From: Acidobacteriaceae bacterium
GTDB lineage: Bacteria > Acidobacteriota > Terriglobia > Terriglobales > Acidobacteriaceae
Assembly (NCBI GenBank): GCA_003134435.1
Contig: PLBE01000091.1
Coordinates: 540-43,508 of the forward strand
Length of the DNA: 42,969 nt
Direction of reading: 5' to 3'
Shown here: piece by piece, positions 1-42,969 of the stretch
How positions within the stretch are numbered: the first letter of the stretch is position 1
Layout: the number at the start of each line of letters is the position of its first letter
Notes under the pieces: model-generated
The model's database searches: none
Told to the model about the DNA's origin: nothing
What the model saw: the letters and a program-made list of their open reading frames with translations, nothing else
Program-made: the position numbers and the translations under genes

Positions 1-267
1 CTTCCGCGGCTTCGATTCGCTTCGAGAGAAAGCGAATCCGCGCATCGATCCGTCGCAGCCGCCACTTGCCGTACTATAGTCGGCGTTTTCACTGCGATCG
101 CCGTTGCTGGCAGCCCACGCCACCACCTCCACCACGGCCCGGCGTTCCCTGGTGAGCAGAAACCGGTGCTCATCTTTCAGGCGCTCCAGCCCGCTCCGCG
201 TTATGTAGTTCTTGACTGGCGCCGCGGGCTCGTCCGGTTGTGGTCTTCTCGTAGACCCTTTTCGCAT
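1..267 (-). pseudogene. greB: GreB-like transcription elongation factor, N-terminal part with a frameshift, cut by the window edge
   Basis: Reading the minus strand from an ATG at 265-267 gives a basic N-terminus, then KNYITRSGLERLKDEH and NGDRSENADY, the conserved N-terminal coiled-coil signature of GreA/GreB factors, which stimulate transcript cleavage in stalled RNA polymerase. After ENADY the frame changes: in the next frame the sequence continues YGKWRLRRIDARIRFLSKR, which matches the GreB continuation (family form YGKRRLREIDRRIRFL). One base appears to be missing near 74-75. The C-terminal FKBP-like domain would lie beyond base 1. Either this is a decayed copy, which fits the accessory setting, or the assembly has a single-base error. 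Identification is firm from motif order; inactivation is less sure. Confidence 0.75.
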
Positions 268-350
268 CTCGTAGTCTTTCCAGGGCGGCGACGTGGGCGG
301 AGCGAATCATGCGGCACATCGATGGTGTTTTCGGCGGGGAGGGCTAACCG

Positions 351-986
351 TCAAACCATGCCGGCGAGTGTGTCACATCCGTTATCAATTGTTATCGCGA
401 GGTCGGAGTCTTCCACACTGCTCCTCATGCGAAGAGCATTCGTGACGTCAAAGTAAACGACATCATGCGGCTGGACTTCGTACTCTGCGATGGCTGCCTG
501 ATACATCACGCGGAGCATGATTCTGACAAGGTCAGGGCTGGCACCCTTTTTCGTAGTTCCTAGCTTGACCAACTTCAGTCTGCCGTCTTCCTGTACCGCC
601 AGGTCGGGACTCGCGGAAAGACGCACGTTCCCGTGCGTGTAATAGATCCGCGGACGCGGAACGATCTTTCTTTTCCTATGTCCGTAGATGTCCATGTAGC
701 TGCGAATTGCGCGGAGGTTGTTCCTAAGCCCCGATCGAGCCTGATTGGTCGTAGCCGCCTCTAGCTTCTTCTCTAGTCCGTGAATCTCATGTTTCAAATA
801 TTCACGATCATTCCTCTTGGTGTGATAGAGCCGGATGATGCGGATCGCTCGCGCATAGTAGAGAACAATGACCTGCGCTTCAGTGGATTTCGGTTTGAGA
901 ATGTTGCGGACAATCGTTGCTTTCTTGCTCGGTCCGGCCAAAACGAACTCCGCGAATCCTTTCGCGGATAATGGAATTGTTTTCAT
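351..986 (-). CDS. Hypothetical protein, 211 aa, possibly a degenerate nuclease fold
   Basis: I do not recognise this family with confidence. The N-terminal half (about residues 1-105) is basic and helical, with YYARAIRIIRLYH and an Arg/Lys-rich segment ending HRKRKIVPRPRIYYTHG. The C-terminal half contains SPDLAVQEDGRLKLVKLG, which recalls the D-x(n)-(D/E)xK strand pair of PD-(D/E)XK nucleases such as Cas4-like proteins, but the expected acidic residue before the last Lys is Val here, so a catalytic role is doubtful. No signal peptide or membrane segment is seen. It lies between the broken greB and the small CcbP-like gene, on the same strand, in a region with mobile-element genes. It could equally be an unrelated island protein. 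Confidence 0.6.
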   Translation of the reverse strand: MKTIPLSAKGFAEFVLAGPSKKATIVRNILKPKSTEAQVIVLYYARAIRIIRLYHTKRNDREYLKHEIHGLEKKLEAATTNQARSGLRNNLRAIRSYMDIYGHRKRKIVPRPRIYYTHGNVRLSASPDLAVQEDGRLKLVKLGTTKKGASPDLVRIMLRVMYQAAIAEYEVQPHDVVYFDVTNALRMRSSVEDSDLAITIDNGCDTLAGMV

Positions 987-1018
987 TACATCGTGAGTTT
1001 TCGGCTAGCGTGCGCAGA

Positions 1019-1219
1019 TCAGAAGCAGTAGCCCTGCGCTAGCCAGTAGTGCCAGTCGGTGATCGCCTCAGCAGTGGTTTCGTCCGCGTCGATGGCGGTC
1101 AGTTGCGACAGGGGAACCGCCACATTGCGGAGAGCCTGTTCTCTTGGCCCGTAGGCATCAACGATAGCTTCGTTGTGGATTCGCTCTTCGCGGATGCGGT
1201 CTCGCTTGGGCTTAGCCAC
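1019..1219 (-). pseudogene. CcbP-family calcium-binding protein with an internal in-frame deletion, 66 aa
   Basis: The first ~30 residues (MAKPKRDRIREERIHNEAIV, then DAYGPREQA) match the N-terminus of the CcbP-type calcium-binding family. The last ~35 residues (VAVPLSQLTAIDADE ... DWHYWLAQGYCF) match the family's C-terminus. From memory of the family, normal proteins are about 110-125 aa, with a central block beginning MGWYYYLE that carries the aromatic core. Here EQA runs directly into LRNVAVPL, so roughly 50 residues are absent without loss of frame. The result is probably a non-functional relic, though a minimal expressed protein cannot be excluded. It starts at an ATG at 1219 and ends 18 bases downstream of the neighbouring gene's stop. 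Confidence 0.6.
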
Positions 1220-1237
1220 GGCATTCTCGCGGATCGT

Positions 1238-1618
1238 TTACCAAGACCGAAGCAGCTGGCGGATACGCGAAAAACGCAATAGCTCCGCTGCCCCCAGCAC
1301 GGGGTTGGCCGGCCAAGGTTCGTCTTCGTCCCTTTCCTCGATCTCCGGCTCGGGCGGAGCCAAGAACTTCGTGTTCTCCAGATGATCGAGATACTCGCGA
1401 ATTTCCTCGGCGGGAAACAGCCGCTGGATCGCGGCGACGAACGCGGGCAGTTCCGCGGCGAACTCGGAGTCCTGCTCCGCTGCCATCACGAAGCTGAACA
1501 GCTTCTCGCCGATCAGATAGTCCAACGCGTTTCTCGTCCCGAACTGCTCGCGGATGTCCTCGGTGGCGGCGCACTGTTCGATCCAGATCTTGTGGAAGGT
1601 TGTGGACGGGTTACTCAT
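1238..1618 (-). CDS. Hypothetical protein, 126 aa, coupled to the resolvase
   Basis: Acidic, mostly helical soluble protein with no recognised domain; it begins MSNPSTTFHKIWIEQCAAT and has an acidic segment near residues 90-100 (EIEERDEDE). The ATG overlaps the stop of the upstream serine recombinase by 4 bases (ATGA), so the two are almost certainly translationally coupled and travel together. A role accessory to the resolvase or to an element it belongs to is an inference from coupling only. No catalytic motif or membrane segment is visible. Confidence 0.6.
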   Translation of the reverse strand: MSNPSTTFHKIWIEQCAATEDIREQFGTRNALDYLIGEKLFSFVMAAEQDSEFAAELPAFVAAIQRLFPAEEIREYLDHLENTKFLAPPEPEIEERDEDEPWPANPVLGAAELLRFSRIRQLLRSW

Positions 1619-2274
1619 GAGCGAATCCTTTCTTGCAAAATACGGCGCACCGAGGTGCGCCCGATGTGCAGGCGGCGGGCGATGGCCGATTTGCTGAGTC
1701 CGGAGCGGCGTAGTTTACGGACCTGATCGGCGTGCAATGCGGCTGTGGCGGGTCGGCCCAATCGCTTGCCGTTCTGCCGGGCATGGGCCAGACCAGCACG
1801 CACCCGCTCGCGCAGGATCTCGCGCTCGAACTCGGCAAACACGGCTAGCAGTCCAGCCATGGCCCGACCGGCGGGCGTGGTCAGATCCAGCGCTTCGGTC
1901 AGCGAGACGAAACCGACGCCGAGATGCTCTAGTTCTTGCAGGGTGTTGAGCAGGTCGGTGACCGAGCGACCCCAGCGATCCAAGCGCCACACCAGCACGG
2001 TATCGATGTCGCGGCGGCGTGCGGCTTCCAGCAGTTTCGCGCGCGCCTCGCGTTGTGCCGCACCGGAGCCGACCTCTTTCACCTGCATCACGACGATCCA
2101 ACCTCGGCGTGCGGCATACTCGCGCAGGGCACGATTCTGCATGGGAAGAGTCTGCTGGTCATGAGTCGACACGCGGGAGTACAGTCCCGCGCGAGACGGA
2201 GTTTTCCTCCCGCCAGGGCCCTGGCCAAAAACCCTGCGCGATTCTGCTATTCGAGAAGCCCGTTTTTCGGGCAT
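1615..2274 (-). CDS. Serine recombinase, resolvase/invertase family
   Basis: Small serine site-specific recombinase of the gamma-delta/Tn3 resolvase-invertase type. The catalytic motif YSRVSTHDQ (Ser about residue 36 from the chosen start) is followed by WRLDRWGRS, then the long helix E segment (FAEFEREILRERVRAGLAHA), then a C-terminal helix-turn-helix (SGLSKSAIARRLHIGRTSVRRIL). I chose the ATG at 2272-2274. The frame is open to 2331, but the extra residues cover an inverted repeat and are not family-like. The ~28 residues before the catalytic segment are also atypical, so the true start may lie further in. It probably resolves or inverts DNA at the palindromic region at its own 5' end and is coupled to the 126-aa gene. 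Confidence 0.85.
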   Translation of the reverse strand: MPEKRASRIAESRRVFGQGPGGRKTPSRAGLYSRVSTHDQQTLPMQNRALREYAARRGWIVVMQVKEVGSGAAQREARAKLLEAARRRDIDTVLVWRLDRWGRSVTDLLNTLQELEHLGVGFVSLTEALDLTTPAGRAMAGLLAVFAEFEREILRERVRAGLAHARQNGKRLGRPATAALHADQVRKLRRSGLSKSAIARRLHIGRTSVRRILQERIRS

Positions 2275-2323
2275 TGTCGAGGGACTCCCGCCTCTGGCCG
2301 AAAGCTCTCGATTCTGGCCAGAG
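2212..2323. promoter_or_regulatory. Candidate recombination (res-like) site at the resolvase 5' end
   Basis: Three dyads sit within 112 bases. A perfect 14-bp palindrome GCCAGGGCCCTGGC lies at 2212-2225. A short stem GCCCG-TTTTT-CGGGC lies at 2258-2272. An 8-bp inverted repeat CTCTGGCC/GGCCAGAG lies at 2292-2299 and 2316-2323. CTGGCC recurs in the first and last and is followed by GATTCTG at 2240-2246 and 2310-2316. Resolvases of this family usually bind repeated inverted sites next to their own gene, so this is a reasonable res or operator candidate. The sub-site spacing was not matched to a known system. Confidence 0.35.
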
Positions 2324-2337
2324 CGGATCATTCTACT

Positions 2338-3966
2338 CTAGCCGGAATCGAGACGGATGCTGCCTGCTTCCAGCGTGGCCGGGTAGTTCCACGGCATCCA
2401 CTGCGATGGGTTGCGGGTTAACTCGCCAGCATGCCGCTGCAACTGGGTTAGGTAGTCGAAGGGGTTGGCGTCCGAGAGTTCGCAGGTGTGAATCAGGCTC
2501 ATGAACAGATCGCCGACGTGCGCTCCGTTCTCGGTCTTGTAGAACAGCGAGTTCTTGCGGTGCAGGATGGCTTTCTTCAAGGCTCTTTCGCAAATGTTAT
2601 TATCCAGCGGCGCTCCCGGCTGCCGCAGGAACAGCGTGAGCCGCTCCCAGTGCTTGAGCAGATAGCGCATCGCCACTCCCAGACCGGAGTTCGGTTCCAC
2701 TTTCTTCTCCGCAAACTGCGCGGTGAGCCAGATGCGCAGTTGGTCCATCACCGGGGCGCTCTGTCGCTGGTGAAAGCGCAACCGTTCTTCCGGCGTCATG
2801 GTTTGTTCCCGCGCCACAGCATCGTTGCCGTAGATCTTGCCCAGTTGTTCCAGCACGTGCCGACACGGCTCGGGGAAGTTGGGTGTCACCTCCACAAAGC
2901 GCCGGCGAGCATGGGCCAGACAATGGCCCACAATGACTTTCAACTTCTCCGGCAGCTTGGGCAGGTTGCGCGACAGTGCGTCGCACATCTGCAGGGGTGG
3001 AGCCAGTTCCGCAGCTCGCCGCTGGAGCACGTCGGCCAGGTTCTCGCCCGCGTGCTGGCGTCCAGTGAAAAATAGGGCGATGGTTTGTTTCTGCGCGGTC
3101 GAGACAATCCCGCTGGTGAACACGCCCGTGCGCTCGACAGCATCGCCCTCGTCATGGTCCAAGCCTGCGTTCCGCAGCGCCAGTACGGGCATGGAGGTGT
3201 CGTCGTTGTGCAGCACTTCGCCTTGCGCCGCTTGGCGAATCAACTCCTCCATCGCCGGTTGCATCGTAGCCGCCGCTTCCATAACGATCTCGCATTGCGT
3301 CGCCACCGGCAGCGGAATGCCCAAACTCGCTTCCATGTCGGCCAGGCGATTCCACGGAAACCCGCTGCCGTAGCGGAGCAGCGCGATCATGCTCGCCGCC
3401 GTCGCGTCATACTTCTCTTCGTCCACGCCGTCTGGTGGGTTGGCGGTGAACACTTCTCCGCATAGATTGCAGCGTAGCTTCTCCAACTCGTACACGGTGG
3501 CTGCGATCGGCGCCTGACCTCGCATCCGCACCAGCCGTCCCGGCTCCTTCAGCGGATAGACTTTCCCGCGCTGACACTCCGGGCAGCGATCCCCTTGGTG
3601 CAGCGACAGGTGTGGAACCTGGACGTGGGACGCTCCGCGATACGCTTGGGCACCGTTACGCCCGTGGCCGATATCCGGCTCTTTCGCAGTCTCTTTTTCC
3701 TCCGGTTTCCCCTGGGTCGGATGGCTCGGAATGCCGGCCTGTTCCAGAACCGCCTCGGTCTTCTCGCTGCGCGCACGGCACAACAATCGGCGCAGGCTCT
3801 GCAGGGTCGCTTCGCGATTCTCCAAGAGCTCGGTCACGTAGCTCAGCGTGCGGATCGCGGCTTTCAGTTTCTGATATCCGGCCTCGCCCAGTGCTTCGCG
3901 CACGCCCTCCAGCAACGTCTCCAACTCTTCCGGAGTCACCTCGAGAGGCGGGGCTGCCGGCTGCAT
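2338..3966 (-). CDS. tnpC: IS66 family transposase TnpC
   Basis: Full-length 542-aa IS66 transposase. Residues ~45-80 form the leucine-zipper-like helix ending in LRRLLCRARSEKTEAVL, the usual LRRxLFGRRSEK signature. A zinc-binding segment follows (CPECQRG ... CNLCGEVF). The DDE core shows LHNDDTSMPVL, then MCDALSRNLP, then DNNICERALKKAILHRKNSLF with the terminal Glu. The C-terminal tail (NPFDYLTQLQRHAGEL, WMPWNYPATL) is the standard IS66 ending. It starts one base before the DUF4338 gene's stop position, so translation is probably coupled. No frameshift is seen, so the transposase may be intact. Confidence 0.95.
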   Translation of the reverse strand: MQPAAPPLEVTPEELETLLEGVREALGEAGYQKLKAAIRTLSYVTELLENREATLQSLRRLLCRARSEKTEAVLEQAGIPSHPTQGKPEEKETAKEPDIGHGRNGAQAYRGASHVQVPHLSLHQGDRCPECQRGKVYPLKEPGRLVRMRGQAPIAATVYELEKLRCNLCGEVFTANPPDGVDEEKYDATAASMIALLRYGSGFPWNRLADMEASLGIPLPVATQCEIVMEAAATMQPAMEELIRQAAQGEVLHNDDTSMPVLALRNAGLDHDEGDAVERTGVFTSGIVSTAQKQTIALFFTGRQHAGENLADVLQRRAAELAPPLQMCDALSRNLPKLPEKLKVIVGHCLAHARRRFVEVTPNFPEPCRHVLEQLGKIYGNDAVAREQTMTPEERLRFHQRQSAPVMDQLRIWLTAQFAEKKVEPNSGLGVAMRYLLKHWERLTLFLRQPGAPLDNNICERALKKAILHRKNSLFYKTENGAHVGDLFMSLIHTCELSDANPFDYLTQLQRHAGELTRNPSQWMPWNYPATLEAGSIRLDSG

Positions 3967-4890
3967 CTAAGTCTCCTGCAGTAACTCGCGAAAGCGCGGA
4001 GTTAACGGATATCCCAGCACCTGTTTGATCGAGCGGTTGACTCGATTCGTCTGATCGTCTTTGCCCCGCCCCGTCGTCAGTCCTAAGAGAATCCAGTTGG
4101 CAGCGCGGTAACAGGTGCCGCGGAACCGCTCCGGGTCCACGAAGGTTTCCAGAAAATAGATGGGGTGTTGATAGAGGCGTTCCCAATCCTCCGACAACCG
4201 CTTCGCCATGCGACCTAGCAAATGCGAAGCCAGATGCGGCACCTCCACCCAGGGCAGAATCAGAAAGCGCGTGTTGTAGGCCAGGAAGCGAAGGTTACAT
4301 CGCCGCGCTTCCGTACTCCAGCCAATAAAGCGATCCCGGCTGCCCAAGTGGCGCGGCGCCGAACTCCACGCCAGACACGCGATCGGCCGCCCCTGCGCCC
4401 ATACCACATACTTGAGGTGCTCGCCCACCGGCTGCTCGTACCCGAGATAGTGATACTGTTCCATCAAGCTGTTGAACCACGATTCCTCGGGCGTGCGCCG
4501 CACTTGCTGAATCTCGATGGGCTGGAGCTGACGGAGCGCAGCGCGGATCGGAGTAATGTCGATCCACCGCGGCGTCGGCGGTTGGCGTTTCGCCAGAGGA
4601 TTCGGCGGCGTGTAGCGAACCGGCGGCAACTCGATCTCGCCCGCCCGATGCAACCTTAAGAGAAGACCGCGACACACCATGTCGCACAGCGCGCCGTTGG
4701 CCTGCTTCCACTGCCAAGCTTCGCATAGTTTCTGCGAGAGCCTCCGGCGACTGACTCCGGGATGTTCCGCAATGTGCTGTCGGATGAAGACGACGTCTTC
4801 GGCGCGAATCTCTCGACCACGATATCGACACGGAGCAGGCACATCTGCAGTGTGGCAGAGAACAAAATGGAACGCAAGTGAAAAACGCAA
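3967..4890 (-). CDS. DUF4338 (DruA-like) protein within the IS66 operon
   Basis: A protein of about 290-307 aa of the DUF4338 family, the family that includes DruA of the Druantia anti-phage system. Visible landmarks are RYRGREIRAEDVVFIRQ at the N-terminus, LSQKLCEAWQWKQANGALCD (a helical DNA-binding-like segment), YHYLGYEQPVGEHLKYVV, ACLAWSSAPRHLGSRDRFIGW, NTRFLILPWVEVPHLASHLL and ETFVDPERFRGTCYRAANW. The frame begins at 4890, but a GTG at 4842 just before PAPCRYRG is a more family-like start. Its biochemical activity is not established to my knowledge. Its place between tnpB and tnpC suggests a transposition accessory rather than a free-standing Druantia component, since no druB-E genes are present. 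Confidence 0.85.
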   Translation of the reverse strand: MRFSLAFHFVLCHTADVPAPCRYRGREIRAEDVVFIRQHIAEHPGVSRRRLSQKLCEAWQWKQANGALCDMVCRGLLLRLHRAGEIELPPVRYTPPNPLAKRQPPTPRWIDITPIRAALRQLQPIEIQQVRRTPEESWFNSLMEQYHYLGYEQPVGEHLKYVVWAQGRPIACLAWSSAPRHLGSRDRFIGWSTEARRCNLRFLAYNTRFLILPWVEVPHLASHLLGRMAKRLSEDWERLYQHPIYFLETFVDPERFRGTCYRAANWILLGLTTGRGKDDQTNRVNRSIKQVLGYPLTPRFRELLQET

Positions 4891-4900
4891 GGCCAGATAA

Positions 4901-5251
4901 CTACGCGCTCACCCGCCGCCATACCGGCGCGGCTACCGCATCCGGGTTCCCAGCGGCCAGCAGCAACTGCGCCTGATGAGCTTCCAGCACGCGCGTGGGT
5001 TGGTTGCCACTCGGCCACCACACGAAACGTCCCTTGGACAACCGCTTCTGCGCCAGCCAGAATCCTTGCCCGTCATACACCAGAATGCGGATCGATGTTC
5101 CTCGCCGGCTGCGAAACACAAACAGGCAGCCCGAGAAAGGATCGGCCTGCAGTTTCTCCTGACATAACTGGGCCAGCGAGTCGATGCCCTTGCGTCCATC
5201 CACGGCCTCGATCGCCACCAGAATCCGCATCTGCGGCGTGATCTGGATCAC
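4901..5251 (-). CDS. tnpB: IS66 Orf2-type accessory protein TnpB
   Basis: 116-aa protein typical of IS66 Orf2/TnpB. It contains DSLAQLCQEKLQADPFSGCL, FVFRSRRGTSIRILVYDGQGF and WLAQKRLSKGRFVWWPS, the highly conserved GCLFVFxxRRxxxxKxLxxDxxGF-type core, with Ser-Ile in place of the usual Lys residue region. It is essential together with TnpA for transposition of IS66 elements, though its exact role is unclear. It is separated from tnpA by 4 bases and from the DUF4338 gene by 10. The C-terminus (LEAHQAQLLLAAGNPDAV) carries the family's final helix. Length and motifs are complete. Confidence 0.92.
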   Translation of the reverse strand: MIQITPQMRILVAIEAVDGRKGIDSLAQLCQEKLQADPFSGCLFVFRSRRGTSIRILVYDGQGFWLAQKRLSKGRFVWWPSGNQPTRVLEAHQAQLLLAAGNPDAVAAPVWRRVSA

Positions 5252-5255
5252 TGCC

Positions 5256-5756
5256 TCACCTGGTTCGTGGCTCCAATACCACGCGCCCCAGAGCGGCTAG
5301 ATCGGGCGCGCCCATCCCCTTCCACTGAATCCGCATCTTGCCCTGCGGTCCTTCCAACTCGATCACACATTCCGACCCAGGGATCGCCGATGATCCGATC
5401 ACCTCCAGGAAGGACGGCAGCGAAGCCGCAACCCGAGCGCGGCTCGCCCTTGGGCGTGGCACCTCCGCCCTAGTAGCGCTCAGCGATGCCGTCGAACGGC
5501 GGATCGCGCGAGCCTTGCGGGAATCGGACTGGATAGGAAACTGGCCTGACTCTGTAATGCGCTTCAGCTTGCCGTACTCCAAACGCAGAACCTGCGCGGT
5601 GCGACAAACTCCGCGTTCGAGCGCCACCTTCGCCGCCGCTTTCCACAATCGTGCCGGGATCGGCAAGCGCACCCCTGGGTGAGCACTCCGAAAGTGCGCA
5701 AAACGCCGGTAAATCCTCTCCATTCCACGAGGAATATCAGACGGCTCGATTGCCAT
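5256..5756 (-). CDS. tnpA: IS66 TnpA-like accessory protein
   Basis: First gene of the IS66 operon, 166 aa. The N-terminal half (PIPARLWKAAAKVALERGVC, then VLRLEYGKLKRI) resembles the helix-turn-helix-like domain of IS66 TnpA-type accessory proteins. The C-terminal part (FLEVIGSSAIPGSECVIELE, GKMRIQWKG) matches the β-rich tail found in the version paired with this transposase group. It is likely a DNA-binding transposition factor. No frameshift is seen. Upstream of its start (5757-5770) the sequence passes quickly into the drmC-like remnant, so the element's right end should be within a few tens of bases. Confidence 0.8.
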   Translation of the reverse strand: MAIEPSDIPRGMERIYRRFAHFRSAHPGVRLPIPARLWKAAAKVALERGVCRTAQVLRLEYGKLKRITESGQFPIQSDSRKARAIRRSTASLSATRAEVPRPRASRARVAASLPSFLEVIGSSAIPGSECVIELEGPQGKMRIQWKGMGAPDLAALGRVVLEPRTR

Positions 5757-5766
5757 CGCCAGTTCT

Positions 5767-6177
5767 CCCTTCTCTTACACAGGAAAGACTGACGTTAGCA
5801 GCCTCGATCACCTCAAGTCACGCAGGCCTGCCGAAAGGACACAGAGAAATCGGGGCGATAGCACTTCAGCGGAACACCTTGTGCGGAAGTTCGCTGACCG
5901 ATTCTGGGACGAAGACTGGCCAGGAGCGTCTCGGCCCAGCGTCTTCTACGATCCCCGCGCACTTGAAGCAGAAGGCCCCGCGAGTGTTCTACACGCCAAA
6001 GCTGTAGTGGTTGACGATGAAGTGGTCTTCGTGACATCGGCTAACCTCACGGAGGCTGCCCTCGATCGCAACATTGAGATCGGGTTGCTCATTCGCGACC
6101 GAGCAATAGCGGTCAGTGTGTCGACCCACTTCCAAGTGTTGATCGACCGCGGGCTGCTGCGTCCTTTACCGGACTAA
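5767..6177 (+). pseudogene. drmC: DISARM DrmC-like phospholipase D protein, C-terminal remnant
   Basis: Only the second half of a phospholipase-D-like protein remains. The HxKxxxxD catalytic motif is present in SVLHAKAVVVDDEVVFVTSA, followed by NLTEAALDRNIEIGLLIRD, which is very like the C-terminus of DrmC, the PLD-fold component of DISARM anti-phage systems. The preceding RFWDEDWPGASRPSVFYDPR is also characteristic. The frame is open upstream to about 5713, and an ATG-like start near 5881 is not a natural family start. The first HKD motif is absent. The IS66 genes begin about 10 bases upstream, so insertion or a linked deletion removed the 5' part and any drmA/drmB. It was annotated from 5767 because the drmC-like sequence could begin anywhere from there to ~5850. 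Confidence 0.75.
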
Positions 6178-6205
6178 AGTGAGAACTCCGTAGGTGCGAA
6201 GCGGT

Positions 6206-6520
6206 TTACTCGGTGACCAGTACTTTGCCCGCGGCGATGTCGGCGAAGTGGATCCGCACGCCGTCGGTGTCGCTCTTGGCCACCGTGCGCGAACCCGTCG
6301 GAAAGTTCTCGGCGGCCGGGCGCGGCAAGCTGCGCGCATTTTCGATCTCAGCGTCCAGCGAGTTCCCGTTCTTCATAACGACGCGAGAATCGGTGCCCAC
6401 TGCGATGGTGGCGTTGGCTTCGAGTTGGGCGCGCAACGGGCTATCGTGCGCAATCCCGTGGCGGCTGAGCGCATCGCGCACGCAACTCCGAATGTGAAAC
6501 CTTCTGAGGGAATCGTCCAT
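6206..6520 (-). CDS. Hypothetical protein, 104 aa
   Basis: Starts at an ATG at 6520, preceded by AGGGAGGAACGC, a strong ribosome-binding site, which favours it over the ATG 21 bases upstream. It begins MDDSLRRFHIRSCVRDALS and ends DGVRIHFADIAAGKVLVTE. The middle contains EANATIAVGTDSRVVMKNG. No domain is recognised, and there is no signal peptide or membrane segment. It is convergent with the drmC-like remnant, with 28 bases between stops. The good ribosome-binding site and codon use argue it is real, but its function is unknown. It lies inside the region bounded by the broken tRNA-Leu. Confidence 0.5.
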   Translation of the reverse strand: MDDSLRRFHIRSCVRDALSRHGIAHDSPLRAQLEANATIAVGTDSRVVMKNGNSLDAEIENARSLPRPAAENFPTGSRTVAKSDTDGVRIHFADIAAGKVLVTE

Positions 6521-6541
6521 GCGTTCCTCCCTAGTTTCCAC

Positions 6542-6965
6542 AACGCAACCAGTCTAGATCAAGGTTCCAACTTGGTGTGGATCGGTTATCAAGATATGCA
6601 TGATGAGTCCCATCGCAGAGCCGAAAACAGAGAAGACGAAGTCGGCGAAGGCGAACGAGACGAAGGTGGACGCACGCCATCAAGCGGGAGCGTTCCAGAT
6701 TTCAGGTCCTCGCTTAACGTCTTGCTCGGGACGAACACCTCGCCGCACGCGGGGCACTCGACTCCCCGGCGGTCGAGGTCACGATCCCATTTCCCGTGCC
6801 CTGTACTCAACAAGCAACAATGGAGAAGCCATGACCCTTTCAGTTGCGGTTTTAGTTGCGGTGCAAGGTGTGGAAAGGGAATGAATGGCGCTGAATGCGT
6901 TTCTGCGCTTTCCAGCGTTATCAGTAAGTTGCAGAGTTTTCAGCGGCTTGCGGACGGGCTGGGAT
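6542..6965. other. Island-end region without a confident gene
   Basis: About 420 bases between the 104-aa gene and the broken tRNA. A minus-strand frame (6813-6589, TTG start) encodes CPACGEVFVPSKTLSEDL, a possible half zinc ribbon, but has no ribosome-binding site and a low-complexity tail. I regard it as a possible fragment at most. The bases next to the tRNA remnant (about 6920-6965) are probably the element-derived side of an attachment site. Confidence 0.4.
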
Positions 6966-7007
6966 GGATTTTGAGTCCGCTGCGTCTGCCAGTTCCGCCA
7001 TCCCGGC
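6966..7007 (-). tRNA. 5' half of tRNA-Leu(CAA), truncated in the anticodon stem (attachment-site remnant)
   Basis: On the minus strand from 7007 the bases read GCCGGGA (acceptor 5' arm), TG, a D-arm with GGAACTGGCAGACGC, then GCGGA-CTCAAAA-TCC, a leucine anticodon arm with anticodon CAA. After TCC the expected GC of the stem, the variable arm, the T-arm and the acceptor 3' arm are all missing. The next bases (from 6965 down) are ATCCCAGCCCG, which does not continue a tRNA. This is what remains when a tyrosine integrase recombines at the anticodon arm. The reconstituted tRNA would be at the other end of the element, outside this window to the left. Confidence 0.75.
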
Positions 7008-7103
7008 TGAGGTGGCAAGTGACTGATACTAGAGATTAATTCAGTTTTCTCCAGTTGTCATCTGCGTCGTTTTCCGGTTCCCTTTGTCAGGAACCCAAGG
7101 ACA

Positions 7104-7598
7104 TCAATCACTAGACCCGCCAATGCGAGCCTCCTTTTTCAACTGCTCAATCTGCTCCAGGTGATTCGGCCCGTGTTTCGACATCATCTGGACATAATCG
7201 GATACAGTGACGCGCTGTTCGAGCTCGGGATGACGCGCGGATTTCTGCAAGTCTTCCGGCTTCAGCCCTCTCAGTAAGCGGACGTTAGCGTGACGGTTGA
7301 GTCCGTACAGGGCGACGAGTTCCGGGAGTGATGATTCCAGATACCCCAGGTTCTTTGCCCACGCGTCCTGGTCAATGGGCGCGATGACCGGGTCCCGGTC
7401 AGCGAGCATTTGCCGAATGCGGTAGGCGTACAGGATTTCCATGTCCGCGAGATGTCCTAGAATCTCCAAAATGCACCATTTGCCCGGCCCCGGATGATAG
7501 CGCAGCGTCTTCTCCGGCAGGCCCAGGACTGCGGCTGCAATCTGTTTCGGACTATTCTCGGCTGATTCCAGATGCTTTTCCAGTTCGGCTTCCGCCAT
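7104..7598 (-). CDS. DinB-like four-helix-bundle protein
   Basis: A 164-aa protein of the DinB/DfsB superfamily. It has the first metal-ligand helix (GKWCILEILGHLADMEILYA), a central Asp-rich loop (ADRDPVIAPIDQDAW) and the C-terminal KHGPNHLEQIEQL with the paired histidines. The three-His arrangement suggests a metal-binding, possibly thiol-dependent S-transferase-like or hydrolase fold, but substrates are unknown for most members. The ATG at 7598 is preferred over the GTG at 7619, which lacks a ribosome-binding site; GAGAG lies upstream of the ATG. It is the first chromosomal gene outside the tRNA-Leu boundary. A 6-bp stem (GGTTCC/GGAACC, 7076-7095) lies just after its stop. Confidence 0.85.
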   Translation of the reverse strand: MAEAELEKHLESAENSPKQIAAAVLGLPEKTLRYHPGPGKWCILEILGHLADMEILYAYRIRQMLADRDPVIAPIDQDAWAKNLGYLESSLPELVALYGLNRHANVRLLRGLKPEDLQKSARHPELEQRVTVSDYVQMMSKHGPNHLEQIEQLKKEARIGGSSD

Positions 7599-7663
7599 AA
7601 AGGACTCTCGATTGGTCACTGAGCGACAAGCCCGCCGCCGAAACAGCCACAGGCCACCACTCG

Positions 7664-7695
7664 TTGTGATTAATAATAATTGTGATTAATAATAA
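7664..7695. repeat. Perfect 16-bp tandem duplication
   Basis: TTGTGATTAATAATAA occurs twice with no spacer, in the AT-rich upstream region of the DinB-like gene. It could be a duplicated operator or simple slippage. No promoter boxes could be assigned with confidence. Confidence 0.7.
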
Positions 7696-7802
7696 TTTAG
7701 TGCAAAGGCGATTTCACAAATCTTCCTCCGATGGGTGGTACCACTTCTTGATCGCGATGGCCCCGAATCTTGACCGGTTCGGTGGCGGCACTTTGCGCCC
7801 CC

Positions 7803-7831
7803 CAAAAAAACGAAAGCCGCCTTCAGGCGGC
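7803..7831 (-). terminator. Intrinsic terminator of the TIGR03118 gene
   Basis: On the minus strand the stem GCCGCC-TGAA-GGCGGC (7831-7816) is followed by TTTCG and a run of seven T. It lies 47 bases past the stop codon of the gene ending at 7878. Confidence 0.85.
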
Positions 7832-7877
7832 CTTCGCGGGTATTTCGCGTCCGTGTTTACGTCTCCGAGGGCCCGCA

Positions 7878-8900
7878 CTAATTTGGAGCAATCACTCCAA
7901 ACGTTCCAGTCAGGTTGTTCTTGGGACCGGCAGTGAAGAAAAGTTGGTTGGTCCGGCCATTGTTGGCGGTGCCTCCGCCAAACTCAATCCCCCAGAGCTG
8001 GTCGATGACGATGTTCTTGCCCTTGCTGTCCCTGATTGTTCCCACATACTCTCCGGTTTCGAGATTGAAGCCGTTGATCGTGCCGTTGTTGGTGTTGTTC
8101 GAGACCAGCAGTGTGTTGCTGAGCTTGCCAAAGTTCTTGGGCGCAACGGCGAAGCCCCAGGGCTGGTTCAAGGGCTTACCCCCCGCGAGTTGGCGAACGA
8201 ATGTTCCGTCTTCCCGGAAGACGTCGATATAGCCGCCCGGAGCTTCGTTGGCTTGGGCAAAGGCCACGTAGACCAAGCCGCCGATGTCCTGAATGCCAAA
8301 GGGCGCATAGCCTGCCGGCAGTGTGCTGTCGGTAAATGAAGTAACCAGGTTGAAGCTTCCGTCGTACACGTCGACCTTGTTGTTGGCCAGGTCGGCGGCG
8401 TAGAGGAAATTTCCCGATGGCTTGCTGGTGATGGCCAGGCCGGTGTACATCGCACCGGAGGTCGAGTTGTCCACGGCAACGATCGCGTCGTTGGGATTGG
8501 ACTGCGGCGCCCATCCGCTAATGGTTCCATCTAAAGTCGCGAACAGGAAAATGGCGGACCATCCCTGCACCTGAAAGTCGGACGACCCGTTGAAGACAAT
8601 TCCAGTCGGCGAACCGGGACCGGCCCCGCTCTCCGAGGGAACTAAGACCTGCAAGCCCTTCTTGACTCCCTGACCGGTGTAGAGGGTTGACCAACCGGAA
8701 CCGGCATCGCTGAGCCAGAAGGGTCCGCCTGGGCCGTACGCGAGGCCCCAAGCGTTGACCAGGAGCGGGTCCGTGTATCTTGCGCTCCCTACCTGATTCG
8801 AAACGAGATTGGTGAGTTGATATTGCGCCAGGGCCGCAGTCGAAACCGACATCACGGCAATTGTGAGGCAGATAGTGAAAACAATCTTTTGACGTTGCAT
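7878..8900 (-). CDS. TIGR03118 family secreted protein (β-propeller-like)
   Basis: A 340-aa protein starting at the ATG at 8900, which has AAGGAGG eight bases upstream; the 30 residues of open frame before it are not used. The N-terminus (MQRQKIVFTICLTIAVMSVS, then TAALA) is a signal peptide, so the product is exported. Landmarks of this uncharacterised family are YTDPLLVNAWGLAYGPGGPF, TGIVFNGSSDF, FLFATLDGTISGWAP and LYAADLANNKVDVYDGSF near the middle, and NPGT-like IDQLWGIEFGGG at the end. The repeated GxxxVYDGxF and GTIxGW units suggest an NHL/SMP-30-like β-propeller. Function is unknown. It is followed by a strong terminator, so it is probably monocistronic. Confidence 0.9.
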   Translation of the reverse strand: MQRQKIVFTICLTIAVMSVSTAALAQYQLTNLVSNQVGSARYTDPLLVNAWGLAYGPGGPFWLSDAGSGWSTLYTGQGVKKGLQVLVPSESGAGPGSPTGIVFNGSSDFQVQGWSAIFLFATLDGTISGWAPQSNPNDAIVAVDNSTSGAMYTGLAITSKPSGNFLYAADLANNKVDVYDGSFNLVTSFTDSTLPAGYAPFGIQDIGGLVYVAFAQANEAPGGYIDVFREDGTFVRQLAGGKPLNQPWGFAVAPKNFGKLSNTLLVSNNTNNGTINGFNLETGEYVGTIRDSKGKNIVIDQLWGIEFGGGTANNGRTNQLFFTAGPKNNLTGTFGVIAPN

Positions 8901-9252
8901 AGAAAATCCTCCTTGGATAGCGCATGCAGGACTGGAGAGCACCGCGCGGAACAGGTCGCTGGCCCGGCATCTCTCAAGTCCTGGCAGCAATCGAATCCTA
9001 GGTCGGGGGCGGCGGCTGGGTTGTCAACAGGGTGTCATCTGTTTGCACAATTCTTGTCGATATACGCATAGGAGAAGGCTAAAGGACACAGTACGGAGGT
9101 GGCAGTGAGGGGGTAAGGCCGATAAGTCGTTTGTTTCTCGCTGACACCTTGTGATTAAGGCGCGGGCAATACATAGGTCCTAAAGTCTCAGCGCTAAACT
9201 GCCGATAGGATAGACAAGCGGGAGTAGTTATAGCTCGCAAGCAGGTGGAAGA

Positions 9253-9735
9253 ATGACAACTGGTTCGATTTCAGCGGCAAGCCTTAGTGAAAACGTTCTC
9301 GCGTCGGGCAACTCCACACCTCTACAGCAGGCCTTGCAGGCTCTGCAAAACAATCTGGCTTCGGGTAACCTGACTGGCGCCCAGTCGGCATTCCAGTCGG
9401 TGCAGAGAATAACCCAACTCGCGGCGGCCGTCAGTGGAAGCAGTTCGTCGACCAGTTCTCAACTCTCGACCGATCTGACCGCGCTCGGCAGCGCCCTGAG
9501 TTCTGGGAATCTGTCCACCGCTCAGTCCGCGTTTGCCACGGTGCAAAGCGACTTCAGCAGCTCTCCTTCGCCATCGCAGGCCATCGAGACGGGCATCGCG
9601 ACTCAGTCCGAGCAGTTGGTTCAGGAGCTACTTGGCTCGGTGAGTTCGAGCCCCACTTCTCCGAGCACCTCCGACAGCATCACCTCAGTCCTTCAGGCAG
9701 TCTACGGAAAAGGTAGCTTGAACGTCTTTGGATAG
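9253..9735 (+). CDS. Ser/Ala-rich two-repeat protein, 160 aa
   Basis: Acidobacterial-type hypothetical protein with an internal duplication. LQALQNNLASGNLTGAQSAF (about residues 28-47) is echoed by LTALGSALSSGNLSTAQSAF (about 74-93), each followed by a VQ helix. The two units are separated by a Ser-rich linker. The ending is GSVSSSPTSPSTSD, then VLQAVYGKGSLNVFG. There is no signal peptide or cysteine. The S-G-N-L-x-x-A-Q helix-turn-helix hairpins resemble short TPR-like units, so a small interaction scaffold is plausible but unproven. GTGGAAG upstream is a modest ribosome-binding site. Confidence 0.7.
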   Translation: MTTGSISAASLSENVLASGNSTPLQQALQALQNNLASGNLTGAQSAFQSVQRITQLAAAVSGSSSSTSSQLSTDLTALGSALSSGNLSTAQSAFATVQSDFSSSPSPSQAIETGIATQSEQLVQELLGSVSSSPTSPSTSDSITSVLQAVYGKGSLNVFG

Positions 9736-10108
9736 AGCTCGCGTTATAGCTCGCGTGATAGAAAGATAGAACCTGCGTTGGATTCCGCTGACCGCCATAC
9801 CCAATGGAGACCCACAAGCGCGGCTTTCTGCGGATAGTACAGAGAGCGCGGGGGTCCCCCGGTCGCCCCGCTCATGGCGGACAAGGTCCAAACTACAGCG
9901 GCCTGCAGTATCCATGTGCAGAAGAATGCCGAACAGCGCACATCAAATGCCGCTGTCAGCGCGAGAAATTCCTCAGGAAATCCCCCCTTCGTGAGTTATT
10001 ATCTGGTCTACGCTCTCTCGCGAACATACTCGCGATGAGTCGTCAAACGACCCGTTGCGCAATGGGTTTGGTTTTCTTTGCATCTTCTTCCTCCAGAAAG
10101 GCTTTCCT
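9736..10108. other. Intergenic region upstream of the S53 peptidase
   Basis: About 370 bases with no convincing gene. It contains a near-duplicate GAGCTCGCGTTATA/TAGCTCGCGTGATAG close to 9737-9761. The rest is probably untranslated leader and promoter. AGAAAGG lies about nine bases before the ATG at 10109. Confidence 0.5.
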
Positions 10109-13100
10109 ATGCGGCGCAAATTTTTGGTGTACTCCCTACTGGCGGCTCTGGCTTCAATCTATATTTATTCTCTAGCTGTGCCGTTGGCGCGAGCGGAAAA
10201 CGTTGCTCCTGTTCTGATTACTCAGGCTGTAGAGGAAGGAAAGTTGGTCACGCTCGGTGGCAACACTCGGCCCGAAGCAAATACAAGAAACGATCGGGGA
10301 CCGGTGGCCGACAGCCTCTTGATGGATCACATGCTGCTCCAGTTAAAGCGATCTCCGGAGCGGGAACGGGAACTGCAAAAGCTCATCGATGAACTCACCG
10401 ACTCGTCTTCGCCGAATTTTCATCGCTGGCTCACCGCCAGGGAATTTGGCGAGAGATTTGGAGTGGCGAGACAGGATCGCGAAACGATCAAAAACTGGCT
10501 GCAGTCGCAAGGCTTCAAGGTCAATGTGGATTACGAGAACGGAGTACTGATCGATTTTTCCGGTACGGCTGGCGAAGTGCGGCAGGCATTTCACACCGAG
10601 ATTCATAATTTGGAAGTGCAGGGTGTGAATCACATCGCGAACATGAGCGATCCGAAGATCCCGGCAGCCCTGGCGCCGGTGGTTGTCGGAGTGCTTCCGC
10701 TGCACGACTTCAAACCTCATCCCATGTACCAGCGCAAGGCAAACTACACGGTTGGAGGCGGCACCTACCTGGTGGTTCCGGGGGATCTGGCGACAATCTA
10801 CAACCTGAATCCACTTTTTAGCGCAGGAATTTCCGGACAGGGCCAAACCATTGTGGCGGTTGAGGACTCGAACGTTTACAGTACCGCGGACTGGACTTCG
10901 TTCCGCTCGGTATTCGGCCTCTCGTCGTACACGGGCGGCTCGTTGACGGAGGTCCATCCCGCCCCGCCGAGTGGTTCCAATAACTGTTTCAACCCCGGAG
11001 TGGGCAGTGCCGCCGAGGAAGCGACTCTGGACGCGGAGTATGCCAGCGCGGCGGCGCCGAGCGCGGCCATTGTTATAGCTTCGTGTTCTGGCACCTATGG
11101 CGTGTTGACCGCAATGCAAAATCTGCTGAACGAAAGCAGCACGCCGCCTGCGGTGATGAGTATGAGCTATGGCGAGTGCGAGGCTTCCAACGGCGCAACC
11201 TCCAATGCCGCTTTCAGCTCGACTTTTCAACAAGCGGTGACGGAAGGTGTCTCGGTGTTCGTTTCCTCCGGCGACGATTCGGCTGCGGGCTGCGATCGAG
11301 GAGCAACGAAGGCCACGCATGGTATAGGAATCACTGGTTGGGGATCGAGCCCATACAACGTGTCCGTAGGCGGCACTGATTTCGGCGATACGTTTGCCGG
11401 CACCAACAGCACCTACTGGAACGCCACGAACACGCCCACTTACGAATCGGCCAAGTCTTACGTCCCCGAGATTCCATGGGAGGATTCCTGCGCCAGTTTG
11501 CTGATCGCGGAGTTCAGAGGATTCAGCCAGACTTACGGGTCGAGCGGCTTCTGCAATAGTGCGGGCGTAGGGAATTTCCTGACGGTTGCGGGCGGCAGCG
11601 GCGGCCCTAGCGGCTGCGCAACGGGAACGCCATCGCAAGCCGGAGTAGTGAGTGGCACTTGTGCCGGGTGGCCGAAACCAGGGTGGCAGAGCCTGGTGGG
11701 AAACCCGAGCGACGGCGTGCGCGACGTTCCCGATGTCTCACTCTTTGCCGCCAATGGAGTCTGGGGACACTATTATCCCTTTTGCTTTACCGGACCCGGC
11801 GGCGTTCCCTGCACCGACCCGCCCAACCAATGGCCGGGAGCGGGAGGCACATCGTTTTCCTCGCCAATCATGGCCGGCATCCAAGCCCTGGTGGACCAGA
11901 AAGCTGGCGGGCGCCAAGGCAACCCCAATCCCGTTTATTACAGTCTGGCGGCCAGCGAGTATGGCGCCAGCGGCGACCCCTCCTGCAGTTCCACCCTGGG
12001 AAATGCGACCGGCAGTTCATGCACCTTCTATGACGTGACGCAGGGTGACATGGACGTGGATTGCACGGGCACCAACAACTGTTATCTGGACGCCGCTGCC
12101 AACGGCGTACTCTCCACTTCCAACAGCGCATATCAGCCCGCTTTTGGCACCACAACGGGCTGGGACTTCGCGACCGGAATCGGCACCGTGAACGCTTACA
12201 ATCTGGTGAACAACTGGCCGGGAGGCAGTCCGAATTTCACGCTATCGCCCTCCCCTAACACTCTCACCATCACGCAAGGCAGCAGCGGAGCGAGCACGAT
12301 CACGGTCACGCCATCGAACGGCTTCAGTGGAACCGTCAGCCTTGCCGCATCAGGCTTGCCTAACGGCGTGACTGCGGCCTTCAATCCCAATCCCGCCACC
12401 GGCAGCAGTCTCTTGACGCTGACGGCTGGCGCGACGGCAGCTACCGGAACGGTGACGGTGACGGTCACCGGAACCTCGGGTACTCTGACGAATAAAACGA
12501 CGCTCAGCCTTACCGTGAACGCTCAGGGGCAGAGCTTCACTCTCTCTGCTTTGCCGAACACCGTAACCATCGCAAAGGGGGGAGCGAGCGGCGCCAGCGC
12601 CATTACCATCAGTCCGTTAAACGGATTTTCCGGCAGCGTAACGCTGGCCGCCTCCGGACTGCCAAAGGGCGTGACTGCTTCTTTCAGTCCGAACCCGGCG
12701 ACCTCCAGCAGCGTTCTCACCCTGACGGCCAGCGCCACGGCAAAGACAGGGACGGTGACCGTGACGATCACCGGAACCTCGGCGAGCCTGAGCGCGACCA
12801 CAACCATCTCGCTCACGGTGAACGCGTTGGGTAATTTTTCGCTGACGGCTTCGCCGAAGACCGTGACGGTGGCACAAGGCAGCAGCGGGACCAGCACCAT
12901 CACCATCAAGCCGGGGAACGGCTTTGATCAAAATGTTACTTTGAGCGCAAGTAACGTCCCGGCGGGTGTAACTGCATCGTTCAGTCCGAACCCGGCCACT
13001 TCCACAAGCACGTTGACACTAGCGGTAAGCGACTCCGCAGCCATCGCAAAGACGACGATAACTGTCACCGGCACGTACGGAAATCTGAGTCACTCCACGA

Positions 13101-13129
13101 CGGTCAACCTCAATGCGGTCGCTCCGTAG
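10109..13129 (+). CDS. Secreted S53 (sedolisin/kumamolisin-like) serine-carboxyl peptidase with three Ig-like repeats
   Basis: A ~1006-aa exported protease. The signal peptide (MRRKFLVYSLLAALASIYIY ... ARA) supports the ATG at 10109, which has AGAAAGG upstream. Residues ~40-200 form the pro-kumamolisin activation domain (SPNFHRWLTAREFGERFGV). The catalytic domain follows: EEATLDAEYAS supplies the Glu and Asp (about residue 300), VSSGDDSAAGCD the oxyanion-hole Asp, and GGTSFSSPIMAG the nucleophilic Ser (about 580). The tail from ~710 has three repeats of ~90 aa, each with SNGFSGTVSLAASGLPNGVT-like and FNPNPAT-like elements. These proteases act at acid pH outside the cell. The tail probably binds substrate or surface. 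No sorting motif is seen at the C-terminus. Confidence 0.95.
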   Translation: MRRKFLVYSLLAALASIYIYSLAVPLARAENVAPVLITQAVEEGKLVTLGGNTRPEANTRNDRGPVADSLLMDHMLLQLKRSPERERELQKLIDELTDSSSPNFHRWLTAREFGERFGVARQDRETIKNWLQSQGFKVNVDYENGVLIDFSGTAGEVRQAFHTEIHNLEVQGVNHIANMSDPKIPAALAPVVVGVLPLHDFKPHPMYQRKANYTVGGGTYLVVPGDLATIYNLNPLFSAGISGQGQTIVAVEDSNVYSTADWTSFRSVFGLSSYTGGSLTEVHPAPPSGSNNCFNPGVGSAAEEATLDAEYASAAAPSAAIVIASCSGTYGVLTAMQNLLNESSTPPAVMSMSYGECEASNGATSNAAFSSTFQQAVTEGVSVFVSSGDDSAAGCDRGATKATHGIGITGWGSSPYNVSVGGTDFGDTFAGTNSTYWNATNTPTYESAKSYVPEIPWEDSCASLLIAEFRGFSQTYGSSGFCNSAGVGNFLTVAGGSGGPSGCATGTPSQAGVVSGTCAGWPKPGWQSLVGNPSDGVRDVPDVSLFAANGVWGHYYPFCFTGPGGVPCTDPPNQWPGAGGTSFSSPIMAGIQALVDQKAGGRQGNPNPVYYSLAASEYGASGDPSCSSTLGNATGSSCTFYDVTQGDMDVDCTGTNNCYLDAAANGVLSTSNSAYQPAFGTTTGWDFATGIGTVNAYNLVNNWPGGSPNFTLSPSPNTLTITQGSSGASTITVTPSNGFSGTVSLAASGLPNGVTAAFNPNPATGSSLLTLTAGATAATGTVTVTVTGTSGTLTNKTTLSLTVNAQGQSFTLSALPNTVTIAKGGASGASAITISPLNGFSGSVTLAASGLPKGVTASFSPNPATSSSVLTLTASATAKTGTVTVTITGTSASLSATTTISLTVNALGNFSLTASPKTVTVAQGSSGTSTITIKPGNGFDQNVTLSASNVPAGVTASFSPNPATSTSTLTLAVSDSAAIAKTTITVTGTYGNLSHSTTVNLNAVAP

Positions 13130-13142
13130 CATCAGTTCGAGT

Positions 13143-13164
13143 TGGGACGGCTAGTCCCGTCCCA
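13143..13164. terminator. Palindrome between convergent genes, probable bidirectional terminator
   Basis: TGGGACGG-CTAGTC-CCGTCCCA, an 8-bp perfect stem, lies between the stop of the S53 peptidase (13129) and the stop of the CRTAC1 gene (13199). There is no T-run, so it may work with Rho, or be a REP-like repeat. A related motif occurs at 17686-17711. Confidence 0.5.
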
Positions 13165-13198
13165 GCTTGGACTTAGGCCGATTGAAATGAGGTTGGAT

Positions 13199-14926
13199 TT
13201 AGAAGCCCGCTTGGGCGGTGATCCCTTTGCCTTCTACGCACTCATAAGCCCGGCCGCCTGCGAGGTTCTTGTATTCTTCCGTTCTCCCACTCGGCCAGAC
13301 GACGACCAGACGATCGACCTTATCTCGCTTCCCCAGCCCGAAAGTCACTGGGAGTTCGGACTGCGACAGATAGCTGGACCCGCCTTTGACCAGACGCGAT
13401 TGGCTGGATCCGGCGGAATAAATCTTAACCGCGGCACCGATGGCGTCGCGGTTCGACTTGGTCCCGACCAGCCGAATCCGGATGCTCCGGTTCCCAGCCG
13501 TCTGGTCGTTGCGGTAGAGATACGCGGGACCGTTGTTAGAGGTGATCAGCAGATCCAGATCTCCGTCGCGATCGAAGTCTCCATAGGCAATCCCACGTCC
13601 CACCTTTGGTTGACTGAAGCCCCCTCCAATTTCGGCCGCCACGTCGACAAAAGTTCCGTTACCGCTGTTGAGAAAAAGCTGCGGTGGCTGCGCATAGCCC
13701 ACGCCGCTGACATTGCGCACGGTGTCGTCGATGTGGCCGTTCACCACCGCCAAGTCGAGCGCGCCGTCCAAGTCGGCATCGAGAAACACGCATCCGAATC
13801 CTAATTTGTCTTTCGACGCCAACCCCACTCCGCTGGGCATCGCCACGTCAACATAATTTCCGCCATCGGACAACCGGTAGAGCCCGGTCATTTCGTTGTC
13901 GAAGTTCGTGATAGCTATGCCCGGGTTTCCTGAATTGTCGAAATCGGCCACGTCGACGCCCATGCCAGCGCGCGCCCTGCCTTCCGCGGAGAAAGCGATG
14001 CCGGCCTCGACGGCTACGTCCTTGAACGCTCCGTTGCGCTGATTTCGATAGAGCTTGTTGGGCTGCGTGTCATTGGTCACCAGCAAATCGGGCCAGCCGT
14101 CGTGATCGTAGTCGAGCATAGCGACGCCGAGCGATTTTGAACTGCTGTCGAAAATTCCGCTGGTCGCCGTCACATCTTCAAAGGTCCCATTACCGCGATT
14201 GCGAAACAGCCAACAGGTTTCTCCGCGATAGGCTTCAGGTGTGCAATACGATTTGTGCTTACCGTCCAGGCTGCAAAATACGTCATGCTCGGGGGACCAC
14301 TTGACGTAATTACAGACAAACAGATCCAAAAGCCCGTCGCGATCGAAATCAAACCATAGTGCGGAAGTACTCATCGCCTGCCGCCCGCTTAAACCGCTCG
14401 ACTTCGTAACATCGACGAACGTTCCCTTGCCCGTATTTCTGAAGAGCCGGTTTTGTCCGACGCAGGTGATCAGAATGTCGGCCCAGCCGTCGTTGTCGTA
14501 ATCTCCGACCGCAACACCCATGCCATACATTTCAAGATCGAGACCGGCGCCACGGGTCACGTCGGAAAACGTGCCGTTGCGATTGTTACGATAGAGCTTA
14601 AGCGTGCTGGGTTCCGGTCGATGATCCCGTTTATGTCCGGGCCAATCAACGCCGTTCACCAGCAGAATATCTTGCCAACCGTCGCCATCGTAATCGAAGA
14701 ATGCGCAACCGGCGCCGAGCGTTTCCGGCAGCAACTTACCGCCGTAAGCGCCGCTGTTGTGACGGAAGTGAATTCCAGACGGGACGGTTACATCCACCAA
14801 CCGGAAGCCCGGATTCGATCTGCGAGAATCAGCGGAGGGGGCGGGAGTAGTCGCGAACGCGTCTGACAGCAATCCTGACGTCGAGGCCAAGCCGGCCATT
14901 CCCCAGAGAAACGATCGACGATTCAC
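13199..14926 (-). CDS. CRTAC1-family protein, FG-GAP/VCBS repeats with C-terminal ASPIC/UnbV domain
   Basis: A 575-aa exported protein. The N-terminus MNRRSFLWGMAGLASTSGLL carries a twin-arginine (Tat) signal. It is followed by several FG-GAP units with calcium-binding Asp loops (DYDGDGWQDILLVNG, DYDNDGWADILITC, DFDRDGLLDLFVCN, DYDHDGWPDLLVTN, DFDRDGDLDLLITS), consistent with a seven-bladed propeller. The last ~80 residues (IRLVGTKSNRDAIGAAVKIY ... VVWPSGRTEEY) are the ASPIC/UnbV domain. The start overlaps the response-regulator stop by 4 bases (ATGA), so it is translationally coupled to a two-component system. This family is often exported together with TonB receptors in Acidobacteria; its ligand is unknown. 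Confidence 0.93.
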   Translation of the reverse strand: MNRRSFLWGMAGLASTSGLLSDAFATTPAPSADSRRSNPGFRLVDVTVPSGIHFRHNSGAYGGKLLPETLGAGCAFFDYDGDGWQDILLVNGVDWPGHKRDHRPEPSTLKLYRNNRNGTFSDVTRGAGLDLEMYGMGVAVGDYDNDGWADILITCVGQNRLFRNTGKGTFVDVTKSSGLSGRQAMSTSALWFDFDRDGLLDLFVCNYVKWSPEHDVFCSLDGKHKSYCTPEAYRGETCWLFRNRGNGTFEDVTATSGIFDSSSKSLGVAMLDYDHDGWPDLLVTNDTQPNKLYRNQRNGAFKDVAVEAGIAFSAEGRARAGMGVDVADFDNSGNPGIAITNFDNEMTGLYRLSDGGNYVDVAMPSGVGLASKDKLGFGCVFLDADLDGALDLAVVNGHIDDTVRNVSGVGYAQPPQLFLNSGNGTFVDVAAEIGGGFSQPKVGRGIAYGDFDRDGDLDLLITSNNGPAYLYRNDQTAGNRSIRIRLVGTKSNRDAIGAAVKIYSAGSSQSRLVKGGSSYLSQSELPVTFGLGKRDKVDRLVVVWPSGRTEEYKNLAGGRAYECVEGKGITAQAGF

Positions 14927-15552
14927 GGAAGATCGACCAACCCATTGCGGATCGCGTAAACCACCAACTCGGCTGCCTTGTGGATTCCCAAAGCGTCCAT
15001 CATATTGGCACGATGCACGGCGACGGTGTTGGCGCTAAGGTCGAGCACGGTGGCAATCTCTTTATTCGACTTGCCATCCACGATCATTTGCAGCACTTCG
15101 AGTTCTCGCGGAGTCAGCGCGGCGTGCCGCTTGCCCTTCAGGGTTTCGGGACGCTTCAGTTGCGAATCAAGCACGGTCTCGCCCTTCGCAACCCGCCGGA
15201 TGGCCGCACCCAATTCCAAGTCCACCGCATTTTTTAGGACATAGCCGCGAGCGCCGGCTTCCAGTGCCTGACGCACCAGAGTCTCCTCGGGATGCATACT
15301 GAGCATGAGCACCAACGCGTCGGGATGTCTTCCCATAATCTGACGGGTCGCTTCCAGCCCATTCATGCCGGGCATCGCGCAATCCATGACGATCACGTCC
15401 GGGCGAAGCTCGTCGGCGAGTTTGACGGCTCCGACACCATCACTCGCCTCGCCGGCAACTTTGATATCAGGCTCATCCTCAAGAATGCGGCGGAAACCGC
15501 GCCGCACCAGGGTGTGGTCGTCAACCAGCAAAACTGAAATTCTATCCGCCAT
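14923..15552 (-). CDS. NarL/FixJ-type response regulator (LuxR HTH)
   Basis: A 209-aa two-component regulator. The receiver domain has the acidic pair LLVDDH, the phospho-acceptor Asp in VIVMDCAMPGMNGLEA (about residue 57), and Lys in RGYVLKNA. A GerE/LuxR helix-turn-helix follows at ~140-200 (ALTPRELEVLQMIVDGKSNK, EIATVLDLSANTVAVHRANM). It overlaps the 3' end of the kinase gene; the ATG at 15552 is preferred over a TTG nine bases upstream. It is paired with the kinase and presumably controls this transcription unit or distant targets; the CRTAC1 gene overlaps its stop. Confidence 0.95.
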   Translation of the reverse strand: MADRISVLLVDDHTLVRRGFRRILEDEPDIKVAGEASDGVGAVKLADELRPDVIVMDCAMPGMNGLEATRQIMGRHPDALVLMLSMHPEETLVRQALEAGARGYVLKNAVDLELGAAIRRVAKGETVLDSQLKRPETLKGKRHAALTPRELEVLQMIVDGKSNKEIATVLDLSANTVAVHRANMMDALGIHKAAELVVYAIRNGLVDLP

Positions 15553-16927
15553 GGGACTCAAGCTTCTCTCTTGGAACGGTCAATCGAACCAGGGTTCCTT
15601 TGCCACCTTCACCGGGCGCGGGACGGACGAAGTCAACCGTACCGCCCATCAACTCCGCGCGTTCGCGCATCGCCACCAGGCCGATTCCCTGCTTGGCGGC
15701 GGGCGCGTCAAAACCCCTGCCGTGATCTTCGACTTCAACCTCCAACGCTCGCGGCATGAATCGAAGCCGCACCCAGGCCTCTTTCGCTCCCGAGTGCCGG
15801 GTCAAATTATTTAGAGCTTCCTGCACCACGCGATACACGTGAATGGCGGCGTTGCCATCAACGGGAAAAGACTCACCCGATTTTTCATAGGATACGTGAA
15901 TCCCCGCCTGCCTTTCCACTACCGGCAAATACCAGTCGAGTGTGCTCTCCAGGCCAGTCTCCTCCAGCATCACGGGATGCAGGGCCTGCGACAGGCTGCG
16001 CACTTTGTCCAGCGCGCTTTGCGTGATTTCACAAACTTCGCGTACTTCGGCGCGCAGTTCCGATTTTTCCGGAGCCTGGTTGCCTGCCCTCGTCAACATC
16101 ATCCCCACCGCCGTCAGAATCTGCCCAAACTCATCGTGCAATTCGCGCGAGATATGCCGCAACGTAGATTCCTGGGTGGCAATCAGCTTCTGGGCAAGTT
16201 CGCTGCGCTGCGCGGAAAGCGCCGCCAGTTGGGCAAACAAGCGGCGATTAGAACGGATCAGATAGAGGCTGGTAAAGAGAATGGCAATCAGGGTCGCAGT
16301 CAGGAACAAATACACCTGGCGCTGGACCCGGTCATAGATTTGTCCAATGCGCAGCGCAGCTTGCTCTTCACTTTCATTGTTCTGCACCAGCAACCTCGAC
16401 ACGGCGGTGCTCAGCGCTTCTTGCCGGGCTCGTAGAGAGATTTGAATCTGGATTCGGGCCTCCGCCTGCTTGGCGCCTTGAGCCAACACAAAAGTCCGAT
16501 CCGCGGCATCCCAAAACTGGCCGACAGAAGTCTCCAGGTAGCGCTCCTGTTCGGGGGTACGATTCACCGGCGCGACCTGTTGCTCCCGACGCAGCGCGTC
16601 ATCCAGGTCCGTCCGTACACGTTGGAATTGCGCCGACCATGCCGTCAGTGGATAGGGCTCGTCGTTGTCTAACATGTCGCGCATCGCCAGCGCCAGCGAA
16701 TTCAAGTCATTCTGAATGCGCAGCAATTGCAAAGAATCTTTCCGGTTGCGGTCCACCAGATTATTCTGCAATTCGCGCAAGCCGGAGAGCTGCCGCGTGA
16801 TGTATCCCGAGTAAACCACGACGGCCGCCAGCGTAATGATCAGCCCTAAGAATAGCTTTGGAGTCGGAGACCGATGGGGCGCAGGCGAACTGAACGCGGA
16901 CGAGCGTGGCACGCCCCGAGAATACAA
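15542..16927 (-). CDS. Membrane sensor histidine kinase, HisKA_3 type
   Basis: A 461-aa kinase. There are two membrane segments (about residues 25-45, LFLGLIITLAAVVVYSGYI; and about 210-230, VYLFLTATLIAILFTSLYLI). They bracket a ~165-residue mainly helical periplasmic sensor domain resembling CHASE3-like input domains. The dimerisation/phosphotransfer box is ISRELHDEFGQILTAVG, with phospho-His near 263. The HATPase domain has QEALNNLTRHSGA (N box), VEDHGRGFD (G1) and GIGLVAMRERAELMGG (G2). It lies directly between the selenoprotein gene (10-base gap) and its response regulator (overlap), strongly suggesting one unit that senses a redox- or ligand-linked signal. The stimulus is unknown. Confidence 0.94.
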   Translation of the reverse strand: MYSRGVPRSSAFSSPAPHRSPTPKLFLGLIITLAAVVVYSGYITRQLSGLRELQNNLVDRNRKDSLQLLRIQNDLNSLALAMRDMLDNDEPYPLTAWSAQFQRVRTDLDDALRREQQVAPVNRTPEQERYLETSVGQFWDAADRTFVLAQGAKQAEARIQIQISLRARQEALSTAVSRLLVQNNESEEQAALRIGQIYDRVQRQVYLFLTATLIAILFTSLYLIRSNRRLFAQLAALSAQRSELAQKLIATQESTLRHISRELHDEFGQILTAVGMMLTRAGNQAPEKSELRAEVREVCEITQSALDKVRSLSQALHPVMLEETGLESTLDWYLPVVERQAGIHVSYEKSGESFPVDGNAAIHVYRVVQEALNNLTRHSGAKEAWVRLRFMPRALEVEVEDHGRGFDAPAAKQGIGLVAMRERAELMGGTVDFVRPAPGEGGKGTLVRLTVPREKLESHGG

Positions 16928-16937
16928 CGCGGACCGC

Positions 16938-17684
16938 CTAATCTGCCAACCTCCCCAACGCCGCCCGCAATTCTTCAGACTTAAATCCGAAGGGTCCTGG
17001 TTTGGCCTTGTACGCGATGTGTCCTTGGGCGTCGATCAGGTAAAGCCGATCCGGCCAGCCCGTGTACGCTTGCTCGGTCGAGTTTCCGAATTGATCGATC
17101 ACCGCGGGAATCTGGATGCCCAACTTTCGCACGCAAGCTCCAGCCACCAGCGCACGCTCCTCTTCGTCCTTCGGGCTGGCAAAAACAACCTTGTCTTTGA
17201 CGTTGCTCTCCATCTGCCAAACGTCGCTGGGATGTGCTTCCGTGATGTACACGACCAGGAACGAGACCTTGGTTCCGTATTGCTCGTAGAGTTTATTGAG
17301 AGCGGGCACCTCCCGCCGGAAGGGCGGTCAAGTGTAGCTACCGAAAATCAGCACTACGGGGCGTCCTTGCGCGGTCAGTTGCGAAAGTCGCACTGAGGCG
17401 CTCTTGTCGAGCTTCATCAGCAGAAAGTCGGGCGCGGGATCACCAACGTGCAAATTGCCGGCACGAGCCTGGGTCCATAACGTCTCAAATGGGAAGAGCA
17501 AGAATGGGACCGGACCCGGCAATTTCGCCATGAAGTGCGCGAAGGCTTCCGGCGGCTGCCGCATGATTCGATAGAGCGCGCCGCACCCCAGCACCCATAA
17601 CAACAGAATCACGACAAACGTTCTGAACAGTATTCGCTTCGTCAACATCTCTCGAACCGTCAAGCACCCTCCGCCAATGAACAT
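16938..17684 (-). CDS. Deiodinase-like/thioredoxin-fold selenoprotein, TGA read as selenocysteine
   Basis: Two open stretches in the same frame (17684-17331 and 17327-16938) are separated only by a TGA at 17328-17330. Across it the product reads IFGSYT-U-PPFRREVPALN, the active-site motif of the iodothyronine-deiodinase-like redoxin family (GSxTUPPF). An N-terminal membrane anchor (FRTFVVILLLWVLGCGALY) precedes the thioredoxin fold, which continues on both sides: HVGDPAPDFLL before, VSFLVVYITEAHPSDVW and YTGWPDRLYLIDAQGHIAYK after. Total length is 248 residues including Sec (about residue 119). Starts are uncertain: ATG 17684, TTG 17663 with GGAGG upstream, or ATG 17648. A SECIS-like hairpin follows the TGA. 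The likely role is a membrane-tethered thiol/selenol oxidoreductase facing the periplasm. No iodothyronine chemistry is claimed. Confidence 0.85.
17301..17317 (-). promoter_or_regulatory. Bacterial SECIS-like hairpin for selenocysteine insertion
   Basis: On the minus strand, 16 bases after the TGA, GGCGGG (17317-17312) pairs with CCCGCU (17306-17301). This gives five Watson-Crick pairs plus a G-U pair, enclosing the loop AGGUG. Loop sequence and distance mirror the Escherichia coli fdhF SECIS (17 bases, loop AGGUCU), where SelB contacts the GGU. This supports recoding rather than termination. Confidence 0.75.
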
Positions 17685-17685
17685 A

Positions 17686-17711
17686 GGGACAACCTGTCCC
17701 AGCCGTCCCTA
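17686..17711. repeat. REP-like palindrome between the TonB receptor and selenoprotein genes
   Basis: GGGACA-ACC-TGTCCC (17686-17700) followed by AGCCGTCCC. On the minus strand it reads GGGACGGCTGGGACA, sharing GGGACGGCT with the palindrome at 13143-13164. It may attenuate or pause transcription between the two genes. Confidence 0.5.
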
Positions 17712-17713
17712 AC

Positions 17714-20700
17714 TTAGAACAGGAACTTCAATGCCACTTGGATTTTCCTCTGACTTACATCCGATTGGATTTGGCCAAAGGTGGGCGATTCAATATCGCT
17801 GACTGGCAAACGGAAATTGGTGTGGTTCAGCACGTTGAAAAACTCGCCCCGAAACTGAAATTCTTTCGATTCCGTCAGTCGAATGTTTTTGAACGCCGAG
17901 AAATCCCAATTCACATACCCCGGGCCCTGGACCGCGTTGCGCCCTTCATCCCCGAACTGCTCGACGGGAGAATTCGGATCCTGGGTTATTTTCTGGAACG
18001 CGCTTACGTTGAACCATTCCGCCGCAGTACGCGGCCCCGAGTTTGGATTCCCAACAACGTTGGGCCGGTTGCTGGAAAACCCAGAGATCTCCGGCGCCTG
18101 CCCCTGCAGTGAAACATCGTTCGAGTCGAATACCGTGAAAGGTGTGCCGCTCATCGCCGTCAAGATTCCATTCAACTGCCAGTTGCCCATCGCCTTGCCG
18201 TACCAGTTGCTCGAATGCTGCAAAAAGGGTAGGGCCCACTGATAACTCAGGACGAAACGATGCCGGGCATCGAACATGGACCGTCCGCGCTCCGCCGCGA
18301 GATCGAAGGGATCCTGGGCCAGATCGTTCTCTCCCGCCACGGGCTGAGAAGCCGACCCTGTGATATTAAAAGAGGAGATGTCATCGATGGAATGCGACCA
18401 CGTATAGGACACGAGGAGAGACAGACCGTGGCTGAAGCGCTTTCGCAGGCTGGCCTCCAGAGCGTTGTAGCTGGAATTGGCGATGCTGGCGATTTCGCCC
18501 ACCGAACTATAAATGCAGTTTGTCGGTTGCTCCAGGGTGCATCCGGAATAGAGACGACGCTCGTTTACGTTGTCCGCCGCCGTTGTCGAGTTTGGGTTGC
18601 CATTTGCATCGAAGCCTGGAACATACACTGGCGGATTGCCCTCGATGAATCGCGGCAATCTTACACCGGTAGTGCCCACATACCCGACTTGCAATAGCCA
18701 GTCCACGCCAAATGACCGTTGCACATTCAGATTCCAATCCTGCGCGTAGGGTAGATGCAGGCTGCGCGAGACGACCAGCAACGTCATCGGCTCAGGGAAA
18801 GGCACTCCGAAAGGATCGGGGCTATAAAACGGATTGGCAAATGAGTTCACCGGGAAACCCAACTGCAGGGTCTTCAAGTAAGGAGGTGTGCTGATGGGAT
18901 CCTGCAGCGGGCCGCCCTGTCCAGTGTAGTAAGGCTCGTAGAAGATTCCGTAGGCGGCGCTGACTACCATTTTCGAGTCGCCCCGCGGATCCCACGCAAC
19001 CCCTAATCGTGGAGCGAAGGCGGTTTTCTCAACATGGATCAAACCGGCCGGCACACCGGGATCGCCGGGATAGAGCAACCCCGCCGGAGCGCCGGGAATC
19101 ACCCTCGATTGCGCCCCGGGAACAAACAGATTCACACGGTTCTTGTTCTCGGTGGCGGGAAAAGGCAACTCGTAGCGGAGTCCAAAGTTCAACGTCAGAT
19201 GGGAAGTGACTTTGTATGTATCCTGGCCGTAGAGATCGACGGCCCGATCGCGGATCTCGCGACCAAAATCGCCTCCGCCTTGCAGAAACACCACCGGTTG
19301 CCCTTCCAGGAAGCTGGCAAATGGGTCGCTGAAGGGAAAGCCCGCGAATACAAAGAAGCCGTTGGTGGCGATACCCTGCAAAGCATTCATCTGGTCGCGC
19401 CGGTACCCTCCGCCAAATTTCAGTTCGTGGCGGCCCTGGATCCTGCTCAGAGTGCCGGAGAGATCAAACGTGTTTTGAAACGTGTCGCGGGGTCCTGTAA
19501 TCGGGTCGCCAACCGAGGAGTAACCCGACACCTGCACGAACGGCGGCCCGACAGCCGAAGCCAATGTGGGATCGTACTGAAAACCCAACTGCGACGGCGA
19601 CTCGTGATTGAGATGCTCGCCCAGCAGGAACTTATTGCGCAGATATGAAAAACGCATGATGCCGATTGTGGCCGGCGAAAATACGTGGGTCTCCTGCACA
19701 ACAAAGTTTTGGGCGCGATCGTCTTCGCCCACGGGAAAACCGGGGACATTTGCGCCTGCGGTCGAAAGTGGATCCGTCGTTGGACCGCCGCTAAACATGT
19801 AGCGGAAATTCAACGTATCCGCATGAGATAAATAATGGTCGACGCGAAATCCGAATTGGTCGTTGCTCTGGCTTAGCGTCTGCGTGGTTATAAAACCATT
19901 GAACCCGTCATTCGGCATCGGGAAAAAGGGCAGGACATTCGCGGCGGTTGGATCGATATAGGTTAGCTGGTTGTTGGGGACCGGTTGGCCAGTCAAGTAA
20001 TTGATAAGTGGCGCTACCTCCGCGAAGTTGCCTTGCCTTTCAGCCAGCGAGGGCACGGTTGCACCAACGGTTTCGCCCTGCCGGTTTCGGAAGCCTTCGT
20101 AATATCCGAAAACAAAAGTCTTGTCCTTAAAAATCGGGCCGCCAAACGTGGCGCCAAACTGGTTTTGCTTCAGGGGCTGGACGCTGCGCGAGAAAGAGTC
20201 GGCCGCGTCCATCGCGTCATTGCGCAGAAACTCCCAGAGAGCGCCATGAAATGCATTGGTTCCGGAGCGCGTGATGATATTGGTGGTCGAACCTGTGTTC
20301 CGTCCGAACTCCGCGTTCGCGTTGTGGGAGAGAATCTTGAACTCGGCGATGGCGTCGATCGGTGGTTTCAGAACGAAACCCGCGTCCACTGCGTTCACAT
20401 TGTCAGCACCGTCGATCAGAAAATTGTTCGACTCCGGCCGTTGTCCGTCGACGGCATAGGCCTGACCGTCGCGCGCGGATCCTCCAGCCTCCAGCAGTCC
20501 AGGGGTCAAGGGCATGACACCAGGCTGAAGCGTCCCCAACTGGAAGAAGTTGCGCCCGTCGAGCGGCAGATCGAGAATCTCGCGCTGCATCACGGTTTCT
20601 CCGAGGCTGCTGACCGTGCTTTGCACTAACTGGGCATCCGCCTTGACTTCAACTTGCTGCGTCTCCGCGCCCAGCTTGAGGTGTACGTTGACCGTCGCAG

Positions 20701-21004
20701 TCTGGTTCACGCCCAGAGTAATTCCTTCCTGCCGATACTTTTGGTAGCCCTTGGCTTCAACTCGAATTTGGTAATGGCCGATCGGCAATTCGAGGAGGAC
20801 ATACTCGCCCCCACGATTCGTAGTTGCCGAGCGCTCGAGCCCGGTTTCGTTTTGTTGAGCCACGACCACGGCTGACTGGAGCACGGCGCCGCTGGGGTCA
20901 ACCACGGTGCCGCGAATGCTTCCGGTGATTTGCTGCGCAGCAACCTGCATACCTGCAAGTAACAATGTAAGCAGCATGCAAGCCAAGCTGTTTCTGTAGA
21001 TCAC
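17714..21004 (-). CDS. TonB-dependent receptor, Oar-like, with carboxypeptidase-regulatory domain
   Basis: An outer-membrane transporter of nearly 1100 aa. The signal peptide (NSLACMLLTLLLAGMQVAAQ) fits a GTG start at 21004 with AGGAG upstream; a longer frame begins at a GTG at 21034. The residues after cleavage (ITGSIRGTVVDPSGAVLQSA, then LELPIGHYQIRVEAKGYQKY) form a CarboxypepD_reg β-sandwich. The plug follows (LPLDGRNFFQLGTLQPGVMP, NNFLIDGADNVNAVDAGFVL, GRNTGSTTNIITRSGTNAFH), then the 22-strand barrel ending QRKIQVALKFLF with terminal Phe. This Oar-like class is abundant in Acidobacteria and takes up large, often carbohydrate-related ligands. It is first in the minus-strand unit with the selenoprotein, two-component system and CRTAC1 protein. 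Confidence 0.95.
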   Translation of the reverse strand: MIYRNSLACMLLTLLLAGMQVAAQQITGSIRGTVVDPSGAVLQSAVVVAQQNETGLERSATTNRGGEYVLLELPIGHYQIRVEAKGYQKYRQEGITLGVNQTATVNVHLKLGAETQQVEVKADAQLVQSTVSSLGETVMQREILDLPLDGRNFFQLGTLQPGVMPLTPGLLEAGGSARDGQAYAVDGQRPESNNFLIDGADNVNAVDAGFVLKPPIDAIAEFKILSHNANAEFGRNTGSTTNIITRSGTNAFHGALWEFLRNDAMDAADSFSRSVQPLKQNQFGATFGGPIFKDKTFVFGYYEGFRNRQGETVGATVPSLAERQGNFAEVAPLINYLTGQPVPNNQLTYIDPTAANVLPFFPMPNDGFNGFITTQTLSQSNDQFGFRVDHYLSHADTLNFRYMFSGGPTTDPLSTAGANVPGFPVGEDDRAQNFVVQETHVFSPATIGIMRFSYLRNKFLLGEHLNHESPSQLGFQYDPTLASAVGPPFVQVSGYSSVGDPITGPRDTFQNTFDLSGTLSRIQGRHELKFGGGYRRDQMNALQGIATNGFFVFAGFPFSDPFASFLEGQPVVFLQGGGDFGREIRDRAVDLYGQDTYKVTSHLTLNFGLRYELPFPATENKNRVNLFVPGAQSRVIPGAPAGLLYPGDPGVPAGLIHVEKTAFAPRLGVAWDPRGDSKMVVSAAYGIFYEPYYTGQGGPLQDPISTPPYLKTLQLGFPVNSFANPFYSPDPFGVPFPEPMTLLVVSRSLHLPYAQDWNLNVQRSFGVDWLLQVGYVGTTGVRLPRFIEGNPPVYVPGFDANGNPNSTTAADNVNERRLYSGCTLEQPTNCIYSSVGEIASIANSSYNALEASLRKRFSHGLSLLVSYTWSHSIDDISSFNITGSASQPVAGENDLAQDPFDLAAERGRSMFDARHRFVLSYQWALPFLQHSSNWYGKAMGNWQLNGILTAMSGTPFTVFDSNDVSLQGQAPEISGFSSNRPNVVGNPNSGPRTAAEWFNVSAFQKITQDPNSPVEQFGDEGRNAVQGPGYVNWDFSAFKNIRLTESKEFQFRGEFFNVLNHTNFRLPVSDIESPTFGQIQSDVSQRKIQVALKFLF

Positions 21005-21236
21005 GCAGTTCCCCACTCCTGGCAAATAGTTCACGTTGCTCGATTAGGCTCCCCACGAACGTGTAAATCTGCGCGAAGAAATTTAACAACCAGTGAAGTG
21101 CCGTGATTATAGGGAGACACACCTGTAGGTCAATAATGCGAAAGAAGTATGTTGGACGGGCTGCAGGGGTACGCTCAGGTTCGGCTTGGCATTATCCGAC
21201 AACTGCCGTCTCGGGACGAATATCTTCCGGCGAGTG

Positions 21237-21252
21237 TGAGCAATCTTGCTCA
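21237..21252. promoter_or_regulatory. Perfect dyad TGAGCAA-TC-TTGCTCA
   Basis: A 7-bp perfect inverted repeat with a 2-base centre lies in the gap between the TonB receptor (start 21004, minus) and the small plus-strand gene at 21360. Spacing fits an operator for a dimeric regulator acting on either gene. No known regulator site is matched, and no paired promoter boxes were identified. Confidence 0.4.
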
Positions 21253-21359
21253 GAATAAACGGCTCTGATGTGTCATCGTCAGGATTGAGATGCGGAGAGG
21301 GATGCCCTCCTCAAGAGCCGTTGTGCCGCTTGGGAAGAAAGAACGAAGGTAAATACCTC

Positions 21360-21572
21360 ATGGAGCGCGCTATTCGTCGGTTCCGCGATCGTTTTCGCAG
21401 GCGGCTGGCTTCGTTGACGGCGTCCGTCTCAAAGATGTTTGCGTCAGTCACACCACCGGTTCGTGGTTTCGCGTCACAAAGAATGTGCCCGTTCTGCGGA
21501 CTCATTACGTCTCGGTCCAAGTCGTCATGCCTGGAATGTGGCAAGTCGCTGGCCCCAGCCACGCCAAGATGA
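21360..21572 (+). CDS. Small zinc-ribbon protein, 70 aa
   Basis: The preferred start is the ATG at 21360 (GAAGG upstream), giving MERAIRRFRDRFRRRLASLT. A longer open frame from 21246 has no ribosome-binding site. The C-terminal CPFCGLITSRSKSSCLECGK holds two CxxC knuckles 10 residues apart, a typical zinc-ribbon spacing. The N-terminal half is strongly basic, suggesting nucleic-acid or ribosome contact. It lies upstream of the mini membrane protein on the same strand. Function is unknown. Confidence 0.5.
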   Translation: MERAIRRFRDRFRRRLASLTASVSKMFASVTPPVRGFASQRMCPFCGLITSRSKSSCLECGKSLAPATPR

Positions 21573-21646
21573 AGGTAAGAAGCAAGAGAGAAAATGAGTC
21601 CAGCGATACTAATATCTGGACCATCGGGTTTTTGAAGGAGATCAAT

Positions 21647-21793
21647 ATGCTTTGGACAATTGTCGTTGTGCTTCTAATTCTGTGGCTTCTTGGTTTCAGC
21701 CTCCACATCGCCGGCGGTTTGATTCACTTGCTGCTGGTGGTCGCGCTGGTCGTGCTGGTAATTAACCTGGTAAGCGGCCGGAGGGTCGCATAG
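21647..21793 (+). CDS. Lmo0937-family small membrane protein
   Basis: A 48-aa protein beginning at 21647 with AAGGAG seven bases upstream, so this start is firm even though a longer frame exists upstream. The sequence is almost all membrane: MLWTIVVVLLILWLLGFSLH and LIHLLLVVALVVLVINLVSG form two hydrophobic helices joined by a HIAGG turn, with a short RR tail. This is the Lmo0937-type mini membrane protein widespread in stress-associated loci. Function is not known. The gene is convergent with the Crp/Fnr regulator. Confidence 0.85.
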   Translation: MLWTIVVVLLILWLLGFSLHIAGGLIHLLLVVALVVLVINLVSGRRVA

Positions 21794-21805
21794 GGAGCGA
21801 GAGCG

Positions 21806-22486
21806 CTAGTCATGAAGAACGACACTAAGAAGAGAGCTGTGCACTTGCAAACCGCCCTCCGAACCGCCAGAGTAATCGACAAACCCGAGTTTCCTGAACC
21901 GGTTCATGAAGAAGCTCACTCGCGATCGAGTGGTCCCAACCATTTCGGCCAAAGTCTCCTGACTGATTCTAGGAACCACCGCCTCGGGTACACCTTCCTT
22001 ACCAAAATGGGCGAGCAGAAGAAGCACTCGAGCCAGCCGTTTTTCGCTGGAGTTAAACAACTGGTCAATGAGATCTTCTTCATAGCGGATGTTCCGCGCC
22101 AGCAAACATGCCACGAACATATCTGAAAACGCATGTTCTCTGTGTAAAGCCTTTATCATTGCTTTCTTTTCGATCCGCAGAATTACGCAATCAGTCATAG
22201 CCGTCGCGCATCCCATGCGCAAGGCTTGACCGGCCAACGCGCCCTCGCCAAAGAAGCTGCTGTCGGTTAGCACGCCGATAGTCGCTTCCCTTCCTGTCTG
22301 CGAGACGACGGTCAGCTTCACATTGCCTTGTTGAATATAAAAGACCGCATCCGCTATATCCCCCTGGGCGAAGATAACCTGCTTCCTCGCGAATTTCAGG
22401 TACTTCCTACCCTCACCAATAGTGGCGAGGAAGGTAGCGGGATTGAATACACGCGGTCTGCGATTCGATGCTGAGCGAGTGCCCAC
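21806..22486 (-). CDS. Crp/Fnr family transcriptional regulator
   Basis: A 226-aa regulator. The N-terminal cyclic-nucleotide-binding fold (FARKQVIFAQGDIADAVFYI, then GREATIGVLTDSSFFGEGAL) is followed by the long dimerisation helix (MFVACLLARNIRYEEDLIDQ). The C-terminal winged helix (ISQETLAEMVGTTRSRVSFF) has a TTRSRVS recognition helix. No Fe-S cysteine cluster like that of FNR is apparent, and phosphate-cassette residues are weakly conserved, so the ligand is unclear. The start is a GTG at 22486; a later start would shorten only the disordered tail. Its targets may include the adjoining divergent region 22487-22795. Confidence 0.92.
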   Translation of the reverse strand: MGTRSASNRRPRVFNPATFLATIGEGRKYLKFARKQVIFAQGDIADAVFYIQQGNVKLTVVSQTGREATIGVLTDSSFFGEGALAGQALRMGCATAMTDCVILRIEKKAMIKALHREHAFSDMFVACLLARNIRYEEDLIDQLFNSSEKRLARVLLLLAHFGKEGVPEAVVPRISQETLAEMVGTTRSRVSFFMNRFRKLGFVDYSGGSEGGLQVHSSLLSVVLHD

Positions 22487-22795
22487 AGATTATGATTCTA
22501 CAGCTTTGTGCGACAGAGAACACAACTACGTTCGTTATTGGTCGCCAAGTCTTGAGATCCCTTTTTTAGGCTTTCTCTGTCGCTAAATGCCTTTCGGGAT
22601 GAAATTCCCTTCGGCGAGCCCCGGTGTCACGTTCGCAATCTTTCGTGGTTTGGCACCACAACTGGGGCACCGACTAATCAAGGTTGAGTCCGTCACCGCT
22701 TTCATAACCACCTAATGCAGTATTGCCAGTCGCCGCGAATCGAAGATATGGGATAGCGCATCCAAGCATGCAGACTAGCCAGATGCATTGCGCGC
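22487..22795. other. Intergenic region between the Crp/Fnr gene and a 62-aa gene
   Basis: About 310 bases. No gene, tRNA or clear repeat was found. It holds the upstream regions of two divergent genes. No confident FNR-type (TTGAT-N4-ATCAA) box was seen. Confidence 0.5.
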
Positions 22796-22984
22796 ATGTC
22801 GGTCTTCGACGAGAAATATCGGGTAGTGGCCATTAAGAATGACCGCTTGGTCATCCGGGGGATACTCAGCGGCTCCGTGCTAACCATCATCAACCCCGAG
22901 CCCGAGACTCCTCTTACAGAAGCGGACTATCCGGTTGGGAAATTGATCGCGCTGAGTGACCCATCCACCACGCCTTTGAATTAG
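22796..22984 (+). CDS. Hypothetical small protein, 62 aa
   Basis: Encodes MSVFDEKYRVVAIKNDRLVI, then RGILSGSVLTIINPEPETPL and DYPVGKLIALSDPST. The alternating hydrophobic pattern suggests a small all-β fold. No ribosome-binding site is visible and no domain is assigned, but the composition is protein-like and not a shadow of another gene. It lies alone between the Crp/Fnr regulator and the deaminase gene. Function is unknown. Confidence 0.5.
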   Translation: MSVFDEKYRVVAIKNDRLVIRGILSGSVLTIINPEPETPLTEADYPVGKLIALSDPSTTPLN

Positions 22985-23055
22985 ACCTGCGATTTCCGTC
23001 AACCAGGAAGCGCTTTATGCGCCTCCCGTGCGGCGCGATTAGGCCGCGGAGTCTC

Positions 23056-23083
23056 TGAAAGCGCACCTCCAAGAGCGCTTTCA
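23056..23083 (-). terminator. Perfect 9-bp hairpin overlapping the guaD-like stop codon
   Basis: TGAAAGCGC (23056-23064) and GCGCTTTCA (23075-23083) form a perfect stem with a 10-base loop directly at the end of the deaminase gene. There is no T-run, so this is only a possible terminator or RNA stabiliser. Confidence 0.5.
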
Positions 23084-23566
23084 ATAGCGGATCCTGCCGG
23101 GATGTTGCTCCCATTCTCGAAATGCCACCAGCGCCTCCTCGCGCATCATCTGGATCATGGGAATCTCGCGCTCGGCGCGAGGCTGCGTGATCTCCGCATA
23201 AATAGCGGAGTCATCAAAGCCGACTTTGGCCGCATCCGTCGCGAGATTACCAAAGTAAACTCTGTCGATCCGGGCCCAGTAGATCGCGCCCAGACACATG
23301 GGGCAGGGCTCACAGGACGTGTAGAGGACGCATCCCCGCAACTCGAAACAACCAAATCTCTGGCACGCCTGTCGGATCGCCAGCACTTCAGCATGCGCCG
23401 TGGGATCATTGGTGGCCGTGACTTGGTTGGCTGCTTCCGCGACAACAATGCCTTCTCTGACGATGACGCTGCCAAAAGGCCCGCCACATCCAGCGCGGAC
23501 GTTTTCAACCGAAAGCTGAATGGCGCGGGCCATGAAAGCGTTGTCGATATGGCTTCGTTCCGTCAT
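23081..23566 (-). CDS. guaD: Nucleoside/nucleobase deaminase, GuaD-like
   Basis: A 161-aa cytidine-deaminase-fold enzyme. The zinc site is DPTAHAEVLAIR (HAE) plus TSCEPCPMCLGAIYWA (PCxxC). The sequence after it (GFDDSAIYAEI, and the ending WEQHPGRIRY) resembles the Bacillus guanine deaminase family, which converts guanine to xanthine, rather than TadA tRNA deaminases. A broader nucleobase specificity is possible. It is one of three deaminases in 2.4 kb and probably works in purine salvage or catabolism. The start at the ATG 23566 lacks an obvious ribosome-binding site. Confidence 0.8.
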   Translation of the reverse strand: MTERSHIDNAFMARAIQLSVENVRAGCGGPFGSVIVREGIVVAEAANQVTATNDPTAHAEVLAIRQACQRFGCFELRGCVLYTSCEPCPMCLGAIYWARIDRVYFGNLATDAAKVGFDDSAIYAEITQPRAEREIPMIQMMREEALVAFREWEQHPGRIRY

Positions 23567-23690
23567 TGCGTAGTCGCAAAGGCCGTGCTGATCTCAGCTA
23601 CCCGTCTACAGTCACCGTCCGCTCGTGCCGCAAAAACCCTGGCGACGATCTGTAAGTAATTCCTCACTCACGTTGGAATGTCGTCGGATT

Positions 23691-24761
23691 TCATGACTTA
23701 CGAATTCTCGCGTAGCCCGGCTTGATGATTGAGTAAATCAGGTCACAGCGATCGCCATAGGGCAAGAAGGCGCTTTTCATCGCGTTGATCGTTATCTTTT
23801 CGAAATCGTCCAGCGACAACCCGAATGTATCCGCCGCAGCTTTAAACTCCTGGGTCATGCTCGTGCCGCTCATCAGGCGGTTGTCGGTGTTGAGGGTAAC
23901 TCGGAATTTTTCCTGATACAGTATTTTGAACGGATGCTCGGCCAAGCCGGGAGTGGCCCCGGTATGGACGTTACTGCTGAGGCAAATTTCCAGTGGAATT
24001 CTTTTGTCCAGCACGTACTGGGCAAGATCGCCTAACTTCACCGCCTTGCCATCCACTACCGCGATGTCGTCGATCAATCGCGTCCCGTGTCCAATCCGAT
24101 GTGCCCCGCAATACTGAATCGCCTGCCATATCGATTCCTTGCCGTAGCCTTCGCCTGCATGAACCGTAATATTGAAATTCTCCCGCTGAATGTAATGGAA
24201 AGCTTCCACGTGTTTCTTGGGAGGATAACCGCCTTCCTCTCCGGCAAGATCGAACCCAACCACTCCGCGGGCCCGAAAATCGACGGCTAGTTCCGCCATT
24301 TCGAGCGATACTTCCATGTTGCGCATGGCACAAATAATCAATCCCGATGCAATTCCGAAATCCTTACGGCCGCGCTCCAATCCCTTCAACACCGCTCCGA
24401 CGATCTGTTGGTGGGTTAATCCCTGCTGCCTGTGAAAAATGGGCGCGAAGCGAGTTTCAAAGTAAACAACGCCGTCTTGGCTCAGATCCTCAGCTTCTTC
24501 GTAGGCGATGCGTTCCAGAGCCTCCTCTGTTTGCATCACCGCGATGGTGTGTGCAAAACCCTCTAGGTATTTGGCAAGACTTCCCTGGTTCGCGCCGCGA
24601 TGAAACCACTCGGCCAGTTCCTGAGGATCGCTGGTCGGGAGTCCCGAATAACTTGTATCTCTGGCCAACTCAATCACAGTCCGCGGACGAAGCACGCCAT
24701 CCAAATGTTCGTGCAAAAGCACCTTGGGAAGGCTCCGCAACAGGCCTTGATCAAGCTTCAT
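23691..24761 (-). CDS. add: Adenosine deaminase
   Basis: A 356-aa zinc-dependent TIM-barrel enzyme converting adenosine to inosine. It shows the metal-binding LLHEHLDGVLRP at the N-terminus (first ligands), NITVHAGEGYG (His plus catalytic Glu region), HRIGHGTRL (His), CLSSNVHTGAT and VTLNTDNRLMSGTS with the metal-binding Asp. Asn replaces the second Asp of the usual NTDDP, as in several bacterial adenosine deaminases. Length is normal. The ATG at 24761 is preceded by GGGAG about 14 bases upstream. It is followed 124 bases later by the GuaD-like gene on the same strand. Confidence 0.95.
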   Translation of the reverse strand: MKLDQGLLRSLPKVLLHEHLDGVLRPRTVIELARDTSYSGLPTSDPQELAEWFHRGANQGSLAKYLEGFAHTIAVMQTEEALERIAYEEAEDLSQDGVVYFETRFAPIFHRQQGLTHQQIVGAVLKGLERGRKDFGIASGLIICAMRNMEVSLEMAELAVDFRARGVVGFDLAGEEGGYPPKKHVEAFHYIQRENFNITVHAGEGYGKESIWQAIQYCGAHRIGHGTRLIDDIAVVDGKAVKLGDLAQYVLDKRIPLEICLSSNVHTGATPGLAEHPFKILYQEKFRVTLNTDNRLMSGTSMTQEFKAAADTFGLSLDDFEKITINAMKSAFLPYGDRCDLIYSIIKPGYARIRKS

Positions 24762-24963
24762 AGATTAATCTTCTTCTCCCGCCGACTAGATGCCAGATCA
24801 TTCACCCACGCTTGTATCAGACTCTCTGGGAACCGGATTCGAAGCACCGCGTGTAACCCATTCCTTCAACGATCCGATCGTTCCGCTCCCCGGATGCAGG
24901 TCGAAGCAGTACTCAGCGCTTCGATTGATCTGGTCGAAACGACGGCATCCCCGACCGCCGCCT

Positions 24964-25422
24964 TCACTCCTCGCCGATATCCTCGTTCCACAACTTGGGA
25001 TTCGCCCGTATGAATTCTTTCATCAGCGAAGCACACTCCGAAGAATCAAGATCAAACACCGGCAGGCCGAGCAACCGGAGCCATTCCAAGCCACCCTTAA
25101 AATTCCGGCTCTCTCCTACCACCAGCGCACCGAAGCCAAACTGCCGCACCAGTCCGCTGCAGTACCAGCAGGGTGCCAGCGTCGTCACCATCGTCAGATT
25201 TCGATAGCTTCGCTGGCGACCCGCATTGCGAAAGGCGTCTGTCTCTCCGTGCACGGAGGGGTCATTGTTCTGAACGCGCCGGTTACGGCCGGAGCCCAGA
25301 AGCTTACCGGACGCGTCAAAGATCGCAGCTCCGATGGGGATACCACCTTCGGCCAGTCCGATGCGGGCTTGGTCCAACGCCACCGCCAACTGGGCAGAAT
25401 GGTCAAGCATAGACATGATCAT
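24964..25422 (-). CDS. Cytosine deaminase, yeast (Fcy1) type
   Basis: A ~152-aa cytidine-deaminase-fold enzyme with VHGETDAF (zinc His plus catalytic Glu) and LAPCWYCSGLVRQFG (two zinc Cys). It ends MKEFIRANPKLWNEDIGE, very close to the fungal cytosine deaminase C-terminus. The predicted reaction is cytosine to uracil. This is distinct from the bacterial CodA amidohydrolase type. The start is uncertain: an ATG at 25422, others at 25416 and 25410, or a TTG at 25449, none with a good ribosome-binding site. It lies downstream of hisA on the same strand with a short gap, so it may be read from the his operon. Confidence 0.85.
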   Translation of the reverse strand: MIMSMLDHSAQLAVALDQARIGLAEGGIPIGAAIFDASGKLLGSGRNRRVQNNDPSVHGETDAFRNAGRQRSYRNLTMVTTLAPCWYCSGLVRQFGFGALVVGESRNFKGGLEWLRLLGLPVFDLDSSECASLMKEFIRANPKLWNEDIGEE

Positions 25423-25483
25423 TGATTGTATAGCGCGCACCCCGTGCAACGGCCCGCTCTGGACCGTTGTTCATCCGCGTTGT

Positions 25484-26158
25484 TCAGCCGCGAAGTCTCC
25501 CCGCATACAGCGCCATTCCCACAACTGCGTCAATGCCGAGCGCAGCAAGGCTGTCCACCTCCTGCTGTTCGGTAATACCGCCGGCAACCGCCAGGTGTCG
25601 GGTCGTTGCGATTCTGATAGCACGAACCGTCTCCATCGGAATTCCGCCCATCAAGCCCTCCGTGTCGATGTGCGTATACAGAAAACTCTCGCAGAATGGC
25701 TCCAGTTCGCGAATCATATCGAAGGCGGTAACGGTTGTCTGCCGGCGCCAGCCATCAATCGCAACCCGGCCTCCTCGGGAGTCGAGGGCAAACATCAGCG
25801 CCGACTTCGGAAGCGCGTCTGCCAGCGCACGAGCGCGCTCCTGGTTGATCCGGCCCTCGGCCATCAATGCAGACCCGATGATCACCTTGCGAGCACCCAG
25901 GCGCAGAAGTTCCTGCGCGGTTTCGAGGTCGCGAATGCCGCCGCCAACCTGGCAGGCCAACTCGCCGACCAGTCGCTTCACCAGTAAACGGTTGTCACCG
26001 CAGCCGCGCGCTGCATCGAGGTCGATCACTTGGACGATGGGATACGGTGCGAACCGATCAATCCAGTAATCGAAGTTGTCGAACTCCAGTTTCTTCCTTT
26101 CCCCTTGAACTAACTGCACAATCTTACCGGCCATCAGGTCGATTGACGGAATCAGCAT
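25484..26158 (-). CDS. hisA: Phosphoribosylformimino-5-aminoimidazole carboxamide ribotide isomerase
   Basis: HisA of histidine biosynthesis, a (βα)8 barrel of 224 aa. [20 protein letters not shown] holds the first catalytic Asp. QVGGGIRD and a phosphate-binding [11 protein letters not shown] follow, and the second catalytic residue lies in [12 protein letters not shown]. The ATG at 26158 overlaps the hisF stop by 7 bases. A longer upstream frame exists but reads through hisF and is spurious. It is the last his gene of the cluster. The length is slightly shorter than the usual ~240 aa. Confidence 0.95.
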
Positions 26159-26913
26159 GGCCACCTCACCGGGACATTGGCAACGTACAGTTCCCTCTTC
26201 AATTGTCCAATGTTTTCGATGCCGAAGTGAAAAATGGAGGCAGCCAAAGCCGCGTCCGCGCGCCCGTCGCGAAATACATCCACAAAGTCTCGCGTCGACC
26301 CGGCGCCACCTGACGCGATCACTGGAATCGAAACAGCGGCGGCGACGGTTTGCACCAGTTCGCAATCGAAACCAGACTGCGTGCCGTCACGATCCATTGA
26401 GGTGAGCAGGATTTCTCCTGCACCCCTGTCGGCTGCCTCCCGTGCCCATAACACCGCGTCACGGCCTGTAGAAATACGCCCGCCGGCAATGAACACTTCA
26501 AAACCTCCGTTCACACGCCTGGTGTCGATCGCAACCACGACTGCCTGCGAGCCAAAGCGCGCCGCGATTTTTCCAATCAGAGTTGAATCCCTCACTGCCG
26601 CCGAGTTGATGGCAATCTTGTCCGCGCCCGCCTCGAACACGGCCGCCGCGTCCGAGAGTTCTCGAATCCCTCCACCCACCGTAAAGGGAATAAACAACTC
26701 GCGCGCTGTGCGCGAGACGACGTCGAGCATGGTATGGCGCTTGTCGCTGGTGGCGGTGATATCGAGCAGAACGATCTCGTCCGCGCCGTCGCGGGCATGG
26801 GCAGAGGCACAGTCCGCGGGATCGCCCGCGTCGCGCAAATCCAGAAACCGCACGCCCTTCACGACCCGGCCTTCGTCCACGTCGAGACAGGCGATGATGC
26901 GTTTGGTCAGCAA
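26152..26913 (-). CDS. hisF: Imidazole glycerol phosphate synthase cyclase subunit
   Basis: HisF, the cyclase half of the HisF-HisH glutamine amidotransferase complex, which makes IGP and [24 protein letters not shown] supplies the conserved catalytic Asp. [29 protein letters not shown] (second catalytic Asp) and VIASGGAGS complete the barrel signature. The best start is the TTG at 26913 (GGAG about 9 bases upstream), giving the canonical N-terminus; an alternative TTG is at 26928. It precedes hisA, reversing the common hisA-hisF order. Confidence 0.95.
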
Positions 26914-26959
26914 TTTATTGAACTCCAAGGTTCCGCGCCAGATAAGCTTCCAACTGGTT

Positions 26960-27556
26960 TCAAAGATCTGCGTCGCAGAAGTTCTTCAGAATCTGAAGTC
27001 CCACCTTCGACGATTTTTCCGGATGAAACTGCACTCCGAAAACATTTCCCTGTTCGACAGCCGCGGAAAAGCGCGCTCCATATTCGGTTTGCGCCGTGGT
27101 GGCCGCAACCACCGGCGCTTGATAAGAATGGGTGTAGTAGACGAACGAATCAGGCGCGACATTACGCAACAACCGCGAGCCTCCACGGACTGTCAGCGAG
27201 TTCCATCCGACGTGCGGCGATTTCACGGAAGATGGAAACCGATGGCATCGACCCGCAAGAATTCCCGCGCCCGCACATTCGGGAGCCTCTTCACTGCCCT
27301 CGAATAGCCACTGCATTCCCAGGCAGATTCCGAGAAATGGTTTGCCCGCGCTCGCGTCTTGCAGCAAGGCATCCCGCAAACCTCCATTGTCGAGTATGCT
27401 GAGCGCGGAGAAGTGGCCGACCCCAGGCAGCACAATCCTGTCCGCCGCGGCAACTGCAGCAGGCTGTCTGGTCACGACGGTTGCGGCACCGAGATGGTCG
27501 AACGCCTTCTTCACCGAATTAAGATTGCCGGCGCCATAGTCCACGATCGCAATCAT
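26960..27556 (-). CDS. hisH: Imidazole glycerol phosphate synthase glutaminase subunit
   Basis: HisH, a class I glutamine amidotransferase of 198 aa. It begins [20 protein letters not shown]. The nucleophile Cys is in [17 protein letters not shown]. The His-x-Glu pair of the triad is at [12 protein letters not shown] near the C-terminus. The ATG at 27556 overlaps the hisB stop by 4 bases (ATGA). It supplies ammonia to HisF. Confidence 0.96.
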
Positions 27557-28140
27557 AAGAGTCCCTTGGTGCTCGGCAGCATCCGGCCCAAGCGGCGATC
27601 GCGGGAACAAGCCACGCGCAAAGCGCGAGCAAAAGCTTTAAAGAGCGCCTCGATCTTGTGATGACTGGAACGTCCATACAGCACGCGCACATGCACATTG
27701 GCACGCGCGCCGCGGGCGAACCCTTCAAAGAAGTCGTAGACGAGTTCCGCTTGCAGATCCCCGACTCGCATGGCGCGGACTGTTGTCTGAACCACTGCCA
27801 CCGCGCGGCCGCCGAAATCGACCGCCGCCACTCCAAGAGTTTCATCCATGGGCATCAAGAAATATCCCGCTCGCAGGATGCCGCGCCGGTCGCGCAGAGC
27901 GCGGTCGAACGCCTCGCCCAGCGCGATTCCGACATCCTCCACGGTGTGGTGCTGATCCACATCCAAGTCACCCACTACGCTGAGTTTCAAATCGAACCCA
28001 CCGTGTCGCGTGAACAGCTCCAACATGTGGTCGAGAAACCGGATTCCTGTAGAGACTTCGTACTTGCCCCGGCCCTCAATGGTAAGAGCGATTCGAATTT
28101 CCGTCTCGGCGGTCTTGCGATGCAGTTTGGCTGTCCTCAC
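27553..28140 (-). CDS. hisB: Imidazoleglycerol-phosphate dehydratase
   Basis: A 195-aa monofunctional HisB. The metal-binding repeats are [17 protein letters not shown] and [19 protein letters not shown] in the first half, and [20 protein letters not shown] in the second. The N-terminus ([19 protein letters not shown]) is typical. There is no phosphatase domain, so a separate histidinol-phosphatase gene must exist elsewhere. It overlaps hisC (28137-28140) and hisH by ATGA, so coupled translation is expected. Confidence 0.96.
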
Positions 28141-29249
28141 ACTCCCACTCCATTGCGCGAATCGGTGGGCAGGCCAGATCGCAATCCAAGTTGCTCGACC
28201 ACATCACGCAGAGCGTCAATGAGTGCCTCGGTGTGTTCGTCCGACCCTACGGTCAGGCGGACGCAGCCTTCGCATCTTGGATCGGAATGCCGGTCGGAGT
28301 TCCGGTCACGCACCAGAATTCCACGAGCGCGTAGCGCCTGCACGAACTCGCCATGGGACGATCCAATTCTTACCAGAACAAAATTGGCGTGGCTGGGCCA
28401 GTAGTGCAACCCGAGAGCGCCAAGTTCCTGCTGCAATCTTGCGCGGTTGCTCAGCACGCGCGCTACATAGCCCCTGACGTACTCCTGGTCTTCAAGCGCC
28501 CCGGGCAGAACCGCCAGCGCGGCCGCGTTGACGTTATAGGGCGAAGCCACGCGGCGGACCATCGCCATCTGCCGACCGTCTCCCGCGAGAATGCCTATTC
28601 GCAAACCGGCAAGGCCGTAGGCCTTGGAAAAGGTCCGCGCCACAAAAAGATTCTCAATCTGCCGCGCGTGGTCCATCAGGGTTTCGCCGCAGAATTCGAA
28701 ATACGCCTCATCGACCAGCAATGCAGCCTGTGGCGCCGCTTGTGCGATACGAATGAGGACCTTGCCCTCGACCACCGCTCCCGTTGGGTTGTTAGGATTC
28801 GCCACCGCAATGAGCCGGGTGCGTGGGTTAACTTGGGCAAGCAACTGTTTCTCGGGAAAAGCAAAGTTATCGCCTGCCCGAACTTCGACCACCTGCGCGC
28901 CTTCAACCCTGACAAATACCGCATACATGGCAAAGGTCGGAACGACAATGAGCGCTTGATCGCCCGGATCGAGATACGCAGAGCACAGCAGATGAATCGC
29001 TTCATCGACTCCGTTGGTGAGCAGAACCTGCGCCGAATCGAGTCCGAGAAAGCCCGCGACCTCGCACTCCACGGGCTCGCGCTCGGGATAGCGCGCCAGG
29101 ACTTCCGCATCAAGCATACGCAACCTGTCCAGCACCCGGGGCGAACATCCCACCGTACTTTCGTTGAAGTCGAGGCGCAGTCCTGTACGGCCGGCCAAAG
29201 GCGGCCGATACGTATGGAGAGTTCTTACTGCGGCGCGAGCCTCAAGCAT
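28137..29249 (-). CDS. hisC: Histidinol-phosphate aminotransferase
   Basis: A 370-aa fold-type I PLP aminotransferase. The PLP-binding Lys is in [16 protein letters not shown], the phosphate/PLP contacts in [11 protein letters not shown] and VDEAYFEF, and an N-terminal [12 protein letters not shown] binds substrate. It transfers the amino group to imidazole acetol-phosphate. The start overlaps the hisD stop by 8 bases and the end overlaps hisB by 4. Confidence 0.95.
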
Positions 29250-30519
29250 GCGAGCACCTCACGCGAAATGCCTCGACGTGGCCGCGTAAGCCTTCGACCG
29301 CCGCCAGCGCGATACCGGAAGGTGCAATGTCTCGGATTCCCGCCCGGGTCACTTGCTGGCACGCAATCACGCGAACGAAATCGAGAACGCTGAGGCCGCC
29401 CCGCACCCGAGCCATCCCACTGGTCGGCAGCACGTGGTTTGGTCCGGAGATGTAGTCTCCCGCAGCCTGCGGCGTGAACTCGCCTAGAAAAACCGAGCCC
29501 GCCCGCTGCACCAAACGTGCGAACGGCGCTGGGACCGTCAAATGTTCGGGCGCGATGCGATTGGCTACCTCGACCGCTTGTTCCATGGAAGGGACCAGAA
29601 GAATTGCCCCGCGGCGGGATAGCGATTGCGCCGCGATCGGATTTTCGCGTGCGCGCTTCCGCACATTCTCCTGCACATCCTTCGCCAACGCGCGCGAGTT
29701 GGTTATGAAAACGCACAACGCGTCGGGATCGTGCTCCGCCTGCGCCACCAGGTCGGAAGCTATACAATCCGGATCGCCGTCTGCGCTGATCACGACAGCT
29801 TCCGTTGGGCCCGCCAGAAATTCGATCGCGCAATCGAAGGCTACCAGCTTCTTGGCTGCCGTCACATAACGGTTGCCTGGACCAACGATCTTATCCACCC
29901 GCGGAATATCCTCCGTTCCATAGGCTAAGGCTGCAATCGCCTGGGCCCCGCCCACCCGGTAGAACTCACGCACTCCCAGATAGGCAGCCGCTGCCAAAGT
30001 TGCCTTGCCCGGGCGCGGAGACACGACGCAAATCTGCCTGACGCCCGCGACCTGCGCCGGGATCACGGTCATGAGCAATGTCGATGGCAACGGGTAGCGG
30101 CCGCCCGGAACATAACATCCCACAGATTCCAGGGGCCGCACCAACTGCCCCACAGAGACACCCGGCTGAATGTCTCGACGCCATTCAATCGGCGCTTGCC
30201 ACTCTGCATAGCGCCGGACATTGGCCGCTGCCCGCTTGATCGCGTCCTGCAGCTTAGGGTCAGCTTGCGCCCACGCCTGATCGAGATCTTCTTCGGGAAC
30301 ACGGAGCGGTTCACGCTTGCCCAATCCGTCCCAGCGGACAGCGTAGCGGCGCACTGCGCGATCGCCTCTACGCTGAACTTCACGGACAATGCGCCGGACG
30401 ACCGGCTCAACCTTGCCCAGATCGGTCGAGCCGCGCTCCGCAAGGGCGCTCACCAGACGGGTTTGTCCGGCGCCCTCGAGAATGCGTATAACACCATCGC
30501 GCCTCAGCTTCTTGCGCAT
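29242..30519 (-). CDS. hisD: Histidinol dehydrogenase
   Basis: A 425-aa zinc enzyme catalysing the last two steps from histidinol to histidine with NAD. The landmarks are GCYVPGGRYPLPSTLLMTVI, KIVGPGNRYVTAAKKLV, IDFLAGPTEAVVISADG-like FLAGPTEAVVISADG, DLVAQAEHDPDA, a terminal-region GDYISGPNHVLPTSGMAR and the final HVEAFRVRC. The ATG overlaps the hisG stop by one base (TAATG). The length is complete. Confidence 0.96.
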   Translation of the reverse strand: MRKKLRRDGVIRILEGAGQTRLVSALAERGSTDLGKVEPVVRRIVREVQRRGDRAVRRYAVRWDGLGKREPLRVPEEDLDQAWAQADPKLQDAIKRAAANVRRYAEWQAPIEWRRDIQPGVSVGQLVRPLESVGCYVPGGRYPLPSTLLMTVIPAQVAGVRQICVVSPRPGKATLAAAAYLGVREFYRVGGAQAIAALAYGTEDIPRVDKIVGPGNRYVTAAKKLVAFDCAIEFLAGPTEAVVISADGDPDCIASDLVAQAEHDPDALCVFITNSRALAKDVQENVRKRARENPIAAQSLSRRGAILLVPSMEQAVEVANRIAPEHLTVPAPFARLVQRAGSVFLGEFTPQAAGDYISGPNHVLPTSGMARVRGGLSVLDFVRVIACQQVTRAGIRDIAPSGIALAAVEGLRGHVEAFRVRCSHA

Positions 30520-31388
30520 TACATCACCACCTTGTTCAACGGGTATTCGACGATGCCTTGCGCATTGGCTTGTTTGAGCTTCGGAATCAGCGTCCAGGCG
30601 GCATGTTCCTCAATCACGGTGTTCACGGCGACCCACTCGCTGTCGGCCAACGGCGCGACCGTCGGATTCTTCAGCGCGGTCAGCAAACCTAGAACCGCGG
30701 GCAAGTCTGACTTGCGTACATTCAGCATCAGGCCGACCCGCCCCAGGGCAGCGATCGCGCCCCTCAGCATGACGGCCAGGTTTTCGATCTTTTCTCGCCG
30801 CGCAGGATCAGCCCAAGCGGCTCGGTTCGCGATCAATTGGGTGTTGGACTCCAAAACCGTTTCGAGAATTCGCAGGTGATTCGCGCGCAATGAACTTCCC
30901 GTCTCCGTCACCTCGACAATGGCATCCGCCAGCAGTGGTGGCTTTACCTCGGTAGCCCCCCAGGAGAACTCCACCCGCACCGCGATATTGCGGCTGGCAA
31001 AATAATTGCGCGTGAAACTCACCAGTTCGGTGGCTATGATTCGACCTTCAAGATCCTCGACTTTTTGGAAGCTCGAATCCTCTGGGACCGCCAGCACCCA
31101 CTTCACCCTCCCCATGCTTTGTTTAGCGTAGATCAGGTCAGCGACCTTGACCACTTCGAGGCCACTCTCGAGCACCCAGTCCAGGCCGGTCAATCCCGCA
31201 TCCAGCGCCCCGTGTTCGACGTACCGGGCCATTTCCTGGGCGCGAATCAGCAGGCATTCGACCGCGGGATCATCGGTAGCGGCGAAATACGAGCGGGGAT
31301 TCGTATACACCCGCAGTCCGGCGCGCGCAAACAGGCTCAGGGTAGCTTCCTGCAAACTTCCTTTCGGAATGCCTAAGCGGAGTTTCAT
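30519..31388 (-). CDS. hisG: ATP phosphoribosyltransferase, long form
   Basis: A 289-aa HisG beginning at the ATG at 31388 ([20 protein letters not shown]); the longer frame above it runs through hisI in another frame and is not real. It includes the [20 protein letters not shown] region, [20 protein letters not shown] for phosphoribosyl binding, and a C-terminal regulatory domain ([19 protein letters not shown] ... [10 protein letters not shown]). The length means it is the HisZ-independent, feedback-inhibited long form. It catalyses the committed first step. The start overlaps the hisI stop by 4 bases. Confidence 0.95.
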
Positions 31389-31747
31389 CGCTCTGATCGC
31401 TCCATCCCTTCGCCATGAAGACCGGTTCGCAGCGGCAGTTCCTGCGTAAAGCAGGAACGCGTCCCGTGATGACAGACCACGCCCTCGCCTAGCACTCGAA
31501 CCCGGAACAGCACCGTATCCCGGTCGCAGTCGGTCCATCCGGCAACCACCTGCAAACGATTGCCAGAGCTCTCTCCCTTGGTCCAAAGTTTCTGGCGAGT
31601 GCGGCTGTAGAATGTCACGAAGCCAGTCCGTAGGGTCCAGTCCAGTGCTTTCCGGTTCATAAAGCCCACCATCAGCAGTTCCCCGCTTTCCGCATCCTGA
31701 ATGACCGCGGGCGCTAGGCCCTGCATCTTGTCGAAGTCGATCTCCAT
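31385..31747 (-). CDS. hisI: Phosphoribosyl-AMP cyclohydrolase
   Basis: A 120-aa monofunctional HisI. It shows [20 protein letters not shown], the [12 protein letters not shown] segment, [13 protein letters not shown] and the metal-binding [12 protein letters not shown]. The fused hisE domain found in many bacteria is absent. The ATG at 31747 is chosen. The frame is open upstream to 31831, but that would start inside the attenuator terminator. It is the first structural gene of the operon. Confidence 0.93.
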
Positions 31748-31804
31748 CAAACCCTCCGAATCTCGCGCCCGTCTCTTGGCGTTGGATTTCTTAGCGGCTC
31801 GCGC

Positions 31805-31845
31805 AAAAACAAAAAGCCCGCTCGGCACCATCTGCCGGCGGGCTT
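31805..31845 (-). terminator. his attenuator terminator
   Basis: Minus strand: AAGCCCGCCGGCA (31845-31833), loop GATGG, TGCCGAGCGGGCTT (31827-31814) with one bulged A, giving a 13-bp stem, then TTTT-G-TTTTT. It is a strong intrinsic terminator between the leader peptide and hisI. Its 5' arm is also the 3' partner of the antiterminator. Confidence 0.9.
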
Positions 31846-31936
31846 GGATTCCTATGAGTGCTTCTGGTTATCCGTTGTTGCCCGCCGACACGCTCATCCC
31901 ATGGTGACGATGGTGATGGCAGTGGGCCAGCGGGGT
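31835..31936 (-). promoter_or_regulatory. his attenuator switch (mutually exclusive stems 1:2, 2:3, 3:4)
   Basis: Segment 1 (31934-31927, within codons 2-5 of the leader) pairs with segment 2 (31888-31881): eight pairs, two of them G-U. Segment 2 (31888-31880, TCGGCGGGC) can instead pair with segment 3 (31843-31835, GCCCGCCGG): eight pairs plus one G-U. Segment 3 is the terminator's 5' arm. A ribosome stalled at the His codons would cover segment 1, freeing segment 2 to form the antiterminator. This is inferred from base pairing only. Confidence 0.75.
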
Positions 31937-31939
31937 CAT
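31868..31939 (-). CDS. hisL: His-rich leader peptide of the his operon, 23 aa
   Basis: ATG at 31939-31937, TAA at 31870-31868, too short for most gene finders. The coding sequence begins MTPLAHCHHHRHHG: six His among residues 6-13, against an expected His frequency near 2%. It sits between a consensus promoter and an intrinsic terminator immediately before hisI, as in the his leader peptides of enterics. The ribosome-binding site is not visible; the ATG lies only a few bases from the predicted transcription start. So translation may be leaderless, or begin at an in-frame GTG at 31948. Confidence 0.85.
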   Translation of the reverse strand: MTPLAHCHHHRHHGMSVSAGNNG

Positions 31940-31949
31940 AATGAACACG

Positions 31950-31979
31950 ATATTAGGACACTGGAGACACAGTTGTCAA
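31950..31979 (-). promoter_or_regulatory. his operon promoter
   Basis: Minus strand: TTGACA (31979-31974), 18-base spacer, TAATAT (31955-31950). Both boxes match the sigma-70 consensus closely. It lies directly upstream of the leader peptide. Transcription is expected to start near 31943. Confidence 0.85.
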
Positions 31980-32031
31980 TCTGGGTTTGGGACAGTTGCA
32001 GATGTTCAGTTCCCCAGCCCCAGCGAGTGAT

Positions 32032-32706
32032 CTATGTTCCGCTCTGCAGGATAACCACCAAACGTCGCGGTCCATGCGCGCCCTGCACCAGAATCTTCTC
32101 GATATCGGCGGTGCGGCTCGAACCACTTATAACGCACGCGAACGAGTTGCGGTCGAATGTTCGTTGTTGTGAGATGCAACCCAGAGCCGTTGCCAGATCG
32201 GGGACCAGTTGAGCTGCCCTCGCGTAAACGATGTGACAGGGCGCAATCACCGAAGCGCCACGCCCGCCGCACCCAGCGCTGACCAGAATTGAGCCTGTTT
32301 GCGCGATAAGGGCCTCGGCGAGCGTCACCGTGACTTGGGAAGCTTCGCCTGGCGCGCCTTCCGTGGACCACCGGATCGCCCGCGCGGGCGCAGCCAATTG
32401 CACCAGTCGACGCAACGTGGGATCTTCTTGCACGAAAGCTTCGCCTTCAGGCAGCGATTGCAGAACCTTCGCCAGATGTTGCGCGCTCGCCTCACCATCC
32501 GCCGTGAGGGCACACTCCATCAGGTTGGCGGCGCATTCCTGCTCGAAGCGTTGCAGCGGATCGTCGATGGTCTGAAAGATTACTCTCTTGGAATCCCCCG
32601 CGGCCACTGCGGGCTCTGAAACCACGATGCGCAACGCAGCGCGAATGCGGCCTAGAATCTGGTCACGGCTTGAATTCTCAGTCTGCGCTTCTTTAGCTTG
32701 CGGCAC
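32032..32706 (-). CDS. lutC: Lactate utilisation protein LutC
   Basis: A 224-aa LUD-domain protein, part of the LutABC L-lactate oxidising complex. Landmarks are VTVTLAEALIAQTGSILVSA, then GRGASVIAPCHIVYARAAQL, and the end DIEKILVQGAHGPRRLVVIL, the usual signature (ADIE..LVxGxHGPxxL). The GTG start at 32706 overlaps the lutB stop by 14 bases. It lies at the 3' end of the lactate operon, just before the his promoter region. Confidence 0.92.
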   Translation of the reverse strand: MPQAKEAQTENSSRDQILGRIRAALRIVVSEPAVAAGDSKRVIFQTIDDPLQRFEQECAANLMECALTADGEASAQHLAKVLQSLPEGEAFVQEDPTLRRLVQLAAPARAIRWSTEGAPGEASQVTVTLAEALIAQTGSILVSAGCGGRGASVIAPCHIVYARAAQLVPDLATALGCISQQRTFDRNSFACVISGSSRTADIEKILVQGAHGPRRLVVILQSGT

Positions 32707-34111
32707 GGTCTTTCCTCCAGCGCGCGCGGAATGATTCCGATGGCAATGGAACCGGCGCGCGATAACGGTTCCACACCCGCATCGGATCGAGAATCGTTCC
32801 TGCGAGTCCTAGGGCGTAAAGCGTCCGCAGCGCCTTCCGCATCGTCCAACCACCGAGCGCGTACATCGACGGACTGCTCATCACGGCGCGCCACATGCGG
32901 AAGATCACACGCTCGCTCGACTTTGTGACTCTCGACTCGGTGGCGTTGCGACGGTTCTGCAGCAGGTGGTGATGCAGATCGATTTTCACGGGACAGACGC
33001 TGCTGCAGGCGCCGCACAGAGAAGACGCGTAGGACAGATGCTTGAACTCCCCGATGCCATTCAGATGCGGAGTGAGCACGCTGCCGATCGGTCCAGGATA
33101 GGTTGTTCCGTAGGTGTGCCCTCCGACGTGACGAAACACGGGACAAATATTCAGGCAGGCGCCACAGCGAATGCAGTGCAGCACTTCGCGCTGCTCCGCA
33201 TCGGCCAGCAACTGACTGCGGCCGTTATCCACCAGCACCACGTGAAACTCTCCCGCCCCGTCGACTTCGCCTGACTGGCGCGGGCCGGCAATCATCGTGC
33301 TGTAGGTTGTGATGCCCTGCCCGGTGCCGGAGGTTGCCAGCACCGGCCATAGCACGGCCAGATCCTCGAGCCGCGGAATGACCTTTTCGATGCCGGTCAC
33401 CACCACGTGAATGGGGGGAATACTGGTGCAGAGGCGGCCGTTGCCTTCGTTGGTTGAAATGGCGACGACGCCGGCATCTGCCACCAGAAAATTCGCACCG
33501 GAAATTCCCATCTCGGCGGTAAAAAACGCCTCGCGCAATTTGCGGCGCGCGACGGCCATTAGATCCGCCGGGTCGTCGCTGCTGATGCCTGGGTCCAGTT
33601 TCTCCCGAAACAACGTGGCAATTTGTCCGCGGTTAAGGTGCATCGCGGGAGTTACGATGTGGTAAGGAGCTTCATTGCGCAGTTGTACGATAAACTCGCC
33701 CAGATCAGTTTCCCAGACCTTGATGCCCTCACGCTCCAGGGCTGGGCTGAGGTGGATCTCCTCCGTCACCATGGATTTCGACTTCACCACGGTGCGCACG
33801 CCGAGCCGAATCGCCAGGTTCTTCACATACGCGCAGGCCTCTTCCGCATTGGCCGCCCAGTAAACATGGCCGCCGCGCGCAACCACTTTTTCTTCGAACT
33901 GGAGAAGGAATCGATCCAGGTGGTTGATGGCATCCCGTTTGATCTCCTGGCACTTCTCGCGAGCGGCTTCCCAATCTTTGATTCGAGCCCGGCCCTTGAG
34001 GTGGGCGGCGTCATAGCTGTCCATGCCACGCCGGATGATTTCGCGGTGTACCAGGTCCGCCGACTTTACGGCGGCATCCTGCAGAAAACGTTGTGCCGCT
34101 GTCTGGGTCAC
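32693..34111 (-). CDS. lutB: Lactate utilisation iron-sulfur protein LutB
   Basis: A 472-aa LUD plus ferredoxin-type protein. The N-terminal LUD domain contains KSKSMVTEEIHLSPALEREG. CIRCGACLNICPVF and CGACSSVCPVKIDL are two 4Fe-4S cluster motifs typical of LutB. The start is the GTG at 34111 (AGGAGGGG upstream), overlapping the lutA stop as GTGA. The longer frame up to 34216 reads inside lutA and is rejected. The C-terminus is a basic helical tail. It oxidises L-lactate to pyruvate with LutA and LutC. Confidence 0.94.
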   Translation of the reverse strand: MTQTAAQRFLQDAAVKSADLVHREIIRRGMDSYDAAHLKGRARIKDWEAAREKCQEIKRDAINHLDRFLLQFEEKVVARGGHVYWAANAEEACAYVKNLAIRLGVRTVVKSKSMVTEEIHLSPALEREGIKVWETDLGEFIVQLRNEAPYHIVTPAMHLNRGQIATLFREKLDPGISSDDPADLMAVARRKLREAFFTAEMGISGANFLVADAGVVAISTNEGNGRLCTSIPPIHVVVTGIEKVIPRLEDLAVLWPVLATSGTGQGITTYSTMIAGPRQSGEVDGAGEFHVVLVDNGRSQLLADAEQREVLHCIRCGACLNICPVFRHVGGHTYGTTYPGPIGSVLTPHLNGIGEFKHLSYASSLCGACSSVCPVKIDLHHHLLQNRRNATESRVTKSSERVIFRMWRAVMSSPSMYALGGWTMRKALRTLYALGLAGTILDPMRVWNRYRAPVPLPSESFRARWRKDRAAS

Positions 34112-34851
34112 GACCCCTCCTGGGCCAGACCCTGTTGCGCGAGGATGCTGGCAATGTGAATGGTACGGGCTACCGCATTGCGTTTGCCCAAAATGCCTTG
34201 CAGGTGCATGAGACAACTGGGATCGATGGCCGTCACGAACTCAGCACCGGTCGCGGCCACGCTCTCAGCCTTCGAATTTCCCATGGCTCCGGAGATATCG
34301 GCGAACTTGGCGGCAAAGGTTCCGCCGAAACCGCAACATTCCTCGGAGCGGACCATGGGCACCAGTTTCAGCCCCTCGACCTGGCCCAGGAGTTGCAGCG
34401 GTTCGCTGTGCAGGCGAAGTTCCCGCAGTCCGTGGCAGGAAGCGTGATAGGTGACCGTGTGCGGGAAGCTGGCTCCAACTTGGGTAATCGCGGCAACTTT
34501 GACCAGAAACTCAGTAAACTCAAAGGTGCGGCTAACCACCGAGATGGCGTCTTCGCGCAGCGGGCTGTGGGCCAGTAATTCAGCATAAAAAAGTCGGATC
34601 ATACTCACGCACGAGCCGGAGGGACATACGATCACGTCAGCATGCTTGAAGACGCGAACGAAATGCTCGGCGCACGGACGCGTCTCGCCCCAGTATCCCG
34701 TATTGAGGGCGGGCTGGCCGCAGCAAGTCTGATCTTCGGGGAACTCGACGTCGCAGCCAATTCGCCGCAGCACCTTAACGGTGTCGACCGCGACCTCGGG
34801 CAGCAGTTGGTCCACAAAGCAAGGCACAAATAACGATACTTTACGTGGCAC
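34108..34851 (-). CDS. lutA: Lactate utilisation protein LutA (CCG-domain Fe-S protein)
   Basis: A 247-aa protein with two CCG domains. VSLFVPCFVDQLLPEVA and EDQTCCGQPALNTGY come first, then VTYHASCHGLRELRL and VRSEECCGFGGTFAAKFADI. These cysteines bind the non-cubane 4Fe-4S clusters found in the glycolate oxidase iron-sulfur subunit and HdrB families. The GTG at 34851 has GAGG 7 bases upstream. It is coupled to lutB, and 180 bases separate it from the upstream porin gene's stop. Confidence 0.94.
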   Translation of the reverse strand: MPRKVSLFVPCFVDQLLPEVAVDTVKVLRRIGCDVEFPEDQTCCGQPALNTGYWGETRPCAEHFVRVFKHADVIVCPSGSCVSMIRLFYAELLAHSPLREDAISVVSRTFEFTEFLVKVAAITQVGASFPHTVTYHASCHGLRELRLHSEPLQLLGQVEGLKLVPMVRSEECCGFGGTFAAKFADISGAMGNSKAESVAATGAEFVTAIDPSCLMHLQGILGKRNAVARTIHIASILAQQGLAQEGS

Positions 34852-35031
34852 GGTGAAACCTCACTGTTTGCTTTCCGTCTTACTCGGGTGCGGGACTGCT
34901 CGCAATCCAAACCCTCGGGTTGGAGCAATCCCGGCCACTTCGCATTGTCCCCCGGCACTGCCGGTCTTGCTTACGATTGAGGGTCGATCGAGACGGAACC
35001 TCAGTCATTCCTTTGCCGCACTTCAGACGAG

Positions 35032-37077
35032 CTATGGCAAGTAATAACGGAACGACGTGAAGAAGACGTTGTCCACTCCCCTTGGTGCGATACCTGGCGT
35101 GCCTTGAGCGAGGTCGCCAGCTCCCGACCATGCAAACTTCTCAACATACGAATATTGCAAGCCCCACTGCAGGCGTCCCGTCGGGCCCTGGTAAATCTTG
35201 TGCCAGAAGCCGATGGTGCCTTCCATAATATTCCGGATGTCACCCGCGCAAGTGCCCCCCGCGGATGGCGCGCCCGTGCCTGAGGGCACACCCTCTGTTC
35301 CGCATCCGGTATTGTTGGCGAAGGGATTTCCGTAGCCACCAACTCCACTGACAGATGTCGTGTAAGTTGCGATGGAGGGATAAGCAGGTTGGGTGCCGTA
35401 AGCCGGGATGGCGGGAGTGTTGGTGACCTTCACCGTCGAATACCCCGAATACGCGGCACGTGCGGCATATTCGTTGCCGACGTAAAGGTACAAGTCTAGC
35501 TTCGCTGTCGGATGCAACTCCAGCTTGGCCAGGGCCTGTTGGCTGCGGATCAGGGCAAGCGTGCCGTCGGGACGCGCCGTTACATCCTGCAATTGAGTTG
35601 CGCCGAAGCGGCCGATGCCATCGCCGGCAACAACTTTCAGGCTCAAGTCAGCCTTCTTGGGGACCAGCGGCAATGCCGCGCTGATGCCAAAGCCGCCGCC
35701 GGCGCGCGAATCGTTATAGGCCAGAAGCGAGGAGGGCGAGGTCAGAGGATTCCCCGAAGCATCCACGCATCCAGTCGGATTGATGGCTGGTCCGTTGAGA
35801 ATTACCGTTCCGCTCAGGTTGCTCCCGGTCGGGCTGACTACGGCGCAAGGATAGACGCGGTTCCGGAAAGTGCTGAGGATCCCGAGAATCTCGTAGTGTC
35901 CGAAACCGGGATCGAAGGCAGCCTTCGCCACGAAATCCGGGAGCTTGTTCGGAGTGTATCCGGTCGCATCGAATGCATTGAACAGACTGCCGGCAGCTCC
36001 GGGCGCATTGAGCCAGAAGTCCTGAGCGGTGGTCACCACTCCAGTCGCGGAAGTGTTAGTGAAGGTCGAGAAGCCACGACCGCCGATGGTGGTCTGCGGT
36101 CCTTCAATCGAGAAGCCAACGGCGGCCTTGTCATTGATCGTCTTGACCACGCGGAAGGCCTCGGCGCGCTGCCAGGTGAATCCGACGACGTAGTTCGGGT
36201 CGATCATGCCCGGCAACGATTCCTGACGATTCACGATGCCCTTCTTATTTTCCGTGGCGAGACTCCACTGCTGGCCCCCGGTGATGGACCAGCCGTTGGC
36301 AAATGCTGCCATCGCGTACAACTGGCGCTGCCGAAAAACATAACTGTTGGTCTGGCGGTTGTTTGAGGTTGTGCCGGACCCGAGGAAGTCTCCCTCAACG
36401 TATCCGTTTATCTTCGTGCTTCCTACCTTAGTTTCGACCAGCATGCTGAGGCGAGACTGGCGGGCGGCAAAGTTGAATTCAGATAACTTCGAGAGCGCAT
36501 TGCCGCCAAATGGGATCACCGAAAACGCAGTCGGAAGATCGCCGCTAGTGGCACGCGTGCGGTTGACTGTTTCCCCAGCCAGGAAGCCCCCCGGCGTGAT
36601 GCTGACGCCCTTAAAATGGATTGCCGGCGGATTCTCCAGACCAGTCACAGCTTTCTTGTTCTCGACTACGGCGTTGGCTGCAACTTTGGTTTCAGCCTGC
36701 AAGTCGGCGACCGTTGTGTTCAGCGTCTTCACGCTTTCCTGGACCACGGTGGCTTGCTCCGCGGCGTGCTGCACCGAGCTCTGGAACGCTTGACCTTGCT
36801 GTTGCACCTCCTGCCGTAGCTGAGTGTTGGTCTGAAGCAACTGCTGGATTTGAGATTGCTGCTGTTGAATCTGCTCTTGTTGTTCTTTGAGTTGCTGCGC
36901 TACCTGCTGCAGACGCTCTTCGATGGTGGGACCTTTCTTGGCTTCTGCAACTTTCTTGCGGGCTTTGGTCTTCGGGGCGGTTGGAGTGGGACTACTCTGG
37001 CCCGTAGCGGCGTAAGGAAACGCCGAAATCAGGCTGAATGCGACTATCAGGAACAGGGTACGGAACGATTTAGGCAT
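35032..37077 (-). CDS. Outer-membrane porin with N-terminal coiled coil
   Basis: A 681-aa exported protein. The signal peptide (FRTLFLIVAFSLISAFPYAA) is followed by a Pro/Lys-rich linker. A Gln-rich coiled coil (about residues 50-140, including EQQEQIQQQQSQIQQLLQTN) suggests trimerisation or tethering through the periplasm. The remainder is a β-barrel with alternating strands (RQSRLSMLVETKVGSTKING, GVDNVFFTSFRYYLP at the end). GGAGAAACTT precedes the ATG. It lies between lldP and lutA on the same strand, so it probably admits lactate or related acids across the outer membrane. Confidence 0.85.
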   Translation of the reverse strand: MPKSFRTLFLIVAFSLISAFPYAATGQSSPTPTAPKTKARKKVAEAKKGPTIEERLQQVAQQLKEQQEQIQQQQSQIQQLLQTNTQLRQEVQQQGQAFQSSVQHAAEQATVVQESVKTLNTTVADLQAETKVAANAVVENKKAVTGLENPPAIHFKGVSITPGGFLAGETVNRTRATSGDLPTAFSVIPFGGNALSKLSEFNFAARQSRLSMLVETKVGSTKINGYVEGDFLGSGTTSNNRQTNSYVFRQRQLYAMAAFANGWSITGGQQWSLATENKKGIVNRQESLPGMIDPNYVVGFTWQRAEAFRVVKTINDKAAVGFSIEGPQTTIGGRGFSTFTNTSATGVVTTAQDFWLNAPGAAGSLFNAFDATGYTPNKLPDFVAKAAFDPGFGHYEILGILSTFRNRVYPCAVVSPTGSNLSGTVILNGPAINPTGCVDASGNPLTSPSSLLAYNDSRAGGGFGISAALPLVPKKADLSLKVVAGDGIGRFGATQLQDVTARPDGTLALIRSQQALAKLELHPTAKLDLYLYVGNEYAARAAYSGYSTVKVTNTPAIPAYGTQPAYPSIATYTTSVSGVGGYGNPFANNTGCGTEGVPSGTGAPSAGGTCAGDIRNIMEGTIGFWHKIYQGPTGRLQWGLQYSYVEKFAWSGAGDLAQGTPGIAPRGVDNVFFTSFRYYLP

Positions 37078-37149
37078 AAGTTTCTCCAGAAACTTTTAAG
37101 AATCCTTGTACAGACCAAAAATGCTGCTGGTGAGTTTCAGATCTTGGAC

Positions 37150-38988
37150 TTAACGCAGCACCAAATGCGTGAACGGATATACGTAAGCCATGAGCGTGAC
37201 AAAGATACCCACCAACGCCGCCAGCGCAAGGCTGTGCCAAAAAACGTAGCGCAAGATATCGCCTTCGTGTCCGTACCACTGAGTGGCGGTGCTGGCCACC
37301 ACAATACTCTGGGCGTCGATCATCTTACCCATCACGCCTCCGCAACTATTGGCTGCGGCCATCAGGCTGGGCTGCACTCCAATTTGTTGCGCTGTGATTT
37401 TTTGCAAGCTGCCGAACAACACATTGGAGGAGGTATCGGAACCGGTCAGGGCCACGCCCAACCAACCCAGCAGAGTTCCGAAAAACGGATAGAGCACACC
37501 GGTGCGGGCGAAGGCCAGACCCATCGTCGCGTCCACACCCGAGTAACGAGTCAGCACACCAATTCCCAACATCGCCGCGATGGTCAGCAGCGAGAACCGC
37601 ACCTTGACTATGGTGCGCCCGTAAATCCTGAAAATGTTCGGGACACTAACCCGCATCACCAAACCCGACAGGAGCGCCGCCAGCAAAATCCCGGTACCGG
37701 TCGCGCTCAGCCAGTTCAGCGCGAACACGGCCGGTTCTTTTGCGGGCTTTGGCACCACCGGCGGCACGCGCTGCACCAGATTGTTCAGGCCGGTTACCGG
37801 AAACGATGGATTCGTGATCCGGCTCGGCACCGTATGCCATGCCGACATCGATGAAAACACTTTCTCCGGGGTGTTCATCAGGTTCTTGCCGCTCTGCGTT
37901 CCCCACGCAAAAACCGCAACGCTAAGGATGACCCAAGGAACCCACGCCCGGACCACTTCCGAACGGCTGTATCCGTGGTCGGCTCGCGCGCCCTTGTTCT
38001 CTTCGCCTTCAAAACTCCAGATTTTTTTCGGGTGCCAGAGCAGCAGGAAGCCAATCAGGCAAATCATCGAGACCACCGCCGCAATGATGTTCACCAGCCA
38101 GGGACCATGCAGGTTCGAAACCAGAAGTTGCGGGATCGCGAACGAAACGCCTGCGACCAGGATGGCCGGCCAAATCTCCATCATTCCCGAGAAACCGGCA
38201 AACGCCCAAATCAGCCAGAAGGGAACCAGAATGCAGAAAGGCGTCAGAATACGGCCCGCCATTGAGCCCAGCATGATTTCACTCATGCCGGTTACTTTGG
38301 CTAAGGCGATCAGAGGGGTACCCAACGCCCCAAATGCCACTGGTGCCGTGTTCGCGATCAAAGACAAACCCGAAGCTTGCAGCGGCTTAAAGCCGAGCCC
38401 AATCAGGAGCGCGGCCGTCACTGCCACCGGCGTTCCGAATCCAGCAGCTCCTTCAAAAAACGCGCCAAAACAGAATGCGATCAACAACAATTGCAGGCGG
38501 CGATCCTGGGTGATGCCCGTCATGCTGTGTTGCAGCACCTTGAAGCGTCCCGACTCCACCGTCAGTTGATACATAAAAATCACGTTCAAGATGATCCAGC
38601 CGATGGGAAACAGTCCGTATCCAGCACCATATACCGCCGTGGTAGCAGCCAAACGTGCCGGCATATGGAAGACGAGAATGGCTGTCACCAGCGCGGTGCC
38701 CAGCCCCAGCAGGGCGGCATAGTGCGCCTTGATGTGCAGCAGGGCCAAGGTCCCCAGCAGCACCACGATCGGCAACGCAGCTATCAAAGTTGAAAGCCAC
38801 CAGTGACCCGTCGGGTCGTAGTTCTGCGACCAAGGGGATGAGAGCGCGGGGATTTTGAGAATGATCAGCGCGGCTATCACCGACCCCACGATCACGATTG
38901 CCCATGCGATTGGGTTGGCGGAAGGTTGGGTGGATTGGGCTGGAACCGGAGTGCGTCCAGCGGGCAAACCTTGCGATTTCGCGGCCAT
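37150..38988 (-). CDS. lldP: L-lactate permease
   Basis: A 612-aa polytopic membrane transporter of the LctP/LldP family. At least 12 hydrophobic segments can be seen (for example AWAIVIVGSVIAALIILKIP, LIAALPIVVLLGTLALLHI, LLLIAFCFGAFFEGAAGFGT). The conserved FGAFFEGAAGFGTPVAVTAA loop and WLGVALTGSDTSSNVLFGSL near the end identify the family. The start is the ATG at 38988 (AGGGAGG upstream). It is the first gene of the lactate operon, transcribed away from the FadR/GntR-type regulator. Confidence 0.95.
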   Translation of the reverse strand: MAAKSQGLPAGRTPVPAQSTQPSANPIAWAIVIVGSVIAALIILKIPALSSPWSQNYDPTGHWWLSTLIAALPIVVLLGTLALLHIKAHYAALLGLGTALVTAILVFHMPARLAATTAVYGAGYGLFPIGWIILNVIFMYQLTVESGRFKVLQHSMTGITQDRRLQLLLIAFCFGAFFEGAAGFGTPVAVTAALLIGLGFKPLQASGLSLIANTAPVAFGALGTPLIALAKVTGMSEIMLGSMAGRILTPFCILVPFWLIWAFAGFSGMMEIWPAILVAGVSFAIPQLLVSNLHGPWLVNIIAAVVSMICLIGFLLLWHPKKIWSFEGEENKGARADHGYSRSEVVRAWVPWVILSVAVFAWGTQSGKNLMNTPEKVFSSMSAWHTVPSRITNPSFPVTGLNNLVQRVPPVVPKPAKEPAVFALNWLSATGTGILLAALLSGLVMRVSVPNIFRIYGRTIVKVRFSLLTIAAMLGIGVLTRYSGVDATMGLAFARTGVLYPFFGTLLGWLGVALTGSDTSSNVLFGSLQKITAQQIGVQPSLMAAANSCGGVMGKMIDAQSIVVASTATQWYGHEGDILRYVFWHSLALAALVGIFVTLMAYVYPFTHLVLR

Positions 38989-39062
38989 GCGGCCCTCCCT
39001 CATCAGACGGGGATGAGTGCGGTCCTATCTTATGCCTTAAAAGAGTATGTATGTCAAGCATA

Positions 39063-39081
39063 TTATCAGCTTGTCTGATAA
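39063..39081. promoter_or_regulatory. Perfect inverted repeat, candidate operator of the lactate regulator
   Basis: TTATCAG-CTTGT-CTGATAA, 7-bp arms, in the divergent lldP-lldR intergenic region. On the lldP strand a TTGACA begins about six bases further in, so binding could touch the promoter. FadR/GntR-type regulators bind dyads of this length. Assigning it to this regulator is inference. Confidence 0.55.
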
Positions 39082-39283
39082 GTTTTACGTTCTCGTGAAC
39101 GTAATCCCGGTTCCCGCGGACCCGAATGGAATCCGCCGGAAGCTTCGTTCCTCCCCGCAGCGGCCCTTTGGCGCGGCAAATAGGAGACTTGCCGCTTGTC
39201 TGCTATTCTGATGATGCGAGTTAGGCAAACCGCGAGACTACGCCAGAAAATAAGCGCGTATCGCGGCCGCAGGAGTTGAATCT

Positions 39284-40012
39284 GTGAATAGCGCCCCGAT
39301 GGCGACTTTGAAGCCAGTTTCCCGGACCACCCTCAGCGAACAGGTTGCCATGCAGCTTGCATCCGAATTGCAAGCCCAACGCTGGCAACCGGGCGAGAAG
39401 CTTCCCTCCGAAGCGGAGCTTTGCAAGGTCTTTAATGTGGGAAGGTCGACCTTGCGGGAAGCGTTGAAGTCCCTGGCTTTCATCGGGATGATCCGCGTGC
39501 GCGCCGGCGGTGGCAGCTATGTGGCGGAGCAACGCTCCAAATACATGGATGGTCCGCTGCTGGCCAAGGGTGTACTCAATACCGAGAAGGACGTGAACGA
39601 TCTTTCCGAAGCACGCCTGCTTTTGGAGACGGAGGTGGCGGGCCTGTGCGCCGCGAGAGCGACCGAACAGGACTTTCGTGCGCTGGAAAAAATCGTGCAG
39701 GATATGAAGGTGGCCACTGCGTCAGGGGGCGAAGGATTCAGGGAACTGGATGTCCGTTTTCACTTTGCGATCGCAGCGGCCAGCAAGAATCTGATTCTTG
39801 CCGAACTTCTGAAGCACATCCGAGCCGGCCTGGAGGAACTGATCACTAAGAGCCTCCTTTTGCCCGCCGGTATGGAACTGGCCTATAGGCAGCACCGCGC
39901 GATTTTGGAGGTCTTGAAACAGCGCAATCCAGGCCGGGCGCGCAAAGCGATGCGCACCCACCTGAGAGCCTTCCAACGCGGCTACAAAGTCCTTTTTCAG
40001 ATTCCCCAGTGA
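39284..40012 (+). CDS. lldR: FadR-subfamily GntR transcriptional regulator, lactate-responsive candidate
   Basis: A 242-aa regulator starting at a GTG at 39284 with AGGAG nine bases upstream. The N-terminal winged helix (LSEQVAMQLASELQ, EKLPSEAELCKVFNVGRSTL, REALKSLAFIGMIRVRAGGG) is followed by an FCD effector domain (LLLETEVAGLCAARATEQDF, LDVRFHFAIAAASKNLILAE, YRQHRAILEVLKQRNPGRAR) with its metal/acid-binding His residues. It is divergent from lldP, so lactate is the likely effector, but other acids are possible. Confidence 0.9.
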   Translation: MNSAPMATLKPVSRTTLSEQVAMQLASELQAQRWQPGEKLPSEAELCKVFNVGRSTLREALKSLAFIGMIRVRAGGGSYVAEQRSKYMDGPLLAKGVLNTEKDVNDLSEARLLLETEVAGLCAARATEQDFRALEKIVQDMKVATASGGEGFRELDVRFHFAIAAASKNLILAELLKHIRAGLEELITKSLLLPAGMELAYRQHRAILEVLKQRNPGRARKAMRTHLRAFQRGYKVLFQIPQ

Positions 40013-40333
40013 GTTGTGGTGACAGAGTGAGCGGTAACGATAGAGGGGCCGGCACGCACGGCGCGACCAATGCTGTAGCGAAGATCAAGAACGGTGGGAA
40101 TGGTCCGAAAAGCCCATGAACAAAAGGAAAGTACCCCCGCAAGTAGTTCTTGGGCTTGGCTTTTCGTGGAAGTATTTCTGGGGTAAAGTTGGGGTAAACT
40201 GTGGCCGGTGGTCGGCGTTTGGCTTGACAGCCCCAGTGCAAGTGCGACGTGTATGAAGTATCTTCAGGCACCAGGTTTGGACGCTGGAGTTTCACCACCT
40301 GCTGATTTCCCTGAAAATTATTGGAGTTGGTGA
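40013..40333. other. Intergenic region upstream of the TPR protein
   Basis: About 320 bases with no gene found. GGGGTAAA occurs twice ~12 bases apart (near 40172 and 40185), and AAGCCCA and TGGGCTT (near 40113 and 40153) can pair at long range. A TTGACA is at 40224-40229 without a convincing -10 box. Confidence 0.45.
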
Positions 40334-42729
40334 ATGGAGACGCCACCCGTCCAAAATCCTTCCGCCGCCGTGGTTCGCCGGCTTGCGGAGGGTTACTCTG
40401 TGCCGGAAACGGCGGTGCGGAACGAACTTGAGCGCCTCCTCGTTAGCCCCTCCCTTCGCGACTCCGAACAGCTCAAGCGTTTTTTGCGCTATATCGTAGA
40501 GCACACCTTAGCGGGCGAGGGTGATCGCCTGAAGGAATACAGGCTCGGCGTAGAGGTATTTGACCGCGATCCCTCGTTTGATCCGAAAATCGACCCTGTC
40601 GTCAGGATGACCGCCCGCCGGCTTCGCGCCAAGTTGAAGGAGCATTACGAAGACGGCGGTCTGGGCGCCCCCGTTCGCATCGAGGTCCCCAAGGGCGGCT
40701 ATGCTGCCTGTTTTGTACCTGCTCCCGCGCCGGAGGGCCGACCAGCGCATCCTGCGGTTCTTCCGCATGGTCGGAGGCGGGGTCTTGCCGCTGCCGCGGT
40801 CTTGGGGATTGCCGCGATAGTTGCTGGTGGCTTTTACTATCTTTCGCAAGAAGCAGCGAAACGGCTCACCGACAAGGACACGATCGTTCTTGCCGACTTT
40901 ACCAACAGCACTGGCGATCCAGTGTTTGACGACACCCTAAAGACCGCGCTCGCGATTTCCCTGCAGCAGTCGCCCTTCCTCAGTGTGCTCTCCGACAGCG
41001 AGGTCACAAAGACGTTGCAGCAGATGTCCCGTCCCGGCAACACGAAACTTACCGCCGACGTAACCCGCGAGCTTTGCCTGCGGGCGAGCAGCAAGGTCTA
41101 TATTGCCGGAGCCATCGCCAGCCTGGGCAACGACTACGTGTTGGGACTAAAAGCGGTAAATTGTCGGAATGGAGATACGCTGGCGCGGGAGCAGGTCACA
41201 GCTGCTTCCAAAGAAAACGTGCTGGATGCGCTCGGCAAAGCAGCGTCCAGGCTACGCGGCGAACTCGGCGAGTCACTGGCGAGTGTGCAGAATTTGATGT
41301 TCCTTTGGTGGACGCCACCACGCCTTCCCTCGAAGCGCTGAAAGCCTACAGCCAGGGAGCGCAGGCGTTCCGGGAAAAGGGGCCTGCCGCAGCCCTGCCT
41401 TATGCGCAACGTGCCATCGGACTCGATCCGAATTTTGCCATTGCATACGATGAAGTTGGTATGGACTACTCCAGCCTCGGCGAAGTAGGCCGCGCCAGTG
41501 ACTACTTCACCAAAGCATTCCAGTTGCGGGAACACGCCAGCCAGCGGGAAAGGTTGGCCATCGCAGCCCTTTATTATCGCAATATAACCGGAGAACTTGA
41601 TAAAGCGGCGCAGACCCGTCAGCAATTGATTGACAACTACCCGCGTGAATTCCGAGGGTATACCAGTTTGGGCACCGATTTCGCTTCCCAGGGGGAGTAT
41701 GAGAAGGCTGCCCAAGTAACTCGCGAAGCTCTCCGCCTCGCCCCCGATCACGTGGTTGCCTATGATGACCTCGCCAACTACGCGCTCGCCTTGCAGCACT
41801 TCGACGAAGCGCAACAGATCATTCGCGAAGCGTTGGCGCGAAAGTTGGATAACTTACTACTCCACAATGCCCTCTACGCTCTTGCCTTTCTCCACGCGGA
41901 CTCTCTCTCGATGGCCAAGCAGGAAGAGTGGTTTTCGGGCAGGCCCGAACAGAACTACGGATTTGCGCTTGCCTCCGACACCGAAGCCTATGCGGGTCAC
42001 CTCGCCAAAGCGCGAGAACTGACTGAGCGTGCTCTGGACGCTGCCCTAGCCGCGGACAGCAAGGAAACCGGAGCAATCTGGGAGGAGAATGACGCTTTGC
42101 GCGAAGCCGCATACGGTTACGTTGCGAAAGCGCGACATGCTGCGGCAGCGGGATTAAAGGTCGCGCCGTCGAGTCAGGGTGTCGAAGTCGAAGCAGCGCT
42201 GGCATTCGCGATGGCAGGCGATACGGCTCCGGCCGAATCGCTGGTACGTGATCTGAACCATCGCTTCCCGCTTGATACTCAGATGCAGTCGCTTTGGCTG
42301 CCTGCAATCCGGGCGCAAGTGGCATTGGACAGGAAAAATCCAGCCCTCGCGCTGAATACTCTGCGCCGCCCTTCGGCCATCGAACTGGGCCTCATTCCAT
42401 TCCTCAACAGTATTTCTTGCCTCTGTCCGGTTTATGTGCGCGGAGAATCATATCTTGCAACTGGACAGGGTAGTGCTGCCGCCGCCGAATTTCAGAAGAT
42501 TCTCGACCACCAAGGAATCGTCTGGAATTGTTGGACCGGCCCCTTGGCCCATCTTGGACTAGCTCGCGCCAACTCCTTGCAGTCAAAAGCCTCGCAGGGT
42601 GCGGAGGCCGACGCCGCCCGCGCTCGCGCGCTTGCAGCCTACAAAGACTTCCTCACCCTCTGGAAAAACGCCGACGCCCAAATTCCCATTCTGAAGCAAG
42701 CCCAAGCCGAGTACGCGAAGCTGCAGTAG
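40334..42729 (+). pseudogene. wHTH/TM/TPR protein with a one-base frameshift near 41291
   Basis: The frame from 40334 begins METPPVQNPSA and contains the Acidobacteria-type N-terminal winged-helix domain (SEQLKRFLRYIVEHTLAGEG, RMTARRLRAKLKEHYE). A single membrane segment (GLAAAAVLGIAAIVAGGFYY) and a periplasmic domain (VLADFTNSTGDPVFDDTLKT) follow. At GSVQ-like LASVQ the frame continues NLMFLWW and stops at 41341, while the +1 frame gives EFDVPLVDATTPSLEALKAY and eight or more TPR units to 42729. Family members read VQKFDVPL, so one A is missing from an AAA at 41291-41292. GGAG precedes the ATG. It is either a decayed gene or a sequencing/assembly error in a three-base A run. Confidence 0.85.
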
Positions 42730-42925
42730 TTGGTGCGCGGCTGTCATTACACGTCCCTCAGTGTCTACGAACTCCTGTAATCAGCCCATCAGCCCGGAAC
42801 AACTCTGAGTGGTTGACAGCCTAACTGGAGATTATCGATCGGCCAGAAGGGTTCTTCGAGAATTTGGGCACGCCCTGCCCGGTTCAGTTGTGTTTTTGTC
42901 CTGCCTCAGCTGGAAATGGAGAAAG

Positions 42926-42956
42926 CGTTCGTCCGTTAAGATAAGCGGAGCGAACG
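42926..42956. promoter_or_regulatory. Inverted repeat covering the ribosome-binding site of the last gene
   Basis: CGTTCG-TCCG (42926-42935) pairs with CGGA-G-CGAACG (42946-42956), 10 bp with one bulged G. It encloses TTAAGATAAG and ends just before the ATG at 42958. The GGAG of the ribosome-binding site is inside the stem. Confidence 0.4.
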
Positions 42957-42957
42957 T

Positions 42958-42969
42958 ATGAAGAAAGAG
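42958..42969 (+). CDS. First codons of a gene running off the window
   Basis: ATG AAG AAA GAG with GGAG eight bases upstream. Only the first four codons are visible, so nothing can be said about the product. Confidence 0.35.

Follow-up and report, generated by a model that had tools for sequence, protein, structure and literature searches.

The minus strand of the window, by which we mean the whole stretch of 42,969 nucleotides of Acidobacteriaceae DNA that was analysed (contig PLBE01000091.1), very probably encodes a selenoprotein of the T4_deiodinase family, as judged from its sequence and from its relatives. A TGA codon within the reading frame is predicted to specify selenocysteine in the active site (Table 1). 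The TGA is kept at the same codon in most relatives, the half of the gene downstream of it is clearly under selection as protein, a SECIS-like hairpin follows it, and the recoded product matches the deiodinase family.

Table 1. Features of the minus-strand gene run around the predicted selenoprotein gene (positions in the window)
Feature	Position	Strand	Remark
Oar-type outer-membrane protein (CarboxypepD_reg + OMP_b-brl_4)	17714..21034	-	upstream, about 30 bases off
Deiodinase-like selenoprotein gene (predicted)	16938..17684	-	248 aa recoded; 236 aa if the start is ATG 17648
In-frame TGA, predicted selenocysteine 119	17328..17330	-
SECIS-like hairpin GGCGGG[AGGUG]CCCGCU	17301..17317	-	comparative evidence across Sec relatives
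HisKA_3 sensor histidine kinase	15542..16927	-	directly downstream
Response regulator (Response_reg + GerE)	14923..15561	-
FG-GAP / ASPIC-UnbV repeat protein	13199..14926	-	end of the co-oriented run

The gene and its in-frame TGA

The upstream open frame runs on the minus strand from 17684 to 17328 (118 amino acids, coordinates including the stop) and closes with the TGA at 17330-17328, past which the same frame runs on to a TAG at 16938. The original prediction had joined these two same-frame stretches into one selenoprotein without naming a strand; the join is borne out and the strand is minus, a plus-strand reading being rejected as it holds more stops and gives no such product. A mechanical ORF list splits the gene into two ORFs of 118 and 123 amino acids, the second from a GTG. 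In the recoded product U119 stands within FGSYT-U-PPFRREVPALNK, so that the motif at the selenocysteine site is U-P-P-F and the +3 position has no Cys. The start is uncertain: in 22 relatives the first query residue covered by the tblastn match ranges from 4 to 41, mostly 10-16, and ATG 17648 (residue 13) is a possible alternative.

Altogether 52 places were examined, namely the window gene, 29 loci from a search of the phylum and 22 from named genome contigs. The 29 are the best matches among 396 genomes of the phylum, weaker matches staying out of the alignment, and two of the 52 places repeat the same genomes. The residue aligned to position 119 is selenocysteine (TGA) at 42 places, Cys at eight and Thr at one, and one place does not cover it. 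Homologues that ended at this site and lacked a conserved C-terminal half had been named in advance as evidence against the prediction; what we find is that the homologues read on through the site and that the C-terminal half is conserved. The Thr form (FGSSTTTNF, L054 in genome G338) is a possible loss of the redox residue. A distant relative (L053, genome G246) has a UxxC form, GSFT-UPYC, with a hairpin of its own. A general reassignment of TGA was considered and is ruled out, since TGA is the ordinary stop of 5 of the 15 window ORFs checked, two of which carry Pfam domains (response regulator, adenosine deaminase).

A SECIS-like hairpin after the TGA

Counted from the TGA, the stem of the hairpin begins at 11 nt and the loop at 17 nt. 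The 6-bp stem and AGGUG loop of the original prediction are confirmed, with one correction: the sixteen bases that it placed between TGA and stem in fact precede the loop. Taken alone, the window hairpin is not significant. In a synonymous-codon control 10% of the re-codings are as good (p 0.10), the fold z-score is -0.39, and free-energy folding favours a competing CCGCC/GGCGG hairpin.

At the level of the family the hairpin is clear from comparison. Among 39 distinct Sec sequences the stem is paired in register in 79.5% of cells, against 48.7-58.6% in six slid controls, a comparison that favours the tested stem because it was derived from these same sequences; in eight Cys/Thr sequences the values are 41.1% and 32-54%. 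Less open to this bias is the finding that in the Sec relatives six of the seven stem pairs have changed on both sides while standard pairing is retained. The synonymous control is beaten at the 0.05 level by 26 of the 39 Sec sequences vs none of seven Cys sequences, and 13 of the 39 fail to beat it; as a simplification, this control applies the codon usage of the window genes to all loci. The hairpins of distant relatives differ in sequence (GAAGATC[GGT]GATCTTC, CCGCTC[GGTC]GAGCGG and GGATGGC[GGC]GCCATCC). The mark of a bacterial SECIS element, a small apical loop with a G shortly behind the UGA, is found across the family, and the window copy by itself does not stand out. In the mechanism that we propose, SelB would deliver Sec-tRNA at the UGA as the hairpin arrives at the ribosome.

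Selenocysteine machinery and distribution in the phylum

The search for selenocysteine machinery had been set beforehand as a test that could refute the selenoprotein, and the genome of the window holds all of it: a tRNA-Sec with anticodon tca, which scores 68 bits against a gathering score of 47, together with selB and two copies each of selA and selD. One of the selD copies has an in-frame TGA at the codon that is Cys in its counterpart. The genome holds two sets of Sec genes, on contigs C3 (L011, L019, L020), C99 (L021, L022), C125 (L018) and C228 (L010). On C3, selD (the Cys form), selA and selB lie together, with only the start of selB present before the contig end cuts it; the second selD, with the Sec codon, selA and selB are each on separate contigs. 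Either duplication or contamination (estimated at 4.42%) may account for the two sets.

Among 14 control genomes the Rfam cut-off for tRNA-Sec is passed in five and the selB cut-off in two. In the genus of the window selB is over its cut-off in 21 of 24 genomes and tRNA-Sec in 22, at 65 bits or more in 20 of the 24; the remaining two matches, at 47-49 bits, lie near the score of the own genome's tRNA-Ser (46). Because nearly all genomes of the genus carry the machinery, its presence is not specific evidence for the gene, and within these 24 genomes it does not track the presence of the deiodinase-like gene. Nine of the 24, the window's genome included, have a close orthologue, with at least 65% identity along most of its length, and two more have pieces of one.

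Over the phylum a PF00837 match is found in 38 of 396 genomes, 30 of them over the cut-off, Cys forms included, so the earlier statement that such proteins are known in "a few bacteria" understates their spread. In a search of 50 genomes selB is over its cut-off in 28 of 30 that have PF00837 (drawn from the 37 besides the window's own) and in 3 of 20 that have no match (Fisher 1.6e-8), a comparison from which kinship is not removed because the 20 controls are all of the window's family. One Sec-type genome in 950 contigs (G242) has no selB over the cut-off. By protein, the nearest relatives come from Acidobacteriaceae assemblies with the labels fen, bog and palsa, which suggests a soil or peat habitat for the window's genome too. 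A plasmid search returned three distant matches.

Family, active site and probable reaction

The recoded product aligns to PF00837 (T4_deiodinase) with 122.4 bits (E 2.4e-35, curated cut-off 27), and the family named in the original prediction is therefore the right one. Scored alone, the part after the TGA gives 82 bits and the part before it 13. Among solved structures, mouse Dio3 (8.5e-25) and Dio2 (5.4e-23) match the sequence best, and the same two enzymes are the two best Foldseek matches of the predicted model (mean pLDDT 80.7). The model has a thioredoxin/peroxiredoxin-type domain after an N-terminal hydrophobic helix; residues 18-36, the most hydrophobic stretch, are likely a membrane anchor.

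For the tree and the residue counts, 45 of the 52 bacterial rows were used. The rows dropped are L069 and L073 (from the genomes of L036 and L040), L070 (N), L075 (frameshifted range), L043 (duplicating the context of L044), L052 (partial, with two TGA) and L076 (residue 119 not covered). The two mouse enzymes stand beside four distant Acidobacteriota Sec rows at a weak fork (77/97), and the mouse pair lies, on a long branch, inside a set of eight Sec rows and the two mouse rows (95/94); because its sampling comprises two animal rows and otherwise Acidobacteriota alone, no origin is drawn from this tree.

What would such a protein do? We propose that the N-terminal helix would anchor it in the inner membrane so that the catalytic domain faces the periplasm, that the selenolate of Sec119 would attack an electrophile (peroxide, disulfide or organic halide), and that the oxidised Sec119 would be re-reduced by a thiol. 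The protein is probably a periplasmic selenol peroxidase or reductase. For the reaction itself, a peroxidase or thiol reductase is the likelier choice over dehalogenation; an activity outside all of these is unlikely.

Dehalogenation deserves consideration by analogy with the animal enzymes: Sec119 might remove the halogen from an environmental halogenated aromatic, as animal deiodinases do with iodothyronines. We divided the rows by the PPF and GP segments into a type-1 set of 33, the window included, and another set of 12 (Dio3 numbering throughout). Selenocysteine is present in all 33 type-1 rows, and the other 12 have Sec in four, Cys in seven and Thr in one. Tyr197, Glu200, His202, Asp205 and Arg260 are kept in 33 of 33 type-1 rows, Asp or Glu stands at 259 in all of them and Trp207 in 32. 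Asp205 and Arg260 are nearly lost from the other set (0 and 1 of 12), which counts for the dehalogenase, but Tyr197 and Glu200 (12 of 12) and His202 (11 of 12) are kept there too and are therefore no mark of dehalogenation. According to PMC11592359, His202 is implicated in substrate binding in the Dio enzymes, and Arg275 together with the Glu-Arg pair 259-260 is proposed to position thyroid hormone at its amino-carboxylate end; the Dio2 residue numbers of that paper were transferred to Dio3 by us. By contrast, no type-1 row (0 of 33) has the His219, Cys239 or Arg275 of Dio3, and none has Lys at 275 either. Two details resemble Dio1 and argue for the dehalogenase: the place of Phe258 is Pro in all type-1 rows, as in Dio1, and the place of Arg275 is Pro in 25 of 33 with Lys or Arg just before it in 21 of 33, like the Lys-Ala/Pro/Ser of Dio1. 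A neighbour with a tryptophan-halogenase domain at one distant locus also points that way, but it is the only hint of halogen chemistry among 27 neighbouring proteins scanned, and bacteria are not expected to contain thyroid hormones (PMC1088965). The type-1 rows retain the reaction centre and just part of the thyronine clamp, in line with another substrate, and we regard a true reductive dehalogenase as unlikely. Position 184, which is Cys in 25 of the 33 type-1 rows, might be considered as a candidate resolving Cys.

Genomic neighbourhood

Five co-oriented genes with short gaps, from 21034 to 13199, follow in the order Oar-type protein, selenoprotein, histidine kinase, response regulator, ASPIC/UnbV protein. 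The gene had been described as embedded in a receptor/two-component unit, and its redox activity could serve, or be fed by, the Oar-type protein, with the two-component pair joining in the genus. An Oar-like protein is indeed the nearest upstream same-strand ORF of at least 100 amino acids in 5 of 39 loci vs 7 of 317 other ORFs (p 0.005), and for ORFs of at least 150 amino acids in 7 of 38 vs 5 of 270 (p 1.3e-4), p values that are not clean because the loci are related. But in 31 to 34 loci the upstream neighbour is another one, and direct adjacency of the kinase is limited to the window, L055, L056 and L058, one gene intervening in L057. The receptor half of the claim thus recurs more widely, although in a minority of loci, and may be meaningful; the two-component half is local, and a conserved two-component unit is rejected, its kinase adjacency being limited to close relatives. 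That the gene works as part of a receptor unit seems to us rather improbable.

The 27 neighbouring proteins scanned comprise eight window genes and 19 in relatives, and these 19 share no common pathway. In a distant genome of the phylum the first gene upstream of a type-1 gene encodes a protein with a Trp_halogenase domain (L086:8679-11141); the domain is absent from the other 18 scanned neighbours of relatives.

Selection downstream of the TGA

Between the window and nine close relatives, dN over the 120 codons after the TGA is 0.04-0.15. The ratio dN/dS after the TGA is 0.03-0.09 in eight of the nine comparisons, dS being saturated in the ninth (L062), and these ratios are rough because dS is high (0.74-2.9 where computed). 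In all nine, dN is lower in the 120 codons after the TGA than in the 40 before it. These values bear on whether the TGA is a working stop, the product being a truncated protein of 118 amino acids with occasional readthrough. Other window ORFs use TGA as an ordinary stop and bacterial selenocysteine insertion is inefficient, both of which would suit such a stop, but it would cut the fold at the active site, and the codons behind it are the better kept ones; we hold this reading to be highly improbable. Still less credible, and rejected here, is a pseudogene or sequencing error that turned a Cys codon into TGA and left the halves as relics: a single locus with two ORFs split by one stop would permit it, but 42 of the 52 places have TGA in this codon position, the downstream dN/dS is below 0.1 in eight of nine comparisons and the hairpin pairs have changed on both sides.

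Relation to known deiodinases and selenoproteins

The selenoprotein predicted here is a new member of the bacterial deiodinase-like selenoproteins, a family already known in bacteria. Such proteins were reported from the Sargasso Sea in 2005 by Zhang and co-workers, with Cys forms and bacterial SECIS elements, and were said to serve probably another redox function (PMC1088965). A count of bacterial deiodinase-like selenoproteins was given in 2008 (PMC2398784), in a table that gives no motif, and two reviews list the motif as UxxC (PMC9312934, PMC13188914). For Acidobacteria, four selenoproteins of three families are described (PMC1794560), and for one acidobacterium three known selenoprotein genes (PMC12013277); in the passages of open-licence literature covered, we found no report of this acidobacterial deiodinase-like branch. 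Ordinary ORF finding cuts such genes in two, which makes the branch easy to overlook. More of the animal deiodinase active site is retained in it than one would expect from the UxxC motif of the reviews, and it offers a bacterial protein for the direct study of older deiodinase chemistry, be it that of a peroxidase or of a dehalogenase. A bolder idea is that the Acidobacteriota hold an always-Sec, membrane-anchored branch of deiodinases proper that dehalogenates environmental halo-aromatics, that selenium-based dehalogenation by this fold would predate thyroid signalling, and that the animal deiodinases would descend from such enzymes or have a common ancestor with them; we consider it unlikely.

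With the known bacterial members the predicted protein shares the PF00837 domain, the Sec codon (a predicted active-site selenocysteine), a bacterial SECIS after the UGA and Cys forms in the wider family. It differs from the form given in the two reviews, its UPPF having no Cys in the UxxC sense, whereas UPYC occurs in the relative L053. Its fold and weaker family matches also resemble AhpC-TSA/Redoxin peroxiredoxins and ResA-type thiol oxidoreductases; unlike these, it has no CxxC and carries a deiodinase-type EAHPSDxW loop and a GPFG segment.

The SECIS element of E. coli fdhF has a six-pair stem with a bulged U and an AGGU loop that lies 17 nt after the UGA. The window hairpin is like it in the six-pair stem, the AGGU loop and the distance of the loop, and unlike it in having no bulged U; compared with fdhF, most relatives of the window's branch have a three-base loop GGU and one more pair. 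In the animal deiodinases the element lies in the 3' UTR, whereas the window hairpin is in the coding region.

In alignments to the animal enzymes themselves, identical residues number 59 of 162 to mouse Dio3 (4tr3) and 53 of 166 to Dio2 (9h48). The window protein lacks His219, Cys239 and Arg275 of Dio3, and has Tyr at the place of the proximal Cys168 and, as in Dio1, Pro at that of Phe258. As in animal deiodinases, an N-terminal hydrophobic segment is followed by the catalytic domain, and with the two mouse enzymes it shares Sec-P-P-F, Tyr197, Glu200, His202, Asp205, Trp207 and Arg260.
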